64,000 nt of DNA from Acidaminococcaceae bacterium (lineage in GTDB: Bacteria > Bacillota > Negativicutes > Acidaminococcales > Acidaminococcaceae). The position numbers and the translations under genes were made by a program. Below, one piece after another: positions 1 to 64,000 of the stretch. The notes under the pieces are model-generated. The model made no database searches and was not told the DNA's origin. It saw only the letters and a program-made list of their open reading frames with translations. Each line of letters begins with the position of its first letter. Positions within the stretch are counted from its first letter, which is position 1. The stretch is from assembly GCA_017405945.1 (NCBI GenBank), contig JAFQZL010000059.1, forward strand, positions 1-64,000, in the 5' to 3' direction.

Positions 1-239
1 ACAGCCAGCAGGACATTATGGCAAAATACGGCAGCCGTATCAAAATGAACGAGCGCATGCCCGAAGTCCTGTCCACGGCCATGGGCAACCAGATGTACAC
101 CGCCCTGCTTCCCACGAAAGAAGACATGGACGAATTCGTGAAATATGTAGGCGAAAAAGAAGAAGACAAACCGCCCGTCGGGGACGGTATTGATTACAAC
201 GGCGCCTACGAGCAGGAAGAGTGCCACCAGGCGGATTGA
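1..239 (+). CDS. 3' end of an unrecognised gene (5' end outside window)
   Basis: The reading frame is open from the left edge and stops at 239, so only the last 79 or so codons are visible. An internal ATG at 18 has no clear ribosome binding site in front of it and is probably not the start. The visible part is hydrophilic, ends in an acidic stretch and carries one cysteine near the C-terminus (ECHQAD). I do not recognise the family and see no membrane segment. A strong terminator follows about 50 bases after the stop, which supports a real transcribed gene that ends here. Its neighbour gpsA is convergent. Confidence 0.6.
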   Translation, partial: SQQDIMAKYGSRIKMNERMPEVLSTAMGNQMYTALLPTKEDMDEFVKYVGEKEEDKPPVGDGIDYNGAYEQEECHQAD

Positions 240-288
240 GTCTGTCGACTTGCTGTAATAATATAACGAATCCAATATACTATAAAAT

Positions 289-326
289 AATAAAGCGACG
301 GACTAATCCGTCGCTTTATTATTTTT
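289..326. terminator. Bidirectional intrinsic terminator
   Basis: A perfect 14-bp stem (AATAAAGCGACGGA pairing with its complement) with a 4-base loop is followed by ATTTTTGT on the + strand. On the - strand it is followed by an A/T-rich run (TTATTTTATAG). It sits between the convergent unknown gene and gpsA and probably serves both. Confidence 0.85.
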
Positions 327-353
327 GTCCCGGCAGCAGGTCATACCGCACGT

Positions 354-1349
354 TCATCCCTTCCGTTCCGCGGTCTTGTCCCGCTCCATGAGACGGGCCA
401 CCACGGCGCGGGGATCCGCGTTATGATTCACAATGGCGTCCACCGCCCTGACGATGGGCATATCCACCTCATATTTGTCAGCGAAAGCGATGGCCGCGGG
501 AATGGCGTTGATCCCTTCCACCACCATGCCGACACGTTTCACCGCGTCCTTCGTCTCATAGCCCTGACCGATCAGATACCCGCAGCGGTTGTTGCGGCTG
601 TGCATGCTGGTAGCCGTGACGATGAGGTCCCCCATGCCCGCCAGTCCGGCAAACGTATCCCGGACGCAGCCTAATTTCTCTCCCAGCCGGCTGATCTCCG
701 CCAGACCACGGGTGATGAGAGCGGCCTTTGCGTTATCACCGTACCCCAGGCCCGCGGACATGCCCGCGGCCAGGGCGATGATATTCTTCAGGGCGCCGCA
801 GAGTTCCACGCCCTTCACATCCGTGTTGGTATACACACGCAGGCAGGAATTCATAAACACATCCTGCACTTTTTCCGCTGCTGCCATGTCCCCGCAGGCG
901 GATACAATGGCACCGGGCAGGTCCCGGGCCACCTCTTCCGCATGGGTAGGGCCGGAAAGAGCCACTACCTTCACATCTGCCTTTACCTCGTCACGGATCA
1001 CTTCAGAAAGAGTCATCAGCGTCTCCGCTTCGATGCCTTTGGACACATCTACGATGATCTGTCCTTCACGAATGAACGGATTTGCCTGTCTGGCGGCAGA
1101 CCGGACGTATACGGAAGGAACGGCAAAGACCAGCATGTCCTTGTCCTTGCACACCTCTTCCATCTCTTTCGTAAACTGTACCGCTTCCGGAATGATCATT
1201 TCCGGCAGGTTCTTCTGTGTACGTGTGGCGGCAAGCCGGTCGACTGTCTCCGGATGGGGCGACCACACCTGTACCCCGTGTCCGCTGTTGGAAAGCATCC
1301 TGGCCAGGGCCATGCCCCAGGTTCCCGCCCCGATAATACCAATGCGCAT
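354..1349 (-). CDS. gpsA: NAD(P)H-dependent glycerol-3-phosphate dehydrogenase
   Basis: This cytoplasmic enzyme reduces dihydroxyacetone phosphate to sn-glycerol 3-phosphate, the backbone for phospholipid synthesis. At 331 residues it has the usual family length. The N-terminal Rossmann motif GIIGAGTWG lies at residues 4-12, the SGPTHAEEV segment near 132-140, and the catalytic lysine in GALKN near residue 188. The C-terminal helical domain is complete. The gene stands alone between terminators: the shared terminator at 289-326 downstream and a leftward terminator at 1433-1468 upstream. No partner genes such as plsY or der are adjacent here. The identification is secure. Confidence 0.95.
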   Translation of the reverse strand: MRIGIIGAGTWGMALARMLSNSGHGVQVWSPHPETVDRLAATRTQKNLPEMIIPEAVQFTKEMEEVCKDKDMLVFAVPSVYVRSAARQANPFIREGQIIVDVSKGIEAETLMTLSEVIRDEVKADVKVVALSGPTHAEEVARDLPGAIVSACGDMAAAEKVQDVFMNSCLRVYTNTDVKGVELCGALKNIIALAAGMSAGLGYGDNAKAALITRGLAEISRLGEKLGCVRDTFAGLAGMGDLIVTATSMHSRNNRCGYLIGQGYETKDAVKRVGMVVEGINAIPAAIAFADKYEVDMPIVRAVDAIVNHNADPRAVVARLMERDKTAERKG

Positions 1350-1432
1350 CGTTCTGATCTCCTGTAGTGTTATATCTTTACTTATTGAATTATATCATAT
1401 TTACGAACAATTCCAGAATATAAATTTTTGAA

Positions 1433-1468
1433 AGAAAAAACTGCACCCCCTGTCAGAGGGTACAGTTT
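1433..1468 (-). terminator. Intrinsic terminator of the secreted Lys/Trp-repeat gene
   Basis: Read on the - strand, a hairpin with ACTG...CAGT arms around a CCCTC/GGGGG stem is followed by TTTTTTCTTTC. It lies about 50 bases after the stop of the 1520-2038 gene and before gpsA. Confidence 0.8.
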
Positions 1469-1519
1469 ACATGATCCGTAATCAAGCCTGCTTATTCTCA
1501 AAGCAGCGTCCGGGATTTA

Positions 1520-2038
1520 TTATTCCGCGCCGCCGCTTCCGCCGCCGTCACCATCGCCGCCTTGCGTATTCTCGAATATGCCGTCTCTGTTGGTGTCGTC
1601 ACGCCAGTATTCCCAGTCCCTGCGGTGCTTTTTCCTCCACTTTTCAAAATCTTTCGATTCCCAAATGGAATCCCGCTCTTTTTTCCAGTCCTTATAGGTC
1701 TTTTTGCTCCCGGGATTCCTCTTTTTCCACCGCTCGTAAGATTTCTTATTATCTTCTTCCTGCTTTTTCCGCCGTTCACTGCGGTATTTTTCTCTGGAAG
1801 AGTTCCTGTCAGAGCGGTTCTTCTTCCACTTCCGGTATTCCTTTTCAATCTGATCGGCGTCCGTCTCCCGTTTCCACCTGCGATATGCCCTCTTTATATC
1901 ATCCGAGGAGCTTTTTAACGCCATCTCCGAACGTAAAATGGGAACCGAAGACTCCAGAGAAGGCGCCTGGGGAGCCGCTACAGCCTGGGAAGCGAAGAAA
2001 ACCGTCAGGACTGCAGCAAATATCGTGGTTTTTTTCAT
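1520..2038 (-). CDS. Secreted, highly charged protein with repeated YxxWKK motifs
   Basis: A 172-residue protein of no family I recognise. Residues 1-21 form a signal peptide (MKKTTIFAAVLTVFFASQAVA, cut after AVA). The mature part is extremely rich in Lys, Arg and Glu and repeats an aromatic-x-x-Trp-basic-basic unit at least five times (AYRRWKRE, EYRKWKKN, SYERWKKR, TYKDWKKE, FEKWRKKH), each separated by about 20 residues. The end is a Gly/Asp-rich tail (DGDGGGSGGAE). It is probably periplasmic or outer-membrane associated. An ORF reads on the opposite strand, but the signal peptide and terminator favour this frame. It is monocistronic with its own terminator. Confidence 0.7.
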   Translation of the reverse strand: MKKTTIFAAVLTVFFASQAVAAPQAPSLESSVPILRSEMALKSSSDDIKRAYRRWKRETDADQIEKEYRKWKKNRSDRNSSREKYRSERRKKQEEDNKKSYERWKKRNPGSKKTYKDWKKERDSIWESKDFEKWRKKHRRDWEYWRDDTNRDGIFENTQGGDGDGGGSGGAE

Positions 2039-2949
2039 AATGTTTCACTCCTGTCATGGTTTTAATTAATTTTACCATAAGCCGGGGAAAAAAGTGTAAC
2101 AGAATTTTGTTTATTTTACTTATCTCTTCCCCCGATAGTATCCCGATGAAGCAAAGTAAACGCCGGCAAAACCGGCCCGGCACCATGGGTAAGGCGAAGT
2201 CTTTGATTAAGCCGAATGCTTCGGAAACATCCTTCTTCAGCTACACGTTCCATTCCCGCAGAAACATCAGTCCGCTACAATATCACGGGTAACGGTGCGC
2301 AGGCAGCTTTCCGCCGCTTCCTCGTTAAGGTTTCCATTTTGCCTGCCGCATTCCGAAATACCAGATTCCCGTCACCGGGACCGCAACCATTTCTAAACGC
2401 ATTCGCAGACCATTTGCCGCAGTCTGCCTTTCAAAATGACTTCAGGGTTTTGTACCGGTATACTCCTCGCTCTGCTTCTTTTGGATTTAACTGTTCCGGT
2501 TCACGGGTAGGTGATTCACGGGAGGCGCTTCCGAAATTACCCCCACACTATATACAAACAAGTTGACCCCCGATTTTTAAATGCACTTTTTTGATTTTTT
2601 TAAATTTTTTATGCATACTCATTCGATGGTTTCCGTGAAAAGAAACAAAAAAAACTCTGACTCCGGTTTTTTTCAGGGGAAAAAGAAACAGAGAAAGAGA
2701 AAAGAAAAGAAGCAAAAGAAAAGAGTAAAGAGAAAAATAAAAAGGGATATCGCTACCGCGATATCAAACAGCGTGCAGGCGCAGACCGAACCAAATCCGG
2801 ACAACCAACCAGCGGCGGCAGACTAAAACCGGGCATGAAGAGAGAATAAATATCAATGAGCATAGGCTCTCATTTTTATCGCTTTTTGTCAGACGCAGGG
2901 GTTACTGATCCTTGTCAGGCCGCAAGGGTTATTGCCCCTTATCCAAGAG
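2039..2949. other. Gene-poor intergenic stretch with purine tract and hairpins
   Basis: About 910 bases without a convincing gene. Rightward ORFs at 2216-2566 and 2581-2826 have no ribosome binding site or recognisable protein; the second is a run of Lys/Arg produced by a nearly pure purine tract at about 2682-2748. Right after the tract is a hairpin, GATATCGC...GCGATATC (about 2747-2766). A small hairpin followed by TTTTTA lies at 2856-2877, and degenerate 26-base direct repeats run from 2887 into the end of thiE. It could be a decayed gene or hold an unrecognised RNA. Confidence 0.5.
2856..2877 (+). terminator. Possible weak terminator
   Basis: ATGAG...CTCAT forms a 5-6 bp stem followed by TTTTTA on the + strand. 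The stem is short and no firm upstream gene exists, so this is tentative. Confidence 0.3.
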
Positions 2950-2959
2950 TTACTGAGCC
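2887..2959. repeat. Degenerate 26-27 base tandem repeat overlapping the end of thiE
   Basis: Two adjacent units (2887-2912 and 2913-2939) share TGTCAG...CGCA.GGGTTA.TG..CCT. A shorter third unit (2940-2959, AGAGTTACTGAGCC) includes the thiE stop codon. It probably arose by local duplication of the end of thiE. Confidence 0.5.
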
Positions 2960-3627
2960 AGAAACCGGTTCACCGCTTCGCGGACGGAAGCCGCGCCTAA
3001 TATGCCGCTGACCACTGCGACCCCGTCTGCTCCGGTTGCCAGGACCTGTTGATAGTTTTCCGTCGTGATGCCGGCAATGCCGGCAATGGGAATGCGGACT
3101 GCCTGCCGGATTGCCTTTAATCCGTCCAGGCCTAACGGTACCGTATCTTTCTTTGTATGGGTGGCAAACACCGCCCCGCAGCCCAGGTAGTCTGCGCCGG
3201 CCCTTTCCGCCGCCAGGGCTTCTTCCGCATTGTGGGCCGTGGCCCCGATGAGGAAGCGGCTGCCTATTAACGGAAGAGTACTGCCGGCTTTGCGTTCCGT
3301 GGCGCAGTTTGCAAAAAACAGCTCCGCCATGCGCCGCGCTTCCGCAACCGGAATGTCGTCCTGTCCCAGATGCACGCCGTCCGCCCCGGCTAAGAGCGCA
3401 ATGTCTAACCGGTCGTTCACAAGCAAAGGTACGTTGTATTTGTGGCACAGCGCAACCATGGCCCGGGCCTTTTCCAGCATGTCCTTCCCCAGACCGTTCT
3501 TCTCCCTGTACTGCACCAGGGTCACACCCGCCTGCAAGGCTTCTTCAACCGCGTCAAATAAGTTACGGCCGGGCGGCAGACAATGTTCATCTGTAACTAA
3601 GTATAAACGTAGATTCAATGTTTTCAT
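2950..3627 (-). CDS. thiE: Thiamine-phosphate synthase
   Basis: ThiE joins 4-amino-5-hydroxymethyl-2-methylpyrimidine diphosphate and 4-methyl-5-hydroxyethylthiazole phosphate to give thiamine phosphate. The TIM-barrel motifs are all visible: LVTDEH at the N-terminus, QYREKN near residues 39-44, DGVHLGQDD (phosphate and Mg binding), GATAHNAEEA, and GADGVAVVSGI near the C-terminus. The start at 3627 (MKTLNLRLYLVTD) gives 225 residues, the normal length; the frame stays open upstream, but the extra 43 residues are Cys/Arg-rich and unlike the family. The ribosome site is weak. The gene follows tkt, whose product needs the cofactor. I saw no TPP riboswitch in the 150-base gap. Confidence 0.9.
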   Translation of the reverse strand: MKTLNLRLYLVTDEHCLPPGRNLFDAVEEALQAGVTLVQYREKNGLGKDMLEKARAMVALCHKYNVPLLVNDRLDIALLAGADGVHLGQDDIPVAEARRMAELFFANCATERKAGSTLPLIGSRFLIGATAHNAEEALAAERAGADYLGCGAVFATHTKKDTVPLGLDGLKAIRQAVRIPIAGIAGITTENYQQVLATGADGVAVVSGILGAASVREAVNRFLAQ

Positions 3628-3729
3628 AGGCAATGGTTTAAAAACGCAATGCGTACAGGAACCGTTGGTATCCCGGAAGGATTCCCAGTCTGACGACACC
3701 GGGCAACGCGAACAGCGTGAGCGAGCGCA

Positions 3730-3767
3730 GTGAGGAAGTGGGAGGCAGGATGCCAACAGTTCCTCAC
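3730..3767. repeat. Inverted repeat just downstream of tkt
   Basis: GTGAGGAA and TTCCTCAC arms (8 bp) enclose a smaller GGCA/TGCC stem. It lies 13 bases after the tkt stop and before thiE, with no T-run, so it may be an mRNA-stabilising or processing hairpin rather than a terminator. Confidence 0.4.
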
Positions 3768-3779
3768 ACTATTTGTTAC

Positions 3780-5765
3780 TTAAAACGCCGCCTTCACCAT
3801 CGCAGCTACGTTCACGCCGGTCATCCCGTAGTGTTCCGCCACTACGCCGCCCGGCGCCGAAGCCCCGAACGTATCAATGCCCAGCACACGGTCTTCCCGT
3901 TTGGTGTAACGGGTCCAGCCTAAGGTTACGCCGGCTTCCACCGCAAAGGCCGGTACATACTTGGGCAGTACGCTTTCTTTGTATTCCGCGCTCTGCTGCT
4001 CGAACACTTCCATGGAAGGCATAGATACTACAGCTGCGTCGATATTATCTTCTGCCAGAATCTTCTGGGCTTCCAGGGCGATCTTCACTTCCGAACCGGT
4101 GGCGATGATTACGGCTTTAGCCATGTCTTTCGCCGGGCTCAGTACATAACCGCCCTTCAGAGCGCCTTCATGCACCGCTTCCGCCTGTTCATGCAGCACC
4201 GGCAGATTCTGCCGGCTCAGGCAAAGGGTCACGGGACCGGTCTTGTGCTCGATGGCATACTTCCAGGCCGCCGCCGTTTCCAGCGCGTCAGCCGGACGCC
4301 ATACCACAGAGTTGGGGATCAGCCGCAGGCTCATCACCTGCTCGATAGGCTGATGGGTAGGCCCGTCTTCCCCTACCGCGATGCTGTCATGGGTCATGAC
4401 GAAGATGGACTGGGTTTCCATGAGGGCCGCGATGCGCACCGCAGGCCGCAGGAAATCGGAGAACACCAGGAAGGTGGCGCCGAAGGGGATCACGCCCCCA
4501 TGGACGCTCATGCCGTTGATGATGCAGCCCATGGCGTGTTCCCGCACGCCGAAGTGGATGTTGCGGCCGGCGGGTTCAGCTTTGCTGTAATAGCCCACTG
4601 CTTTCATGACGGTCTTGTTGGAGGGGCCCAGGTCGGCGCTGCCGCCCACCAGTTCCGGTACCAGTTCCGCCAGTTTCTGTAAAATATCCCCGGAAGCCGC
4701 CCGGGTGGCCACGGATTCCTTGCCTTCAAAGAGTCTTTCCAATGCCGCCAGGTCTACGGTGCGGTTGCCGGATAAGGAAGCTAACAGTTCCGACACTTCT
4801 TCAGGGAACTGTTTTCCGTATTCTTTCAGCAGTTCATTCCAGTCTGCTTCCGCTTTGGCGCAGGCTTCAAGTTTATCCGCAAAGTGGGCTTTCACTTCGT
4901 CCGGTACCACGAAGCTCTGTTCCGGATCCCAGCCCGCCGCTTCTTTGGTCTTTTTCAGCGCTTCGGCGCCTAAAGGCTCTCCGTGGCAGGAGGGGCTGTC
5001 CTGTTTGGGGCTGCCGAACCCGATATGGGTCCGCACGATGATGATGCTGGGGTGCCCTTTGTCCGCCCGGGCTTCTTTCACCGCGGCTTCCAGCGCTTCT
5101 AAATCTTCGGAGCTTTCCACCCGCAGCACCTGCCAGCCGTAGGCTTTGAAGCGGGTCTCCACACATTCCGTGAAGGCGATATCCGTGCTGCCTTCGATGG
5201 TGATTTTGTTGTCATCATACAGGTAGATCAGCTTGCCCAGGCCCAAGGTGCCTGCCAGGGAAGCGGCTTCGGAGGCCACGCCTTCCATCAGGTCTCCGTC
5301 GGAGACAAGGCCGTAGGTGTAATGGTTGATCACCGGGAAGTCCGGTTTGTTGTATCTGGCTGCCAGCATGCTTTCCGCCAGGGCAAAGCCGACGCCCATG
5401 GCAAGCCCGTGGCCCAGGGGGCCCGTGGACACATCTACACCGGCGGTGACGCCGTATTCCGGATGGCCCGGGGTCTTGCTCCCCCACTGCCGGAAGTTCT
5501 TCAGATCGTCAAGGCTCAGATCGTAACCCGCCAGATGCAGCATGGCATACAGCAGCGCCGAGCCGTGGCCCGGGGACAGGATGAAACGGTCCCGGTTGAA
5601 CCACTTGGGATCCGCCGGATTATACTTCATAAACTTGTCCCAGACAGTATACATCAAAGGCGCCGTGCCCAGAGGAAATCCCGGATGCCCGGATTTTGCC
5701 TTTTCCACCTCGTCCGCCGCGAGGAATCGCAGGGTTTGCACACATTTTTCATGAATGGTAGCCAT
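3780..5765 (-). CDS. tkt: Transketolase
   Basis: Full-length 661-residue transketolase of the non-oxidative pentose phosphate pathway; it moves two-carbon ketol units between sugar phosphates using thiamine diphosphate and Mg. Visible motifs are KSGHPGFPLG near residues 24-33, the cofactor-binding SDGDLMEG...DDNKITIEG segment near 155-195, and the transketolase pyrimidine domain with FGVREHAMG (catalytic Glu) and HDSIAVGEDGPTHQP. The C-terminal domain ends in FGASAPGGVVAEHYG. The start has a good AGGAGG site about 7 bases away and a promoter with an extended -10 lies just upstream. thiE follows in the same direction. Confidence 0.96.
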   Translation of the reverse strand: MATIHEKCVQTLRFLAADEVEKAKSGHPGFPLGTAPLMYTVWDKFMKYNPADPKWFNRDRFILSPGHGSALLYAMLHLAGYDLSLDDLKNFRQWGSKTPGHPEYGVTAGVDVSTGPLGHGLAMGVGFALAESMLAARYNKPDFPVINHYTYGLVSDGDLMEGVASEAASLAGTLGLGKLIYLYDDNKITIEGSTDIAFTECVETRFKAYGWQVLRVESSEDLEALEAAVKEARADKGHPSIIIVRTHIGFGSPKQDSPSCHGEPLGAEALKKTKEAAGWDPEQSFVVPDEVKAHFADKLEACAKAEADWNELLKEYGKQFPEEVSELLASLSGNRTVDLAALERLFEGKESVATRAASGDILQKLAELVPELVGGSADLGPSNKTVMKAVGYYSKAEPAGRNIHFGVREHAMGCIINGMSVHGGVIPFGATFLVFSDFLRPAVRIAALMETQSIFVMTHDSIAVGEDGPTHQPIEQVMSLRLIPNSVVWRPADALETAAAWKYAIEHKTGPVTLCLSRQNLPVLHEQAEAVHEGALKGGYVLSPAKDMAKAVIIATGSEVKIALEAQKILAEDNIDAAVVSMPSMEVFEQQSAEYKESVLPKYVPAFAVEAGVTLGWTRYTKREDRVLGIDTFGASAPGGVVAEHYGMTGVNVAAMVKAAF

Positions 5766-5803
5766 GGTAAGCCTCCTGATTTCATTAAATTTTTTGACAA
5801 TAT

Positions 5804-5812
5804 ATTATACCA
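5804..5812 (-). promoter_or_regulatory. Promoter -10 element of tkt
   Basis: On the - strand TGGTATAAT (an extended -10, TGnTATAAT) lies about 40 bases upstream of the tkt start. The -35 region is poor, as is common for extended -10 promoters. Confidence 0.5.
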
Positions 5813-5879
5813 TTTATACAAGAATAATTCTATAGTGAATTGCTGACGGATCCGGGGTTACCCGCTCAATATAAATTTG

Positions 5880-5908
5880 TTTACGTATTTCTGTTTTTAT
5901 AGTATAAT
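5880..5908 (+). promoter_or_regulatory. Sigma-70-type promoter of the EF-G paralogue
   Basis: TTTACG (5880-5885), a 17-base spacer and a perfect TATAAT (5903-5908) lie about 40 bases before the start codon. The gene's ribosome binding site AAGGGGG follows. Confidence 0.7.
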
Positions 5909-5946
5909 ATGTCTATGCATAATTTAACTCAAAGGGGGATTAATTC

Positions 5947-8013
5947 ATGAAAGCTTATACAGGCGACAAAATCAGAAACGTGGCCATTGTAGGTCATGGT
6001 GGGGCCGGAACCACATCCGTTACGGAAGCCCTGCTCTATCGCGCAGGCGCCATCGACCGTATGTGCAAGGTCGAGGATGGGGCCACCACCACGGACTATG
6101 AACCGGAAGAAATCAAACGCGGCGTATCCGTTAACGCCACCCTGGCGCCGGTAGAATGGCGCGACAGCAAGATCAACTTCATCGACACCCCGGGCTTCGC
6201 CGACTTCGTAGCCGAAGTGAAAGGCGCTTTCCGGGCTGTAGACAGCGCCCTGATCGTAATCAACGCCACCGCAGGCGTACAGGTTGGCACCGAGCAGTGC
6301 TGGAAGCTGGCGGAAGAAGCCGGCCTGCCCCGCATCCTGCTGGTAAACAAGATGGACCGCGAAAACGCGGACTTCGACAGCATCCTGGAGAACCTGCGCC
6401 ATAAATTCGGCAAGAAAGTGCTGCCCCTGGAACTGCCTCTGGGCAAAGAAGATAAATTCGAAGGCGTCATCGACTGCGTAAAGATGAAAGCCTACCGCAA
6501 GAATGGTAACGGCTCCGACGAAATCGAGATTCCGGACGACCTGAAAGCCTATGCGGAAGATATGCATGAAAAGATGGTAGAAGCCGCAGTGGAAGCCGAC
6601 GACGAGTGCATGATGCGCTATCTGGAAGGCGAGACCATTTCCGATGAGGAAATCAAGAAATGCCTGATTATGGGTATCCGCCAGGCCCACATCTTCCCCA
6701 TGATCTGCTGCAGCGCCACCAAGAACATCGGCCTGGGCCGGACCATGAACGCCATCATCGACTATACCTACCCTGCCATCCTGAACGATTACAAGGTAAA
6801 AGACGTTGCCACCGGCGAAGAAGTAACCCGCGACGCAGGCGCCCCCATGGCGGCCCTGGTGTTCAAGACCACTTCCGACCCCTTCGTAGGCCGTCTGAGC
6901 TTCATCCGCGTGTTCTCCGGCTCCATCAAAGCCGACAGCGTGGTTTATAACTCCAGCCGTGAAAAAGACGAACGCATCGCCAACGTATTCACCATGCGCG
7001 GCAAGAGCCAGATCGCCATGAAAGAAATCACCGCCGGCGATATCGGCGTAACCTCTAAATTACAGTTCACGGTAACCGGCGATACCCTCAGCGATAAAGC
7101 CAACCCGGTTCTCTTCGCTCCCATCGCCTTCCCGCTGCCCATGTACACCCGTGCGATCTTTGCCAAGAAGAAAGGCGAAGAAGACAAAATTTCCAACGCC
7201 CTGACCCGCCTCATGGACGAAGACCCCACCATTATCATGAGCCGTAACCCGGTGACCAAGGAAATGCTGGTAAGCGGTATGGGCGACCAGCACATCGAAA
7301 TCATCATGGAACGCATGAAACGGAAATTTGGCGTGGAAGCCGACCTGCGAGCGCCTCAGGTTGAATACCGTGAGACCATCCGCGGCAAGGCCCATGTACA
7401 GGGCAAACATAAGAAACAGTCCGGCGGCCACGGCCAGTACGGCGACGTTGTGATCGATATGGAACCCCTGCCGCCGGGAAGCGGTTTCGAGTTCGTAGAT
7501 AAGATCTTCGGCGGCGCGGTACCCCGTCAGTACATCCCCGCTGTGGAAAAAGGCATGCAGGACTGCATGCAGCACGGCATCCTGGCCGGTTACCCGGTTG
7601 TGGACGTGCGCATCACCCTGGTGGACGGTTCCTACCATCCGGTTGACTCTTCGGAAATGGCCTTCAAGACCGCTTCCAGCATCGCCTTCAAGAAAGCGAT
7701 GGAAGAATCCAAGCCTGTTCTGATGGAACCCTACTACAACCTGTATGTTCTCTGCGCCGAGAGCATGATGGGCGACGTAATCGGCGACCTGAACTCCAAG
7801 CGCGGCCGTATCCTCGGCATGCAGAGCGTGGAAGAAGGCATCAGCCGTGTAGAAGCCCAGGTTCCTTATGCGGAGATCATGGAATACGCCGTTGACCTGC
7901 GGGCTCTGACCCAGGGCATGGGCACCTTCGAAATGAAGTTTGACCATTACGAAGACGTGCCGGCCAAGATGGCGGAAAAAATCATCGAAGAGAGAAAGAA
8001 AGACGCGGAATAA
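5947..8013 (+). CDS. Elongation factor G paralogue with altered GTPase motifs
   Basis: A 688-residue, complete five-domain EF-G homologue of the EF-G2-like branch. The G domain begins IVGHGGAGTTSVTEALL: the P-loop lysine (position 22) is threonine (codon ACC, 6010-6012). The G3 motif is DTPGFADF (80-87), with phenylalanine where EF-G has the catalytic histidine. G2 (RGVSVNATLAP), G4 (NKMD, 134-137) and G5 (CCSAT) are recognisable. Domain IV contains HKKQSGGHGQYGDVV and the C-terminus is normal. In canonical translational GTPases the P-loop lysine contacts the nucleotide phosphates and the histidine drives hydrolysis, so I infer weak or absent GTPase activity. The housekeeping fusA is expected elsewhere, with rpsL/rpsG. 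It has its own promoter and terminator. Confidence 0.9.
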   Translation: MKAYTGDKIRNVAIVGHGGAGTTSVTEALLYRAGAIDRMCKVEDGATTTDYEPEEIKRGVSVNATLAPVEWRDSKINFIDTPGFADFVAEVKGAFRAVDSALIVINATAGVQVGTEQCWKLAEEAGLPRILLVNKMDRENADFDSILENLRHKFGKKVLPLELPLGKEDKFEGVIDCVKMKAYRKNGNGSDEIEIPDDLKAYAEDMHEKMVEAAVEADDECMMRYLEGETISDEEIKKCLIMGIRQAHIFPMICCSATKNIGLGRTMNAIIDYTYPAILNDYKVKDVATGEEVTRDAGAPMAALVFKTTSDPFVGRLSFIRVFSGSIKADSVVYNSSREKDERIANVFTMRGKSQIAMKEITAGDIGVTSKLQFTVTGDTLSDKANPVLFAPIAFPLPMYTRAIFAKKKGEEDKISNALTRLMDEDPTIIMSRNPVTKEMLVSGMGDQHIEIIMERMKRKFGVEADLRAPQVEYRETIRGKAHVQGKHKKQSGGHGQYGDVVIDMEPLPPGSGFEFVDKIFGGAVPRQYIPAVEKGMQDCMQHGILAGYPVVDVRITLVDGSYHPVDSSEMAFKTASSIAFKKAMEESKPVLMEPYYNLYVLCAESMMGDVIGDLNSKRGRILGMQSVEEGISRVEAQVPYAEIMEYAVDLRALTQGMGTFEMKFDHYEDVPAKMAEKIIEERKKDAE

Positions 8014-8045
8014 GAGCTGAAAATTACAACCCCTGAATAAATGTA

Positions 8046-8079
8046 AAACTGCCGTGCAATTATGCACGGCAGTTTTTTT
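8046..8079 (+). terminator. Intrinsic terminator of the EF-G paralogue
   Basis: An 11-bp GC-rich stem (ACTGCCGTGCA with its complement), a 4-base loop and TTTTTTT. It lies 33 bases after the stop codon and also separates the convergent thiD. Confidence 0.9.
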
Positions 8080-8088
8080 GCTTGGTGT

Positions 8089-8883
8089 TTACAGATTTTT
8101 CCACAATTCTACAAAATGGTGAGTGGGTCCGTGGCCTTTCCCTAAGGCGATACCATGCCGGATGGCAGTGGTTACATAGTCTTTGGCCGCTTTGACGGCT
8201 TCTGTCAGGCACATGCCTTTTGCCAGGTTCGATGCCAAAGCGCTGGACAGTGTGCAGCCGGTACCGTGGGTGTGCCGGGTTTGTATGCGTGTGCCGGGCA
8301 GCCAGGTTCCCTGTCTGCCATCGTACAGATAGTCGTCTGCCTTGCTCCCTTCCAGATGCCCGCCTTTCACCAGAACCGCTTTGGCGCCGAGGCTGATAAT
8401 GTGCGCCGCCGCTTTTTCCATATCATGTTCGGTTTTGATAGCAAAGCCGCAGATGGCTTCCGCTTCCGGCAGGTTGGGTGTAAGCAGTGTGGCCAGAGGC
8501 AGCAGCTCTTTAATCAATGCGTTGCAGGCGTCCGGCTGCAGCAACGGGTATCCGCTCTTGGAGATCATGACGGGATCCACGACGATAACCGGCGGTTTCC
8601 ATTTTTTCAGCGCTTCCGCAATGGCGTGGATGCTTTCGGTTCTGGAAACCATGCCGATTTTCACGCCGTCTACCCGGATGTCGCTGAACACCGCGTCTAT
8701 CTGCGCCGTTATGATGTCCGGGTCAATATCCTGCACAGCAGTCACCCCGCAGGTGTTTTGCGCGGTAACTGCCGTAATCACGCTCATGCCGAACACACCG
8801 TGGGCCGCAAAGGTTTTTAAATCCGCCTGAATGCCGGCGCCGCCGCTGCTGTCACTGCCGGCAATGGTCAATAAATGCTTCAT
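8089..8883 (-). CDS. thiD: Hydroxymethylpyrimidine / phosphomethylpyrimidine kinase
   Basis: ThiD phosphorylates HMP twice to make the pyrimidine substrate of ThiE. The ribokinase-fold signatures are clear: AGSDSSGGAGIQADLKTF at the N-terminus, DPVMISKSGYPLL in the middle, LVKGGHL, and the anion-hole GTGCTLSSALAS near residue 210 containing the conserved GTGC. The start at ATG 8883 follows GGAGGT by 5 bases; a TTG four codons upstream overlaps that site and is unlikely. It encodes 264 residues, the normal size. It is not linked to thiE (5 kb away) and no TPP riboswitch was seen in front of it. Confidence 0.93.
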   Translation of the reverse strand: MKHLLTIAGSDSSGGAGIQADLKTFAAHGVFGMSVITAVTAQNTCGVTAVQDIDPDIITAQIDAVFSDIRVDGVKIGMVSRTESIHAIAEALKKWKPPVIVVDPVMISKSGYPLLQPDACNALIKELLPLATLLTPNLPEAEAICGFAIKTEHDMEKAAAHIISLGAKAVLVKGGHLEGSKADDYLYDGRQGTWLPGTRIQTRHTHGTGCTLSSALASNLAKGMCLTEAVKAAKDYVTTAIRHGIALGKGHGPTHHFVELWKNL

Positions 8884-8946
8884 TGGTACCTCCAATGATT
8901 CTTAACGTGCTATGATGCATCCCCCTTTGGGGACTCATTAAACTTA

Positions 8947-9504
8947 TTATAATTTGCCTTTCATGGAAAGAATTCCTAACGCCGCCAGTGATTTAGCGTC
9001 GTAAAGCAGCCCTTCTTCTATCATCGGAAGAATCTTATCGCGGGGTATCGCTTCCACTGTTATGAACTCATCAGGATCCGTATGCTGCGCATGACGGTGC
9101 AGCCCCGTAGCCGCATACAGGTAGATGACTTCATTGGTAAAGCCCGGCGTGGTGGCAATAACACCGAGATACTCCCAGTTGTCCGCCTCATAGCCGGTCT
9201 CTTCGGAAAGCTCCCGCACCGCGCAGACATCCTTGTCTTCACCCGGATCGATCTTCCCCGCGGGAAGTTCATACATGACGGTGCCCATGGGATACCGGAA
9301 CTGTTTCACGAAGATGATGCTGCCGTCGGGCAGGATAGGCGCTACCGCAATGGCGCCCTGATGATCCGCCATCTCCCGGGTGGTGGTTCTGCCGTTGGGC
9401 AGGCGCACTTTGTCTACATGTACGTGGAGCAGTCTGCCTTCAAAGGCAGGCGTACTGCTGATAAAGACCTCGTCTAACGCGGGGTCGCTCATTTTCTTTA
9501 ACAT
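8947..9504 (-). CDS. Nudix hydrolase, ADP-ribose pyrophosphatase type
   Basis: 185 residues with a perfect Nudix box, GKIDPGE-x7-RELSEETGY, and the EVF...GRLLHVHVDKVRLPNG N-terminal strand pattern of the NudF/ADP-ribose pyrophosphatase group. The family hydrolyses ADP-ribose to AMP and ribose 5-phosphate with Mg, removing a reactive metabolite. The start at 9504 has an AGAGGA site 7-8 bases upstream; the frame extends 39 codons further but that extension is unlike the family. It lies 82 bases past recN and is read in the same direction. The exact substrate is inferred from family resemblance. Confidence 0.85.
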   Translation of the reverse strand: MLKKMSDPALDEVFISSTPAFEGRLLHVHVDKVRLPNGRTTTREMADHQGAIAVAPILPDGSIIFVKQFRYPMGTVMYELPAGKIDPGEDKDVCAVRELSEETGYEADNWEYLGVIATTPGFTNEVIYLYAATGLHRHAQHTDPDEFITVEAIPRDKILPMIEEGLLYDAKSLAALGILSMKGKL

Positions 9505-9586
9505 GTTCTGTCCTCTTTTCTGTATTGCTGAAAAAGCTGATCCGATATGATTTACTGAAACAATCTGTTGTCTGCAATTGTTTTTA

Positions 9587-11278
9587 TTAAAACAGCGGCT
9601 GTTTGCTGTTTTTAAATTCATTGGCTGCCCTGATCAGCGCTGCCGCGTTGTCCGCCGCGGCTTTTGTGGCGTGTTCGCCGGCAGTCATGCGCACCAGTTC
9701 TTCTACCCTGCCCTTTTTATCCAAAACGGTCAGGTCGGTGCGGGTGCGTCCTTCGGCTGTCTGTTTCTGTATCCGGATATGCCGGTCGCCGAAGGCTGCG
9801 ATCTGGGCCAGGTGGGTGATACAGATCACCTGGCCGCGCCGGGCGATCAGGGCCAGCTTCTCCGCCATTTTCTGAGCGGTGACGCCTCCCACCCCGGTGT
9901 CAATCTCATCGAAGACCATGGTGTTGACGCCGCTGATACCGATGAGCACCGTCTTCAGCGCCAGCGCCAGGCGGCTCAGTTCGCCGCCGGAGGCAACCCT
10001 TCCCAGAGGCTGTAACGGTTCCCCCGCGTTGGCGGAGAAAAGCAGTTCCATCTGGTCCTTGCCTTCCGGGGTAAAATCCGGCTTCTCCGCAAAGGTAATC
10101 TGCAGCCTGCCGTCCGGCATGGCCAGATCATGGATATGGGTCTCCGCTTCCCGGCAGAGTTTCTCCGCGTTTTGCTTGCGTAAGGCTGTCAGCGCATTGG
10201 CTTTGGTCGTCAGTTCTGCTGTAATTTTCGCCAGTTCCTTCTGTGCTTTGGCAATCCGGTTGTCCAGGTCCTGCAGCTGTTCCTGCTGCGTTTTCGCCTG
10301 TTCCAGATAGGCCAGCACCGCTTCTTCCCCATTACCGTATTTGCGTTGCAGCCGGTACAGCAGGTCAAGTCTGTCCTGCACTTCGGTCAAGCGGTTGGGG
10401 TCAAAGTTCTGGCCGTCCACATAGTCCTGCAGCTGGCCCCGGGCGTCGTCCGCGGCGATCCAGGCACTGTCGATGCCATCATACACCGCCTGCAGCCGGT
10501 TGTCGTAGCGGGCCGCGCTGCCGATCTGTTCCCTGATTTCCGCCAGCTGGCTCAGGGCGCCGTTGTCCTGTTCCAGCATTCCGTAGGCTTTTTGCAGGGC
10601 GTTTATGATCTTGCCGCTGTTCTGCAGCAGTTTGGCCTCGTCCTTCAGGGCTTCTTCTTCCCCGATTTTTATATTGGCTTCGCTGATTTCCTGAATCTCC
10701 CAGGCTAGCCGGTCCAGCAGTCGTTCCCGCTGGCTTCCCTGCTCTTCCAGCCGCTCCAGGTCCGCTTTGGCGTTTTCGTACGTTTCGTATTGTAACCGGT
10801 AGTCTTCCAGCGCCTGTTCCGCCGCTTCGCCGCCGAACGCGTCCGTAAAGAAGCGGGGCGCTTTGGGCTGCAGCAACAGCTGGTTTTCGTGCTGGCCGTG
10901 GATATCCACCAGCAATTCCGCGAATTGTTTCAACACTGCCAAAGGCACCGGGATGCCGTTGACACTGCTCTGGCTTTTTCCCGCAGCGGTCACTCTTCGT
11001 TTTAAAAATAAAAAATCATCCGCCTCGATGCCCTGTTCCTGCAGCAGACTGTGGATTTTCTCATCCTGCCCGTCGAAGACAGCCTGCACCCAGAAGGCGT
11101 CAGTGCCGGTCCGTACCATGCCGGCGGCGGCCCGGCCTCCCAGGGCGATGCCAAAGGCGTCGATCAGAATGGATTTACCGGCCCCGGTCTCCCCGGTGAA
11201 TACCGTGAAGCCTCCGGAAAAATCCACTTCCGCGTCTTCAATTAATGCAAAATTATGCACGTGCAAAGATTGCAGCAT
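9587..11278 (-). CDS. recN: DNA repair protein RecN
   Basis: A 563-residue SMC-like ATPase that acts early in double-strand-break repair. The Walker A motif GETGAGKS is at residues 29-36, a long coiled-coil middle runs from about 150 to 370, and the C-terminal head has the ABC signature VASGGELSRLALALK, Walker B MVFDEIDTGVGG and the H-loop CITHLAQIAAFGD. The gene closes the conserved cluster ispA-dxs-tlyA-nadK-argR-recN, in which DNA repair and isoprenoid genes share one leftward unit in many Firmicutes. The start is MLQSLHVHNFALIED; its ribosome site (AAGGAAG) is rather far away. Confidence 0.95.
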   Translation of the reverse strand: MLQSLHVHNFALIEDAEVDFSGGFTVFTGETGAGKSILIDAFGIALGGRAAAGMVRTGTDAFWVQAVFDGQDEKIHSLLQEQGIEADDFLFLKRRVTAAGKSQSSVNGIPVPLAVLKQFAELLVDIHGQHENQLLLQPKAPRFFTDAFGGEAAEQALEDYRLQYETYENAKADLERLEEQGSQRERLLDRLAWEIQEISEANIKIGEEEALKDEAKLLQNSGKIINALQKAYGMLEQDNGALSQLAEIREQIGSAARYDNRLQAVYDGIDSAWIAADDARGQLQDYVDGQNFDPNRLTEVQDRLDLLYRLQRKYGNGEEAVLAYLEQAKTQQEQLQDLDNRIAKAQKELAKITAELTTKANALTALRKQNAEKLCREAETHIHDLAMPDGRLQITFAEKPDFTPEGKDQMELLFSANAGEPLQPLGRVASGGELSRLALALKTVLIGISGVNTMVFDEIDTGVGGVTAQKMAEKLALIARRGQVICITHLAQIAAFGDRHIRIQKQTAEGRTRTDLTVLDKKGRVEELVRMTAGEHATKAAADNAAALIRAANEFKNSKQPLF

Positions 11279-11319
11279 ATTGGTGAATCATCTTCCTTTA
11301 ATAAGTTTTGCGAAGTTTC

Positions 11320-11814
11320 TTACCCTTTTCCCTTCTTCGGAAACGGGATTTTTGCTCCGGCTTCGTCCCGGAACCGGAAGTACGACATGAGTTCCTCCGC
11401 GATCTCCGGCCGTTCAATGGCTACGAAGATGGTGTCATCCCCCGCCACGGTACCCATGACCCCGATCCATTTCATGCTGTCGATAGCGAAGGCAACGCCC
11501 TGGGCCGTCCCCGGCAAAGTGTGGAGCACCACCAGGTTGCCCCCCGCCTGCACCGAGATCACGGAATTGCGGATCAGCCGTTCCATCTGTTCGGAAGACA
11601 TGATGTGGCTGCGTTCCCTTGGAAAGGCATAGCGGTAGCCGCCCCGCATGTCGGAAACCTTGACCAGCATCAGTTCTTTTATATCACGGGACACCGTAGC
11701 CTGCGTCACCCGCATACCGCTTTCCTGCAGGGCCCGGGCCAGATCTTCCTGGGTCTCTATGTTGCGTGTTTCCACCAGATTCCGTATCATCTGATGTCTT
11801 TCCTGTTTGCTCAT
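11320..11814 (-). CDS. argR: Arginine repressor
   Basis: A 164-residue ArgR/AhrC-type regulator. The winged-helix DNA-binding N-terminus contains the signature TQATVSRDIKELMLVKV near residues 38-54. The C-terminal hexamerisation and arginine-binding domain ends with GTVAGDDTIFVAI, whose GDD binds arginine. It represses arginine synthesis and can activate catabolism when arginine is abundant. The start has a GGAGGA site 6 bases away. It sits between nadK and recN as in other Firmicutes. No arginine biosynthesis genes are in the window. A basic tail (FPKKGKG) ends the protein. Confidence 0.95.
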   Translation of the reverse strand: MSKQERHQMIRNLVETRNIETQEDLARALQESGMRVTQATVSRDIKELMLVKVSDMRGGYRYAFPRERSHIMSSEQMERLIRNSVISVQAGGNLVVLHTLPGTAQGVAFAIDSMKWIGVMGTVAGDDTIFVAIERPEIAEELMSYFRFRDEAGAKIPFPKKGKG

Positions 11815-11835
11815 GGAAAGTCCTCCTTCAGGCTT

Positions 11836-12690
11836 TTATAGGTCGTGGATCAGTTTTTCCTGCCACGTTTCATAATAACTTTTATCTGTCAGTCGCATCA
11901 GCCGTAAGAACTGCCGGTTCTTGGTGATCCGCACCACATCCCTCATGCCGATCTCACAGACCGGGATCCCATCCGCCGACAGGGCCATGGGTGCGGTGTT
12001 CCGGGGCAGCAGGCGGATTTCCACTTCTTCCGTGGCCGGGATGACCAGAGGCCGGGTGGCCAGGGAGTGGGCGCAGATGGGTGTAATGATCATCACGTCC
12101 ATGCCCGGCTGCACCAGGGGCCCTCCCGCAGACAGGGAATAGGCGGTGGAACCTGTGGCAGTGCCTACGATGAGTCCGTCCGCCGCATAGCGGGCGGAGG
12201 GTTTGCCGTTGATGTACAGCTCGATGTGGTTGGTAGTGGAAAGGTTGCTGCGGGCGGCCACGAACTCATTGATGGCCAGTTCGCTATGGGGAGTCTTTTT
12301 GCCTTCGGCAAAAGTCTGTGACTGCAGCAGGCAGCGCTTCTCGATGGTATATCTTCCGTCCGCCAGCAGCTGGAAGGCCTGCGTCAGGGTTTCAAATTCG
12401 ATTTCCGCCAGGAAACCCAGGTGACCAAAGTTCACGCCGAAGACCGGTACGTTGATCTTCACCATGTCCCGGGCCATGCGGAGAAATGTGCCGTCTCCGC
12501 CCAGGGAGACTGCGGCGGTCAGCCTGGAGTTCCGCCCGGCGAAGGGCTCCAGGTTATACATTTTCGCGATCTGTTCCGGCGCCACCACCGTAAAATTGAA
12601 CTGGCGGCACAGGTCCAGAATGGCTTCAAAGTGGATCCGTACTTTGACGATGCTCATATTGGGAAATATTCCCAGACGTACGTTGTTCAT
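11836..12690 (-). CDS. nadK: NAD kinase
   Basis: Phosphorylates NAD to NADP, the only route to NADP in the cell. At 284 residues it has the normal length. The family motif GGDGTFLRMAR is near residues 64-74, the second motif NEFVAAR follows, and the glycine-rich DGLIVGTATGSTAYSLSAGGP is near 170-190. It is packed between tlyA and argR on the - strand with a 21-base gap to argR. The start ATG 12690 has an AAGGAAG site 5 bases upstream. No unusual feature was seen. Confidence 0.95.
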   Translation of the reverse strand: MNNVRLGIFPNMSIVKVRIHFEAILDLCRQFNFTVVAPEQIAKMYNLEPFAGRNSRLTAAVSLGGDGTFLRMARDMVKINVPVFGVNFGHLGFLAEIEFETLTQAFQLLADGRYTIEKRCLLQSQTFAEGKKTPHSELAINEFVAARSNLSTTNHIELYINGKPSARYAADGLIVGTATGSTAYSLSAGGPLVQPGMDVMIITPICAHSLATRPLVIPATEEVEIRLLPRNTAPMALSADGIPVCEIGMRDVVRITKNRQFLRLMRLTDKSYYETWQEKLIHDL

Positions 12691-12795
12691 TATTACTTCC
12701 TTTTATTTGCAGCGGCCGCAAGAAAGCGGCGGCTGTATTTTTTGCAGGGGTTCTGAAGGTCGCGGGTTAGCCGTTTGGAAGCGGCTTCTGCCGGA

Positions 12796-13623
12796 TTATT
12801 TGTCCAGTTCAGCGTGGGATGCCGCTACGGTGGCCTCAATGTCCACGGGCTGTGCGGGGGTTTTTCCTTCCGCTATCCCGCTCCCGTAGGTCAGGTACAG
12901 CAGGTACTCGATGTTCCCTTCCGGCCCTTTCACCGGGGAGAAGTCCAGGCCGCCGATGCCAAAGCCTTCTTCTTTGGCCAGGTCAATGATGCGCCGGATG
13001 ACTTCCTTGTGCACTTCCGGGTCCCGCACCACGCCTTTTTTGCCGATGTGTTCCTTGCCGGCTTCAAACTGGGGCTTGACTAAGGCCAGGACGAATGCGC
13101 CGGGCGCCAGCAGCTTTTTCACCGCCGGCAGGATTTTGTCCAGCGAGATGAAGGCCACATCGATGGAGGCGGCGTCGATTGGTTCCGGCAGACTGTGTTC
13201 GTCCAGAGCCCGGGCGTTGGTCCGCTCCATGTTGATGACCCGCGGGTCGTTGCGCAGCTTCCAGGCCAGCTGTCCGTAGCCTACGTCGATGGCGTAGACT
13301 TTGGCCGCCCCGTTCTGCAGGGCGCAGTCCGTGAAGCCGCCGGTGGAGGCGCCGATGTCCGCCATCACCTTGCCGGCGACGGTTACGGGGAACACCTGCA
13401 GGGCCTTTTCCAGTTTCAGACCGCCCCGGCTTACGTATTTTAGCTGATCCCCCAGAAGGCGGATTTTTGCTTCCGCTTTCACGGCGGTACCGGGTTTGTC
13501 TATTTTCTGTTCGTCCACCAGCACCTGCCCTGCCATAATGGCTGCCTGGGCCCGGGCCCGGCTTTCGAAGAGGCCCTGTTCTACCAGATATGTGTCGAGA
13601 CGTACTTTTTTAGCTTTTTCCAT
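12796..13623 (-). CDS. tlyA: TlyA-family rRNA 2'-O-methyltransferase (hemolysin A family)
   Basis: 275 residues: an S4 RNA-binding domain (residues 1-65, RLDTYLVEQGLFESRARAQAAIMAGQV) followed by an FtsJ/RrmJ-like methyltransferase with the SAM motif ADIGASTGGFTDCALQNGA near residue 90 and a catalytic lysine in ALVKPQFE. TlyA proteins methylate cytidines in 16S and/or 23S rRNA; the old name hemolysin A reflects indirect effects. It starts 10 bases after the dxs stop, so the two are probably co-transcribed. The C-terminal 25 residues after the fold look disordered. Confidence 0.92.
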   Translation of the reverse strand: MEKAKKVRLDTYLVEQGLFESRARAQAAIMAGQVLVDEQKIDKPGTAVKAEAKIRLLGDQLKYVSRGGLKLEKALQVFPVTVAGKVMADIGASTGGFTDCALQNGAAKVYAIDVGYGQLAWKLRNDPRVINMERTNARALDEHSLPEPIDAASIDVAFISLDKILPAVKKLLAPGAFVLALVKPQFEAGKEHIGKKGVVRDPEVHKEVIRRIIDLAKEEGFGIGGLDFSPVKGPEGNIEYLLYLTYGSGIAEGKTPAQPVDIEATVAASHAELDK

Positions 13624-13633
13624 ATGCTTCTTT

Positions 13634-15514
13634 CTACATCCAATGGGAGATTTTCTCCGCCATCTGCTCCGGTGTCAGTCCGATGTCATGCATCAACAGC
13701 TTTTTATCGCCCTGGGAGATAAACTCATCCGGGATGCCAAAGGGCAGCACGGCGGTCATATGCATCAGGCCATACCGGTTCAGGGTTTCCATCACCGCGT
13801 CCCCGACGCCACCTTTCAGCACGCCTTCTTCCATGGTGACGATGCGGTGGGTTTTGGCCGCGTTTTCACAGAGAAGTTCTTCGTCCAGCGGTTTGGCGAA
13901 GCGCATGTTCACCACGCCGGCGCGGATGCCTTTTGCCTGCAGCAGGTCCGCGGTTTTTTCCGCTTCCGCCACCATGCTGCCGATGGCCCAGATGGTCAGG
14001 TCCCTGCCCTCCCGCAGGGTTTCCGCCTTGCCGATGGGAATTGTGTGCACCGGCTCGCTGAGATCCACGCCCACGCCGCTGCCTCTGGGATAGCGCAGGG
14101 AGATGGGGCCCGCGTTGTATTCCATGGCTGTCAGCAGCATGTGCCGCAGCTCGTTTTCATCTTTAGGCGCCATCACCGTCATGTTGGGCAGGGGGATCAG
14201 GTAGGCGTAATCGAAGACCCCGTGATGGGTGTAGCCGTCGTCCCCTACCAGGCCGGCCCGGTCCATGCACAGTTTCACCGGCAGGTTCTGCATGCAGATG
14301 TCGTGAACCACCTGGTCGTAGGCCCGCTGCATGAAGGTAGAGTAAATGGCCGTCACCGGTTTGATGCCTTCCGTGGCCAGCCCCGCCGCAAAGGTCACCG
14401 CGTGCTGTTCCGCGATGCCCACGTCGAAGAAACGGTCCGGAAAGCGTTGGGCAAACAGATTAGTGCCGGTTCCTTCCGGCATGGCTGCCGTGATGGCCAC
14501 AATGGATTTGTCTTTTTCCGCCAGTTCCACCAGTGTTTTTCCGAAGACGCTGGTATAGGTTGGCGGCGCGCCGGGTTTGCTGATCTTCTTCCCGGTGGCT
14601 ATATCGAAGGGGCCCGTGCCGTGGAATTCGTTGGGCCTCTCTTCCGCGGGAGTGTAGCCTTTGCCTTTTTTGGTGACCACATGGATCAGGACAGGGCCTT
14701 CTTCCCGTTTGGCTGCCGTCAGCATGGGCAGCAACGCTTCGATATCATGGCCGTCCACGGGGCCGAAGTATTTGATGCCCAGGTATTCGAATATGGATCC
14801 CGGGGATACCAGGTATTTCACCCCGCCTTTCACCCGGTCGATGACCTCCAGCACATCGTCGCCGTGCTTCATGTCGCCCAGCCAGTTTTCCAGATTGTGC
14901 TTCAGTTTGTTGTAGGTCTCGCCGGTACGCAGCTGGTACAGGTACTGTGACATGGCCCCCACGTTTTTGGAAATGGACATCTCGTTATCGTTAAGGATGA
15001 TGATGATCCTTCGTCCGGTGTCCCCTATGTGGTTCAGGGCCTCAAAGGACATGCCGCCGGTCATGGCGCCGTCCCCGATGATGGCTACCACGTGGTAGTT
15101 TTCCCCTTTCAGGTCCCGGGCGGCCGCGATGCCGTCCGCCGCGGAGACAGACGTGGAAGAATGGCCCACACCGAAGGCGTCGTGTTCGCTTTCCTGCCGT
15201 TTGGGAAAGCCGGACAGACCTTTGTATGTGCGCAGGGTGGGAAATACTTCCCTGCGTCCGGTTATGATTTTGTGGATGTAGGCCTGATGCCCTACATCAA
15301 ATATCAACTTGTCTTTGGGTGAGTCAAAGACCCGGTGGAGGGCCAGGGTCAGTTCCACCACGCCCAGGTTGGGAGCCAGGTGACCGCCGTTTTTGGACAC
15401 TACTTCGATGAGCAGTTGCCGGATCTCCTCTGCCAGCTGGTTCATTTCCTCCAGTGTGAGAGTTTTCAGGTCCAGCGGGCTGTTGACTCTGTCCAGGATT
15501 TTATTCTCAGACAT
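13634..15514 (-). CDS. dxs: 1-deoxy-D-xylulose-5-phosphate synthase
   Basis: First enzyme of the non-mevalonate isoprenoid pathway: it condenses pyruvate and glyceraldehyde 3-phosphate with thiamine diphosphate. The 626-residue protein is complete. Motifs: FDVGHQAYIHKIITGR, GVGHSSTSVSAADG, the TPP site GDGAMTGGMSFEALN...NDNEMSISKNVGAMS, and the pyrimidine domain with DVGIAEQHAVTFAAG and DRAGLVGDDGYTHHGVFD. Upstream of it lies ispA, which uses its downstream products; tlyA follows after 10 bases. A GC-rich 60-base palindrome occupies the ispA-dxs gap. The ribosome site AAAGG is 9 bases from the ATG. Confidence 0.96.
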   Translation of the reverse strand: MSENKILDRVNSPLDLKTLTLEEMNQLAEEIRQLLIEVVSKNGGHLAPNLGVVELTLALHRVFDSPKDKLIFDVGHQAYIHKIITGRREVFPTLRTYKGLSGFPKRQESEHDAFGVGHSSTSVSAADGIAAARDLKGENYHVVAIIGDGAMTGGMSFEALNHIGDTGRRIIIILNDNEMSISKNVGAMSQYLYQLRTGETYNKLKHNLENWLGDMKHGDDVLEVIDRVKGGVKYLVSPGSIFEYLGIKYFGPVDGHDIEALLPMLTAAKREEGPVLIHVVTKKGKGYTPAEERPNEFHGTGPFDIATGKKISKPGAPPTYTSVFGKTLVELAEKDKSIVAITAAMPEGTGTNLFAQRFPDRFFDVGIAEQHAVTFAAGLATEGIKPVTAIYSTFMQRAYDQVVHDICMQNLPVKLCMDRAGLVGDDGYTHHGVFDYAYLIPLPNMTVMAPKDENELRHMLLTAMEYNAGPISLRYPRGSGVGVDLSEPVHTIPIGKAETLREGRDLTIWAIGSMVAEAEKTADLLQAKGIRAGVVNMRFAKPLDEELLCENAAKTHRIVTMEEGVLKGGVGDAVMETLNRYGLMHMTAVLPFGIPDEFISQGDKKLLMHDIGLTPEQMAEKISHWM

Positions 15515-15572
15515 TCCGTTTTGCCTTTCCGTGATTTCGTGTGTTGCGTTGTGAGAGTTATGTAAATCGTTG

Positions 15573-15634
15573 GCGCGTAAGCTGTTGCAGGCTGCGCCGC
15601 CTGCGCGGCGGTGTTGCAGTGAGAACTTACGCGT
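15573..15634. repeat. GC-rich imperfect palindrome between ispA and dxs
   Basis: GCGCGTAAG (15573-15581) pairs with CTTACGCGT (15626-15634), and the interior carries a second GC palindrome around GCGCCGCC/GCGCGGCG plus a TGTTGCAG direct repeat. There is no T-run. It may stabilise or process the message, or tune read-through from ispA to dxs. Confidence 0.5.
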
Positions 15635-15636
15635 AC

Positions 15637-16512
15637 TCAGTTTTTCCGGTTGGTCATAAGTTTAGCGATTTCCCGCAGGGGTTCCGCCTTTTCCCCGAAA
15701 CTGTCCAGGCAGGCCAGGGCTTCTTTCGTAGTTTCGTCCGCCATCTTCCGGGCCTTTTCCAGTCCGAAGAGGGATACATAAGTGGACTTGTTGTTTTTCT
15801 CGTCGCTGCCGATGGGTTTCCCCAGTTCTTCCTCAGTGCTGGTCACGTCCAGGATGTCGTCTTCGATCTGGAAGGCCAGGCCGATCAGTTCCGCGAAACG
15901 GGTCAGGGCCAGCAGCTGTTCGTCGGTGGCTCCCGCCAGATGGGCGCCGCCCCGCACGGCCGCGATGAACATGGCTCCGGTTTTGCCTTCGTGCAGCGTC
16001 TTTAATTCTTTGGCGCTGATCTGCCGGTTTTCCGCTTCCAGATCCAGGGCCTGTCCCCCTACCATGCCGTAGTTGCCGGCGCACATGGCGGTTTCGCGAA
16101 CCACTTCCACCAGGGTGGAAGGTTTCACGTTCCGCTGTTCCAGCATCACTTCAAAGGCCAGGGTGAGCAGACCATCCCCTGCCAGCACCGCCATGGCCTC
16201 GCCGAACACCTTGTGGTTGGTGAGGCGGCCCCGGCGGTAATCGTCGTTGTCCATGCAGGGCAGGTCATCGTGGATCAGGGAATAAGTGTGGATCATTTCC
16301 AGTCCGCAGGCAGCAGGCAGAAAATCGTATCCGTTGGCTCCCACCGCTTCCGCCGTAGCCATCAGCAGGATGGGGCGCAGGCGTTTGCCGCCTGCAAGCA
16401 GGCTGTATTTCATGGCATCGTCCACGTTGGATATGCCCCGTTTTTCCATGCGTTTTTCCAGGAAATTATTAACCAGCTTTTTACGGCTGTCGTAGTACTG
16501 CTTGAAGTCCAT
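15637..16512 (-). CDS. ispA: Farnesyl diphosphate synthase / short-chain polyprenyl synthase
   Basis: Condenses dimethylallyl and isopentenyl diphosphates to geranyl and farnesyl diphosphate. The first aspartate-rich motif is DDLPCMDND and the second DDILD, separated by the usual distance, with GGKRLRP near the N-terminus. The start at 16512 follows GGAGGA by 9 bases and gives 291 residues; an ATG eight codons upstream would contain that ribosome site and is less likely. It follows xseB closely and precedes dxs, the usual Firmicute order. The chain-length class (C15) is inferred from overall similarity to IspA. Confidence 0.93.
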   Translation of the reverse strand: MDFKQYYDSRKKLVNNFLEKRMEKRGISNVDDAMKYSLLAGGKRLRPILLMATAEAVGANGYDFLPAACGLEMIHTYSLIHDDLPCMDNDDYRRGRLTNHKVFGEAMAVLAGDGLLTLAFEVMLEQRNVKPSTLVEVVRETAMCAGNYGMVGGQALDLEAENRQISAKELKTLHEGKTGAMFIAAVRGGAHLAGATDEQLLALTRFAELIGLAFQIEDDILDVTSTEEELGKPIGSDEKNNKSTYVSLFGLEKARKMADETTKEALACLDSFGEKAEPLREIAKLMTNRKN

Positions 16513-16575
16513 GTAATTGATTCCTCCGATATTCATTCGTTTGACGCGGTCATTCACAAAAAGCGCCGGCAATTC

Positions 16576-16842
16576 TTACTCTTCTTCCGGATCTTCCGGT
16601 TCCTCGAACTCTTCCGTATGGAAATCCTCATCGTTGACGGGGTTCACTTCCAGTTTCTGCACGGCCGCCTTAGCTTTGTTCAGTTTTTCCAGGCAGATCT
16701 TGCTCAGTTCCGTGCCTTTCTGGAATTCCGCGATGGCTTCTTCCAGAGGCAGATTGCCGCTTTCCAGCTTTTCTACCGCCGCTTCCAGTTCCGCCAGGGC
16801 TTCTTCAAACTTTATGTTTTTAGAGGTCTTTTTCGCTGCCAT
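16576..16842 (-). CDS. xseB: Exodeoxyribonuclease VII small subunit
   Basis: The 88-residue helical small subunit of exonuclease VII, which degrades single-stranded DNA with XseA. The family signature [26 protein letters not shown] is complete, and coiled-coil helices fill residues 10-70. The C-terminal tail is strongly acidic ([12 protein letters not shown]). I place the start at ATG 16842, 10 bases after AAAGG; a GTG three codons upstream sits too close to that site. It lies between xseA and ispA with short gaps, consistent with one operon. Confidence 0.92.
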
Positions 16843-16880
16843 AGTTTTCACGCCTTTCTGTATTACATACGCTGCATCTA

Positions 16881-18356
16881 CTAAGCATTCGTATCGTCAA
16901 AATCTATCTGCTGGATTACGGAATATACGTCCCCGTCGCAGAGTCTTGTGCGGATTTCTTCGCCCCAGTGCACATCCTGTGCCGATTTGACGATGTGTCC
17001 CTGCCCGTTGGTGGTGACGGAATACCCTCTGGAAAGGATTTTCAGAGGGCTCACCGCATCCAGATGGCCTGTCGCCAGGGAAAGCCTCTGCTCCTGACTC
17101 AGGGTCAGATTTTTGGCCAGGGCGGTAAATTGATTCCACGCGTTCTGATACCGGTTCTCGTAGGGTTCCCAGAGTTTCTTTTGTTTGTACAGGGCTTTCA
17201 GGGCCGCTGCCACCCGCTGGTCCGGTTTGACCAGCAGACGTTCCGGATGCTGCAGTGTCTTTAAGGACTGCTGCAGTCTGCGTTCCGGCTCAAGCAGAAG
17301 TTTTTCCGGATGTTGCAGTGTCTTCATAGCCTGCATCAGGCGCAGTTCCCGGTTTTCCAGCCGCCGGGGCAGGGTCTGCTGCATGCGCATGAGCACCATG
17401 TCCAGCCGTTCCGCCGCCCTGTCCGTGATACGGAGAGGATCCTGCAGCATCCGGCTTTTCATGAGCCGCCGCAACGTTTCTGTGCGCTGCTGCAGCATGT
17501 GGTTTATCGCAATTTCCAGCCGCGCCTGCCGGTCCAGCACCTGCCGCCGCAGCTGCCGTGTATCTTCCACTGCCAGTTCCGCTGCCTGGGAAGGCGTGGC
17601 CGCCCGTTTGTCCGCGGCAAAGTCGCTTAAGGTAAAATCTGTTTCGTGACCGACGGCTGAGATGACGGGGATTTCTGAAGCCGCCACTGCCCGTACCGCG
17701 ATCTCTTCGTTGAAGGCCCACAGGTCTTCCATGGAACCGCCGCCGCGGCCGACGATGAGCACGTCCGCCAGCCGGTGTTTATTCATGAAACGGATGGCGT
17801 GGGCGATGTCCCCTGCCGCCGTCTTGCCCTGTACCTGAACCGGGTACAACAGCAGTTTCACCCCGGGATCCCTGCGCCGTGCCACCTTTATGACATCCCG
17901 CACCGCCGCCCCTGCCGGGGAGGTGATGATGCCCACGGTTTTCGGGTGGGCCGGGAGCATTTTCTTTCTTTCTTCCGAGAAGAGGCCTTCCTCTTCCAGT
18001 TTTTTCTTCAGCTTTTCATAGGCCTGCATCAGGCTGCCGATACCTTCCTCGATCAGCATGTCCGCGTACAGCTGGTACACCCCGTTGGGTTCATAGACGC
18101 TGATGCTTCCGATGGCCACCACGGTGTCCCCGTTGTTGGGATAGCGCAGCAACTGCCGGGCCTGGCGCTGGAACATGACACATTTCAGCACGCTGCCTGC
18201 GTCTTTTAAGGAAAAGTAGCAGTGCCCGGAAGGATAGCGTTTGAAGTTGCTGATTTCGCCACGGACCTGTACATGGGCCACCTGGCCGCTGCCTTCCACC
18301 AGTTTTTTGATCAGGTGGTTCATTTCCGTGACTGTGTAAGTATGGACTTCAGCCAT
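16881..18356 (-). CDS. xseA: Exodeoxyribonuclease VII large subunit
   Basis: The 491-residue catalytic subunit. It has an N-terminal OB-fold ([22 protein letters not shown]), the nuclease core with [14 protein letters not shown] and [17 protein letters not shown], and then [16 protein letters not shown]. The long coiled-coil region contains two near-identical 19-residue units ([19 protein letters not shown] and [19 protein letters not shown]), encoded at about 17205-17330 with a 57-base period. The C-terminal segment [19 protein letters not shown] is typical of the family. Start ATG 18356 follows AGGAGA by 6 bases. Together with xseB it forms the ssDNA exonuclease. Confidence 0.95.
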
Positions 18357-18449
18357 GATGCTCTCCTGAAGTGATGCGCGTTTTCATCGTATTGAGTGTG
18401 GCCGGGGCAGGTGCGGGGTTCAGTGCTTCAGTTTCCCTGCTGCAGTTAT

Positions 18450-19508
18450 TCAGCACTGCCCTTCTCCCTGCCGCCGCGCGTAGGCCGCGCAGCCTGACGC
18501 GTTGTCGCCGCTGTAACGGTTGTCCGGCATCCACACCCGGATGCCCCGCTTCGCCAGCTTTTCTACTACATGGTTACGGATCCACCGGTTGGCGCAGACA
18601 CCCCCCGCCAGGATCACATGTTTCACGTTGTGTTCCGCCGCCCCGTTCCGGATCATGCGGACAAAGGTTTCTGCCAGTCCCCACTGCACGCCGGCAGCCA
18701 GGTTAGCAGCTGTGATATGATTTTCTTCCGTCAGAACTTTTGCATCTGCAAAATTGTTTGCGGTGCTTCCGTCTGCTGCAGTTACAGAGTCAGACTGATG
18801 TGAAAATTCCGTTTCCTGTTTTGCTTTCTCTATTGCCCGCAGCACCCAGGTGCAGGGGCCGGAAAGACTGACTTTGGTTTTATGCACGGAAACCGGGATC
18901 TCCGGGATTTCCGTGTGCTGTTCCGCCAGCTGTTCCAGAGCCGGCCCCGATGGGAAACCCAGTCCCAGGGCCACCCCCGCCCGGTCCACAAACTGACCGG
19001 CATGGAGATCCAGACTGCCGCCGATTTCTGTCAGTTTATAAACGGAGTTTTCTTTCTCCGCCAGCAGCAGGTCCGTAGTGCCTCCCGAAGCGTGTAAAAA
19101 GAGAAAGCGGTCCGCATCGGGACCGTTGGCAGACCAAAGCGCCGCTTCCAGGTGGTTCTCCTGATGACTGATCTGCCACAAAGGGATGCCGTACAGCGCG
19201 GCCAGCGACCGGGCAAAGCCCAGTCCGGCCAGGAATGCCGGCATGTAGGAATCTTCCCGCGGGCGGGGACGGGCGGAAACGCCGATGCCCCGTACGTTGA
19301 AACGGTGCCCCCGGGCTGCTTCTTCCATCAGTTCCGGCAGATTACGGGTATGCTGGTAGAGCATCTCCGACTGCTGCAGTCCGCAACCTCCCGGTTTCAC
19401 TTTTAAGATCCGCCTGGTTTCTGCTGCCGCATGCCCCTCCCTGTCCATAAAGAACAGGGACGTAGTGTAGCAGCTGGTATCGATACCAAGATAAACTTCT
19501 TCTGTCAT
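18450..19508 (-). CDS. TsaD/Kae1-like protein (divergent paralogue)
   Basis: 352 residues of the ASKHA-fold TsaD/Kae1/Qri7 (peptidase M22) family. It begins YLGIDTSCYTTSLFF, keeps the iron/metal motif as HQENH (HxExH; TsaD usually has HMEGH), and has HASGGTTDLL, AGGVCANRWIRN and NRYSGDNASGCAAYA in place of the usual GGHT, GGVAAN and CTDNA motifs. TsaD adds threonylcarbamoyl to tRNA A37; the deviations suggest a paralogue, with the true tsaD elsewhere. It lies between nusB and xseA in the same direction, a location I recall for such paralogues in Firmicutes. The exact function is unknown. Confidence 0.8.
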   Translation of the reverse strand: MTEEVYLGIDTSCYTTSLFFMDREGHAAAETRRILKVKPGGCGLQQSEMLYQHTRNLPELMEEAARGHRFNVRGIGVSARPRPREDSYMPAFLAGLGFARSLAALYGIPLWQISHQENHLEAALWSANGPDADRFLFLHASGGTTDLLLAEKENSVYKLTEIGGSLDLHAGQFVDRAGVALGLGFPSGPALEQLAEQHTEIPEIPVSVHKTKVSLSGPCTWVLRAIEKAKQETEFSHQSDSVTAADGSTANNFADAKVLTEENHITAANLAAGVQWGLAETFVRMIRNGAAEHNVKHVILAGGVCANRWIRNHVVEKLAKRGIRVWMPDNRYSGDNASGCAAYARRQGEGQC

Positions 19509-19523
19509 GCTGTGCTTCTTTCT

Positions 19524-19946
19524 CTATTTTTGTTCCCGCATCAGTTTTCCCAGGACGCCGTTGATGAACCGGGCCGACTTTTCGGTGCCGAACTGTTTGG
19601 CCAGTTCCACCGCTTCGTTGACAGCCACGTTCACCGGCACTTTTTCTTCCCCGAAGCACATTTCATAAATGGCCATGCGCAAAATGTTACGGTCTATGCC
19701 GGGCATGCGCTTCACTTCCCAGTTGATGGCATATTTTCCGATCAGCGCGTCAATCTCCGGCAGTTTTTCCGCGGTGCCTTTTAATACTTTTTCCGCATAT
19801 TTTACGGCTTTGGCAGCCTCTTCACTCTTTTCCTCATCCTGCCGGACTTCCAGCGCGATGGCCAGCGCTTCCGCCGGCTCCGCCTGCGTGAAATCCATCT
19901 GGAACAAACTCTGTAACACCATTTCTCTGGCGACTCTGCGAATCAT
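19524..19946 (-). CDS. nusB: Transcription antitermination factor NusB
   Basis: A 140-residue all-helical NusB that binds boxA RNA with NusE (S10) and supports antitermination of rRNA transcription. Signatures are RRVAREMVLQSLFQMDF at the N-terminus, IDALIGKYAINWEVKRMPGIDRNILRMAIYEM, and VNVAVNEAVELAKQFG...FINGVLGKL at the C-terminus. The start at 19946 follows GGAGGA by 9 bases; the longer frame upstream is not family-like. It sits directly after the asp23-amaP-DUF2273 genes and before the TsaD-like gene, all leftward. Confidence 0.95.
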   Translation of the reverse strand: MIRRVAREMVLQSLFQMDFTQAEPAEALAIALEVRQDEEKSEEAAKAVKYAEKVLKGTAEKLPEIDALIGKYAINWEVKRMPGIDRNILRMAIYEMCFGEEKVPVNVAVNEAVELAKQFGTEKSARFINGVLGKLMREQK

Positions 19947-20034
19947 GTGTATGTATCCTCCGTTAATATCGACAGCCTGTTCTTCCTCTGACAGTCTGTT
20001 GTGTTTTGGCATTTCTTCTGCTTATGCAGGCCTG

Positions 20035-20262
20035 CTATTTATGATAGCCCGGCGGCAGCAGGCGGTCCAGCCACTCTGCCAGGTCTTCTTTTTTATCAAT
20101 TTTGTAGCCGATAAAAAAGCCTCCGCCGGCAAACAGCAGCAGGAACAGAGTACGCCAGAAACCGACGGTCAGAAACAGCGAGGCGATGAGAACCCCGGTC
20201 AGTGAGCATAAGAAGCGGCCGCGATAATTAAGCCAGATGTCCGTGAATATGTCTTTAAACAT
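20035..20262 (-). CDS. DUF2273 small membrane protein
   Basis: A 75-residue protein with two hydrophobic segments (about residues 17-33 and 37-52) typical of DUF2273, the small membrane protein found beside AmaP and Asp23. The start YRGRFLCSLTGVLIASL is characteristic. It probably helps anchor the Asp23 complex at the cytoplasmic membrane; this role is inferred from gene neighbourhood. It begins 15 bases after amaP. The C-terminal tail is charged and cytoplasmic by the positive-inside rule. Confidence 0.85.
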   Translation of the reverse strand: MFKDIFTDIWLNYRGRFLCSLTGVLIASLFLTVGFWRTLFLLLFAGGGFFIGYKIDKKEDLAEWLDRLLPPGYHK

Positions 20263-20277
20263 CGCTGTCCCCCCTTA

Positions 20278-20814
20278 TCAGACTTTTTCCTTACCGTTGC
20301 TTTTGATCTTCTTAAAGTTCATCTCAATGTTTTTCACTTCCAGGCCCACCACTTTTTTGATGGTCTCTTTCACGTTGTCTTTTACTTCTTCCGTTATCTC
20401 AAACATGTTGACGCCAGGTTCCAGAGAGGCTTTGATACGGGCGTCGATGGTGTCCTTGTCTTCCATGGTCACCGCCACTTTCACACCGTAAATGCCATAG
20501 ACTTCCTGGGCGATGTCCGCGATGTACTCTTCCAGCGCCCGCTTGGAAACAACGGTCTTCCCCGTCTCCACATCGGCCAGGGTCAGGGTATTGTCGTCGC
20601 CCAGCACGCCGATGCCCGCCAGCAGCAACCGTACGCTGATCATGAAAATGACCGCGCCGCCTGCGGCAAACTCCCAGTTGCCCGGCAGCGCAGCGATTTC
20701 CGAAATGAAATAGTCCACGGGAAGGATCCCGAAAGTGATCAGGATCAGGACGACGGCAACGGCCGCCATGACGATTGTGTATAATGTTAATATGACCCGG
20801 TCTGTTATACCCAT
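20278..20814 (-). CDS. amaP: Alkaline shock response membrane anchor protein AmaP
   Basis: 178 residues with two transmembrane helices (about residues 6-29 and 48-70) followed by an Asp23-like cytoplasmic domain (EEYIADIAQEVYGIYGVKVAVTMEDKDTIDARIKASLEPG). AmaP recruits Asp23 to the membrane in Staphylococcus. The start at ATG 20814 has AAGGAG 8 bases upstream; a GTG three codons earlier overlaps the site. It is flanked by the DUF2273 gene and the Asp23-family gene in the usual cluster. The name rests on domain order and synteny. Confidence 0.85.
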   Translation of the reverse strand: MGITDRVILTLYTIVMAAVAVVLILITFGILPVDYFISEIAALPGNWEFAAGGAVIFMISVRLLLAGIGVLGDDNTLTLADVETGKTVVSKRALEEYIADIAQEVYGIYGVKVAVTMEDKDTIDARIKASLEPGVNMFEITEEVKDNVKETIKKVVGLEVKNIEMNFKKIKSNGKEKV

Positions 20815-20841
20815 ATATTTCACTCCTTATAATCTGATATT

Positions 20842-21306
20842 TTAGAAAATAGAACCTGCCCGGCCTTCATCCGGGTTGTTAAAGCTGATTTCCAGCTCGC
20901 TTTTCTCTCTCCGTTTCACGCCTTCGATGTGCACATCTACAAACTCGGCCGTGTATTCCGTCATTTCATCCACTGCGCTTTTTACTTTCTTCTGGAGCTT
21001 CATGGCCACTTCCGGTATGTTACAGCCATACTCTACCGTAACATAAACGGCGATCCGGCAGCTGTGCCCCGTAACTTTCACGCGGACGCCCTTGGCCAGA
21101 CTCTTTTTTCCCAGGAAATTACTGATGCCTTCCCGGAATCCCGTGCTCATGCTGACTACACCCGGAACATCCAGGGCAGCCAGGCTGGCTACGATAGCGA
21201 TGACTTCATCTGCCAGTTCCACGTAGCCCAGGTTTTCTTCTTCCTCAGCAGCGGAAGGATCGTTTTCAGGCTGGTCCGCATATTTTTTTATGTCTTTTTC
21301 CGCCAT
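20842..21306 (-). CDS. Asp23/Gls24 family envelope stress protein
   Basis: A 154-residue cytoplasmic Asp23/Gls24 protein. The fold signature GYVELADEVIAIVASLAALDVPGV...GVRVKVTGHSCRIAVYVTVEYG...VPEVA-like...VDVHIEGV is clear. In Gram-positive bacteria these abundant proteins form a meshwork at the membrane and respond to cell-envelope stress. The N-terminal 30 residues are acidic and probably disordered. The start ATG 21306 follows GGGGAGGT by 4-5 bases. It is the first gene of the asp23-amaP-DUF2273-nusB series, downstream of the efp terminator. Confidence 0.9.
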   Translation of the reverse strand: MAEKDIKKYADQPENDPSAAEEEENLGYVELADEVIAIVASLAALDVPGVVSMSTGFREGISNFLGKKSLAKGVRVKVTGHSCRIAVYVTVEYGCNIPEVAMKLQKKVKSAVDEMTEYTAEFVDVHIEGVKRREKSELEISFNNPDEGRAGSIF

Positions 21307-21414
21307 CTGTACCTCCCCGCGAAGCCGCAAAAATACTAACAGATTCCCATTTTTACATTTTGTATTATTATACCATACCTTGCATAAAAATTAAAGAAAA
21401 CAGCGTGAAATCCC

Positions 21415-21452
21415 AACAAAAAAAAGGACTTCCGTAACAGAAGTCCATTTTT
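21415..21452 (-). terminator. Intrinsic terminator of efp
   Basis: Read on the - strand, GGACTTC...GAAGTCC forms a 7-bp stem followed by TTTTTTTTG. It lies about 80 bases after the efp stop. The reverse direction also has an A/T run, so it may act both ways. Confidence 0.8.
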
Positions 21453-21530
21453 GTGTTTTTGGCGTGATACAGGCACGGCCGGCTGCGCCGCTGTGCGCAA
21501 CAGGACGCCGAAGCGAGACAGGTCTTGCCT

Positions 21531-22088
21531 TTATGCTCTCTGGATGTAGTCACCGCTGCGGGTATCGATCAGCAGATGATCCCCTTCGTTGATGAACAGA
21601 GGCACTTTTACGATGTAGCCGGTATCCATGGTTGCGGGTTTGCTGCCGCCGGTAGCGGTATCGCCGCGGATGCCCGGTTCAGTCTTAACGACTACCAGTT
21701 CCACAGTGTTGGGCAGTTCCACGCCCAGGATGCGGTTCTGGTAAGAAATGACTTTCACATCCATGTTCTCTTTCAGGAAGTTGATGCCGTTGCCGATCTG
21801 TTCTTTGGTAAGCTCGGTCTGTTCGTAGGTGTCGTTGTCCATGAACACGAAGCTGCCGTCGCTTTCATACAGGTACTGCATAATGCGGCGTTCAATGTTG
21901 GCTTTGGGCAGGCGTTCACCTGCGTTGAAGGTGCGCTCTACTACGGCGCCGGTGGACAGGTTGCGCATTTTGGCCCGTACGAAGGCAGCGCCTTTGCCGG
22001 GTTTTACATGCTGGAATTCCACTACCTGCCAGGGGTCATTGTCGATGGTGACAGTCAGACCGGTTTTGAATTCGTTGGTAGATACCAT
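21531..22088 (-). CDS. efp: Translation elongation factor P
   Basis: The 185-residue three-domain factor that rescues ribosomes stalled at consecutive prolines. The N-terminal KOW-like domain has the loop [18 protein letters not shown], with lysine at the tip (about residue 32). This is the residue modified in other bacteria; here the loop is PGKGAA, matching the unmodified or Lys-type group. The C-terminal OB domains end with [17 protein letters not shown], close to the family signature. The gene follows an Xaa-Pro peptidase gene, as in Bacillus. It has a good GGAGGA site. Confidence 0.96.
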
Positions 22089-22169
22089 AAATACATCCTC
22101 CTGTGTCTCTGATAAAATCAGTTTATCAAAATATTTATTTAAAAATTAATCATGTACTATCTTAACTTT

Positions 22170-23240
22170 TTACACAATTTCCGTCAAGGTTTTCTTGAGG
22201 GCTGTGAGACTGCGGGCCCCTTCCCGGGTCAGCACCACGGTGTCTTCGATGCGCACGCCGCCCCGGCCCTGGATGTAAATGCCGGGTTCGATGCTGAACA
22301 CCATGCCTTCCTGCAGTTTGATATCGCCCCGTTTGTTGAGGTTGGGAAGCTCATGGATCTCCAGGCCTACGCCGTGCCCCAGTCCGTGGGTAAAGTAGCG
22401 GCCGTAGCCCCGGGATTCGATGTATTCGCGGATCTCCGCGTCCAGATCTTTGCCGGTGATCCCCGGCCTGGCGGCTTTCATGCCACGGTACTGGGCTTCC
22501 TGGACCACGGTATAAATTTCCCTGTGCCAGGAATTGGCCATTCCCATCACGATGGTGCGGGTGGTGTCCGAATGGTAGCCGTTATACATGGCTCCGAAAT
22601 CAAAAGTGACGAAGTCCCCCACTTCAATGGCCTTATCCGTAGGTGCCCCGTGGGGCAGCGCGCTGCGGTGGCCCGAGGCCACGATGGTGTCGAAGGAAAC
22701 CCCTTCCGAACCCAGGCTGCGCATATAGTATTCCAGGCGGGCCGCCAGTTCCTTTTCCGTCATGCCGGATTTAATCTCTTTTAACAGCCGCTCGAAAGCA
22801 GCGTCCGCGATCTTGTGGGCCTGCCAGAGGCTTTCCAGCTCACGTTCGTCTTTCACCAGGCGCAGACCGCGCAGGTCCACACTGATCATCTCCACGGTTT
22901 CCGGCAGAACTTCCCGCAACGACTTTGCGTCTTCATAGGAAAATACATTTCCGTCAAAGCCTATTTTTACATGAGCCCCCGCCAGTTTGGCAACCGCTTC
23001 CCAGATACTGTTGTTATGATCCGCTGTGTATTCCAGCACCCGGCAGTATTTTAGTTCCGAGCGCGCCTGGTCGGTGTAACGGCCGTCCGTGATCAGCACG
23101 GCGATCCGGTCATCCGCGTAGAGCAGGCTGGAATCACCCGTAAAACCGGTAAGGTAACGAATTGTGTAGACGTCCTTGATGACGATGCACTCAAGGGCAT
23201 ATTCTTTCATGAACTTGAAAATCCTGCCGATCCGTTCCAT
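22170..23240 (-). CDS. Xaa-Pro aminopeptidase/dipeptidase (M24B)
   Basis: A 356-residue pita-bread metallopeptidase. The N-terminal creatinase-like domain contains YLTGFTGDSSLL and LITDGRYTDQA. The catalytic domain has the five metal ligands in order: Asp in FDFGAMYNGYHSD (both Asp), His in GLGHGVGLEIHE, Glu in SIEPGIY and Glu in RIEDTVVLT. It removes N-terminal residues before proline from peptides in the cytoplasm. It lies directly upstream of efp, a common Firmicute pairing (PepP/YqhT type). The choice between aminopeptidase and dipeptidase is not decided by sequence reading. Confidence 0.92.
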   Translation of the reverse strand: MERIGRIFKFMKEYALECIVIKDVYTIRYLTGFTGDSSLLYADDRIAVLITDGRYTDQARSELKYCRVLEYTADHNNSIWEAVAKLAGAHVKIGFDGNVFSYEDAKSLREVLPETVEMISVDLRGLRLVKDERELESLWQAHKIADAAFERLLKEIKSGMTEKELAARLEYYMRSLGSEGVSFDTIVASGHRSALPHGAPTDKAIEVGDFVTFDFGAMYNGYHSDTTRTIVMGMANSWHREIYTVVQEAQYRGMKAARPGITGKDLDAEIREYIESRGYGRYFTHGLGHGVGLEIHELPNLNKRGDIKLQEGMVFSIEPGIYIQGRGGVRIEDTVVLTREGARSLTALKKTLTEIV

Positions 23241-23326
23241 AACCTTTCATACCTTCTTTTACGATATTGTTTTACGTTAATGATAGATAATTTTACCATA
23301 TTATCGGCATTTACGCCACCCTGAAT

Positions 23327-24550
23327 TTAGGGCATCCTGCGGCGCAGGATTGCGTTGACCGGGATCTCTTCTTCCGCTTTGCAGGTGAAGACCATCTGGG
23401 GATGCGGCGCCACCGTAATGGCTTCCCCTTCTCCGTTCCGCATTTCCTCCAGCACCAGTGTGCCCAGGCTGCCGTCCGGGCGGAACACTTCCAGTGTCTC
23501 CCCTGCTTTCATGTTGTTGCGCTGTTCCACGGTCAGCCTGCCCTGCTGCCAGCCGCGCGCAAGCCCCGTAAATTCGTGGGTCTGCAGGTAGGCGGAGGTA
23601 GCGTAATTCTGGGCAGTCTCATCCGGTTTGCCCAGGGCGAAACCGGTGGTGTAAGGCCGGTGGGACACTTTCTCCAGTTCTTCCAGCCATTCCTGTTTCA
23701 CGGTGTAATGTACCGGATCGGCCCAGCAGGCATCCACGGCCCTCCGGTATACGCTGACCACGCTGGCGGCATAGTGGGCGCTTTTCATCCGCCCTTCGAT
23801 CTTGAAGCTGCCGATGCCCGCCTGCATCAGTTCCGGCAGGTACGCCAGCAGGCAGAGGTCTTTGGAGTTCATGATGTAGGTGCCCCGTTCGTCCCCGGCC
23901 ACGTCGTAGACTTCCCCGGGCCGGTTCTTCTCCGTCAGGCCGAACTCCCAGCGGCAGACCTGGGCGCAGGCGCCCCGGTTCCCGTCCCTGCCGGTCAGGT
24001 AACTGCTGAGCCAGCACCGCCCCGAATAGGAGATGCACATGGCTCCGTGCACGAAGGCCTCCAGTTCCACGTCTGTTTTGCTGCCGATTTCTTTCATTTC
24101 CGCAAGGGAAAGCTCCCTGGCCAGCACCACGCGGCTGGCACCCAGGTTTTCCCAGGCCTTCACGGCCGCCCAGTTGCTGGTGTTCGCCTGGGTGCTCACA
24201 TGCAGCGGCATACCGGGTATCACTTCCCGGGCCACGGACCAGACCCCCAGATCGGAGATCAGGAGAGCGTCCGCCCCGGTATCCTGCAGACTGCGCAGGT
24301 AATCCGGCAGCGCGTTGATATCTTCGTTATGGGCAAAAATATTTACGGTCACGTAAACCTTTTTCTGTAAACTGTGGGCAAAACGGACGGCTTCCTTCAT
24401 CTCTTCCGCAGCAAAGTTGCTGGCAAAAGCCCTGAGGCCGAACAGTTTGCCTCCCAGATACACCGCATCCGCCCCGTATAACAGGGCCATGCGGAGTTTT
24501 TCCATGTTTCCTGCCGGGGCTAAAAGCTCCGGCTTCTGAAACTGTCTCAT
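23327..24550 (-). CDS. U32 family protein, tRNA hydroxylation protein TrhP-like
   Basis: A 407-residue U32 protein, formerly called collagenase-like peptidase. The start PELLAPAGNMEKLRMALLYGADAVYLGG is diagnostic, and the Cys-rich segment GAMCISYSGRCWLSSYLTG...RGACAQVCRWEF supplies likely [Fe-S] ligands. Characterised relatives (TrhP/YegQ, Bacillus YrrN/YrrO) install 5-hydroxyuridine at tRNA position 34 using prephenate. The start at 24550 follows AGAGGA by about 6 bases; the longer frame overlaps mltG. It follows mltG as yrrN-yrrO follow yrrL in Bacillus, though only one such gene is present here. Confidence 0.88.
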   Translation of the reverse strand: MRQFQKPELLAPAGNMEKLRMALLYGADAVYLGGKLFGLRAFASNFAAEEMKEAVRFAHSLQKKVYVTVNIFAHNEDINALPDYLRSLQDTGADALLISDLGVWSVAREVIPGMPLHVSTQANTSNWAAVKAWENLGASRVVLARELSLAEMKEIGSKTDVELEAFVHGAMCISYSGRCWLSSYLTGRDGNRGACAQVCRWEFGLTEKNRPGEVYDVAGDERGTYIMNSKDLCLLAYLPELMQAGIGSFKIEGRMKSAHYAASVVSVYRRAVDACWADPVHYTVKQEWLEELEKVSHRPYTTGFALGKPDETAQNYATSAYLQTHEFTGLARGWQQGRLTVEQRNNMKAGETLEVFRPDGSLGTLVLEEMRNGEGEAITVAPHPQMVFTCKAEEEIPVNAILRRRMP

Positions 24551-24638
24551 GTCGTTCCTCTGTAACTTTGCCGGCTCCGCGCACCGGCTTGCTCTGTTGT
24601 CTGCAATGCGCCAACTGTTTTGGTTTCCATGCGCCGGC

Positions 24639-25664
24639 TTATTTATTGTCATCTTTATGTATGTCCTCGATGGCCTTCAGGTGTTCCCTGTAGGTTTTGG
24701 TAAAACGGTGATGCCCGTCTTTCTCCGCCACAAAATACAGATACTCCGTCGCTTCCGGATTGAGGCAGGCCTTGATGGCGCTCATGCCCGGCGAGGCGAT
24801 GGGCCCGGGGGGCAGTCCGGGATTCTGATAGGTATTGTAAGGGCTCCTGATTTTGGTATCCGCTATGGTTACTTCTTCCTTTTGGGAACCCAGCAGATAC
24901 TGGATTGTCGTATCCGATTGTATGGGCATATAGATATGCAGGCGCTTCAGGAACACGCCGGCGATGCGGGCCTGCTCTTCCGGAAATACCGCTTCCAGTT
25001 CCACCATGGCCGCCAGATTCACAAGATCACGCAGCCCCATGTTCTTTCCCCGGGCCAGGGTGGGAATATTTTCCTTGTTCATTTCCGCATTAAAGGTCCG
25101 CACCATAAGGGCCAGGATGTCCTTTTCCGACATGTCCGGGTCTAAATGGTACGTAGTGGGGTATATGAAGCCTTCCGCCTTGAAAATCACGTCCGGATTA
25201 TTCGTCTCCATGTAAGGATAGGGTGTATAATTCCGGGCCGCTTCCTCAAATTTCTTGGCATCCCCCAGGCCTTCCGCTTCCAGCTTGCGCCCGGTCTTCA
25301 CCACATTGAACCCTTCCGGCACCGAAAATTTGACGCTGTAGGTCTGTCCTTTGGAAAGGATGCTTACGATCTCGCTGTTGGACATGCCGCCGATAATCTC
25401 ATACCGGCCGGCTTCCAGCTTTCCGGCCAGACCCCGCAGCCGCGCTTCCATACGGAAGGCTTCCGGCGTCTTCACCAGATGTTTCTTGTGCAGCAGGTCA
25501 GCAATATCCGCAGTGGTCATCCCCGGTTTGATGGTAACAAGGTAACGATGCCCCTTCGCGAACTCCGTATTATTGCCGGTATAATACAGCAGCCAGTAGG
25601 CTCCCAGTCCCAGCATTAAGGTAAATGCGAACAATAATGGAATCAGTCGTTTAAACAAATCCAT
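24639..25664 (-). CDS. mltG: Endolytic murein transglycosylase MltG
   Basis: 341 residues: a single N-terminal membrane helix (about residues 5-26), a LysM-like region (YLVTIKPGMTTADIADLLHKKHLV), and the YceG catalytic domain with the active-site glutamate in NLAAMVELEAVFPEEQARIAGVFLKRL and the motif NTYQNPGLPPGPIASPG. MltG cuts nascent glycan strands at the membrane and so limits peptidoglycan length. The start MDLFKRLIPL has GGAGGT unusually close (2-3 bases). The synteny ireB-ruvX-DUF1292-mltG is that of Firmicutes, here interrupted by an AsmA-like gene. Confidence 0.92.
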   Translation of the reverse strand: MDLFKRLIPLLFAFTLMLGLGAYWLLYYTGNNTEFAKGHRYLVTIKPGMTTADIADLLHKKHLVKTPEAFRMEARLRGLAGKLEAGRYEIIGGMSNSEIVSILSKGQTYSVKFSVPEGFNVVKTGRKLEAEGLGDAKKFEEAARNYTPYPYMETNNPDVIFKAEGFIYPTTYHLDPDMSEKDILALMVRTFNAEMNKENIPTLARGKNMGLRDLVNLAAMVELEAVFPEEQARIAGVFLKRLHIYMPIQSDTTIQYLLGSQKEEVTIADTKIRSPYNTYQNPGLPPGPIASPGMSAIKACLNPEATEYLYFVAEKDGHHRFTKTYREHLKAIEDIHKDDNK

Positions 25665-25751
25665 TACCTCCGTTGTTCTCTTCTTGTTGTTTTTTATGCC
25701 GTTGAAGCAGAACACGATGCCATGCCTGCGGCCTCAGGCATCCTCTGCATA

Positions 25752-26129
25752 CTAAGCGTCCAGGGCTTCGTATGCGATCCTTGCTTTTTCAAACTCTTCA
25801 TCGGTGGGAACCTGGATATCCACGTCCCCGTTTGCATCCGTCACGATCTTCGCCAGGATAATGTTCGGCTCATCGTCCTCATCCTCTTCTTCATGGTCGT
25901 GGCCGCAGCCGCATTCTTCGTCATGGACATGATCGTGGCCGCAATCGCACGCTTCTTCCTCTTCGGAGAAGATAGCGGGATCCACTTCCAGCAGGGCGAC
26001 ATAATCGTCTTCGCCGACTTTGAACCTGCTTTCTACCACAAAGCAGTGATCCTGTCCGTCATCATCGGTAAATTCATAGGTTTCAATGGTTTCTTCTTCC
26101 ATTACTTCTGCTACGTCTTTTTCTGTCAT
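25752..26129 (-). CDS. DUF1292 protein with a Cys/His-rich insertion
   Basis: 125 residues, strongly acidic. The ends match the DUF1292 family (ETIETYEFTDDDGQDHCFVVESRFKVGEDDYVALLEVDP; VPTDEEFEKARIAYEAL). In the middle an insertion near residues 58-82 reads CDCGHDHVHDEECGCGHDH followed by a poly-Glu/Asp run, a likely metal-binding loop. Most family members are shorter and lack so dense a cluster. The start at 26129 follows AAGGAG by 9 bases. It occupies the yrzB position next to mltG. The function of the family is unknown; metal storage or sensing is a guess. Confidence 0.85.
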   Translation of the reverse strand: MTEKDVAEVMEEETIETYEFTDDDGQDHCFVVESRFKVGEDDYVALLEVDPAIFSEEEEACDCGHDHVHDEECGCGHDHEEEDEDDEPNIILAKIVTDANGDVDIQVPTDEEFEKARIAYEALDA

Positions 26130-26191
26130 AATCGTACTCCTTATCTCTGACATTTTATAAAATTTATGGATTTATGCGGCATTGGTCCGCC

Positions 26192-27811
26192 TTAAAACCA
26201 GGAAGAAGACAGCTTTTTCAGGATGCGGATCTCCGCTGCGTCTTTATCCCCCGCAACCACCGCAATACTGTATTTGCTGCGCCCCATCTTCATTACCGCG
26301 TCTTTTGTGCCGAACTGCCCGTTCAGAATGTTGATATATCCTTCCATGTAACGGATTTCTTCGCTGCGCAGGTTGCCTTCCGAAGGAAAATACCGCCCTT
26401 TCTCCAGGGTGAAAGCTCCGCTGCCTGCAGCAGAATCCGGCCTGTCAGTACCGGTCAGGTCGGCTTTCATCTGGAGTACGCCGGTGACCCGGTTATCTGT
26501 CATCTGGGCTGCGTCCAGATTCTTTCCCACAAGGGAGAACTGATAGTCTCCCGCAGCCGGAACCAGGAAGCCTTCCAGGGTAACTTTTGCCCCGGCGCTC
26601 ATGGCCTCGGCTTTGTGCAGCACCAGCTTGCCGGTGTCCCAGACATAATTCCCATGGAGGCTGTTCATCTGCAGCGGCGCCGCGTACAGATAATTACAGC
26701 TGAAAGTTCCTTCGATTTTCGGTTCCACGGCGGTGCCTGTCACTTTACCGGAGAACACGACGCCTGCATCGTCCAGATACAGTCCTTTGCTTAACGCCTG
26801 TGTCTTGAAATTATTTGCCGAAAAAGTTAATTCAAACACAGGGGGAAGCGGCGTTCCCCTGCCACTTTTGATGGTGCCCTGCAGGGTGACAGGCATTCCT
26901 TTTACATTGGCCTGGACCGTCTGCAGTTCAGCCATGTCCCTGTCGGCGGTAAAGCTGCCTTCCCCGTCGGTAAAGGGCATGCCGAAGAACTCGCCGGCCA
27001 TGTTGCGGGGTTTTCCGTCAAGACGGATATGCCATCCGCCCCGGTCTTTGGAAGCCGCGATTTTTACCGTGGGCACGACGCCTCCGGTGACCTTGATATG
27101 TTTCATGTCCGGATACATGGCCAATACATCCGGTACCGGCGCGTTTTTCGCTTCCCCGGTCACCCGGGCGGAACCGTTTTCATAATCCATGTTCAGGACC
27201 AGGTCGCATTTTTCTTTGTTGCCCGTGGCGCTGGCCCGCAGCAGCGGGTACTGTTTAAAGGCCATCTGGGAATTGATCTTGTCCAGGCGCACTTTCTTGC
27301 CGTTGGAGACCAGGTCCAGTTCCCCGTCTTTCACTTCGACCAGTCCCCGGAAGCTGGTTGGGTTATCCGGCTGTTTCGGCTTCTTCCCGCCTTCCCGGGC
27401 ATTGTCCTGGCCCGCGAGCTTCAGCAGGTTTAACAGGTCCAGCCCCTGGCCTTCTTCGTATACCCCGTAAAACTTCGGCCTGTTAAAAACGATATTCGTT
27501 ACGGCGCCAACGCCGGCCCCTTTGCGAAGCGCATCAAAAAAATTAACGGAAGCCGTTGCCAGTGGCATCTCCATCTTCACGTCACCGTTGGGCGCTTTCC
27601 AGACAAGGTTCCGTATTTCCACATCGCCGGCAAAGCCGGCATTGATTTTTTCATAGGTCAGTGTGCCGGCTACCACGTTCTGCCGGGCCAACATCTGCTC
27701 GGCCATGCGCGAGGCCGCGCCGCCGCCTGACTTAATAACAAGGGCAATGGCAATTAATACTGCCAGAGCCCCCATCATGATAATTCTTTGCTTTGAAGAA
27801 ATTCTTTCCAC
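26192..27811 (-). CDS. AsmA/TamB-like envelope protein 1
   Basis: 539 residues with one N-terminal membrane helix (about residues 10-27) and a long beta-rich periplasmic part resembling the AsmA/TamB/YhdP repeating-beta-groove superfamily, whose members span the periplasm and carry lipids to the outer membrane. Residues 60-80 (GDVEIRNLVWKAPNGDV) recur in the second such gene at 35515-37053. The last third (GVLQMKADLTG...GSGAFTLEKGRY...MEGYINILNGQFGTKDAVMKMG) looks like an AsmA C-terminal domain. The start is probably GTG 27811. It is inserted between ruvX and the DUF1292 gene. Family membership is by pattern, not search. Confidence 0.7.
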   Translation of the reverse strand: MERISSKQRIIMMGALAVLIAIALVIKSGGGAASRMAEQMLARQNVVAGTLTYEKINAGFAGDVEIRNLVWKAPNGDVKMEMPLATASVNFFDALRKGAGVGAVTNIVFNRPKFYGVYEEGQGLDLLNLLKLAGQDNAREGGKKPKQPDNPTSFRGLVEVKDGELDLVSNGKKVRLDKINSQMAFKQYPLLRASATGNKEKCDLVLNMDYENGSARVTGEAKNAPVPDVLAMYPDMKHIKVTGGVVPTVKIAASKDRGGWHIRLDGKPRNMAGEFFGMPFTDGEGSFTADRDMAELQTVQANVKGMPVTLQGTIKSGRGTPLPPVFELTFSANNFKTQALSKGLYLDDAGVVFSGKVTGTAVEPKIEGTFSCNYLYAAPLQMNSLHGNYVWDTGKLVLHKAEAMSAGAKVTLEGFLVPAAGDYQFSLVGKNLDAAQMTDNRVTGVLQMKADLTGTDRPDSAAGSGAFTLEKGRYFPSEGNLRSEEIRYMEGYINILNGQFGTKDAVMKMGRSKYSIAVVAGDKDAAEIRILKKLSSSWF

Positions 27812-27827
27812 GCTTCTTCACCTTGTT

Positions 27828-28265
27828 TTATTGAGAAAACTTTTTGCTGCGCAGGTTTTTGCCATCCAGATAGTTCTGGAGGATGACCACTGCGGCCATC
27901 ATATCGATGACTTTGCGCCGTTTTTTCCGCTGAAGGTCCGCATCGATGAGCACGCGTTCCGCCGCAACCGTGGAAAGCCGTTCATCCCACAGTACAACAG
28001 CAATACCGGCAAAACGGCTGCGCAGTTCTTCCGCAAAAGCTTCCGAAATCTTCGCCCGTTCGCCGATGGTCCCGTTCATGTTTTTCGGGTAGCCCAGCAC
28101 AATCTCCCCGACTTCCCATTCGGCGATAAGTTCACCGATCCTGGCAAAATCCCGTTCCGGAGACGTCCTGCGTATGGTTTCCACCCCGTTGGCAATCAGC
28201 CCGGTCAGGTCGCTGACTGCCACGCCGATGGTACGGCTGCCCAGATCAAGAGACATACTTCTCAT
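27828..28265 (-). CDS. ruvX: Holliday junction resolvase-like RuvX (YqgF)
   Basis: A 145-residue RNase H-fold protein. The first acidic residue lies in [15 protein letters not shown], the second in the [18 protein letters not shown] region, and the C-terminal [15 protein letters not shown] with a later Asp completes the site. YqgF is needed for 16S rRNA 5'-end maturation in E. coli and was predicted as a resolvase. It starts 15 bases after ireB. The start codon has no strong ribosome site; an ATG three codons in is also possible. The C-terminal ends [10 protein letters not shown]. Confidence 0.92.
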
Positions 28266-28280
28266 CTGTTCGCCGGCCTG

Positions 28281-28538
28281 TTACCGGATGGAAGCCAAAT
28301 AGCTTTCCAGCAAAGCTTCTACCAGTTCATATCTTTCATACTGGCGCAGCTTGTTGCGGGCATCTTTATGGCTGGTTATGTACGTGGGATCGCCGGACAG
28401 CAGATAGCCTACCAGCTGGTCTTTCGGGTTGTAACCTTTTTCTTCCAGCGCCACGCAGACTTCACGGATGGTCTGTTCAACCGGTGCCTTTTCGCGGTTT
28501 CTTTTAAACATCATGGTTTCCTGGGATACGTTAGCCAT
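28281..28538 (-). CDS. ireB: IreB family regulatory phosphoprotein (UPF0297)
   Basis: An 85-residue protein matching the IreB family: a TIREVCVALEEKGYNPKDQLVGYLLSGDPTYIT core and a C-terminal LRQYERYELVEALLESYL. In Enterococcus IreB is phosphorylated on Thr by the PASTA kinase IreK and influences cephalosporin resistance; two conserved Thr can be seen before TIREV. The start at 28538 follows AGGAG by 8 bases. It heads the leftward ireB-ruvX unit, and a candidate promoter lies near 28685-28690. Confidence 0.92.
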   Translation of the reverse strand: MANVSQETMMFKRNREKAPVEQTIREVCVALEEKGYNPKDQLVGYLLSGDPTYITSHKDARNKLRQYERYELVEALLESYLASIR

Positions 28539-28684
28539 ATTGATCACTCCTGTCTTTTCACTTATGGTGTTGCACGCATTGTGTCAGCGGTTTTGTACTT
28601 TCGCTTACCGTGTATACTCGTTGAATTTGCTTTGTTTTTGTTTTTATACGGTCTCCATCCATATATGTAGTCTTCCACTTATAT

Positions 28685-28693
28685 ATTGTACCA
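28685..28693 (-). promoter_or_regulatory. Candidate -10 region for ireB
   Basis: On the - strand TGGTACAAT (extended -10) lies about 150 bases before ireB in an A/T-rich gap after addA. The -35 is unclear. Confidence 0.35.
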
Positions 28694-28814
28694 CATTTTA
28701 TATGGTGTAAGTCGTTTTTCTTAAAGTTTTAACAAAAAATTTCCAAACTTTGTAAAAGCAGTTCCTAATCAAAGTCCGGCTGGTCCGTTTTCAGCCGAAC
28801 GCGTTCACAACGGT

Positions 28815-31800
28815 TCATCCATCCTTCTTACACATGTAGGCAAAGGGGCACAGGGAACAGTTTTCCGTCTTAACGGCGAAGTCGCCTTCCGTTTTCTTTT
28901 CGGCAATCTCCCTGCAGACTTCCCGGATCTCCTGCCGGTAATCTTTGTCAGGCAGCGTCCATTCGCTCCGGTCCCGCAAATAGTGCAGCGAGGCTTTCTT
29001 AACGCATGGGGAAGTTTCCCCGCCGGTTGCAGCAGGCGAAGCCTCATTACTTACGCCCGCAGCTTCCCCACCGGTTCTGGTTGTTGCTTTCTTTCGGATC
29101 CGCAGCATGTACTCCAGCGCCATTTTGTACAGCGCCAGCTGCCAGGCGTATCCATTGGAGACAGTATCTCCCCCGGAAGTTTTCTGAGGCGGTTTCCCGG
29201 ACTTGTAATCGATGATCTCCAGACTTCCGTCTTCCCGTTCCGCTACGGCGTCGATGACCCCGGTGACCGTATAGGTATACCTGTCATCCTGCAGCAGGGG
29301 CAGCCGGAATCCGTATTCCGCAAAGCGTTGCTGCGGGGCAAAAGACCGGTATAAATCAGATTGCAGATAGTCCTGCAGCATGGTTTCCGCTTCTGCTGCC
29401 AGATCAAAACGGCCGCCGGCGATTTCCCGGACTGCATTTTCGTACAGGTCGCGCCACACCTGTTCGTCCTCGGTGAACTGATTATGCATACGCCATTTTG
29501 CGTATTTTTCCAATACTTTGTGGACCAGTGTACCCAGCACATCCGCCGGCAAAGCGTTCCCCGGCTGCTGCTGGTCGGTTGTCAGCGGTTCTGCCAGAAT
29601 CTGTTCTTCCGCTGGCGGTATGTTTTCGATGACTCCGTAATAGTATCGGCGGGGACAGAGATCATACTCTCTCAGGGAAGTAGCCGAAAACTCTGTCATA
29701 GTTTTGCCGCCGAAGGAGTCCAGGATCGCCGCCTTTTCCAGCAGTGCTGACAGTTCCCGGTCCGAAATACGTTCCGGCCGGGCTGCTGCCGGCTGCTGTT
29801 CCACAGAAACCGCGGCGTCCACCTTATTATCGGTGCGTTCCAGTCCTATATAATCTTTCGGCAGGCCCAGGTTCAGCCAGTTCAGCCAGTGCTTTGCGTC
29901 TGACTTCTCCTTTTTGACCTCTTTCCAGCTTCCCGTCAGGATCAACCGGTCTTTGGCCCGGGTCATGGCCACGTAAAGCAGGCGTTTTTTCTCTTCCAGA
30001 TTTTTCTCTGCGTTCGCGTCTTTGATTTTGCCCAGCAAAGGCGCCGCCGTGATGATTCCTTCCGCGTTCCGCACGGAAATGCCCAGTCCCAGTTCAGGAT
30101 GCCACACTGCCCGTGACTTGTCCGCCTGGGATGAAATATCCAGAAACGGCACGGCTACCACCGGGAATTCCAGACCTTTGGATTTATGTACGGTCATCAA
30201 CTGGACTGCGCCCTCTGACACCACCGTAGCGGCCGCCTCCCTGTCCTTTGTTTCCGCCAGCTCCCGGAGACGCGCGGTAAAATCCTGCACGGTGCCCTGT
30301 TTCTGCGCCGCAAAATCGTGGGCCATCCGGTAAAACTTCCGCAGGTTCGCCAGCTGTTCTTCCCCGTTATCCTGCAAGGCCAGGATCGCTTCCGGGTGCA
30401 GCAACCTGCGAATCTCCCGGCAGAAACCGGGCAGATTCATGACAGCGGCAGCCGCAGGCAGGGGGCGCAGCAGGAGTATTGCCCTGGCCAGCGTTGTATC
30501 TTGTTCCTGCAGAAGGAAATCCCACAGGGATACGGCCGACCCGTCCTTCGCAGCCCTGTCTTTATTAAAATCCGCCATGGCGATATGCAGCCGGGTCAGC
30601 AGCGTATCGCTGAGGCCCATGTAAACAGACCTGAGCACAGCGGACAGGTTCAGGTCGTCATGGGGATTGACGGCGAAGCGGAACAGGTTCATCAGGTCCC
30701 GGGTCTCCGCCCTTTCAAAGAAGCCGCGGCCGTCTGTCACGGCATAGGGAACACCGCGCTTCTGCAGCGCTTCGGTAACAGCGGAAATATGGGTCATGTT
30801 CTGTAACAGGATGGCCATGTCTGCGTAGGCTGTCCCTTCCTGGTGCAGTTCAGCCAGACGGTTTGCCAGCCACGCGGTTTCCGACTGCCGGGCTTCCGCC
30901 AGACTGGTATTCAGCTGCACAGTTTTCGCCTGGCCGGCTTTTGAGGAAAAATTATTTTCTTTATAATGCTGTATAAACAGTTCCGGCATGCAGTCGCTCT
31001 GCCGGACAGCTTTTAATGCTTCGTAATAAACATCCTTTTCCTCATCGATGCCCATAAGGCCGGGGAACAGGTCGTTGCAAAGCTGCAGGACCGGCTCCAC
31101 GGTACGGAAATTATCGTTTAACCGGATCAGTTCCCCGCCGCTCTTCACGATTTCGTTGCGCACTCTGGCAAAGACACTGACATCGGCGCCCCGGAAACGG
31201 TAGATGGACTGTTTGGCATCCCCCACCACGAAGAGCCGGGCGTCTTTCAGTTCATCCCTGTTCCCGCCTGACAGCAGGTACACCAGCTGACGCTGCCGTT
31301 CGTTGGTATCCTGGAATTCATCCACCATGATGTACCGGAACTGCCTTCTGCACTTCGCCAGCACATCCGGATGGTGCTCCAGCAGGTCCAGGGCCTTTTC
31401 TTCCAGGTCATCAAAAGAAAGCAGACCCCCTTCCCGGAGTTTTGTGTCCAGATGCTCCCGCATCTGCAGGAGATACTCTTCCCAGGCAGGCGCCAGCGAA
31501 CGTGCCCTTACACAGAGAGGATACGCGATGATCCGTTCCAGACTGCTTTTTAAGGCGTCGATGTCCGCTTTGTTATTGCCTTTACGCTGCAGTCCTTTGT
31601 TGATTTCCTGCAGAAGATCCAGGTTTTCCTGTTTCGTAAGGTCCTGTAACGCGCGCTGCAGGTTTTCTGTATTATTTTCCAATGTTTTCCGGTTGCCCGG
31701 TATACATTCTGTTATAAATTCCGGAGTTACAACAGCCGGGAGACGGGCGGCCTCCAGCAATATCCCTGCCAGTTCCCCGTCGTATTTCGCCGCCAGCCCG

Positions 31801-32375
31801 CCCCGGGCAAAGGAAAAACCTTTCTGCAACAGACTGAGGGTCTGTTCCTGCAGGCTGCGGCTGCCGTATTCGTCGCAGAGCCTTGCCGCCGCCCCATTAT
31901 TTTCATGTAACAGGCGGCGCAGGCGGTTCCGGACTTCCTTCACCAGAAAGTCGTTATAATCCCGTTCCTCCAGCACAATAAAGGCGGGATCCAGATTGCT
32001 TTCCACCGGGTTGGCCCGCAGAAGACTGCTGCACAGGCCGTGTATCGTGCCAATCTGGGTATAGGCGAGATCTTTCAGCTGTTGCTGCCAGTAGATCCGC
32101 TGCATCTTATCCTGGCATTCTTTGCATCTTTTTTCTATTTCGTCGCGTATTCTGTCGCGCATTTCAGCGGCAGCCTTGCGGGTAAAGGTTACGGCCAGAA
32201 TCTCCCGGGGACGCACCTTATCTGCCGGCGGCCGGAGCCCCAGGCCCAGGATATACAGAAAGCGCTGCACCAGCACCCTTGTTTTGCCGCTGCCGGCCCC
32301 TGCCGACACCGCCACATTGGTATCGATGCAGTGAATCGCCCTGTCCTGGGACGGTGTTAATTTAAACTCAGCCAT
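28815..32375 (-). CDS. addA: ATP-dependent helicase/nuclease subunit A
   Basis: The 1186-residue UvrD-type helicase plus nuclease of the AddAB enzyme that resects double-strand breaks. Walker A is AGAGSGKTRVL (Lys 31); the Walker B box reads MVDEFQDTNERQ; later helicase motifs include VGDAKQSIYRFRGAD, MTVHKSKGLEFPVV and VAMTRAKDRLIL. The nuclease motif is EIIDYKSGK. Unusually for an AddA, a Cas4/AddB-like cysteine set is present: one Cys in YDLCPRRYYYG (about 907) and three at the end (CSLCPFAYMC, 1173, 1176, 1182). The start overlaps the addB stop by 8 bases, so translation is probably coupled. Confidence 0.93.
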   Translation of the reverse strand: MAEFKLTPSQDRAIHCIDTNVAVSAGAGSGKTRVLVQRFLYILGLGLRPPADKVRPREILAVTFTRKAAAEMRDRIRDEIEKRCKECQDKMQRIYWQQQLKDLAYTQIGTIHGLCSSLLRANPVESNLDPAFIVLEERDYNDFLVKEVRNRLRRLLHENNGAAARLCDEYGSRSLQEQTLSLLQKGFSFARGGLAAKYDGELAGILLEAARLPAVVTPEFITECIPGNRKTLENNTENLQRALQDLTKQENLDLLQEINKGLQRKGNNKADIDALKSSLERIIAYPLCVRARSLAPAWEEYLLQMREHLDTKLREGGLLSFDDLEEKALDLLEHHPDVLAKCRRQFRYIMVDEFQDTNERQRQLVYLLSGGNRDELKDARLFVVGDAKQSIYRFRGADVSVFARVRNEIVKSGGELIRLNDNFRTVEPVLQLCNDLFPGLMGIDEEKDVYYEALKAVRQSDCMPELFIQHYKENNFSSKAGQAKTVQLNTSLAEARQSETAWLANRLAELHQEGTAYADMAILLQNMTHISAVTEALQKRGVPYAVTDGRGFFERAETRDLMNLFRFAVNPHDDLNLSAVLRSVYMGLSDTLLTRLHIAMADFNKDRAAKDGSAVSLWDFLLQEQDTTLARAILLLRPLPAAAAVMNLPGFCREIRRLLHPEAILALQDNGEEQLANLRKFYRMAHDFAAQKQGTVQDFTARLRELAETKDREAAATVVSEGAVQLMTVHKSKGLEFPVVAVPFLDISSQADKSRAVWHPELGLGISVRNAEGIITAAPLLGKIKDANAEKNLEEKKRLLYVAMTRAKDRLILTGSWKEVKKEKSDAKHWLNWLNLGLPKDYIGLERTDNKVDAAVSVEQQPAAARPERISDRELSALLEKAAILDSFGGKTMTEFSATSLREYDLCPRRYYYGVIENIPPAEEQILAEPLTTDQQQPGNALPADVLGTLVHKVLEKYAKWRMHNQFTEDEQVWRDLYENAVREIAGGRFDLAAEAETMLQDYLQSDLYRSFAPQQRFAEYGFRLPLLQDDRYTYTVTGVIDAVAEREDGSLEIIDYKSGKPPQKTSGGDTVSNGYAWQLALYKMALEYMLRIRKKATTRTGGEAAGVSNEASPAATGGETSPCVKKASLHYLRDRSEWTLPDKDYRQEIREVCREIAEKKTEGDFAVKTENCSLCPFAYMCKKDG

Positions 32376-35300
32376 TGGGGTCCTCCTCTTCCCGTTTCCG
32401 TGACAGCACCCGGAAACGGCAAATTTCCGCCGCAGGGCAGTTTCTCTCGCAGTCTTTCGACGGGGTCGGGCTGAAATCGCCCTGTTCCATGCGCTCCAGC
32501 ATGTCTCCCAGCACCTGCTCCAGCGTGGCCTGCAGGTCTTTCATATCCGTAATGGCTGTTGCGGTTCCGTTCGCGTCTTTTGCTTCCGAAAAGGTTTTCC
32601 AGGGAACCGAATCTGCCGCTGCCGGAAACATAAAACTTTCTTTGCGTTCCGCGTCTTTCAGGCTGTAATAGCCTCCGCCTGCAACGTTGCCCCCGTTTTG
32701 CATTGCTGCGGCAAGAAGATACAAGGGCAGTTGCAGATCCGTATCCGCAAACGCTTTCTTCTGCGGCGTGTCGCCGCTCTTATAGTCTGTAATGAAATAA
32801 GCGTCCCCGGCCCTGTCGATGCGGTCGATCTTCCCGTTCAGATAAATGCGGCGGCCGTTGATATCCAGCGCGACCTCACTCTTACCCTTTTTGCCGAAGG
32901 CCTGTTCCGTGGACACCGGGCGCCATTCTCCCTGCCCGCTGTAGGCAATTTCGCTGCGCAGCCACCGCTGCAGCAGTATCCTCTGCTGTTCCTTATCATG
33001 CTGCCAGAAGTCCCCCGGATAGAGCCAGCCGTTATCCGCGAATTCCTGACAGACCGTATCAAAAATCCCGTCCAGTTCCTGCTGCAGTTCCGCATGCTGC
33101 GCCTGCTGCAGTTTTTCTCCCAGATGGTTACCGGTAAATTTTTCCAGTACTTTGTGCAGCAGGCTGCCCCGTTGCATGGGATCCATATCTTCCCCGGCTG
33201 CCTCCGCCGCTTTCTGCTGCCAGACATAGGTGACCAGGAATTTAAAGGGGCAGCCGCGGTATGTTTCCAGTTTGGATGCGCTGAAGCGGTCTCCGATCTG
33301 CAGGCTTATCCGCTGCAAAAGCGCTGCATCCTCCGGGTTGCCGTTCCAGCCAGCTGCCTTTTGCAGGCGTTTCCGGTCACTGCCGCCAATTTCCGCCAGC
33401 CCCGGCTCCAGCTGTTCAAGGGCCTCCGTCTGTCCGGCCCGAGCCAGCGCCAGTTCCAGTTCTTCCCGGGACAGGCTGTCGCCTGCAACGGTTTCCGCTT
33501 TTTTAACCTGTACTTTCAGTTCTGTAAACAGGGACTGTATCTCCCCAATGTAAGGCGACGCGTTATGTTCTTCATCCGCGTAAAAAGTCAGTACCAGCCG
33601 TTCTGTGGCCGAGGCGCAGGCGTTCATAAAGAAATGGATATCCTCGCCGTATCCCTCCGCCGAAGCGGGCAGCGTGATTCCCAGTCCTGAGAGGTCGGCC
33701 CGTTCCCTGTCATTGTAAATCCAGTTTTCTTCCTTGTAAAAAGGAAATTCATTTTCCCTGAGTCCCAGGACATACACCTGTTTAAAGGACGCGTCTTCCA
33801 GGTTGACCGCGGATAAAAAGGCGATGCCTTCCCTGTTTTCCGGCTGCAGCGAAAGGGACAGCTTGCCTGCCGCTTCCGACAGCGCTTCCGCAAATCCGGC
33901 ACAGTCTGCCCTTTGCGTTCCGGAACGGCAGAACCGGTAATCCTGGGGCAGTTTCTGCAAAAGGGCGTGGATTTGCCTGCAGGCGCAGACCGTGTTCTTA
34001 AATCCGGCCAGGGTCAGCTGTCCTTCCCGGTACAGACGTCCCGCTTTTTCCGGCAGTTTTGTCAGGGACAGGAGACGGCCGGTGATGTCGCAGTACTCCT
34101 GTATGGCAGCTTCCGCCGGGATGGCATCGGTTTCCTGCCACAGCTGCCGCAGTGCGTCGCAGCCTGTCTTCTCCAGTACATCCGCCAGGAATTTCCTGTA
34201 ATCTGTATAATACTGCTCGTCGGCAAGCTGTATCGCCGCGTCCGTGGGCAGTCCCAGGACGATTTTCTGCAGGGGCTGCGTCAGAAGGCCGGTCCAGCTT
34301 TCGGCTTTTTCCCTACCGTGCAGGGAAACGGTTTCCAAAATGGCCGCAACAAAATGAAAAACAGGGCTCGCCGCCAGGGCTGCACTGTCTTCTGCCTGTA
34401 CCGGGATCCCGTATTCGTCGCATAAGTCCCGTATCCCGCTGTATTCTTCCATACGGCGCACTACCACAGCAATTTCGGAAGGTTTTAGTGTTTGGCTGCG
34501 GAGCTGCTGCTTGATTTCCCGCAGCACCGCCCGCATTTCTTCATTTCCGTCGGGCAACTGCCAGATTTCGATGCCCCGGTCCGCGGGAGCCGGCTGCATG
34601 CCCGGGGTCCGCAGGTTACGTACGATATGACGCAGCGAAGCAGTCCGTTCAGATTCCGGAACCGCAGGCAGCTGTTCCAGTGTGGCATATCGCATCAGGT
34701 CTCCGTAGGTGAATTCCGCCGCCCCGTACAGTTCCGGCCGGCCGGGTTCATAGGGCAATGCGATCCATACGTCGCAGATCTGGCTGAGCAGGCGGATGAT
34801 CACCAGCTGCAGCGCGTCAAACCGGTAAAAGCCTGTAAAGTACAGGGATTTCCATGTAACAGCGCCGCCGCTTTTCCGCAAGGAGGCCAGTTCTTCCGCC
34901 GCCACCCGGTAAAGTCCCGCCATGTCATAGATATTGTTCTGGATGAGGTAAGCCAGGTATTCCCTGTAAATCTCCGCGATTTCCCGGTCTTTCTGCCGGT
35001 ACGCAGGGGAACGGTCGTCCCAGTGGGCAAAGGCGGTTTCAATTTCTTCCGCCGTTGCGCCGCAGCTGCCGATCTGTTCCATTAAAGAAACTACAGACCG
35101 GACAAAGCCTTTTTTCCCGGACATTTTGCCAAAATACGGCAGCCTGCCTTCCTCCTGCAGCCGGTCAAGTATATCCTGCAGGATCAGCTCCTGGGCCTTT
35201 CGGCTGATTTTCCGTACGACGAGCCTCTCATGCAGCTGCGCGCTGCACTGCTCCGTTACCGCGTTGGCAAGGGCGTCAAAATTTGCTGCCCGGATGCCCT

Positions 35301-35433
35301 GCATACGGGCTTTCTCTACCAGCGCTTCCGATGAAGCAACCAGCACCGTTTCTTCAAATTTCTGCTGCAGCGCCTTCTGATAAAAAATATCTGTAACGTT
35401 GCAGCCTGATGGCACACAGAATAAATGTAACAT
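32368..35433 (-). CDS. addB: ATP-dependent nuclease subunit B (AddB/RexB)
   Basis: 1021 residues. The C-terminal nuclease has AYFITDYKSGDTPQK and the iron-sulfur cysteines, one in YRGCPFKFL and three at 995, 999 and 1005 (CERNCPAAEIC). A superfamily I-like inactive helicase body fills the middle (LGLRENEFPFYKEENWIYNDRER). The N-terminus MLHLFCVPSGCNVTDIFYQ has no Walker A, unlike Bacillus AddB, so ATP binding is probably left to AddA; some RexB proteins are similar. It reaches the end of addA through an 8-base overlap. Together they form the RecBCD analogue. Confidence 0.9.
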   Translation of the reverse strand: MLHLFCVPSGCNVTDIFYQKALQQKFEETVLVASSEALVEKARMQGIRAANFDALANAVTEQCSAQLHERLVVRKISRKAQELILQDILDRLQEEGRLPYFGKMSGKKGFVRSVVSLMEQIGSCGATAEEIETAFAHWDDRSPAYRQKDREIAEIYREYLAYLIQNNIYDMAGLYRVAAEELASLRKSGGAVTWKSLYFTGFYRFDALQLVIIRLLSQICDVWIALPYEPGRPELYGAAEFTYGDLMRYATLEQLPAVPESERTASLRHIVRNLRTPGMQPAPADRGIEIWQLPDGNEEMRAVLREIKQQLRSQTLKPSEIAVVVRRMEEYSGIRDLCDEYGIPVQAEDSAALAASPVFHFVAAILETVSLHGREKAESWTGLLTQPLQKIVLGLPTDAAIQLADEQYYTDYRKFLADVLEKTGCDALRQLWQETDAIPAEAAIQEYCDITGRLLSLTKLPEKAGRLYREGQLTLAGFKNTVCACRQIHALLQKLPQDYRFCRSGTQRADCAGFAEALSEAAGKLSLSLQPENREGIAFLSAVNLEDASFKQVYVLGLRENEFPFYKEENWIYNDRERADLSGLGITLPASAEGYGEDIHFFMNACASATERLVLTFYADEEHNASPYIGEIQSLFTELKVQVKKAETVAGDSLSREELELALARAGQTEALEQLEPGLAEIGGSDRKRLQKAAGWNGNPEDAALLQRISLQIGDRFSASKLETYRGCPFKFLVTYVWQQKAAEAAGEDMDPMQRGSLLHKVLEKFTGNHLGEKLQQAQHAELQQELDGIFDTVCQEFADNGWLYPGDFWQHDKEQQRILLQRWLRSEIAYSGQGEWRPVSTEQAFGKKGKSEVALDINGRRIYLNGKIDRIDRAGDAYFITDYKSGDTPQKKAFADTDLQLPLYLLAAAMQNGGNVAGGGYYSLKDAERKESFMFPAAADSVPWKTFSEAKDANGTATAITDMKDLQATLEQVLGDMLERMEQGDFSPTPSKDCERNCPAAEICRFRVLSRKREEEDPNG

Positions 35434-35514
35434 GCTCCACCTGCCGGTAAATCAGCATTTTCCTTTTTAACTATCTGTTTCTTTAGCTGTCGGTTTTCTG
35501 AGTTTGCTGTTTTC

Positions 35515-37053
35515 TTAGCTTTCGGCTTTCTTAGATTTCGACTTTCCTTTTTTATTTTTTGATTTATCCTGCTTATCATCCGGGTTATAATGCTGATCTT
35601 GCGGTTTAACCTTATCTTCTTCCCGGATCGTAATATTTTCACCAGTATCCTGATCCGTTAAAATGATCTTTCCAAGATGCAGTTTATTGTTTACGATACT
35701 GAACGCATCAGTGCTGACGGTCCCGAACTGAGTGATGATTTTTATATCATAAAAGTGCAATTCCCTGTATCGGTTGCTGAAACGTCCCTGGAGACTGTCG
35801 AAAGGAACAAAGCTGTAATGTCCCTTTCCAGATTTAAAACTCCCGGTAGTCACTGTGCTGCGGGCATTCCCATAGCACTCAATATTTATATCCAGATCCA
35901 CCGGGCAGTACAGGTGAGAATTCCACAAGGCTCTTTTGCTGTCCAGATTTTTCCCTTTTCCGAAGATCCTGTATCTCCTGGTATTCATATTATAATAGCC
36001 CCGGGCTGCCAGGGTGCCCCCAAACACTTTTGAATGGACATCTGAAAAACGGAAAAGTCCGTTGGCATAATTAACATCCCCAATGATATCGGTAAAATGC
36101 AGTGCCGGAATATGCAGTTCTTTCATTTTGACAGTTCCCCGACCCATAGGTCCGGTTACGGGTCCTTCCATTCTGACCACTACCGTCATATTATCATGGA
36201 CATTCATGCCAAAGCCAAGGGAGGAAGGATCCACATCCCGCAGCGATACATCCACATCCAGCACAGGGGTAACCGGTTTAAAATTAATTTCGCCGTAGAT
36301 GGACATACCGCCGCCCTTCATGGTTCCGCCGAATTTTCCGGTGGACAGATCAATACGGGACATCCCGGTCGTATCGAGTCCCAGTTTCATATTAACATTG
36401 TTCAAAACATAATGATGCTTCTTATAGCGGGCAGCCAGCCGACAGTCCTCTAACACAATCACTGACCGCAGCCTGCGGGCGCCCAGATCAAAATTCATAC
36501 CGTCGTCATCATAAACGAAGTCGTGATCCTCAATCCATTCCGTTTCCAAATCCTGTTCCGTCTTATGTTTCGGATCCTGTCTCGTATTCATTTCCGCCTT
36601 CGGCTGTGCTTCCGCTTTTGGGAGATTGATTTGCCCCGGCTTCTGATCCAGAAAATCCACTTGCATATTCTCGTTAAAGCGCACAGAGATTACAGCGTTT
36701 TTAAGCGTCAGCTGCTGAATGGAAGTTGCTTTAAAACGGCGGGTGATAACGTCCCAGAGACGCACTTGAAAGCTTCCTTCCGGAATATGAAGAATCACAT
36801 CCCCATCAGGTTCTTTCCATACTAAATTCTCGAAATTAACATCTCCTGTGATATGGGCCATAAGGGTTTCCACCGTTATGGTTCCGCGCAGCATGGTCTG
36901 CTTTTCCATTTCCCGGTTAAAGATGAACGCAGCGCCCCGTTTGGCAAACTGCAGCAAACCCAGGATGACAAGGATACTGATGATAACGCTTGCAATAGCT
37001 GCTGCAACACTGATTTTATGCCGTTTTAAGAATCGTTTTCCCGGAAATTCCAT
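35515..37053 (-). CDS. AsmA/TamB-like envelope protein 2
   Basis: 512 residues: an N-terminal membrane helix (about residues 15-37), then a beta-rich extracytoplasmic body and a Lys/Ser-rich C-terminal tail (KSKNKKGKSKSKKAES). Residues 69-86 (GDVNFENLVWKEPDGDV) match the motif of the protein at 26192-27811, so the two are diverged paralogues. The middle, with FGGTMKGGGMSIYGEINFKP and VHSKVFGGTLAARGYYNMNTRRY, resembles AsmA-family proteins. A Glu/Lys-rich linker occupies residues 145-175. It lies between addB and rarA, all leftward. I infer a periplasm-spanning lipid-transport role from family resemblance only. Confidence 0.65.
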   Translation of the reverse strand: MEFPGKRFLKRHKISVAAAIASVIISILVILGLLQFAKRGAAFIFNREMEKQTMLRGTITVETLMAHITGDVNFENLVWKEPDGDVILHIPEGSFQVRLWDVITRRFKATSIQQLTLKNAVISVRFNENMQVDFLDQKPGQINLPKAEAQPKAEMNTRQDPKHKTEQDLETEWIEDHDFVYDDDGMNFDLGARRLRSVIVLEDCRLAARYKKHHYVLNNVNMKLGLDTTGMSRIDLSTGKFGGTMKGGGMSIYGEINFKPVTPVLDVDVSLRDVDPSSLGFGMNVHDNMTVVVRMEGPVTGPMGRGTVKMKELHIPALHFTDIIGDVNYANGLFRFSDVHSKVFGGTLAARGYYNMNTRRYRIFGKGKNLDSKRALWNSHLYCPVDLDINIECYGNARSTVTTGSFKSGKGHYSFVPFDSLQGRFSNRYRELHFYDIKIITQFGTVSTDAFSIVNNKLHLGKIILTDQDTGENITIREEDKVKPQDQHYNPDDKQDKSKNKKGKSKSKKAES

Positions 37054-37075
37054 AGTATTCTATGTTCCCCTCTGA

Positions 37076-38401
37076 TCAAATTTTCGCCCCGTGCTGCCGT
37101 TTCCACTCTTTGATCTGCCGCAGCCGTTCTTTGTAACGCGCTTCAAAGCCTTCCTCCGTGGGCTGATAGTAGGTCTTACCCAGCAAGGAGTCCGGCAGGC
37201 ACTGCATGTTGGTCAGCTTATCCTCCGTATCGTGAGCGTACTGATAGCCTTTGCCGTAGTTCAGGTTCTTCATCAGTTTTGTCGGCGCGTTGCGGATCAC
37301 AAGGGGAACCGGCTCCGCAATCATGTTCAGGGCATCCACCCGCGCGGTGTTATAGGCCACTTCCATAGCATTGGACTTGGGCGCCAGAGACATGTATACC
37401 ACGGCTTCCGTCAGGTGCACCGTGCATTCCGGCATGCCGATAAAGTGACAGGCCTGATAGGCTGCCACGGCAATCTCCAGGGCTTTGGGATCCGCCATGC
37501 CCACGTCCTCGCTGGCGAACCGGGTCACCCGGCGGGCCACATACAGGGGATCCTCCCCTGCTTCCAGCATCCGGGCCAGCCAGTACACCGCCGCGTCCGG
37601 ATCGGAGTTGCGCATGCTCTTGTGCAGCGCGGAGATTAAATTGTAGTGTTCTTCCCCATTTTTATCGTACAGCAGCGATTTTTTGGAAATGCACTGTTCC
37701 AGTATCTCTTTGGTTACAACGACTGTGCCGCCCTGCATATCCCCGTTCAGGATCACCATCTCCAGGGTGGAAAGGGCCGACCGGGCGTCCCCGTTGGCAA
37801 AATTGGCGATCAGGTTCAGCAGGTCGTCCGAAATTTCAATTTTCTGCCCGCCGAAGCCTTTGGGGCTTTGCAGGGCATGCTTCAGCATCTTCAGCAGATC
37901 GTCCGCTGACAAAGGCTGCAGCACAAACACACGGCAGCGGGAAAGCAGCGCGCCGTTGACCTCGAAGGAGGGGTTTTCGGTAGTCGCGCCGATGAGGATG
38001 ATGCTGCCTTTCTCCACAAAGGGAAGAAACGCGTCCTGCTGGGCTTTGTTGAAACGGTGGATCTCGTCTACAAACACGATGGTCCGCTGGCCGATCTGCC
38101 GGTTCTTTTCCGCTTTTTCCATGACGATACGGATTTCTTTGATGCCGCTGGTCACGGCAGAAAAATTAATAAACACCGACCGGGTCATCCGCGCGATGAT
38201 CTGGGCCAGCGTCGTTTTTCCCACACCGGGCGGGCCCCAGAAGATCATGGAGGAGATACGGTCCTGCTCGATCATGCGGCGCAGCACCCTGCCCCTGCCC
38301 AGCAGATGCTCCTGCCCTACGTATTCTTCTATTGTTTCCGGCCGCAGACGGGCAGCCAGGGGCTGGCTCACCAGGTCATCAAAAATGCCTGCCTGTTCCA
38401 T
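37076..38401 (-). CDS. rarA: Replication-associated recombination protein RarA (MgsA)
   Basis: 441-residue AAA+ ATPase acting at stalled replication forks, related to clamp loaders. The start RLRPETIEEYVGQEHLLG, Walker A FWGPPGVGKTTLAQ, Walker B IVFVDEIHRFNKAQQDAFLPFVE, sensor 1 LIGATTENPSFEV and the C-terminal tetramerisation domain (FASEDVGMADPKAL, KGYQYAHD) are all present. The start at 38401 follows GAGG by 8 bases; the ATG eight codons upstream has no site. An AsmA-like gene follows after a short gap. Confidence 0.95.
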   Translation of the reverse strand: MEQAGIFDDLVSQPLAARLRPETIEEYVGQEHLLGRGRVLRRMIEQDRISSMIFWGPPGVGKTTLAQIIARMTRSVFINFSAVTSGIKEIRIVMEKAEKNRQIGQRTIVFVDEIHRFNKAQQDAFLPFVEKGSIILIGATTENPSFEVNGALLSRCRVFVLQPLSADDLLKMLKHALQSPKGFGGQKIEISDDLLNLIANFANGDARSALSTLEMVILNGDMQGGTVVVTKEILEQCISKKSLLYDKNGEEHYNLISALHKSMRNSDPDAAVYWLARMLEAGEDPLYVARRVTRFASEDVGMADPKALEIAVAAYQACHFIGMPECTVHLTEAVVYMSLAPKSNAMEVAYNTARVDALNMIAEPVPLVIRNAPTKLMKNLNYGKGYQYAHDTEDKLTNMQCLPDSLLGKTYYQPTEEGFEARYKERLRQIKEWKRQHGAKI

Positions 38402-38465
38402 AGTCGTCGCCTCGTTATCATACAAATCATCAAAACAACTGTTCGCATTTCATTGTATCATATTC

Positions 38466-38508
38466 ATAAAAAAAAGTAAAGGAAGTGCTGAACGATCAGC
38501 ACTTCCTT
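38466..38508 (-). terminator. Intrinsic terminator of the first metQ-like gene
   Basis: On the - strand a 13-bp perfect stem (AAGGAAGTGCTGA with its complement), a 4-base loop and a tail TACTTTTTTTT. It lies 13 bases after the stop of the lipoprotein gene. Confidence 0.9.
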
Positions 38509-38521
38509 CAGATGTCTGTTA

Positions 38522-39355
38522 TCAGAACGCCGGAACGACCGCACCTTTGTATTTGTCCTGAATGAACTTCTTCACTTCGGGGGTCTTCAGAGCCTTGGCC
38601 AGCTTCAGCAGTTCAGGGCGTTTCTCGTCGCCGGTACGTACCGCGATTACGTTGGCGTACGGGGAATCCTTTTCAATGAACAGGGAATCTTTCACCGGGT
38701 TCAGTTTTGCTTCCATGGCGAAGTTGGAGTTGATGACTGCCAGGTCGGTGTCGTCCAGGGCACGGGGCAGCGTCGCGCTTTCCACTTCAATGATCTTCAG
38801 GTTTTTGGGATTTGCCGCCAGATCGTTAGGCGTTGCGGTGATGCCCTTTCCGTCTTTCAGTTTCAGCAGGCCCGCTGCTTCCAGAAGCATCAGGCTGCGG
38901 CCGCCGTTGGTCGGATCATTGGGGATCGCCACTTTGGCGCCGTTGGGCAGGGATTTGATATCTTTGAACTTCTTGGAATAGCATCCCATGGGTTCGATAT
39001 GGACCTTATCCAGCACTGTCAGTTTCAGGTTGCGTTCCTGACAGGTCTTCTCCAGGAAAGGAACATGCTGGAAGAAGTTGGCATCCAGTTCCTTATCCGA
39101 AAGGGACAGGTTGGGTTTTACATAATCCGTAAACTCGATGACCTGCAGGTCTACGCCTTCTTTGGCCAGCTGCGGTTTTACAAAATTCAGCAGTTCCGCA
39201 TGGGGCACCGGAGTTGCCCCGACTTTTACAACGATTTTTTTGCCTCCGTCTTTCGGCGCGTCCGTCGCAGCCTTTTTGCCACCGTCGCCACCGCAGCCCA
39301 GCATCAGCATGGATGCCATCGCTACAGACAGAATGCCGTAAACAAATTTTTTCAT
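38522..39355 (-). CDS. MetQ/NlpA-type substrate-binding lipoprotein 1
   Basis: A 277-residue solute-binding lipoprotein. The lipobox is LMLGC (Cys about residue 21), followed by a short Gly/Lys linker and the NlpA/MetQ body: VKVGATPVPHAELLNFVKPQL, DANFFQHVPFLE, IAIPNDPTNGGRSLMLLEAAGLLKL-like segment and the C-terminal KALKTPEVKKFIQDKYKG. Family members bind D/L-methionine for the MetNI ABC transporter. No metN or metI is adjacent and the gene has its own terminator, so it is an orphan binding protein. ATG 39355 follows GAAGGAG by 8 bases. The leader (39356-39557) has no S-box pattern I could recognise. Confidence 0.9.
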   Translation of the reverse strand: MKKFVYGILSVAMASMLMLGCGGDGGKKAATDAPKDGGKKIVVKVGATPVPHAELLNFVKPQLAKEGVDLQVIEFTDYVKPNLSLSDKELDANFFQHVPFLEKTCQERNLKLTVLDKVHIEPMGCYSKKFKDIKSLPNGAKVAIPNDPTNGGRSLMLLEAAGLLKLKDGKGITATPNDLAANPKNLKIIEVESATLPRALDDTDLAVINSNFAMEAKLNPVKDSLFIEKDSPYANVIAVRTGDEKRPELLKLAKALKTPEVKKFIQDKYKGAVVPAF

Positions 39356-39557
39356 GTTTCCCACTCCTTCATTTAATAATTTGTGTCACCAGTGATCCAG
39401 GAAGCATTGATTCCAACGCCTGTGAAGACAAACAGGCAGGCACTCTCAAAACTCTACTCATCCGATAGGAATATCTTAAAAGTCTTTTCTGCTTTTGTCA
39501 AGCAAAATGCTCATGCCGGCATTGCTAAGTATTCTTCTGCAGGCCACCCGCAACCCT

Positions 39558-40886
39558 TCAGTTCCACCCCAGCACGGCCCGGGCATGGCCTTTCAGGTGC
39601 AGGGCAATTTTGACATGCCCGCTGACCAGAGGATGTACGCCATCCAAAAAGTCGGACCGGTTCAGCAGGGGGCCGTGGGCATTCAAATCAATAAAAAACA
39701 CTTTGGAATCCCCTGCTGCCCGCAGCTCCGCAACCGCGCCGCCCATACCGGGAACGGAGCGCTGGCTGGTCACCGCATTAGCCGGGGTCATGCAGAAAAT
39801 GACAGCATCGGGACGGAACTGCCGTACTCTCAGAATCAGTTTCTTGTACTGATTTTTAAAATAGTCGTCTGAGGGACGGTTCACCGGATCGTTGAAATCA
39901 TTTTCCCCATAGGCCAGGATTACAAGATCCGGGTCATCCATCTGGTTGCTCCAGCGAGGTTCCTTCTGTGTATAAAAAGCACGCTCTATCTGCTCTTCCG
40001 CGTGTTTTGCGCTGTAAGGGGGCTTTTCTTCGTTGTTGCGTACCGCCCCTTCCCCCGAATTGGCCACACAGCTCCAGTCTGCATTCACCATACGGGCTAA
40101 CAGGGGACCAAAAGCAAAATATCCGCTTTCTCGCCGGAAATAGTCCCCCTCCGGATAGATAAAAGCCCCTGCCGCTACGGAATCACCAAAAATCTCGATG
40201 TACCTGCGGTGAGGTTTCCGTTGCACCGGCGGCTGCGGTGTTACGGGCTTTGCTTCCTCTTTAGACTCCATTTTTATTCTGCGTTTCCGCCTTTTTTTGG
40301 GTTTCTGCTTTTCTTCCGCATTCCCGGTATCTTTGTCGGCGGCAATGTGCTTGTTAAAGTCTGCCCTGCTGTTGGCAGCTGCATCCCTGTTACCGGTAGC
40401 GTTCCCGCTGACTGCGGCGCCCTGTCCGGCAACAGGGGGATTGGATACCGGGGTAACAGCAGCCGCGGCTTCACTTTCCCCGACAAAGTAAAACCCCCGG
40501 AGGATGGTTACGCCCCGCAGGCCTTCCGTATCACGGATCATGAGCAGCCTGTGTTTCCCCTGCGGCAGATTCTGATATAACACATTTGTTCCCATCTGGG
40601 CTTTGAACCGGACCATCTGCCCGTCATCAAGTTTCTTCAGCCACCAGACATCGTTTTGGGAATCACTGTACATCTGCACCTGCACCCCGGTGCCTTCAAA
40701 CTCGGCGGAAACCTGGACTGCCCCCCGTCCGGCATACTTGCTGCCGTTATCTGCGGAGATCCACCGCCCCATGGTTTTGATCCTGGGATTATTGGCCAAA
40801 ACAAAACTCGCCAGTGCGGATTCACAAAAAACCAGCCCTGCAACAAGCAGGGCCAGCACTATACGAAAAATCATTATATTTCTCAT
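39558..40886 (-). CDS. Secreted SGNH/GDSL hydrolase with CE2-like N-terminal domain
   Basis: 442 residues from ATG 40886. A signal peptide (MIFRIVLALLVAGLVFCESALA) precedes a beta-jelly-roll domain (ISADNGSKYAGRGAVQVSAEFEGTGV...LLMIRDTEG) like that of carbohydrate esterase family 2. A Lys/Arg/Ala-rich linker follows (EKQKPKKRRKRRIKM), then an SGNH hydrolase with block I EIFGDSVAAGA, block III YGENDFND and block V DGVHPL, which supply Ser, Asn and the Asp-His pair. It probably deacetylates a glycan in the periplasm or at the surface. No clear ribosome site; the frame is open upstream, and the start is uncertain by five codons. Confidence 0.82.
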   Translation of the reverse strand: MRNIMIFRIVLALLVAGLVFCESALASFVLANNPRIKTMGRWISADNGSKYAGRGAVQVSAEFEGTGVQVQMYSDSQNDVWWLKKLDDGQMVRFKAQMGTNVLYQNLPQGKHRLLMIRDTEGLRGVTILRGFYFVGESEAAAAVTPVSNPPVAGQGAAVSGNATGNRDAAANSRADFNKHIAADKDTGNAEEKQKPKKRRKRRIKMESKEEAKPVTPQPPVQRKPHRRYIEIFGDSVAAGAFIYPEGDYFRRESGYFAFGPLLARMVNADWSCVANSGEGAVRNNEEKPPYSAKHAEEQIERAFYTQKEPRWSNQMDDPDLVILAYGENDFNDPVNRPSDDYFKNQYKKLILRVRQFRPDAVIFCMTPANAVTSQRSVPGMGGAVAELRAAGDSKVFFIDLNAHGPLLNRSDFLDGVHPLVSGHVKIALHLKGHARAVLGWN

Positions 40887-40947
40887 CTTATTTAAAAAAG
40901 ACACAAAACTACACCTGTTAGTAAAATAACCCCTGACGTTCTTTCGG

Positions 40948-41382
40948 TCAGTCCAACTGGCTGGTGCAGTGCGGGCAGCGGGTGGCATCGTCCGCGATCT
41001 CACTCTTGCAGTATGGGCAGGTACGGGCCGGAGCCGGTTCTTCCGCCGGTTTGCGCAGCCGGTTGATCTGTTTGATGACAATGAAAACTGCCAGTGCAAC
41101 CAGCAGAAAATCAATAACTGTATTGATGAAGGAACCGTAAGCGATGACAGCCGCGCCCGCTTTTTTGGCTTCTGCCAGGTTCGCAAACTGTTTATCGGTC
41201 AGGTTGATATACAGGTTGGAGAAGTCCACATCTCCAACCAGTTTGCCTAACGGGGGCATCACGATATCATTCACGAAGGAAGTAACGATTTTGCCGAAAG
41301 CGCCGCCGATAACAACGCCAACTGCCATATCTACTACATTACCGCGTACCGCAAATTCTTTAAATTCACTGCAAAAGCCCAT
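40948..41382 (-). CDS. mscL: Large-conductance mechanosensitive channel with C-terminal zinc ribbon
   Basis: 144 residues. The N-terminus [41 protein letters not shown] is classic MscL (TM1 and pore helix), and TM2 lies around residues 80-105. It opens under membrane tension to release solutes on osmotic downshock. The C-terminus, instead of the usual cytoplasmic helix bundle alone, ends in a treble-clef zinc-ribbon pattern: CPYC (122-125) and CPHC (136-139). The start has an AGGAGGA site. It stands alone, divergent from the NSS transporter. Confidence 0.93.
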
Positions 41383-41775
41383 TTTTATTCCTCCTTGGAT
41401 AACAAATAACCGGTTTTAAAAACATACCGTTTATTTCTTCTGCCGTCCTCATGAAGCATGAAATCATCACAAGTTCATGCAAATCATCTTGAAAGCGCAG
41501 AAAATATCTATAGATAATTAAACCACAACAATGTGCATTAGTCAATAAATACCTTGCGTTTCAGGGCTGTTTCCGGTTTACGGGCTGACCTGCCCGAAGC
41601 CCTGCTGTAACTTTCCTTTACCCTGCCGGAACGATACAGGACCTGCTGTTTTATACTATTTTAAAGATAGTATTTACTTTTTTCCCTGTACCTTGCTATA
41701 ATGATGAATAATAATAAAAACGCAGAATTACACTGTAACAGCGTCACAGTTACAGATTCCAGGGAGGTATGATCA
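41383..41775. other. Intergenic region between mscL and the NSS transporter gene
   Basis: About 390 bases holding the divergent starts. The right half contains the transporter promoter (41673-41702) and its leader. The left half is A/T-rich with no recognisable RNA or hairpin terminator. Confidence 0.6.
41673..41702 (+). promoter_or_regulatory. Promoter of the NSS transporter gene
   Basis: TTTACT (41673-41678), an 18-base spacer and TATAAT (41697-41702) preceded by TGC, an extended -10. The start codon is about 74 bases downstream. Confidence 0.7.
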
Positions 41776-43146
41776 ATGGAACGCGGAACCTTTTCAACCC
41801 GTCTTGGTTTTATATTAGTATCGGCAGGCTGCGCCATCGGCCTGGGCAACGTCTGGCGGTTTCCTTTCATCACCGGTAAATACGGGGGCGCGTCCTTTGT
41901 ACTGATATACTTATTCTTCCTCGCAATCCTGGGCCTGCCCATCATGGTAGCCGAGTTCGCCGTGGGCCGTGCCAGCAAGCGCAGCGCCTCGCTCTCCTTC
42001 GACATACTGGAGCCCAAAGGCACGAAATGGCATCTGTACAAGTACGGCTGCATCCTGGGCAACACCATGCTGATGATGTTCTACACTACCATTACCGGCT
42101 GGATGTTCTATTATCTGTATAAAATGGCCACCGGAGGATTTATTGGCCTGGCCGCCAAAGATATCGGCGGCGTGTTAGGCGGGCTGGTGACAGATCCCGT
42201 AACCATGACCGGTTACATGATCCTGACGGTCGTTTTGGGTTTCGGCGTCTGCTACCTGGGTGTGGAAGCCGGTGTGGAGCGGATCACCAAGTTCATGATG
42301 ACCTGCCTGCTGTTCCTCATGATCGCCCTGGCAGTCCATTCCGTGACACTGCCCGGTGGGGAAAGCGGTCTTGCCTATTTCCTGCAGCCTGATTTCAGCC
42401 GCCTTGCCAAATACGACGCCAACGAGGTCATCTTCGCCGCCATGGGGCAGGCGTTCTTCACCCTGAGCCTGGGCATCGGCGCCCTGGCTATTTTCGGCAG
42501 TTACATCGGCAAGGAAAAACGCCTCACCGGCGAAGCGATCTACGTCATCCTGCTGGATACTTTCGTGGCTATCATGAGCGGCCTGATCATCTTTCCGGCC
42601 TGCTCCGCGTTCAACGTGGATCCGGGCGCTGGTCCCAACCTGCTGTTCATCACCCTGCCCAACGTATTCAACCACATGGCCGGCGGCCGGTTCTGGGGCA
42701 CCCTGTTCTTCCTGTTTATGACCTTTGCCGCCATGTCCACCGTTATCGCGGTATTTGAGAACCTGGTAGCCTGCATCTGCGACCTGACCGGCTGGGAACG
42801 GAAGAGCGTCATCAGGCTGGGAACCGTCGCTATCATTGTATTGTCCCTGCCCTGTATTTTCGGTTTCAATATCTGGAGCAACTTCCAGCCTCTGGGCAAA
42901 GGCACCGGCGTGCTGGATCTGGAAGACTTCATCGTCAGCAACAATCTGCTGCCCCTGGGCAGTCTGATCTACCTCGCTTTCTGCACCAGCCGCTACGGCT
43001 GGGGCTGGGATAACTTCATCAAAGAAGCGGACACCGGCAAAGGCGTGGCATTTCCAAAATGGCTTCGGTTCTACCTGACATACCTTTTGCCTCTGGTCGT
43101 ACTGTACATTTTCGTTCAGGGCTACATCGCGATTTTCGGCCATTGA
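41776..43146 (+). CDS. Sodium-dependent transporter, NSS/SNF family
   Basis: 456 residues with about 11 transmembrane helices. The N-terminus RLGFILVSAGCAIGLGNVWRFPFITGKYGG is the NSS TM1 signature (Na and substrate sites). Helix regions follow with GLPIMVAEFAVGRAS and the TM6 stretch FFTLSLGIGALAIFGSY. Relatives such as LeuT and MhsT carry amino acids or other small amine solutes into the cell with Na+. The substrate cannot be read from sequence. Ribosome site GGGAGG is well placed, and the extended -10 promoter lies just upstream. The end is followed by a long palindromic element at 43177-43345. Confidence 0.93.
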   Translation: MERGTFSTRLGFILVSAGCAIGLGNVWRFPFITGKYGGASFVLIYLFFLAILGLPIMVAEFAVGRASKRSASLSFDILEPKGTKWHLYKYGCILGNTMLMMFYTTITGWMFYYLYKMATGGFIGLAAKDIGGVLGGLVTDPVTMTGYMILTVVLGFGVCYLGVEAGVERITKFMMTCLLFLMIALAVHSVTLPGGESGLAYFLQPDFSRLAKYDANEVIFAAMGQAFFTLSLGIGALAIFGSYIGKEKRLTGEAIYVILLDTFVAIMSGLIIFPACSAFNVDPGAGPNLLFITLPNVFNHMAGGRFWGTLFFLFMTFAAMSTVIAVFENLVACICDLTGWERKSVIRLGTVAIIVLSLPCIFGFNIWSNFQPLGKGTGVLDLEDFIVSNNLLPLGSLIYLAFCTSRYGWGWDNFIKEADTGKGVAFPKWLRFYLTYLLPLVVLYIFVQGYIAIFGH

Positions 43147-43176
43147 TAACCGATTTATCTGCAATAAGTAATTTGT

Positions 43177-43345
43177 AAGAAAAACGATACCGCAAAACCG
43201 GGGACGGTTCCTATTCCATGAATTCATTCGTCTGTGGCTTCGAAACTCGAGGCTTTGCCTCTCAAACAGTCTCGCCACGGACGAGGAATTTCATCTCATG
43301 GAATTACGTAACCGTCCCCGATGTTTTGCTCGTATCTTTTTTCTT
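43177..43345. repeat. Long imperfect palindrome, copy E1
   Basis: A 169-base element folding into one long hairpin. The outer arms 43177-43209 and 43310-43345 match almost base for base (for example CGGGGACGGTT with AACCGTCCCCG), and the inner arms continue through ATTCCATGA/TCATGGAAT and GTGGC/GCCAC to the apex GAGGCTTTGCCTC at 43249-43261. It lies between convergent genes. Its core is repeated in reverse orientation at 44513-44698. Confidence 0.85.
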
Positions 43346-43385
43346 TTAGCCTGCCTTGCTCAGCAGATAGAATCTGTATGAAATT

Positions 43386-44483
43386 CTACTTCAGATTATT
43401 AAAAAAGTGCGGCGAATCGCCCCACTGTCCCCAGCCTACCGTATCACCGACAGAAGCGACCCGCGCGCTGAGACAGTTGCGGCACTGTTCCTGCCCGTCT
43501 TCCAGGCAGGGTTTGTTGTCGTACAGCTGGTACTGACTGCGGAATTGCGGCAGTGTCACCAGGGGCATCAGAATATTGGCCCCGGCTTTCAGCGCCATTT
43601 CCCTTCCAAGAGGGTGTAGTGTCTGCATGGCTGTCGTAGCAGCGATGTTTACATCCTTTAAAAACAGGCGTGTCACCGCCACCATGTTAATGCTCAGCCG
43701 CAAACGGCGCGCCTTTTCTGCCTGCGAATCCAGACCGGTTTCACTGACTTTCTTCCCCAGCGGCGTGTTGTGATGCACCACATAAGGCCCCATACCGATC
43801 ATGGCTATGTTTTGTTTTTTATAGAACAATATATCATCCGCCAGATTCTCCAGCGTCTGCCCGGGAAGTCCGATCATGACACCGGTACCCACCTGGTAAC
43901 CGATTTCCGCCAGCGCGTCCAGACAGGCTTTCCGCACTTCCCACTTGTGATGTCCGTCCTGAGGATGCAGCGTTTTGTACAGTTTTGGGTTGCTGCTTTC
44001 GATCCGCAGCAGGTAACGGTGCGCCCCTGCATTGTACCAGCGCTGATAGGTTTCTTTTGTCTGTTCGCCCACACAAAGGGTGATCCCCAGGGCCCCGTTC
44101 CCTATCGATTTAATCTCCCGCAGCAGTTCCTCCACGTAATCAATGAATGCCCCGTCCTGCCGTTCTCCGGATTGCAGTGTAATGGAACCGTACTGTTGCT
44201 CATAGCACCAGCGGGCCATTGCCAGGATATCTTCCTTCGGCGTGTCAAACCGTTCCACCTGCCGGTTGCCTCTGCGGATCCCACAGTAGCAGCAGTTCTT
44301 GATGCAGCGGTTGGAAAACTCCAGCAGGCCCCGGTAGTAATCCACATTACCGACCCATTCCTTTTTGACTTCATAGGCCATACGGTACAACTGCTCCAGT
44401 TCATCCGGTTCAGTGCGGCCCAGCAAGAACACAAGGTCTTCCCTATTCAGTTCTTCTTTTTGTAAATAATAAGAAATGTTCAT
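43386..44483 (-). CDS. hydE: [FeFe]-hydrogenase maturase HydE (radical SAM)
   Basis: 365-residue radical SAM enzyme with the CxxxCxxC cluster in FSNRCIKNCCYCGIRRGN (Cys near 61-68), ITLQSGERQ, GIGLPGQT-like segment GVMIGLPGQTLENLADD and the BATS domain with C-terminal cysteines (CRNCLSARVA). It matches HydE, which works with HydF and HydG to build the di-iron site of [FeFe]-hydrogenase. hydF and hydG are not in the window. BioB and PylB are related, but the sequence and absence of biotin genes favour HydE. The ribosome site is weak. Palindromes E1 and E2 lie on either side. Confidence 0.85.
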   Translation of the reverse strand: MNISYYLQKEELNREDLVFLLGRTEPDELEQLYRMAYEVKKEWVGNVDYYRGLLEFSNRCIKNCCYCGIRRGNRQVERFDTPKEDILAMARWCYEQQYGSITLQSGERQDGAFIDYVEELLREIKSIGNGALGITLCVGEQTKETYQRWYNAGAHRYLLRIESSNPKLYKTLHPQDGHHKWEVRKACLDALAEIGYQVGTGVMIGLPGQTLENLADDILFYKKQNIAMIGMGPYVVHHNTPLGKKVSETGLDSQAEKARRLRLSINMVAVTRLFLKDVNIAATTAMQTLHPLGREMALKAGANILMPLVTLPQFRSQYQLYDNKPCLEDGQEQCRNCLSARVASVGDTVGWGQWGDSPHFFNNLK

Positions 44484-44512
44484 TTTTGTTCATTATTAAA
44501 AAACTATATCGG

Positions 44513-44698
44513 AAAAGCGAAGGCGTGCAAGGATTGAACAAAACAACGGAAGCGTTTGCGTAATTCTGTGAGATGAAATGCGCCGTCGTGGCGAGACTGT
44601 CTGAGGGGCACAGCCCGAGTTTCGAAGCCACAGGCGCATGAGTCCATAGAATAGCAAACACGTACGGTTTTGCGAAACCTTGCACACCTGAATCTTTT
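44513..44698. repeat. Long imperfect palindrome, copy E2 (inverted relative to E1)
   Basis: About 186 bases with arms 44513-44532 and 44678-44698 (AAAAG..GTGCAAGG with CCTTGCAC..CTTTT) and apex GGGCACAGCCC near 44606-44616. Its reverse complement shares exact blocks with E1: 18 bases (44616-44633 with 43232-43249), 13 bases (44587-44599 with 43267-43279), and ATTTCATCTCA and GAATTACG further out. It lies between the hydE start and the end of the crotonase gene. Confidence 0.85.
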
Positions 44699-44709
44699 AC
44701 GAAATAAAC

Positions 44710-45507
44710 TTATTTGCCTGTAAACTTTGCTTTCCGTTTCTCCAGGAACGCCGTGATGCCTTCCTTAAAATCAGCGCTGTTGGCGCATTCGTTCTGCAGG
44801 GCAACTTCCGCTTTGATAAATTCTTCAAAGCCCTGGTACATGCTGACGAACATCATCTTCTTCATATTGGCATATGCCAGTGTGGGACCTGCCGCCAGTT
44901 TTTTAGCGAAAGCCATGGCTTTCGGCATCAGTTCTTCCGCCGTGGTCACTTCTTTTACAAGACCCAGTTCAAAGCATTCCTGCGCGGAAACCGGACGTCC
45001 CGTTACGAACATATCCATGGCGCGATGGGTCCCGATAGCTCTCGGTAACATATAACCGCCGCTGGTATCCGGGATCAGGGCGATGCCTACAAAGGCCTGC
45101 AGGAACTTGGCATTGTCCGCCGCGTACACAAAATCGCATCCCAGAGCCAGATTGCAGCCGCCGCCGGCTGCCGCGCCCGCTACGGCACAGATGACCAGTT
45201 TTTTCATCTTTTTGATATACAACACAATCTCCGACAGTTTGCCGGCCAGCGGTCCCATGGAAGTATCTGCGAAATCCGGTTCTTCGCAATGGGCTTTCAT
45301 GAAACGGATATCCCCGCCGCCGCAGAACGCCCGGCCTGCGCCCGTCAGTACCACAACTTTGACAGCGTCGTCTTCTTCCGCCTGTTTCAGCACAGCCTCC
45401 AGTTCCAGCGCCAGGTTCATGTCCAGCGCGTTCAGGGTCGGCGCATAATCCAGCGTGATAACCGCAACCGCATCTTCCACAACAAAACGCAACATCTTAA
45501 ATTCCAT
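44710..45507 (-). CDS. Enoyl-CoA hydratase/isomerase family protein (PaaG-like)
   Basis: A 265-residue crotonase-fold protein. The oxyanion-hole motifs are AFCGGGDIRFM near residue 62 and AVAGAAAGGGCNLALGCDF near 108. In the position of the second catalytic residue it reads IALIPDTSGGYMLPR, with Asp where enoyl-CoA hydratases have Glu; PaaG-like isomerases have this pattern. It probably acts on an acyl-CoA substrate in degradation or isomerisation, but the substrate is unknown. AGGAGG lies 7-8 bases before the ATG. It follows the M20D amidohydrolase gene in the same direction with a gap of about 90 bases. Confidence 0.88.
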   Translation of the reverse strand: MEFKMLRFVVEDAVAVITLDYAPTLNALDMNLALELEAVLKQAEEDDAVKVVVLTGAGRAFCGGGDIRFMKAHCEEPDFADTSMGPLAGKLSEIVLYIKKMKKLVICAVAGAAAGGGCNLALGCDFVYAADNAKFLQAFVGIALIPDTSGGYMLPRAIGTHRAMDMFVTGRPVSAQECFELGLVKEVTTAEELMPKAMAFAKKLAAGPTLAYANMKKMMFVSMYQGFEEFIKAEVALQNECANSADFKEGITAFLEKRKAKFTGK

Positions 45508-45599
45508 GGCAATGCCTCCTGTAATTTTATTGTGAGAGTTAATTGTATGATATTAATTATACCATAGAATTGATTATGCGTGAAATAAACAGTGATATC

Positions 45600-46721
45600 C
45601 TATGGTCTTTCCCGCAGCACTCTTAACACCAGCTCACGCAACACCTTTACCGCTCCTTCCAGGGCGTAACGGTCATAGATCATGCCGGGGTCATGCAGGC
45701 AGGGGGTTAAGCCGCAGCCTACACCAATGTCCACGGTTTTCATGTGGGGGCGTTCCTGTTTGAAGAAATTGAAGTCTTCTCCTACCGTGATGGATTTCAC
45801 CGGCAGCAGGGCTTTCTGCCCCAGAACATCGATAATGACTTCCTGTGTCAGGGGCAGCAACGCTTCATCCGCTTCCGCAGCGGGACAGGTTCCTACGATA
45901 TGGCTGTCCGCTTCCGCTCCGTAAACCTTCGCGGTGTTAGCGATAAGATCCCTCACCTTCTGCCGCAGTTCCAGCATTTCGGCATTGGATGTACTGCGCA
46001 GATCAAAGCCCAGATTTACTTTATCGCAGATTGCGTTCAAAGAACCGCTGCCGCCCTGAAAGCGCGTGGTCTTTACATTGCCTCCCAGCAGCGGATTGGA
46101 GTGCAGTGCGTTCACTGCGTTGACAATGGCCGCCCCCGCGTCAATAGCATTTACGCCCAGATGGGGCTGGGAGCCATGGGCCGCCTTTCCCCGGACTTCC
46201 GCTTCGATCAGGGTGCAGGCCGTCCAGCTGATCTGGGGGATGATCTCTCCTGTCCGGGCCATATCCTCCGGCATCACATGGAGGCCGAACAGGTAATCCA
46301 CATCGTCTACGGTCCCGGCGTCTATCATGGCCAGGGCGCCTTTGCCAATTTCTTCCGCAGGCTGGAAGATAATCTTCACCTTACCGCAGGGCAGTTCTTC
46401 TGACGCCAGCCATTCCGCCACCGTAAGGACCGCGGTCATATGCCCGTCGTGCCCACAGGCGTGTACAGCATTTTCCGTTCCGTCTTCCTGCTTGAAGAGT
46501 AGACAGTCCATATCGCTGCGCACTGCCGCCACAGGCCCGGGCCTGCTGCTGTCCAATACACCCACTACCCCGGTGGTTCCCCCCACCTTTTCCTGTACCT
46601 CATACCCTGCCTTACGCAAAACCTCCGCAACAAAGGCGGAGGTTTTGTTTTCGCGGAACGCAGGCTCGGGAATTGCGTGCAGGTACGGCCAGAACACATC
46701 AATTCGTTTCCTGATATCCAT
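45600..46721 (-). CDS. M20D amidohydrolase (N-acyl amino acid hydrolase type)
   Basis: 373-residue M20D metallopeptidase. The di-metal ligands are visible: HACGHDGHM (Cys and His near 88-95), QPAEEIGKGA (Glu), GLHVMPE (His) and LHDPGMIYD (His); the dimerisation lid domain spans about 180-290. Family members cleave N-acyl or N-acetyl amino acids (AmhX, hippurate hydrolase, ABA-type). It follows a MetQ-type lipoprotein gene by 77 bases, so I infer that it may process the imported acylated or peptide-bound methionine-like compound. The ribosome site (AAAGG) is about 13 bases from the start. Confidence 0.88.
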   Translation of the reverse strand: MDIRKRIDVFWPYLHAIPEPAFRENKTSAFVAEVLRKAGYEVQEKVGGTTGVVGVLDSSRPGPVAAVRSDMDCLLFKQEDGTENAVHACGHDGHMTAVLTVAEWLASEELPCGKVKIIFQPAEEIGKGALAMIDAGTVDDVDYLFGLHVMPEDMARTGEIIPQISWTACTLIEAEVRGKAAHGSQPHLGVNAIDAGAAIVNAVNALHSNPLLGGNVKTTRFQGGSGSLNAICDKVNLGFDLRSTSNAEMLELRQKVRDLIANTAKVYGAEADSHIVGTCPAAEADEALLPLTQEVIIDVLGQKALLPVKSITVGEDFNFFKQERPHMKTVDIGVGCGLTPCLHDPGMIYDRYALEGAVKVLRELVLRVLRERP

Positions 46722-46798
46722 TGTATTCGTTTATCCTTTCAAGACCGGATGTTCACTGTCAGCCCTGTTGCCACCATTGCAACAATGTAAAACTTTTA

Positions 46799-47638
46799 TT
46801 ATTCCTTCCATCCCAGATATACGGAACCCGGGAATTTCGTTTTGATGAAATCGCCGTTTTCCTTGGACTGGTAGGCTTCCTGGAATATTTTCAGCCGCGG
46901 GTCTTTCAGGTCTTTCTCCTGGACCGCCACGATGTTCACATACAGGGAGTCAGCCGTTTCTTTTACGATAGGATCCTTGGCCGGATTCAGGCCGGCGTTC
47001 AGGGCATAAGTCGTATTGATAGCCGCGCAGGTCAGATCATCCAGGCTGCGGGGGATCGCTGCCGCTTCCAGTTCCACAATCTGTAATTTATGGGGATTAT
47101 CTGTAATATCCTGCACCGTAGTGGTGATATCCTTAGGATTCTTAACCTTGATCAGATTGTTGGCCGCCAGCAGCAGCAGGCTGCGGCCGCCGTTGGTAGG
47201 ATCGTTGGGGATGCCGATCTTGGCGCCGTCGGGAATCTTGTCGCCGGGTTTCAGCTTTTTGGAATAAATGTTGATGGGGAACAGCGCGGTGTTGAAAGCC
47301 TTCGCCAGTTTGAATTTCGGTTCTTTCTTCATGGTAGCTTTCAGGAAAGGCTCATGCTGATAGCTGTTGGCCCAGATCTCGCCGGCAGCCAGCGCCGCAT
47401 TGGGAGTCACGAAATCGCTGAACTCCTTGATCTCGATCTTCAGCCCTTTCTTTTCCGCAATCTTCTTCACGTTTTCCATGATGATTGCGTGGGGTCCGGG
47501 ATTAACGCCTACGATGACCGGCCTGGATGTGTCCGGTTTCGCGTTCTCCGCTTTTTTATCTCCGCCTCCGCAGCCTGCCAGGGCCAGTGTCAGTACGCCC
47601 AAAGCGCCTGCAAGTACTAATTTTTTCAACTGTTTCAT
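46799..47638 (-). CDS. MetQ/NlpA-type substrate-binding lipoprotein 2
   Basis: A 279-residue lipoprotein with lipobox LALAGC (Cys near residue 23), a Gly/Lys-rich linker and the NlpA/MetQ body: VIVGVNPGPHAIIMENV, ANSYQHEPFLKATM, AKIGIPNDPTNGGRSLLLLAANNLIKV. It is about 40% like the copy at 38522 by eye. Methionine or a related compound is the likely ligand, delivered to an ABC transporter encoded elsewhere. ATG 47638 follows GGGAG by 8 bases. It is the first gene of a likely two-gene unit with the amidohydrolase. A promoter and 16-base palindrome lie just upstream. Confidence 0.9.
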   Translation of the reverse strand: MKQLKKLVLAGALGVLTLALAGCGGGDKKAENAKPDTSRPVIVGVNPGPHAIIMENVKKIAEKKGLKIEIKEFSDFVTPNAALAAGEIWANSYQHEPFLKATMKKEPKFKLAKAFNTALFPINIYSKKLKPGDKIPDGAKIGIPNDPTNGGRSLLLLAANNLIKVKNPKDITTTVQDITDNPHKLQIVELEAAAIPRSLDDLTCAAINTTYALNAGLNPAKDPIVKETADSLYVNIVAVQEKDLKDPRLKIFQEAYQSKENGDFIKTKFPGSVYLGWKE

Positions 47639-47688
47639 AACAAATACTCCCTTCTTATTCTGCCGCAGGATCGTCTGTTCCTGCATGT

Positions 47689-47714
47689 ATTATAACCTTT
47701 GATAACTGTATCAA
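47689..47714 (-). promoter_or_regulatory. Promoter with overlapping operator-like palindrome for metQ-like 2
   Basis: On the - strand TATAAT (47689-47694) is immediately preceded by a perfect inverted repeat TTGATA-CAGT-TATCAA (47699-47714), which sits where the -10/-35 spacer would be. The -35 is weak. This geometry suits a repressor site controlling the metQ-like 2/amidohydrolase unit. Confidence 0.5.
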
Positions 47715-47753
47715 CCGTGCCGGCCTGAAACGCCCCGGCGTTCCGGCGTGAAC

Positions 47754-48077
47754 TTACTCAACCGTTCCCTCAATACGGGCGTAGGCGCCGAATACCCAGC
47801 CTACCGAACCGTCTTCCATGATGATGTAAATCCAGGAATCCGTTCCGTTCTTATCTTCCACTTTATTCATAAATTTGCATACAGTACCTTTGTTAAGTTT
47901 TTTAATGATATAACCATCCAGATCGGGATGTGTCCGCACCCGCAGCTGGTCACCGGTGATCACCACGTCGGCAATTGTCGAATCCGCAAAAATATCTTTT
48001 GTCGAGCGTTCTTCCGCGGCAAAGCAGGATGCAGCAACACATAACAGCATTGCAAGCATAACCAGTATCTTTTTCAT
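47754..48077 (-). CDS. Small secreted protein with bacterial SH3 domain
   Basis: 107 residues: a signal peptide (MKKILVMLAMLLCVAASCFA) and a single SH3b-like domain with DQLRVRTHPDLDGYIIKKLNKGTVCKF and DGSVGWVFGAYARIEG. SH3b domains in secreted proteins often bind peptidoglycan or metal. The start at 48077 follows GGAAGGAG by 7-8 bases. It lies between tcdA and the metQ-like 2 gene and appears monocistronic. Its biological role is unknown. Confidence 0.8.
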   Translation of the reverse strand: MKKILVMLAMLLCVAASCFAAEERSTKDIFADSTIADVVITGDQLRVRTHPDLDGYIIKKLNKGTVCKFMNKVEDKNGTDSWIYIIMEDGSVGWVFGAYARIEGTVE

Positions 48078-48231
48078 AAAACGTCTCCTTCCTTTAAAAA
48101 CAGCCAATTCTTCTTTGCGCCGTTCTCTACCATAAAGTTGTCCGGAAACAGGTCGCACGCGATTCTGTATATATTGGCAGAACAACGGGCCTCCCTATAT
48201 TCGCTTTACAGTTAATTATAGCACAGATATG

Positions 48232-48269
48232 CCTGAAAAAAAAGATAATCCACTATATGTAGTGGATTA
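48232..48269 (-). terminator. Intrinsic terminator of tcdA
   Basis: A perfect 10-bp stem TAATCCACTA...TAGTGGATTA followed on the - strand by TCTTTTTTTTC. The stop codon of tcdA falls inside the right arm, so translation termination and the hairpin overlap. Confidence 0.85.
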
Positions 48270-48986
48270 ATTTTGAATTATAAGGTCTTTTACTACTTCC
48301 CCCGCAATGATCAGCCCCACGACAGAAGGCACGAAAGCAATGCTGCCCGGAATACTGCGGCGTGAAGAAGATTGCAGGCTTTCCGCTTCGTTTTGTACCG
48401 CGACCGGCAGTTCTTTTGAATACACAACCTTCAGCTTTTTCACGCCCCGCTTCTTCAGTTCCTTACGCATCACTTTCGCCAGGGGGCAGACACTGGTCTG
48501 ATAGATATCCGCGACTTGGAAGGCGGCGGGGTCCAGTTTGTTGCCTGCGCCCATACTGCTGATAACAGGCGTGCCGCTTGCTTCCGCCTGCAGCACCAGC
48601 GCTATTTTTCCGGCAACCGTGTCGATGGCATCCACGACATAATCATATTTTGTGAAATCAAACTGCGACCTGGTCTCAGGCAGGTAGAAGCATTTATGTA
48701 CTTTCACTTCCGCCGCCGGATTGATGGACAGGATCCGTTCTTTCATCACATCGACTTTATATCGTCCCAGCGTCTCATGGGTGGCAATGATCTGCCGGTT
48801 CAGGTTGGACAGGCATACCACGTCGTTATCCACCAGTTCCAGATGACCGACGCCGCTGCGTGCGAGGGCTTCCGTCACATAGCCGCCTACACCGCCGATG
48901 CCGAAGATGCAGACACGGGCGGCTGCCAGCTTTTCCAGATTTTCTTTTCCCAATAACAGTTCCGTACGGGAGAATTGACTTTCCAA
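48267..48986 (-). CDS. tcdA: tRNA threonylcarbamoyladenosine dehydratase
   Basis: 239-residue E1-like enzyme of the ThiF/MoeB fold. The nucleotide-binding motif FGIGGVGGYVTEALARSGVG is at residues 28-47, with DNDVVCLSNLNRQ, DAIDTVAGK and GSIAFVPSVVGLIIAGEVV. TcdA cyclises t6A at tRNA position 37 to ct6A using ATP; some members also contain the CsdA/CsdE sulfur link. The start codon is TTG (48986), with AGAAGG about 10 bases upstream. A terminator overlaps the stop codon. A TsaD-like paralogue (18450) and TrmO (60057) in this window belong to the same modification pathway. Confidence 0.92.
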   Translation of the reverse strand: MESQFSRTELLLGKENLEKLAAARVCIFGIGGVGGYVTEALARSGVGHLELVDNDVVCLSNLNRQIIATHETLGRYKVDVMKERILSINPAAEVKVHKCFYLPETRSQFDFTKYDYVVDAIDTVAGKIALVLQAEASGTPVISSMGAGNKLDPAAFQVADIYQTSVCPLAKVMRKELKKRGVKKLKVVYSKELPVAVQNEAESLQSSSRRSIPGSIAFVPSVVGLIIAGEVVKDLIIQN

Positions 48987-49073
48987 ATATAAACGCCTTC
49001 TTTTAATATTTTATGCTTATGATAATTGTAAAAAATGCAGCCGGCTTTTGCAATAGTTTTTATAACAAAAACA

Positions 49074-49103
49074 TTTACACAGCGGACAACATTCTGATAA
49101 AAT
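49074..49103 (+). promoter_or_regulatory. Candidate promoter of the PagL-like gene
   Basis: TTTACA (49074-49079), 18 bases, TAAAAT (49098-49103), about 75 bases before the start codon. Confidence 0.5.
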
Positions 49104-49178
49104 TATATAAAACTTCAATCAGTAACCTGTTTTGCGCAAAAGCCTGTTGCGCCATATCTTTTATATCCGGAGGACCTT

Positions 49179-49757
49179 ATGAAAAATCTGTCCGTTAAAG
49201 CTGTCTGTTTTGCAGCGATTTTATTCTCTTTTATGATAATCACGTTCTTTCCACATACTGTCTGCCAGGCAAAGGCAGGTAATGTGGAAATCCAGACGGA
49301 ATACCTGATGCACCGCATCTATGCCCGGCGGTTCATCGATAACTACAATGTCCATGTTTTCCAGAAAGCCCATGAACATGCGGGCCTGACCTTTCACCGG
49401 GGCCTTACCTTTACCCGCGCCCACGGGTACACGACGGAGGATGATATCCGCCGGAACAGCAATGCAGTGGGACTGGGGCCTGCCGGCATGATACGCTGGG
49501 AGCGCCCGATCAGCGGTAAGCTTTACGGCGATCTTGAATTCTCCGGTTCTTTCCTGATTTATAACAAATCTTTTCCCGCCCAGGGGCGTCCCTGGGGGTT
49601 TATGTGGCGTCTCGGACCCAGGCTCACGTGGAAGTACACAAAAGACAATTCAATCAGCCTGGGCTATATGTTCAGTCACAGTTCCAACGGCATGAGGAAT
49701 AAAAATCCGGGTCATCACGCTTTCGGTTTTTCATTAGGGTTCAACCACAGCTTTTAA
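49179..49757 (+). CDS. PagL-like lipid A 3-O-deacylase / acyloxyacyl hydrolase
   Basis: 192 residues. A signal peptide (about residues 1-33) precedes an outer-membrane beta-barrel pattern with alternating strands, ending in phenylalanine as outer-membrane proteins often do. The C-terminal segment GYMFSHSSNGMRNKNPGHH contains the HxSN motif (His 167, Ser 169, Asn 170) of PagL, which removes a 3-O acyl chain from lipid A. The acidic third residue of the PagL triad is not obvious. It implies LPS in the outer membrane. GGAGGA site is good; a promoter and a strong terminator bracket the gene. Confidence 0.8.
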   Translation: MKNLSVKAVCFAAILFSFMIITFFPHTVCQAKAGNVEIQTEYLMHRIYARRFIDNYNVHVFQKAHEHAGLTFHRGLTFTRAHGYTTEDDIRRNSNAVGLGPAGMIRWERPISGKLYGDLEFSGSFLIYNKSFPAQGRPWGFMWRLGPRLTWKYTKDNSISLGYMFSHSSNGMRNKNPGHHAFGFSLGFNHSF

Positions 49758-49813
49758 TTAATCTGCCCGCTTGCATTCGCGCAGACTCATTTAATCAGCA
49801 GTTCATAAAAAAT

Positions 49814-49848
49814 CAGGGAAACGTTTTATAACGTCTCCCTGTTTTTTT
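49814..49848 (+). terminator. Intrinsic terminator of the PagL-like gene
   Basis: A 12-bp stem (CAGGGAAACGTT with AACGTCTCCCTG, one mismatch) and TTTTTTT, 57 bases after the stop. It also separates the convergent gene at 49891. Confidence 0.88.
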
Positions 49849-49890
49849 GCTGATAATCCGGAACTTTTATTATATTTGATCGATTGCTCT

Positions 49891-50487
49891 CTATCCCGGA
49901 AAGCCAAGATCCAGCCGCGCGCTGACGCCTACGCCCTGTACACGGTGCACGTTTTCCAGGCTGGTGGGCCTCAACGTGTCAATCGGCACCAGATACTGGA
50001 CCCGCACCGTACCGGATGCCAGCTTCCCCTCCACCGTCAGGGCCGCCTTGCATTTTTCCAGCTGTTCCTTCGGACCGCAGATCTGGGCAGCCCCGATATA
50101 TCCTTTACTGCCGACGGTAACAACGGGCACGACCTTTGTCCCGTATCCCTCTTCAATCTTGAAAGGCGCGTTTTCGTTCACATATTCGTCAATCTTTCCG
50201 GAGAAATGATCCAATGCCAGGCTCATACCCTTTTCCTTCACTAAATCGCTCAGTTCGTTCAGTTTATCGATACCCTTGTCTACATATTCCTGCCACTTCT
50301 CCAGATACTGCAGGCTTTCCCTGAGAGTTTCTTTGTTTCCCAGTTTTTCCTGCAGGGCAGAAATCGAAGGAAATCTTTCCGCTACCATATCTCCCAGCAC
50401 TCCGGCAGATGCGGTGGGCATTGCCAGTGTATTCATCAGAAGGCACAGAGAAAGAACCGCTCCCATCAGCCATTTATTTATTTTCAT
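49891..50487 (-). CDS. Secreted protein of unknown function
   Basis: 198 residues. A signal peptide (MKINKWLMGAVLSLCLLMNTLA...ASA) is followed by a helical charged region (residues 40-100, ERFPSISALQEKLGNKETLRESLQYLEKWQEYVDKG) and a beta-rich C-terminal part with two cysteines (ICGPKEQLEKCKAAL) that could form a disulfide, ending VSARLDLGFPG. I recognise no family. The GGAGG site is close to the ATG. It begins the accessory block of exported proteins and is preceded by a gap with an inverted repeat. Confidence 0.7.
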   Translation of the reverse strand: MKINKWLMGAVLSLCLLMNTLAMPTASAGVLGDMVAERFPSISALQEKLGNKETLRESLQYLEKWQEYVDKGIDKLNELSDLVKEKGMSLALDHFSGKIDEYVNENAPFKIEEGYGTKVVPVVTVGSKGYIGAAQICGPKEQLEKCKAALTVEGKLASGTVRVQYLVPIDTLRPTSLENVHRVQGVGVSARLDLGFPG

Positions 50488-50831
50488 ATCACACCTCCCG
50501 CTTTCCTCTCTTACGTGATTCCGTTTATCGTGTTAAGATGATTCGCTTTTGAAACAACTGATTTACCATTATCATTTTCTATTTATGAAAAGTATGGCAG
50601 GTAAAGACGTTTTTTTTGCGTCAAACCTTTGACAAAACTGTGGCATACGAATACTACTATGGAATAAGAATCCTTTAGCACGGCATAAGAATACCCCCTG
50701 TGAAATACAGTTTTATATGCTGTGGCTCGCAGGGGGTATTCCATTGTTGGCGATGCTTTCCTGGCTGTCAGGATTGTGTTTATCGAAATAACCGAACTAT
50801 GTTATATCAACACTCACAGAACAATGTTTTA
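50488..50831. other. Intergenic region with a long inverted repeat
   Basis: 344 bases without a gene. It holds repeated GG.ATA.GAAT motifs near 50642-50693 and the inverted repeat 50689-50741. No promoter or RNA was recognised with confidence. Confidence 0.6.
50689..50741. repeat. 12-bp inverted repeat with 29-base loop
   Basis: GAATACCCCCTG (50689-50700) pairs perfectly with CAGGGGGTATTC (50730-50741). There is no T-run, so an ordinary terminator is unlikely. It lies downstream of the secreted protein gene at 50832-51386. Confidence 0.7.
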
Positions 50832-51386
50832 TCAAAACTCGCTGAATATCAGGGAACCGTCCTTACCGCTTTCGCTGATGGAATAGTACCGGGTTTTGCC
50901 GGCGAGATCCGTATAGGAGATGCCGTTATTGGGGATAGAGCCGATGAAAGAGAATTTCACCAACAGCCGGCGGTCCGGACGTAATACCTCTTTTGTGTAC
51001 AGTTCTTGCACCAGAAAGACCGGCTTACCGTTGCTGAAATCCTTGAAATGCAGTGACAACACCTTGAAATTCTTTACAGGGTTGTTGACGGAAAAAACCA
51101 CGCCCGCCATGGGTTCCGTCTGGCCGGCGACAAATATGTCATGAGGACCCAGCTGTTTCACATCCCTTTCCCACTGCCCTTCGATATCCGGCACAGCGTT
51201 GTTGTAGGGATTAATGACAGCAAACGCAGTCCTTTCGCCGCCGGCAGCTCCGGGGACAAATTCACACACACCGTCCTTGCAGTTGATCCCGGCAGCCTCT
51301 GCCGCCATCCCGTTATTCTGCGCGCTGCACACGGAAATGCCCAACGCGAGAATCATAGCTGTCAACAATGCTGCTTTCTTTTTCAT
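50832..51386 (-). CDS. Secreted protein of unknown function
   Basis: 184 residues with a signal peptide (MKKKAALLTAMILALGISVCSA). The mature part includes a small CxxGxC-like pair (INCKDGVCEFVPG) and a beta-rich remainder with VQELYTKEVLRPDRRLLVKFSFIGSIP, ending YYSISESGKDGSLIFSEF. No family recognised. GGAGG is 7 bases before the ATG. The frame is leftward like its neighbours, and the gap downstream contains the palindrome at 50689-50741. Confidence 0.7.
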   Translation of the reverse strand: MKKKAALLTAMILALGISVCSAQNNGMAAEAAGINCKDGVCEFVPGAAGGERTAFAVINPYNNAVPDIEGQWERDVKQLGPHDIFVAGQTEPMAGVVFSVNNPVKNFKVLSLHFKDFSNGKPVFLVQELYTKEVLRPDRRLLVKFSFIGSIPNNGISYTDLAGKTRYYSISESGKDGSLIFSEF

Positions 51387-51520
51387 ATCCGTGCCTCCGT
51401 TCCTTTACGCATAAAAAAATATAACCTTTATCTGTCCATATTTTTGAACAATGCTTCTTCCCGGTAATTATATCACAAAAAGTAGTCCCAGTCATACAAA
51501 GGGATTTGACCGCAGTTCTT

Positions 51521-52171
51521 TCAGGAAACATTGTCCTGCAACAGCACCAGCCCGCCCTTACGGTTATAACCCGTGTTCCAGAGTTTGGCAAAATCCAGCC
51601 ATTCAAAAGAACCGTAGGTAACTGCTTTCACCATAAAACGCCCGTCCGGTTTTTCTTCATAGCCGGTAAGCAGGAACCAGTGCCATTCGTAGTTTTCAAA
51701 GGCAGGGTTCTGGTGATGCAGCAACAGATACGGGATCAGGAATCCCCGGTCTATCTGCCGCCTGATGGCGTTAACCGTGGTTTCTTCCGAATGGTCGCCG
51801 GACCAGGGGAGCACGTCCAGAAGCGTCGGCCCATGCTCCTTCAGGAACTTTTTGAACCCGTCTACAAAGATTTCCAGCCTGTTGACGCCTCCGAAACGCG
51901 GGCGGAGATAGGGTTTTACCGTCCTGAAAAAGTTTACATAATCCCTGCCCCTCAGTTGGTATGTGGAAAAGGGGCAAAGATCTTTTTTGTTTTTATACAG
52001 CGTCATATAGATCAGGCTGTCGCAGGCCGTAACGGCGGCACACCCTGCAAACCGCATGATAAAATCCGGCAGCAGGCTCTGCCTTCCTCCATATTCTTCG
52101 CCTACCCAGAAATAATCCAGTTCTTTACGCATAATTGTTTCCTTAGCCGCAGAAGGCGCCCAGGTTGTCAT
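51521..52171 (-). CDS. Possible papain-like/C39-type cysteine peptidase
   Basis: 216 residues from ATG 52171 (GGGAGGA about 10 bases upstream); a start at 52132 with AAGGA is also possible. No signal peptide. A cysteine in FAGCAAVTACDSLIYMT and a later His in NYEWHWFLLTGYEEKPDG, with an aromatic-rich C-terminus, recall the Cys-His arrangement of C39-like peptidases (GCAA then HW). This is a weak resemblance, not an identification. It lies just downstream of the barstar gene and may belong to the same small cluster. Confidence 0.5.
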   Translation of the reverse strand: MTTWAPSAAKETIMRKELDYFWVGEEYGGRQSLLPDFIMRFAGCAAVTACDSLIYMTLYKNKKDLCPFSTYQLRGRDYVNFFRTVKPYLRPRFGGVNRLEIFVDGFKKFLKEHGPTLLDVLPWSGDHSEETTVNAIRRQIDRGFLIPYLLLHHQNPAFENYEWHWFLLTGYEEKPDGRFMVKAVTYGSFEWLDFAKLWNTGYNRKGGLVLLQDNVS

Positions 52172-52188
52172 ATCGTCTGGTTCCTCCC

Positions 52189-52222
52189 GCTGACACACTG
52201 ATTACTGCTGACACACTGATTA
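52189..52222. repeat. Tandem 18-base duplication at the barstar stop codon
   Basis: The 16 bases GCTGACACACTGATTA occur at 52189-52204 and again at 52207-52222, with ACT between. The second copy contains the barstar stop codon. Confidence 0.7.
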
Positions 52223-52501
52223 TTTTTTGGGAGCCTCTTTAAACTGTACGGTCAGCGCCGGGTTTTCCTCCGCCGCATCCCGGAAGACCTGCAGCATCGT
52301 CTGCCCGTATTCGCCCAGATATTCCTTGTTCCGAATGACTTTCGGCACCACGATGACAGTTTCTTCCATGATTTCCCCCAGACAGTCGTACAGCGCGTCC
52401 AGATTTCTTCCGTAGTAGTCCGGTAAATTCAGTTTTTCTTTTAAATAGGCATGGGCTCTTGACCGGCCCTTAAATCTTTTTCCATCCAATACGATTTCCA
52501 T
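52220..52501 (-). CDS. Barstar family ribonuclease inhibitor
   Basis: 93 residues matching the barstar fold: MEIVLDGKRFKGRSRAHAYL, then the binding helix and loop LNLPDYYGRNLDALYDCLGEIM, and later KEYLGEYGQTMLQVFRDAAEENP. In barstar the region around Tyr29-Asn33-Asp35-Asp39 blocks the barnase active site; DYYGRNLDALYD matches it. It follows the barnase-like gene by about 23 bases, with GGGAGGT 8 bases before the ATG. It is cytoplasmic (no signal), as needed for immunity to the exported nuclease. Confidence 0.93.
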   Translation of the reverse strand: MEIVLDGKRFKGRSRAHAYLKEKLNLPDYYGRNLDALYDCLGEIMEETVIVVPKVIRNKEYLGEYGQTMLQVFRDAAEENPALTVQFKEAPKK

Positions 52502-52524
52502 ATGCTGAACCTCCCTGGCTTCCA

Positions 52525-53109
52525 TCAGTACATTCTGACAAAATCACGGTAATGGGACGCTGAGTAATAAATCAGTCCGTCATTGGAGAAGCAGATCCGT
52601 TTCGCGTTCCGGTTTCCCCTTACGTAATCGATGTCGCATTCTTTCCAGGTCCGTCCCTGTTTATCCGGCAGCTTCTTTTCATAGTTGTTGTAGCGGTCCC
52701 CGCCGATGCTTTTGCCGGGCGCGACCTTATCCAGCGTGCCCTCGTTCTTCCAGCCCAGCTTGGCGGCCTGCCCTTTGGTAATGTAGTTGGGAGGCAGGGT
52801 CTTATATACATGGATATAAGCGGCCACATGGTCCTTGTCAGTGTAGGCTTTGCCTTTTTCAACTTTTACTTTGGCTCCGGATGCCGCTGCGCTGTCAGCC
52901 GGGTCATTTGTTTTTACAGAGGTTTGTTTCTGCTGCTTGTTGTCTTTTTGTTTTGTTTTTTCCGAAGCAGCATAACTCTTCTCTTTATTCTGGCTCTCCG
53001 TGATCTTCGTCTGTGACGGTGCAGGCTGTGCCGCCTTCTTGCCGCCGCAGCCCAGGACCACGCTCAGCATCATGACAACCGCTAACGCAATCGCAAATAC
53101 TTTTTTCAT
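52525..53109 (-). CDS. Lipoprotein-type barnase family ribonuclease
   Basis: 194 residues. Unlike secreted barnase, the N-terminus is a lipoprotein signal (VVLGC, Cys 21). A Lys/Gln/Thr/Ser-rich linker spans residues 24-88. The C-terminal RNase matches barnase throughout: YKTLPPNYITKGQAAKLGW, APGKSIGGDRYNN, and the catalytic Glu 157 (in WKECDIDY), Arg 167, Arg 171 and His 186 (in SHYRDF). It cuts RNA after guanine. AGGAGG is about 11 bases before the ATG. The barstar gene lies just downstream. Membrane anchoring in a diderm suggests either inter-cell toxicity or periplasmic RNA use. Confidence 0.93.
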   Translation of the reverse strand: MKKVFAIALAVVMMLSVVLGCGGKKAAQPAPSQTKITESQNKEKSYAASEKTKQKDNKQQKQTSVKTNDPADSAAASGAKVKVEKGKAYTDKDHVAAYIHVYKTLPPNYITKGQAAKLGWKNEGTLDKVAPGKSIGGDRYNNYEKKLPDKQGRTWKECDIDYVRGNRNAKRICFSNDGLIYYSASHYRDFVRMY

Positions 53110-53210
53110 TGAAACAGAGCCCTCCTTTGCTTTAGTGTAATATGATTCCGGGTACATTTCCCCGTCGCTATGCGACTTTCCTTACACTTTTAAAAACTTC
53201 CCGGAAAATC

Positions 53211-54395
53211 TTATATTTTCAGGTTTTCCAGCACATGTATGATCACCGGCCGGATTGCTTTCTCGTGTTCCGGTTTAAATACGAAGCCCAGCTCATACAC
53301 CTTTCCATCCTTGACGAAGGTGTAACTTTCGTTGTTACTGCCACTGACTTCATAGGTCGCTTTCACACAGCTGTGTCCGCCGGCCGTAACGAACTCTCCC
53401 TTATAGCCTGCAGCCGCGCCTTTCGTGTCGGCAGCGAGTTTTTGTTTCAGCCCGTCCAGCACCGCAGTCTTCTCAGTCTGCTGCAGGTTGTCAAGCGCCG
53501 GAGGCATGAACGCGAACTGCCCGGCGGGATAAGAGACCAGTCCCACCATGATGCTTTCGTTTCCGTAAACTTCCATGGTCATGCTGACTTCCGAAGGATC
53601 TTTCAGACTGATACAGGAGGCCGGCACCTCTGTTGCAAGGGACGTCCCCTCAACACCGATCTTTTTCCAGACCTGGGATATCTCCACGCTCTCCATCCAT
53701 TCCGGGATCCGTTCCTGATATTCCGGGTAGAGTTTTTCGTCCATCATATACATCACCACGAACATCCGGTTCTGGGTGACAAAGACATATTCATCCCGCA
53801 GCAGCCTTCGCTTTCCGTCTGTAGTCAGATTCGTGGATATCACATGGACTGCTTTCTGTCCTGCCAGCTCCACTTCCCCGCTGGTCAGTATCTTTTTGCC
53901 GTTAGCGCTGTCTTTCACACTGCTTTTTACAAGACGCAGGAAATCCTCACGGAACGCGTCTACCTGGAACGGCATCAGCGGGCCTTTTCCGTCAATAGCC
54001 GAAATATCGACAGCAAGGCGCAGCCCCTTCTCTTTGTTCTCTCCCCGCAGCACCGCTACCGGGTTGATACCCAGGGGATACAGCTCCAGTTCCGCCGGGA
54101 TATACACACGGAATCCGTTCCCGGCGTCGGTAAAGGCCACCACGTCATCTCTGCCTGCCACAGGTTCCGTTACGGGAAACTTCTTTTCAGATTCCGCCGC
54201 TGCGGTATCTGCAGCCTGTGCGCCAGCGCTTTTAGTATCAGACTGCACTGTATCTGCAGCCTGTGTACCGACAGCTTTGCTTTCTGACTGCGCAGCCGGC
54301 GATGTCTGTTGTGCCTGCACTGTATTTCCTGAAACCACAGCCGGGGCCAGCATAAGCCAGACCGAAGCCATGGCAGTCATTAAAATTTTCAGCAA
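53211..54395 (-). CDS. Exported protein of unknown function with Ala/Thr-rich linker repeats
   Basis: 394 residues from a TTG at 54395, which sits after AGGTGA and begins a sound signal peptide (LLKILMTAMASVWLMLAPAVVSG); an ATG at 54380 or TTG 54431 are alternatives. After the signal is a low-complexity linker with two near-identical units (QAADTVQSDTKSAG, QAADTAAAESEKK). The globular part (FRVYIPAELELYPLG...) has a C-terminal half with GGHSCVKATYEVSGSNNESYTF and YELGFVFKPEHEKAIRPV. No family identified. It probably acts in the periplasm. Confidence 0.65.
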   Translation of the reverse strand: MLKILMTAMASVWLMLAPAVVSGNTVQAQQTSPAAQSESKAVGTQAADTVQSDTKSAGAQAADTAAAESEKKFPVTEPVAGRDDVVAFTDAGNGFRVYIPAELELYPLGINPVAVLRGENKEKGLRLAVDISAIDGKGPLMPFQVDAFREDFLRLVKSSVKDSANGKKILTSGEVELAGQKAVHVISTNLTTDGKRRLLRDEYVFVTQNRMFVVMYMMDEKLYPEYQERIPEWMESVEISQVWKKIGVEGTSLATEVPASCISLKDPSEVSMTMEVYGNESIMVGLVSYPAGQFAFMPPALDNLQQTEKTAVLDGLKQKLAADTKGAAAGYKGEFVTAGGHSCVKATYEVSGSNNESYTFVKDGKVYELGFVFKPEHEKAIRPVIIHVLENLKI

Positions 54396-54497
54396 CTTGT
54401 CACCTGCTTTCCCGATGATTCGCTTTTCCAATGATCTATAAACATATATATAACAAATCTGTTGTAAAAGTGTGTCTTTTTCAGTCGTTTTGCAAAA

Positions 54498-55175
54498 TTA
54501 TTCTTCGTCAGCAGTTTTATCTGCCACCTCTTCCAGCGTGAACAGAATGCTCTGGCCGTGCTGCTTCCAATACGGCGCAAGCACGTTAGACATGATGGAA
54601 TTGACCGTGCCCTGGTCCATGGGTTCAAACACACCCTCAAAAATCAGGTTGAAACGGTCCAGCAACAACTGCATGGTCAGTGTGTTATATACGATGCCCA
54701 TAGTCCTTTCATCCACATACAGCGGCAGGTATCCGTTTTGCTGAAACGCTTCCCGGGCCGCATTTTCATCGGTGCGCTGTTCAATCTGGTCAGCAATGTG
54801 CTGGGGCAGCAGCGTTTCCGTAATCTCCAGCTGCCTGTGCTGAACGATACCGACCCTCGTCCGCATTTCTTCTTTCTGCTCAGGGGTCATGGGCTCGTCC
54901 CCTTTCCGGTCCGCCATATCTTCCTTCAGCATGGCTTCCATGGCGTCCAGTTCTTCTTTCAGATACTGGTACAGCATCAGGGACCCGGAAGGTACCATGA
55001 ATCCCCTGATGGCGATGGGCTGCAGCAGCGACATATTTTCCGTAAACTGTTTCAGCATTTTCGCCACGTCTTCAATGGCCTTTCTGTCCTTTCCCTGGTT
55101 TAAAAAATCCTGCATATAGGAAGGCTGTACGATCTGTTCTACGATTCGCTTTACATATTTTTCTGCCTGATGCAA
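54498..55175 (-). CDS. Helical protein of unknown function
   Basis: About 225 residues, acidic, largely helical with many Glu/Asp/Gln and no signal peptide or membrane segment (VKRIVEQIVQPSYMQDFL, EELDAMEAMLKEDMADRKG, VGIVQHRQLEITETLLPQHI, FEGVFEPMDQGTVNSIMSNVLAPYW). It contains PMTPEQKEEMRTRVGI. I do not recognise a family. The start is uncertain: TTG 55175 follows a GGGGG run; a GTG at 55205 is also possible. It is the last gene of the accessory block, leftward. Confidence 0.6.
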   Translation of the reverse strand: MHQAEKYVKRIVEQIVQPSYMQDFLNQGKDRKAIEDVAKMLKQFTENMSLLQPIAIRGFMVPSGSLMLYQYLKEELDAMEAMLKEDMADRKGDEPMTPEQKEEMRTRVGIVQHRQLEITETLLPQHIADQIEQRTDENAAREAFQQNGYLPLYVDERTMGIVYNTLTMQLLLDRFNLIFEGVFEPMDQGTVNSIMSNVLAPYWKQHGQSILFTLEEVADKTADEE

Positions 55176-55274
55176 GCAGCACACCCCCACTGTTCTGTCC
55201 GGCACCGTTCAAAAGCAGCCGGCCTGTACCTGCTTTTCTTTTCCGGTCCCGTTATTAATTCACACCGTTATTGT

Positions 55275-55321
55275 AACATAAAAGAATGCCTCTGTCATTG
55301 CGAAAAACGCAGGACAGAGGC
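55275..55321 (-). terminator. Terminator downstream of the fumarase genes
   Basis: On the - strand GCCTCTGTC and GACAGAGGC form a 9-bp stem followed by ATTCTTTTATG. It lies about 100 bases past the fumB-type stop codon. Confidence 0.55.
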
Positions 55322-55422
55322 TGATTCATTTTATTGGTTTTCACGCGCAGATGAATTATATACGCGCTACGCTGTTATAAATAAAAAACAGAAGATGCCG
55401 GGTACACCGGACACGCGATTTT

Positions 55423-55986
55423 TTATTTCAGAAGATCCGCGTATTTGGCAATTTCCTGCTTGTACACGTCGTTGCCTTCGATGTCAATGCCCACGATGGC
55501 AGGGAAATCCACCACTTCGTAACAGCGGATGGCTTCCGGTCCCAGATCTTCAAAGGCGATCATTTCTTCGCTGCGGATGGACTGGGAGATAACGGCCGCC
55601 GCTCCGCCGATGGCAACGAAATATACTGCATGATGTTTTTTGCAGGCTTCCACTACCGCATCATTGCGGAAGCCTTTGCCGATCATGCCTTTCATGCCCT
55701 GCTCGATCATGGTTGGAGTGTATTTGTCCATGCGGCCGCTGGTGGTGGGGCCGGCGCTGCCCACTACTTCACCCGGTTTGGTAGGTGAAGGACCCACATA
55801 ATAAATCACGTTGCCTTTTACATCGAATGGCAGCGCTTCCCCCCGGCCCAGCGCTTCGTACATACGCTTGTGGGCTGCGTCCCGGGCAGTATAGATGGGG
55901 CCCGTGATCCGGACAAAATCACCGGCGTGCAGATCCTTTACGGTGTCTTCGGTCAACGGCGTGGTAATGTATTTGATCTCGCTCAT
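55423..55986 (-). CDS. Fumarate hydratase class I, beta (C-terminal) subunit
   Basis: 187 residues of the Fe-S hydrolyase beta family. The start KYITTPLTEDTVKDLHAGDFVRITG, GPSPTKPGEVVGSAGPTTSGRMD and MIEQGMKGMIGKGFRND are typical. It pairs with the alpha subunit to convert fumarate to malate (reversibly); tartrate dehydratase is the same family and cannot be fully excluded. The alpha subunit gene lies immediately upstream with a 15-base gap, good AGGAGG site. Both are leftward, ending in a terminator at 55275-55321. Confidence 0.92.
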   Translation of the reverse strand: MSEIKYITTPLTEDTVKDLHAGDFVRITGPIYTARDAAHKRMYEALGRGEALPFDVKGNVIYYVGPSPTKPGEVVGSAGPTTSGRMDKYTPTMIEQGMKGMIGKGFRNDAVVEACKKHHAVYFVAIGGAAAVISQSIRSEEMIAFEDLGPEAIRCYEVVDFPAIVGIDIEGNDVYKQEIAKYADLLK

Positions 55987-56001
55987 GATGTTACCTCCTC
56001 C

Positions 56002-56847
56002 TCAAATAGTCGTTTCGGAACGGCGGGCCGCATGACAGTTAAAGATTACTGCGCAGGGCATGCCGCCGATATGAGTGGGAGCGTATTCCACGTTCACAGC
56101 CAGCGCCGTGGTCTTGCCGCCCAGGCCGGCAGGGCCTACGCCTGTCTTGTTCACCAGCGCCAGCAGGTCGTCTTCCAGTTTCGCATATTCGGGGTTGGCG
56201 TTATGTTCGCCAATCTTGCGGGCCAGGGCATATTTTGCCAGCTCCGTGGCTTTTTCCGCGTTGCCGCCCACGCCTACGCCAACCGTTACCGGCGGACAGG
56301 GGTTGGGACCCGCGGTCCGGACTGCTTCCAGCACAAAGCTGATGATGCCTTCCAATCCGTCGGCCGGTTTCAGCATGCGAAGCTGTGACATATTCTCGCT
56401 GCCGCAACCTTTGGGCAAAATCACCAGATGCACCTTATCCCCCGGCACAATCCGGCAGTGGATAATGGCAGGGGTATTGTCCTGCGTGTTTTTGCGCAGG
56501 AAAACGGGATCGTCTACGGAAGATTTACGCAGATAGCCTTCGGTGTAACCTTTGGCCACGCCGGCATGGATGGCTTCCCACAGGTCGCCGCCGGTAAAAT
56601 GCACTTCCTGCCCGATATCGATGTAGACCACGGTAAGACCCGTGTCCTGGCACAGGGGCACCTGTTTCTTATTGGCCAGCTTCGCGTTTTCGATAATGGT
56701 GTCCAAAACCTGGCAGCCTAACGGGGAAATTTCTTCTTTCCGGGCGGCTTCCAGTTTTTTCAGAACACCTTCCGGCAGGTTGTTACAGGAATCGATGCAG
56801 CATTCCGCTACCGCCCGGGTCACTTCTTTTACGTCGATGTCTCTCAT
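56002..56847 (-). CDS. Fumarate hydratase class I, alpha (N-terminal) subunit
   Basis: 281 residues. The [4Fe-4S] ligands are Cys 66 (VPLCQDTG), Cys 148 (KGCGSENMSQLRM) and Cys 184 (PNPCPPVTVG). The sequence otherwise follows the Fe-S hydrolyase alpha family (GVGVGGNAEKATELAKYAL, GGKTTALAVNVEYAPTHIGGMPCAV). The oxygen-labile cluster fits an anaerobe, where the enzyme may run towards fumarate or malate in reductive or decarboxylating pathways. GGAGG is about 10 bases before the ATG. It is the first gene of the two-gene fumarase unit. Confidence 0.93.
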   Translation of the reverse strand: MRDIDVKEVTRAVAECCIDSCNNLPEGVLKKLEAARKEEISPLGCQVLDTIIENAKLANKKQVPLCQDTGLTVVYIDIGQEVHFTGGDLWEAIHAGVAKGYTEGYLRKSSVDDPVFLRKNTQDNTPAIIHCRIVPGDKVHLVILPKGCGSENMSQLRMLKPADGLEGIISFVLEAVRTAGPNPCPPVTVGVGVGGNAEKATELAKYALARKIGEHNANPEYAKLEDDLLALVNKTGVGPAGLGGKTTALAVNVEYAPTHIGGMPCAVIFNCHAARRSETTI

Positions 56848-56941
56848 GTGGGTGATCCCTCCTTATATTGTTTTTTAATTCCGTTCAATATGTTGCGATA
56901 CAGTCTGCAAGTTACTGCAGCGCTGAAAAAGCTGTGTTTCC

Positions 56942-57430
56942 TCACACTTCCATAAACTCTACTGCCGGCATCTGCCCTCTGTTTAACGTTAAAATGGCAA
57001 AGCTTCCCCTGTTTCTCCCCCTGGGCCGGGCCGGACTGCCGGGATTCAGCAGCCAGATGCCGTTCACCTGTTTAAATACGGAGACGTGGGTGTGCCCGAA
57101 GATCACGATATCCTGTTCCAGGTTCTGTCCCCACCAGGCCAGCTCGTTGATTTCCCGCGTTTCCCCCATGTAGAGATGCCCATGGGTGACCCAGATTTTG
57201 TATCCTTCGATATTCAGAAAGCAGTCCGGATTGACCTCTACCGGACCCCGCATCACATCGCAGTTTCCGGAAACCGCATATACCTGCTGGTTCGCCATAT
57301 TGTGCAGCGCGTTGGCATCCATGGCGTAATCGCCGCAATGGATCCAGCATTCCACGGGTGGCGCTGCGGCCAGTACTTTCCGTATGGAAGCCATGCTGCC
57401 GTGAGTATCACTGATAATTCCTATTTTCAT
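56942..57430 (-). CDS. Metallophosphoesterase, YfcE/MJ0936 family
   Basis: 162-residue calcineurin-like phosphodiesterase. The metal-binding motifs are GIISDTHGSM (Asp, His) at the N-terminus, CGDYAMDANAL (Asp), VSGNCDVMRG (Asn, Asp), VTHGHLYMG (His) and FGHTHVSVF (His pair). Characterised YfcE-type enzymes hydrolyse phosphodiesters with Mn or Mg; the natural substrate is unknown. In many Firmicutes it follows rdgB, as here: rdgB ends 49 bases upstream in the same direction. The start has a weak ribosome site. Confidence 0.9.
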   Translation of the reverse strand: MKIGIISDTHGSMASIRKVLAAAPPVECWIHCGDYAMDANALHNMANQQVYAVSGNCDVMRGPVEVNPDCFLNIEGYKIWVTHGHLYMGETREINELAWWGQNLEQDIVIFGHTHVSVFKQVNGIWLLNPGSPARPRGRNRGSFAILTLNRGQMPAVEFMEV

Positions 57431-57478
57431 ATTCTTTTTACGAGACCTTTTATCGTATCCTGTCGTTAATTACCTGAT

Positions 57479-58159
57479 TTACATTTGCTGTTCAGCCTTG
57501 CCATTCGCCTGCTGCTCCTGCTGCGCTTTTTTTCCACGCTTGTCCTGCCGTTTGCCACCGTTCCTGTTATTGGCAGTTTTCTTCCACATGGCGATCAGCT
57601 TGCTTACAGCCTTGCCCCGGTGGCTGATCTCGTTTTTCTCTTCCGGTGTGGCTTCCCCCAGGCCTTTGTGCAGTTCTGTAGACCAGAACAGCGGGTCGTA
57701 ACCGAAGCCGTTGTCTCCCAGCGGTTCGTGCAGCAGCATGCCTTCGCAGCTGCCGTCCGTCTCCGCCACGATCCGGCCGGAAGGATTCGATACCGCCAGC
57801 GCGCAACGGAACCGGCAGGTACGGGTGATCTGGAATTTCATCTGCTGCAAAAGCAGGTCGTTGTTCTCTTTGTCTGTAGCTTCGTCGCCGGCAAAACGCG
57901 CGCTGCGCACGCCGGGTGCGCCATCCAGCGCTTTAACTTCCAGCCCGCTGTCATCCGCGAGACAGAATTCTTTTAAATTCTTCGCATAGTAAGCTGCCTT
58001 GATTTTGGCATTCGCCGCAAAGGTCCTGCCGTTTTCGTTAGGCGGCGGCAGCGGCGGATAATCCGCCAGACATTTCAGCTCAACGGGCAGATCTTTAAAC
58101 ATTTCCTTAAATTCATCCAGCTTCCCCAGATTGGAAGTGGCAATCACCAGTGTTCCCAT
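57479..58159 (-). CDS. rdgB: Non-canonical purine NTP pyrophosphatase with basic tail
   Basis: RdgB/HAM1 removes dITP, XTP and similar nucleotides from the pool. The 226-residue protein has the start VIATSNLGKLDEFKEMF, AYYAKNLKEFCLADDSGLEVKALDGAPGVRSAR, and GFGYDPLFWS with ISHRGKAVSKL at the end. About 30 residues beyond the usual end are basic and low complexity (NRNGGKRQDKRGKKAQQEQQANGK). The start at 58159 follows AGGAGGAA closely. It precedes the phosphodiesterase gene. The tail is probably disordered. Confidence 0.93.
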   Translation of the reverse strand: MGTLVIATSNLGKLDEFKEMFKDLPVELKCLADYPPLPPPNENGRTFAANAKIKAAYYAKNLKEFCLADDSGLEVKALDGAPGVRSARFAGDEATDKENNDLLLQQMKFQITRTCRFRCALAVSNPSGRIVAETDGSCEGMLLHEPLGDNGFGYDPLFWSTELHKGLGEATPEEKNEISHRGKAVSKLIAMWKKTANNRNGGKRQDKRGKKAQQEQQANGKAEQQM

Positions 58160-58199
58160 GCGTTCCTCCTGCATGTATCAAAACATGAATTCCCGGGTC

Positions 58200-58250
58200 A
58201 GGAAAAGACTTCGCAAAACCGTTCACGATGTTTTGCCCGTGTCTTTTCCT
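58200..58250. repeat. Short palindrome E3 related to the outer arms of E1
   Basis: AGGAAAAGAC...GCAAAACCG and CGATGTTTTGC...GTCTTTTCCT form an imperfect hairpin around a 4-base loop. The same outer motifs (GCAAAACCG left, GATGTTTTGCnCGTnTCTTTT right) bound E1, so it looks like an E1 element without the central core. It lies between rdgB and the gene at 58271. Confidence 0.7.
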
Positions 58251-58270
58251 TACCTGCAAATCTCAGTCTG

Positions 58271-58798
58271 TTAAATCAATTTCTGCAGTTCTTCTTTTGT
58301 CAGCAGAATATTTTCTTTATTGTGGAACAGTTCCATCCGTCCCCGGCGCTCCACATACAGGGCGAATTCCACATCCGGTATCCCCAGCAGCGCTTCTTCG
58401 GCAGTCTTTTTGCCGTTGCGCGGCGTCACCTCAAAGGTCACGGTCAGGTGACCTTTCTCTCCCGGAGGCACCAGGCGCGCTTCAAAGTAATCGTCGGTAC
58501 GGGGCGCGGCCGGATGATTCACCCTGGCCCGCATCAGCGCGCCGTTGTACTGTTCGTCCGGCAGATAGATACGGACAAAGGCGTCCAGAAAGATTCCTTC
58601 ATCGCGGCTTTTGTTATCATATGGCACATCTACGCTGAACTCGATTTTGTCTTCTGTTTTGGAAACCAACTTTGCCTGCGTGCGTTTTTCTTTATAAAAC
58701 ACCAGCAGTTTATCGGCCGCGGCATGTTTGGAGATCAGCTGCAGCGTAAACAGGATCACCAGTACGATCAGTACCAGAATAATGCCTACTACTATCAT
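58271..58798 (-). CDS. Membrane-anchored protein of unknown function
   Basis: 175 residues: one N-terminal transmembrane helix (MIVVGIILVLIVLVILFTLQLI), then a mostly beta soluble domain (AKLVSKTEDKIEFSVDVPYDNKSRDEGIFLDAFVRIYLPDEQYNG...) and a Lys/Glu-rich end. No family recognised. Start ATG 58798 overlaps the stop of the CofE-like gene by 4 bases (ATGA), with GGGGG just upstream, so the two genes are translated as a coupled pair. Confidence 0.7.
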   Translation of the reverse strand: MIVVGIILVLIVLVILFTLQLISKHAAADKLLVFYKEKRTQAKLVSKTEDKIEFSVDVPYDNKSRDEGIFLDAFVRIYLPDEQYNGALMRARVNHPAAPRTDDYFEARLVPPGEKGHLTVTFEVTPRNGKKTAEEALLGIPDVEFALYVERRGRMELFHNKENILLTKEELQKLI

Positions 58799-59451
58799 GT
58801 TCTGTCCCCCTTACGCCCTGCGTAATTTTTGATGATACAGATTGGCGTTTTCTGGCTGGCGTTGCCGAAGGGGTTGTCGATCAGGATTTTGGACACTTTG
58901 TCCGGATCCACCCCGTCAGTCCAGCCGATGATGGCCGCCCGCTTCAGATCGTTCACATCGGCGATGACCGCGCCGTAGACACCGCAGGTCTCTTTCATTT
59001 CCTTCACGACTTTGAAAGGTTCCTTCGGTCCGTACACGATATGTTTGTCATACGGCGGCATGGTTCCCGTCACGTCATCGATGAGCCGCGCCTGATACCC
59101 TGCCATCTGGTAGAATACGCCTTTTTTCCCCAGCAGCTTGGTCACCGCGCCCACAATAAAGGCCCACAGCACCTTTGCGTTGCTTTCCGTATCGATAAGC
59201 GCCTGCATGCAGTACCAGCCGCTGATGCTCCCGTAAGATGGAAAGAAATGGCACAGGGTTTTGGCCAGAAAGCCCGGTTTGAATTCCTCGCAGCGCATGG
59301 CCATCCCCTGGGTGATCGCCACCACGCTTTCCGCCGCGCAGATCACGTCGTCCGGTCCGTATTTGCCTTTGCCGTATTCCTTTACCGCTTCCACGATATC
59401 GTCCCGGGAAGTCAGGATACGCGTGGGCACCGGTATAATTTCATATTCCAT
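58795..59451 (-). CDS. CofE-like protein (F420-0:glutamate ligase family)
   Basis: 218 residues resembling the CofE/F420-0 gamma-glutamyl ligase family (pfam01996): EIIPVPTRILTSRDDIVEAV, CAAESVVAITQGMAMR, LIDDVTGTMPPYD and AVIADVNDLKRAAIIGWTDGVDPDKVSKILIDNPFGN. Firmicutes without coenzyme F420 also carry such genes, so glutamylation of another substrate is possible. The start at 59451 follows AGAGGTG. Its stop overlaps the start of the membrane protein at 58798. The family call is by memory of motifs. Confidence 0.75.
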   Translation of the reverse strand: MEYEIIPVPTRILTSRDDIVEAVKEYGKGKYGPDDVICAAESVVAITQGMAMRCEEFKPGFLAKTLCHFFPSYGSISGWYCMQALIDTESNAKVLWAFIVGAVTKLLGKKGVFYQMAGYQARLIDDVTGTMPPYDKHIVYGPKEPFKVVKEMKETCGVYGAVIADVNDLKRAAIIGWTDGVDPDKVSKILIDNPFGNASQKTPICIIKNYAGRKGDRT

Positions 59452-59485
59452 GAATACACACACCTCTTGCAATAATTGTTTATTA

Positions 59486-59908
59486 TCAGATCTCTCCGGC
59501 TTTTTCCTTCAGATAGAGCGCGTTGATCCTGTCGAACCATTCTGCCGGAAGCCGGACTATTTTCCCGTGTTTATCTGTAAAAACATTGGTAGTCGTGCCT
59601 TCCACAAAAACCGTGCCGTTGTTTGCGTCAACCACTTTATACGCAAAAACCATCTTGGCCCGGTTAAACTCCTGCATGGTAGTCTGCACTTCGTATTCGT
59701 CGTCAAAGCGGGAAGAATGTTTGTATTTCACATTGAGCTCCCGGATGGGAAACACGATGCCGTCATCCATCATCCGGTTCAGGTCCACGCCGCAGACGCG
59801 CAGCCAGGCCACCCTCCCCATCTCCATCCAGGGAAGGTAATTGGCGTGGTAAACCACTGCCATCAGGTCCGTTTCCCCAAACCGGACCCGGTCACGAATT
59901 GCAATCAT
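59486..59908 (-). CDS. Acyl-CoA thioesterase, YbgC/FadM (4HBT) family
   Basis: 140-residue hotdog-fold thioesterase. The signature ETDLMAVVYHANYLPWMEMGRVAWLR matches the 4HBT/YbgC pattern with the catalytic Asp in ETD. Such enzymes hydrolyse short- to medium-chain acyl-CoA or acyl-ACP thioesters in the cytoplasm; YbgC is linked to the Tol-Pal envelope system in Gram-negative bacteria. GGAGGA is 5-6 bases before the ATG. It precedes the CofE-like gene by 34 bases and follows trmO by about 150 bases. Substrate unknown. Confidence 0.9.
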   Translation of the reverse strand: MIAIRDRVRFGETDLMAVVYHANYLPWMEMGRVAWLRVCGVDLNRMMDDGIVFPIRELNVKYKHSSRFDDEYEVQTTMQEFNRAKMVFAYKVVDANNGTVFVEGTTTNVFTDKHGKIVRLPAEWFDRINALYLKEKAGEI

Positions 59909-60056
59909 AAAATCCTCCGGAAACTGTCAGGGCAGCACGCCGTCTCATTTGAGCAATGTTTCCTTACGTTGTGTTTCCCTGAATAATCACAGTTGTTATC
60001 CTGCAAAATTACCATAATATTATATCAAATATTCCATCGTTTGTACACATATTCTG

Positions 60057-60743
60057 TTATTCTACGCGCACCACTGTCAATATCCCGTCCTGTATTCTGA
60101 ATTTGATTTCCTTACCCGCAAAACCGAAACCGTATACCCTTTCCGGGTCATTCTGATAATGAGGCACCGGGTTTTCTTCCAGCACACCCAGCAGCGCTTC
60201 TCTTTTTTCTTCCGGAACCATCTCCAGTAACTCTTTTGGAAAAACAACCTGAAGTCTTTGATAAACTACCTGGCCGGCAAAGCCGTCTGCCGCGTCCGGA
60301 TGGGAATCCACACAGGCCAGGTAGGGCTTGATATCCAGAATCGGCGTGCCGTCCATCAGGTCCGCCCCGCTTACAAAAATCACCGGGCCCTTCGGCGTAT
60401 CTAATTCAATCTTCCTGATTTTTACAGAAGAAAGACCGATGGCGTTGGGACGGAAGGGAGAACGTGTCGCGAACACACCCACCCGTTTATTGCCTCCCAG
60501 CCGGGGCGGACGCACCGTCGCAGACCAGTTGCTCCGCACCGCCTCAGAGAATTGCCAGATGATCCATAAATGAGAAAAACCTTCCAGACCGCGAAACGCT
60601 TCCGGCTGGGCAAACTCCTTTTCAAACTCAATGCGCGCTTCCAGCGCGTCCACGATTCCGCTCTGCCGCGGCACCCCGAACTTGCTGACAAAATCCGTGC
60701 GGATGTGGCCGATGATTTTTACCGGGAATAACTCTGTTGCCAT
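60057..60743 (-). CDS. trmO: tRNA N6-threonylcarbamoyladenosine-37 methyltransferase TrmO
   Basis: 228 residues of the TrmO/TsaA (YaeB) family, which methylates t6A37 in tRNA-Thr(GGU) to m6t6A. Markers are IGHIRTDFVSKFGVPRQSGI, FSHLWIIWQF, RPPRLGGNKRVGVFATRSPFRPNAIGLS (the SAM-binding loop) and VDGTPILDIKPYL-like DGTPILDIKPYLACVD. The C-terminal domain ends in RIQDGILTVVRVE. A site AAAGGA lies 8 bases before the ATG. The window also carries tcdA and a TsaD-like gene, both tied to t6A. Confidence 0.93.
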   Translation of the reverse strand: MATELFPVKIIGHIRTDFVSKFGVPRQSGIVDALEARIEFEKEFAQPEAFRGLEGFSHLWIIWQFSEAVRSNWSATVRPPRLGGNKRVGVFATRSPFRPNAIGLSSVKIRKIELDTPKGPVIFVSGADLMDGTPILDIKPYLACVDSHPDAADGFAGQVVYQRLQVVFPKELLEMVPEEKREALLGVLEENPVPHYQNDPERVYGFGFAGKEIKFRIQDGILTVVRVE

Positions 60744-60802
60744 GTTTCTGTCCTTTCAAAATTTGTCGAGGTATTAGAGAGTTGAGTAAAACATTGTACT
60801 TA

Positions 60803-60834
60803 CATAAAAGCAGCCTGCCATATGGCAAGCTGCT
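60803..60834 (-). terminator. Intrinsic terminator of the 11-residue-repeat gene
   Basis: AGCAGC.TGCCA and TGGCA.GCTGCT form a 12-bp stem (one mismatch). On the - strand it is followed by TTTTATG, 21 bases after the stop. Confidence 0.7.
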
Positions 60835-60855
60835 TATAGTAGTTTCCTGTTCAAC

Positions 60856-62337
60856 TTATCCAAAAGACAGCGCACCCGGCAAAGCGCTTACCGCCCCTTT
60901 CACTTTATCCTTCAGGCCGTTCCAGCCTTTGCCGATGCTTTGTCCGGCATTGCCAATGAAATCCGAAATACTGCTGCCCCAGGATTTGATCGTGCTGCCA
61001 GCGCTGCTGCCCCAGGATTTGATCGTGCTGCCAGCGCTGCTGCCCCAGCCTTTCACAGTATTTTTAGCGCTGCTGCCCCAGGACTTCACGGAACTGCCGG
61101 CGCTGCTGCCCCAGTCTTTCACAGTTTCGCTGACGCTGGTCCCTAAGGAAACCGCACCGTCTTTTGCCCTGGTCACGGCTTTGGCCGCTTCTTCCGTCAG
61201 CTTGATATCGCTTTCCTGTTCCATGCTGTCCAGGGCTTTCTGTACATCGTGGATGTTCAGCACGGTAGCCACCGTTCCGCCCAGGAAGCTTTCAAACTCT
61301 GTAATGATCCGGACTTTCAGTTTTTCATCCATGGTGGCGTTGATGGATTCGCCGATGCGGCTGCCGATCTTCTCACCGAAATAGGCCCCCAGCAAAGCGC
61401 CGTTGATGGTGATGGAACCCAGGCTGATGCCGCCGGTGGCGCCTTCCAGCGCGCCGCCTGCCGCGGTTCCTGCTGCCGTTCCGGCCAGGAATCCGATCTG
61501 CTTGTAGTCAAAACCGGCCAGCATGCCGATCAGGGAGGTCATAGCCGTATCCGTCAGCTTGTCCACGCCTTCCTTGCCGGTAATGATCCCTTTTTTCACT
61601 TTTAAAACCGTCTTTGCTTCTTCCACCGCATTGATGGCGATCATGGTGAGCTGCCGGGGCGCTGCCTGGTTCATAATGGAGACCCGGCCGCTGTCCGCGG
61701 CCAGCACCAGACCCACCGCCACAGCGGTTTTAATGCCGCTGTCCCGGTCCTGTTCCAGGTCGTCACGCATAAGGCGGGCTTCCCTGTCGCTTAATGCCTG
61801 GCCTTTCCAGTTTTTTCCCGCAATGGTAAAACCGTTGTTACGTCCGTTGCTTGTCACTTTCGGCGCGTCGCCGGTCAGTTCAACCGCCTTGGTAATATAT
61901 TTCTTCAACTGTCCGTCCATCCAGCTCTTCTTGCTTTCACCGTTTTTCACGGCCTCAGCCAGCGAACGGTTCTGTTCTTCCGTTTCCCGGATGGCGTCCT
62001 GGATTTCCAGGGAGATTTCCGTCACACGGCTCTTGGACGCGTTCTCCATTTTTTCCTGCAAAACTTTTTCCGACCAGGCTTCCACAGACAGGGCCGCATC
62101 TTTTTCCGCAAAGCTCACCAGGGCATCGGAGACCGCTTTCTGGATCCGGTCCGCGTCCTGGGCCGTCAGTACATCCTCCAGGGAACTCATGGTCTTCCTT
62201 TCCGGCAAAGAACCCAGATTCAGTGAACCCTGCTTGTTTTCACCCGTATTCGTATTATCGGAAGGGGTTTCCCCCTCAGCAAAGGCGATGCCGCAGAACA
62301 GGCAGAACGAAAGAACCAACGCAAATAACTTTTTCAT
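60856..62337 (-). CDS. Secreted protein with glycine-zipper segment and 11-residue tandem repeats
   Basis: 493 residues. Signal peptide MKKLFALVLSFCLFCGIAFA. Residues about 60-270 are charged and largely helical (EKVLQEKMENASKSRVTEISLEIQ). Residues about 279-325 form a Gly/Ala-rich zipper-like stretch (GTAAGTAAGGALEGATGG...GAYFGEKIGSRIG), a pattern of membrane-inserting or oligomerising helices. Residues about 404-455 carry five 11-residue units (VKDWGSSAGSS, VKSWGSSAKNT, VKGWGSSAGST, IKSWGSSAGST, IKSWGSSISDF), an 11-residue period that suits an amphipathic helix. No family recognised. AAAGGAGG is 6 bases before the ATG. Confidence 0.75.
   Translation of the reverse strand: MKKLFALVLSFCLFCGIAFAEGETPSDNTNTGENKQGSLNLGSLPERKTMSSLEDVLTAQDADRIQKAVSDALVSFAEKDAALSVEAWSEKVLQEKMENASKSRVTEISLEIQDAIRETEEQNRSLAEAVKNGESKKSWMDGQLKKYITKAVELTGDAPKVTSNGRNNGFTIAGKNWKGQALSDREARLMRDDLEQDRDSGIKTAVAVGLVLAADSGRVSIMNQAAPRQLTMIAINAVEEAKTVLKVKKGIITGKEGVDKLTDTAMTSLIGMLAGFDYKQIGFLAGTAAGTAAGGALEGATGGISLGSITINGALLGAYFGEKIGSRIGESINATMDEKLKVRIITEFESFLGGTVATVLNIHDVQKALDSMEQESDIKLTEEAAKAVTRAKDGAVSLGTSVSETVKDWGSSAGSSVKSWGSSAKNTVKGWGSSAGSTIKSWGSSAGSTIKSWGSSISDFIGNAGQSIGKGWNGLKDKVKGAVSALPGALSFG
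60971..61126. repeat. 33-base tandem repeat inside the secreted protein gene
   Basis: Five units of 33 bases, each starting CTGCTGCCCCAG. The first two (60971-61003, 61004-61036) are identical; the others vary, giving the 11-residue WGSS repeats in frame. Confidence 0.9.
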
Positions 62338-62529
62338 CGGCGTCCTCCTTTCTATCAAATGAACTGAACTTATTATGAACTGTACTTATTATATCATATT
62401 TTAAATACATGTAGCATTATTTCTGTTTTTCCGCCTGCATACTAAAATAAAAATATGTTTTTTACATGGCAGAATGAATCCATGAAGCTAACATGAAAAA
62501 ATTTTTATATTGAAAAACCGTTTTCGAAT

Positions 62530-62573
62530 GAAAAAACCTGCAGAAGGCAAAGTTGCCTTTGCCCTTTGCAGGT
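62530..62573 (-). terminator. Intrinsic terminator of the isocitrate lyase family gene
   Basis: On the - strand CCTGCAAAGGGCAAAG and CTTTGCCTTCTGCAGG form a long stem followed by TTTTTTC, just after the stop at 62581. Confidence 0.85.
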
Positions 62574-62580
62574 CATGATT

Positions 62581-63477
62581 TCAGTCGTCCCTGTCTACTT
62601 TATATCTCCGCTCCAGTTCTTTGTAATGGTCCAACCCCACAAAGTGATTGAAACGGCCAAACTCTATCATACTGGCGGCTGTCGCTTCGGTCGTGCCGTT
62701 TTTCTGCAGGCCGCTGAATAAATCGTACAGCGCTTTGGAAACCGTATACACCGCGCTGCAGGCCCAGAACACGACGGAATAGCCCATCTGTTCCAGTTCT
62801 TTGGCCGGGATGATCGGCGTCTTGCCGCCCTCAATCATGTTGGCGTCAAGATACGCGCCCGAGCCTTTCAGTTCTTTTGCAAACCGTTCGATTTCTTCCC
62901 TGGTGCAGAGGCCGTCGGCAAACAGCATTTCCGCCCCGGCGTCCGCATACCGTTTGCAGCGTTCAATGGCATCCTCAATGCCATAGACCGCCCGGCTGTC
63001 CGTGCGCGCCATGATCATGGTCTCTTTATCTGCCCGGGCCTCCACAGCGGCGCGGATCTTCTGCACATGCTCGTCCGCCGTGATCACCTGTTTCCCGTCC
63101 ATGTGCCCGCAGCGTTTCGGCCAGACCTGGTCTTCAAAAAAGATGCAGGCAGCCCCGGCCTTTTCAAACTCAGATTCGGTGCGGATCACGTTCAGGGCAT
63201 TGCCATAGCCGTTGTCGCCGTCCGCGATGACGGGAATATCCGTGGCGTCACAGATTTCTTTTAAGGCGGTTGCCATTTCCGACACGGACAGGAGCCCTAC
63301 GTCCGGCTGGGCCAGATGAACGGCCGTCACACTGTATCCGCCCATGGCCAGGCACCGGATTCCCGCCAACTGGGCAATTTTAGCCGTCAGCGCATCGCCC
63401 ACCCCCGGGACGCATACTATTTCACCTGCTGAAAGCAGTGCGCGTAAATCTTTCCGTTTTTGTGTTGCCGTTTTCAT
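62581..63477 (-). CDS. Isocitrate lyase/PEP mutase family enzyme (2-methylisocitrate or dimethylmalate lyase type)
   Basis: 298-residue PEP-mutase/isocitrate-lyase superfamily protein. It has PGVGDALTAKIAQLAG, the Mg-binding DGDNGYGNALN (Asp), the catalytic-loop CGH in WPKRCGHMDGK, and IMARTDSRAVYG with EMLFADG. The CGH cysteine marks lyases of this family. DGDNGYG rather than DADTGFG resembles 2,3-dimethylmalate lyase more than PrpB, so a role in a dimethylmalate- or methylisocitrate-type cleavage is possible. GAGGGGGG site is near the ATG. A tRNA-Ser and its terminator lie upstream. Confidence 0.85.
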   Translation of the reverse strand: MKTATQKRKDLRALLSAGEIVCVPGVGDALTAKIAQLAGIRCLAMGGYSVTAVHLAQPDVGLLSVSEMATALKEICDATDIPVIADGDNGYGNALNVIRTESEFEKAGAACIFFEDQVWPKRCGHMDGKQVITADEHVQKIRAAVEARADKETMIMARTDSRAVYGIEDAIERCKRYADAGAEMLFADGLCTREEIERFAKELKGSGAYLDANMIEGGKTPIIPAKELEQMGYSVVFWACSAVYTVSKALYDLFSGLQKNGTTEATAASMIEFGRFNHFVGLDHYKELERRYKVDRDD

Positions 63478-63502
63478 AAGAGCCCCCCTCTTCACATATG
63501 TT

Positions 63503-63530
63503 AAAAAAGCGTCCCCCGGGTGAGAGACGC
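63503..63530 (-). terminator. Terminator of tRNA-Ser
   Basis: On the - strand GCGTC...GACGC forms a short stem followed by TTTTTT, 9 bases after the tRNA 3' end. Confidence 0.75.
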
Positions 63531-63538
63531 GGAATATC

Positions 63539-63627
63539 TGGCGGAGCGGGTGGGATTCGAACCCACGTGCCGCGGACGGCTAACGGATTTCGAGTCCGCC
63601 TCGTTATGACCACTTCGATACCGCTCC
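63539..63627 (-). tRNA. tRNA-Ser(CGA)
   Basis: 89 bases including an encoded CCA (63539-63541). Acceptor GGAGCGG pairs with CCGCTCC (63543-63549 to 63621-63627). The anticodon loop CTCGAAA gives anticodon CGA, reading UCG. A long variable arm, typical of serine tRNA, and the T-loop GGTTCGAATCC are present. A terminator follows. Confidence 0.95.
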
Positions 63628-63677
63628 GGAAATGCTTGCTTCATATTTTACCACAATACTGAAAATCTTGCACGCAC

Positions 63678-64000
63678 TTATTTTTCATCTGCCCTGCAGG
63701 AAAGAAAAAACTGTTTCACCACTGTGGCGCACCTGTCTTCCAGGATCCCGCCGATGACCTGGGGCTGATGGTTCAGCAACGGATGGGACAGCACGTTGAA
63801 CAAGGATTCAACGGCCCCCGCCCGGTTGTCCCTGCAGCCGAAAATCACCGTGTCCACGCGGCTGTTATAAATGGCGCCGGCGCACATGGGGCAGGGTTCC
63901 ACCGTAACATAGAGAGTGCAGCCGGACAGCCGCCAGTTCCGCAGCGTTTCGCAGGCTTCCCGTATAGCTATGACTTCCGCGTGGGCCGTGGCGTCCATCC
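63678..64000 (-). CDS. tadA: tRNA-specific adenosine deaminase (partial, start outside window)
   Basis: At least 107 codons of TadA, which converts A34 to inosine in tRNA-Arg(ACG). The zinc-binding motif THAEVIAIREA (His and the catalytic Glu) and PCPMCAGAIYNSRV (two Cys) are complete, and RDNRAGAVESLFNVLSHP with LNHQPQVIGGILEDRC follows the usual pattern. The reading frame runs off the right edge and lacks the N-terminal roughly 50 residues; an internal ATG at 63998 is the codon before DATAHAEV, not a start. The C-terminus is complete (stop at 63678). Confidence 0.93.
   Translation of the reverse strand, partial: MDATAHAEVIAIREACETLRNWRLSGCTLYVTVEPCPMCAGAIYNSRVDTVIFGCRDNRAGAVESLFNVLSHPLLNHQPQVIGGILEDRCATVVKQFFLSCRADEK

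Follow-up and report, generated by a model that had tools for sequence, protein, structure and literature searches.

Two copies of one palindromic repeat flank hydE

The window analyzed here is a 64,000-nucleotide stretch of DNA from a genome (G000, here called the home genome) that is a Succiniclasticum. In this window, a sodium-dependent (SNF-type) transporter gene (positions 41776..43146, plus strand; PF00209, NF037979) converges on hydE, the gene for an [FeFe] hydrogenase maturase (43386..44483, minus strand; TIGR03956, 310 bits against a cut-off of 254.6), and beyond hydE lies an enoyl-CoA hydratase/isomerase (crotonase) family gene (44710..45507, minus strand; PF00378). The gap between the 3′ ends of the two convergent genes holds E1, a full-length copy of a palindromic repeat (43177..43345, plus strand); the transporter gene stops 31 nt before it. 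A second full-length copy, E2, lies in the inverted orientation (44513..44698, minus strand) in the gap that separates the crotonase 3′ end from the hydE 5′ end, and begins 11 nt past the crotonase stop.

The folds predicted for both elements were better than those of shuffled sequence. RNA from positions 43160-43360 on the plus strand (E1) reached -85.6 kcal/mol (z -8.86) and RNA from positions 44500-44710 on the minus strand (E2) reached -78.2 kcal/mol (z -6.86), with 0 of 200 shuffles equally good in either case. The core that the two elements share, GTGGCTTCGAAACTCGRG, has exactly two occurrences in the window, where chance would give 0.11. A covariance model scored E1 at 159.7 bits (43181-43336, plus strand) and E2 at 160.5 bits (44531-44684, minus strand), each with E ~1e-36; these scores are high partly by construction, since the model was built from all copies in the genome, E1 and E2 included. 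No credible ORF was found inside either element. The original prediction, made from the sequence of the window, was thus borne out in its description of two nearly full-length hairpins, of opposite orientation and without a transposase or ORF, that belong to one repeat family and are not chance palindromes.

The most conserved stretch in an alignment of 28 copies is an apical core, which lies at 43234..43278 (plus strand) in E1, where it reads GTGGCTTCGAAACTCG-hairpin-AAACAGTCTCGCCAC, and at 44588..44631 (minus strand) in E2; both contain an exact core match. At the 3′ base of the E1 hairpin, the sequence reads as a T-rich tract, TTTTTTCTTTT (43337..43347, plus strand), and an A run at 43180-43184 is a U run on the opposite strand. 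Behind a gene, an intrinsic terminator takes the form of a stable hairpin followed by a T tract. In E1, TTTTTTCTTTT lies between the hairpin and the 3′ end of hydE, and transcripts of the opposite strand would carry a U run; E2 has a weak T tract at its base, poorer than that of E1. A simple terminator scan returned one weak site in E1 and none in E2; the scan performs poorly on these elements because it expects short loops and misses such large hairpins.

The window also contains a core-deleted mini copy (about 58188..58262, plus strand), a compact inverted repeat TCAGGAAAAGACTTCGCAAAACCG...GTTTTGCCCGTGTCTTTTCC with a fold z of -5.8 and a covariance model E of 9e-5, which sits directly behind a minus-strand ORF (58271-58798, ending at 58271). 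Elsewhere, at positions 284-325, a perfect 19-bp inverted repeat (AAAATAATAAAGCGACGGA/TCCGTCGCTTTATTATTTT) forms an ordinary bidirectional terminator-like hairpin.

The original prediction also remarked that the two copies bracket a single metabolic gene, hydE; comparison with related genomes gave this arrangement no special weight. E1 belongs to a convergent gap and E2 stands behind the crotonase gene. Both sites are occupied in G011; in G003 and G006 only the E1 site is, and Succiniclasticum ruminis has reduced forms at both. The pairing around hydE is incidental, with no special meaning, because the two sites have been filled independently across species; many unrelated genes in the home genome are also flanked by the repeat family.

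The family is dispersed within one genus

A BLAST search of the home genome with either copy returned 28 near-full-length copies plus variants, at 76-90% identity. A local duplication, the outcome that would have been expected had no copies existed elsewhere, was ruled out, as the family is genome-wide. Among related genomes, a covariance model screen under Infernal's stricter filters gave hits in 11 of the 14 Succiniclasticum genomes (11 to 69 copies in each; 49 in G001, 69 in G003 and 21 in G013) and in none of 27 genomes of other genera from the same family, order and class (Fisher 1e-7 for 11/14 versus 0/27). Within this sample of 14 Succiniclasticum and 27 other genomes, the family is restricted to the genus. 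Every exact core match fell in a record titled Succiniclasticum, Acidaminococcaceae or Selenomonadales, and many of these records came from ruminant-associated metagenome assemblies.

Two other identities were rejected. The viral collection IMG/VR contained no exact core match, which argued against viral carriage. Rfam gave no gathering-level match in the window except a tRNA, and nothing credible for the elements at relaxed thresholds, so a known structured RNA was set aside. The elements constitute a real repeat family that was previously unannotated in the resources searched.

A conserved apical domain stands on a variable, paired base

Copies were oriented by the apical core and then aligned. 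Each consists of a conserved hairpin of ~150 nt and a variable, still paired base, for an overall length of about 170-230 bp; GC content is ~50%, and the palindrome runs almost end to end. The hairpin is nested: the variable base closes on GCAAAACC/GTTTTGC, followed by TTGCTATTCCATGGACTCATTCGCC and its partner and then by the apical domain, GTGGCTTCGAAACTCG-GGGCTTCGCCC-TCAGACAGTCTCGCCAC, which includes conserved unpaired positions. The loop is absent from one copy (L029). The apical loops of L028, L058 and L144, and of L092 (about 6060-6240, minus strand) and L321, carry longer nested structured inserts; these are of two different kinds, each present in more than one copy, and they resemble further small repeats.

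RNAalifold predicted 39 pairs, of which 23 showed changes on both sides, compared with 10.2 in shuffles and 3-9 with slid partners. Such strong covariation, together with a highly conserved apical core that retains unpaired positions, is what would be expected if transcribed copies acted as a structured RNA or 3′-UTR element that folds and, once processed or bound by a factor such as RNase III, controls mRNA stability. Orthologous copies are also sometimes better conserved than their flanking genes (95% versus 78-80% at the L003 site). Across species, the copies at L003 are 92-99% identical and the flanking genes 72-97% identical. Part of this similarity may reflect recent spread or a strongly constrained active sequence, because near-identical copies are found at unrelated sites in other species as well (L122).

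Other features of the alignment argue against the RNA explanation, which we regard as improbable. G.U pairs are not more common than A.C mismatches, either in the home genome (18 versus 24) or among 126 aligned sequences (92 versus 119), a pattern that speaks against selection acting only on a single RNA strand and is compatible with folding of both strands or a DNA palindrome. At co-directional sites in the home genome, orientation relative to the upstream gene is unbiased (7 versus 5), and Rfam holds no match. Sitewise compensatory evolution was likewise rejected: in comparisons of close orthologous sites, stem changes are for the most part unpaired, and compensations occur mainly between more diverged copies. 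Covariation thus characterizes subfamilies in the main and is no proof of function at individual sites.

Elements occupy the positions of ordinary terminators

In the home genome, 14 of 28 resolved sites were convergent gaps; among S. ruminis spacers 50 nt or longer, 123 of 1187 were (10%; p 3e-7), with gene calls taken from a simple codon-usage caller. The distance from the stop codon to the element was mostly 4-60 nt. In G001, which carries a young subfamily, no convergent enrichment was seen: 11 of 15 full copies lie between co-directional genes, a distribution much like that of ordinary spacers. These young copies show no preference for convergent gaps and another terminator persists at some sites, so the survival of certain insertions over others could account for part of the placement.

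Comparison across species revealed that the element occupies the terminator position at orthologous loci. At the E1 position, G003 has the same element as the home genome and G011 has an element of a different subfamily, while G001 has a plain bidirectional terminator (AAAAAAGCGACGTCCTTTAGGGCGTCGCTTTTTT), G002 has a different plain terminator, and S. ruminis DSM 9236 (G005; about 90% of the genome covered, 2.23 Mb) has a small hairpin, still with GCAAAACC. At the L024 site, S. ruminis has a compact terminator, ATAACGGCGGGCAAGAACTTGCCCGCCGTTATTTTT, and the home genome has an element between GGCGGGCAA and TTGCCCGCC, such that the stem of the S. ruminis terminator brackets the element. Exchanges between element and terminator that resemble the one at L024 were found at L012, L022 and L026. 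S. ruminis and G007 have kept the base hairpin and lost the core at the E2 site, as has also happened at L020 and at the L063/L065/L085 site. Taken together, this comparative evidence that the family may stand in for transcription terminators is unusually clear.

In some cases, the origin of the base stem could be assigned. The stem GCGTGCAAGG/CCTTGCACGC, or a close variant, is common to E2, L011, L021, L026 and L027; for this reason, it probably belongs to the element in this subfamily, and the small form would then be a deletion product. Across sites, it cannot always be told whether a base stem came with the element or belonged to a terminator that the element entered. At the L025 site, the element is 96% identical between the home genome and G003 and 72% identical in S. 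ruminis, with flanking genes 93-95% identical between the home genome and S. ruminis; this divergence reflects replacement, conversion or repeated insertion at one site.

Convergent gene pairs that hold an element are also short of other terminators. In element-free convergent controls from S. ruminis (gaps of 20-500 nt), a canonical terminator was present at 171 of 212 gene ends (81%). With the element masked, only 8 of 28 gene ends in the home genome had another canonical terminator (Fisher 5e-8). By pairs, at least one canonical terminator was found in 96 of 106 S. ruminis controls and in 6 of the 14 element-holding pairs of the home genome, again with the element masked (Fisher 9e-5). Where other intergenic sequence was scarcest (seven sites), no pair had another terminator (0/7), compared with 6/7 control gaps of 20-60 nt (p 0.005). 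Another terminator is retained beside the element at L002, L020, L024 and L025. The shortage of terminators at element-holding convergent pairs is the main support, of an indirect kind, for the proposed role in termination.

The same comparisons bear on whether the family is a purely selfish MITE-like repeat that takes no part in termination and lies behind genes because harmful insertions elsewhere have been lost. The young G001 copies, which are spread like ordinary spacers, would fit this explanation, as would the defined inverted ends and many deletion derivatives described below. A neutral insertion, however, would spare the old terminator, yet 8 of 14 convergent sites lack one and 91% of controls have one. 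The derivatives, moreover, in many cases retain the base hairpin and are missing just the core, as at the E2 site of S. ruminis and G007, L020 and the L063/L065/L085 site. On balance, we consider a purely selfish repeat unlikely.

Young copies have defined ends and show no consistent target duplication

Flank pairs from elements in other species mapped to empty or reduced positions of S. ruminis DSM 9236 in 44 cases, consistent with a family that has moved. In G001, a young subfamily of ~228-230 bp includes copies up to 98% identical at unrelated sites. These copies are bounded by two related 18-bp inverted ends, AAATTGAAGTTTGTGTGC and AAATCAGAATTTATGTGC; the end motif (T1) had 31 matches in the G001 genome, compared with 1 for a reversed control pattern. 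Such ends were not found in the window, including E1 and E2, which are old copies of older subfamilies.

Deletion derivatives in G001, down to 32-45 bp, keep the common ends, and at least one unrelated palindromic interior carries them as well. Such products would be expected of a transposase that recognizes the ends in trans. A second, unrelated palindromic repeat with T1-type ends, CCCGGCTGATGC...GCCGGGC, was seen at L350:1500-1720 and L346 of G001. Also in G001, the junctions of three left-deleted copies (L306, L305 and L316) fall within the 3′-terminal part of the coding sequence upstream and would alter the protein C terminus; judged by sequence alone, the affected gene in L306 looks like gyrB.

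Target-site duplications, which the original prediction had proposed as a check, were not consistently present. Flanking direct repeats numbered 15, against 14.5 expected from shuffled pairings; pairs of occupied and empty sites showed no constant target duplication; and the defined ends of young copies showed no visible one. Apparent 8-9 bp overlaps at a few sites were discounted, as they are equally explicable as deletions between short repeats. An IS630-type TA duplication was also rejected, there being only a mild T excess before the end and no DDE_3 transposase in the genus. In a search that covered five transposase and reverse transcriptase families, PF01797, PF00078, PF01609, PF01548 and PF13358 (Y1, reverse transcriptase, IS4-type, IS110 and DDE_3, respectively) were missing from several, and in some cases all, of the genomes rich in the element; PF04986 (IS91) was silent everywhere, including in its controls, and so carries no information.

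The palindromic, intergenic nature of the family and the lack of a detected target duplication are compatible with a REP-type element moved as single-stranded hairpin DNA by a RAYT/IS200-like tyrosine transposase. E1 also holds GGGGACGGTT, a sequence known from other REP-like repeats. The GGGGACGG block, however, is not conserved within the family, and Y1 (PF01797) is absent from G001, G003 and G013 despite their 49, 69 and 21 copies. REPs are palindromes of 20-40 bp (PMC3733652) that carry a GTAG or CGTC tag, in genomes that encode a Y1 transposase, and the element described here is several times longer and abundant in several genomes that lack PF01797. A REP-type origin is accordingly very improbable. 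Many IS200-type Y1 transposase fragments were observed at contig ends of S. ruminis DSM 9236, and are absent in most sister genomes; they represent a recent IS200 expansion that breaks the assembly.

RNA-templated (SINE-like) spread would explain why young copies share the same right end and differ in their start points: about a dozen young G001 copies start at positions 40-122 of the 230-bp unit and end near 222. Several of these copies, however, are internal deletions with the left terminus kept, L335, L340 and L344 are right-deleted and keep the left part only, and no reverse transcriptase was found in G001, G000, G003 or G005. We dropped this explanation, to which we attach almost no probability.

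With respect to the original suggestion of a MITE or terminator-like repeat, the dispersal of the family, its differing occupancy between species and its terminator position stood up, while a target-site duplication and a mobilizing enzyme were not found. The family looks like a non-autonomous mobile element; we describe it as MITE-like and not as a proven MITE because the latter two features are usual for MITEs.

A MITE-like palindrome that may serve as a large bidirectional terminator

The pneumococcal SPRITE provides the best description of the nearest known kind, a terminator-like MITE (PMC3049150). Like the Succiniclasticum element, SPRITE is a small interspersed MITE-like repeat found largely in one species and its near relatives; it is enriched near the 3′ ends of coding sequences, is thought to have been co-opted as a terminator, and has no established target duplication (PMC3049150). 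SPRITE, at 28.1% GC, is AT-rich and has an 18-bp duplex, a U tract and ends that read AAAA/TTTT (PMC3049150), whereas the Succiniclasticum element is 150-230 nt long, with ~50% GC, a near end-to-end palindrome and a conserved apical core. Element-free orthologous sites comparable to those described here were not available for SPRITE (PMC3049150); for the Succiniclasticum element, such sites exist.

Several other families are similar in part. The ~190-bp QMITE2 of Coxiella lies mainly in 3′ untranslated regions and has many truncated copies missing ends (PMC10969869); its host is different, and the likeness is one of description. The ERIC, YPAL and Correia (NEMIS) MITEs are intergenic, palindromic, transcribed and folded in mRNA, and present in tens to hundreds of copies, and ERIC at gene 3′ ends affects transcript levels (PMC10969869, PMC3733652). 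In contrast to these, the Succiniclasticum element has no target duplication or source IS that we could find, is strongly placed in convergent gaps, and exchanges with terminators.

EFAR repeats form stem-loops of up to ~170 bp downstream of genes, and some act as bidirectional terminators. They are found in enterococci, where they are listed as MITEs (PMC3733652). Their host lineage is different, and here too the likeness to the Succiniclasticum element is one of description.

Our preferred reading, to which we assign a rough probability of 0.62 from the sequence comparisons above, is that the family is a dispersed, non-autonomous, MITE-like palindrome of Succiniclasticum that is kept as a large bidirectional terminator and is close in kind to the pneumococcal SPRITE. 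A copy arriving in a 3′ intergenic gap would be transcribed from either side, and its hairpin would fold; with the A/T tracts at its base, the hairpin could then act as a large bidirectional intrinsic terminator and displace the ordinary one. Alternatively, a copy might lose its apical core and decay to a small terminator hairpin. Movement would take place in trans, through an enzyme that recognizes the terminal inverted repeats.

A further possibility, which we think unlikely, is a mobile terminator in the full sense: a transposable palindrome that moves about within one genus through an enzyme whose insertions lack a target duplication, taking the place of host terminators again and again. 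If so, the 3′ ends of many genes here would be set by a mobile element.

Co-option as host terminators has been suspected for terminator-like MITEs. At a set of orthologous positions in Succiniclasticum, what occupies a given gap differs between sister species: the element, a core-deleted mini hairpin or an ordinary terminator. The findings add an unannotated repeat family, at up to about 70 copies per genome, to a rumen genus, and the element, together with a named carrier strain, S. ruminis DSM 9236, offers a direct test system for the turnover of terminators and their supply by mobile DNA.
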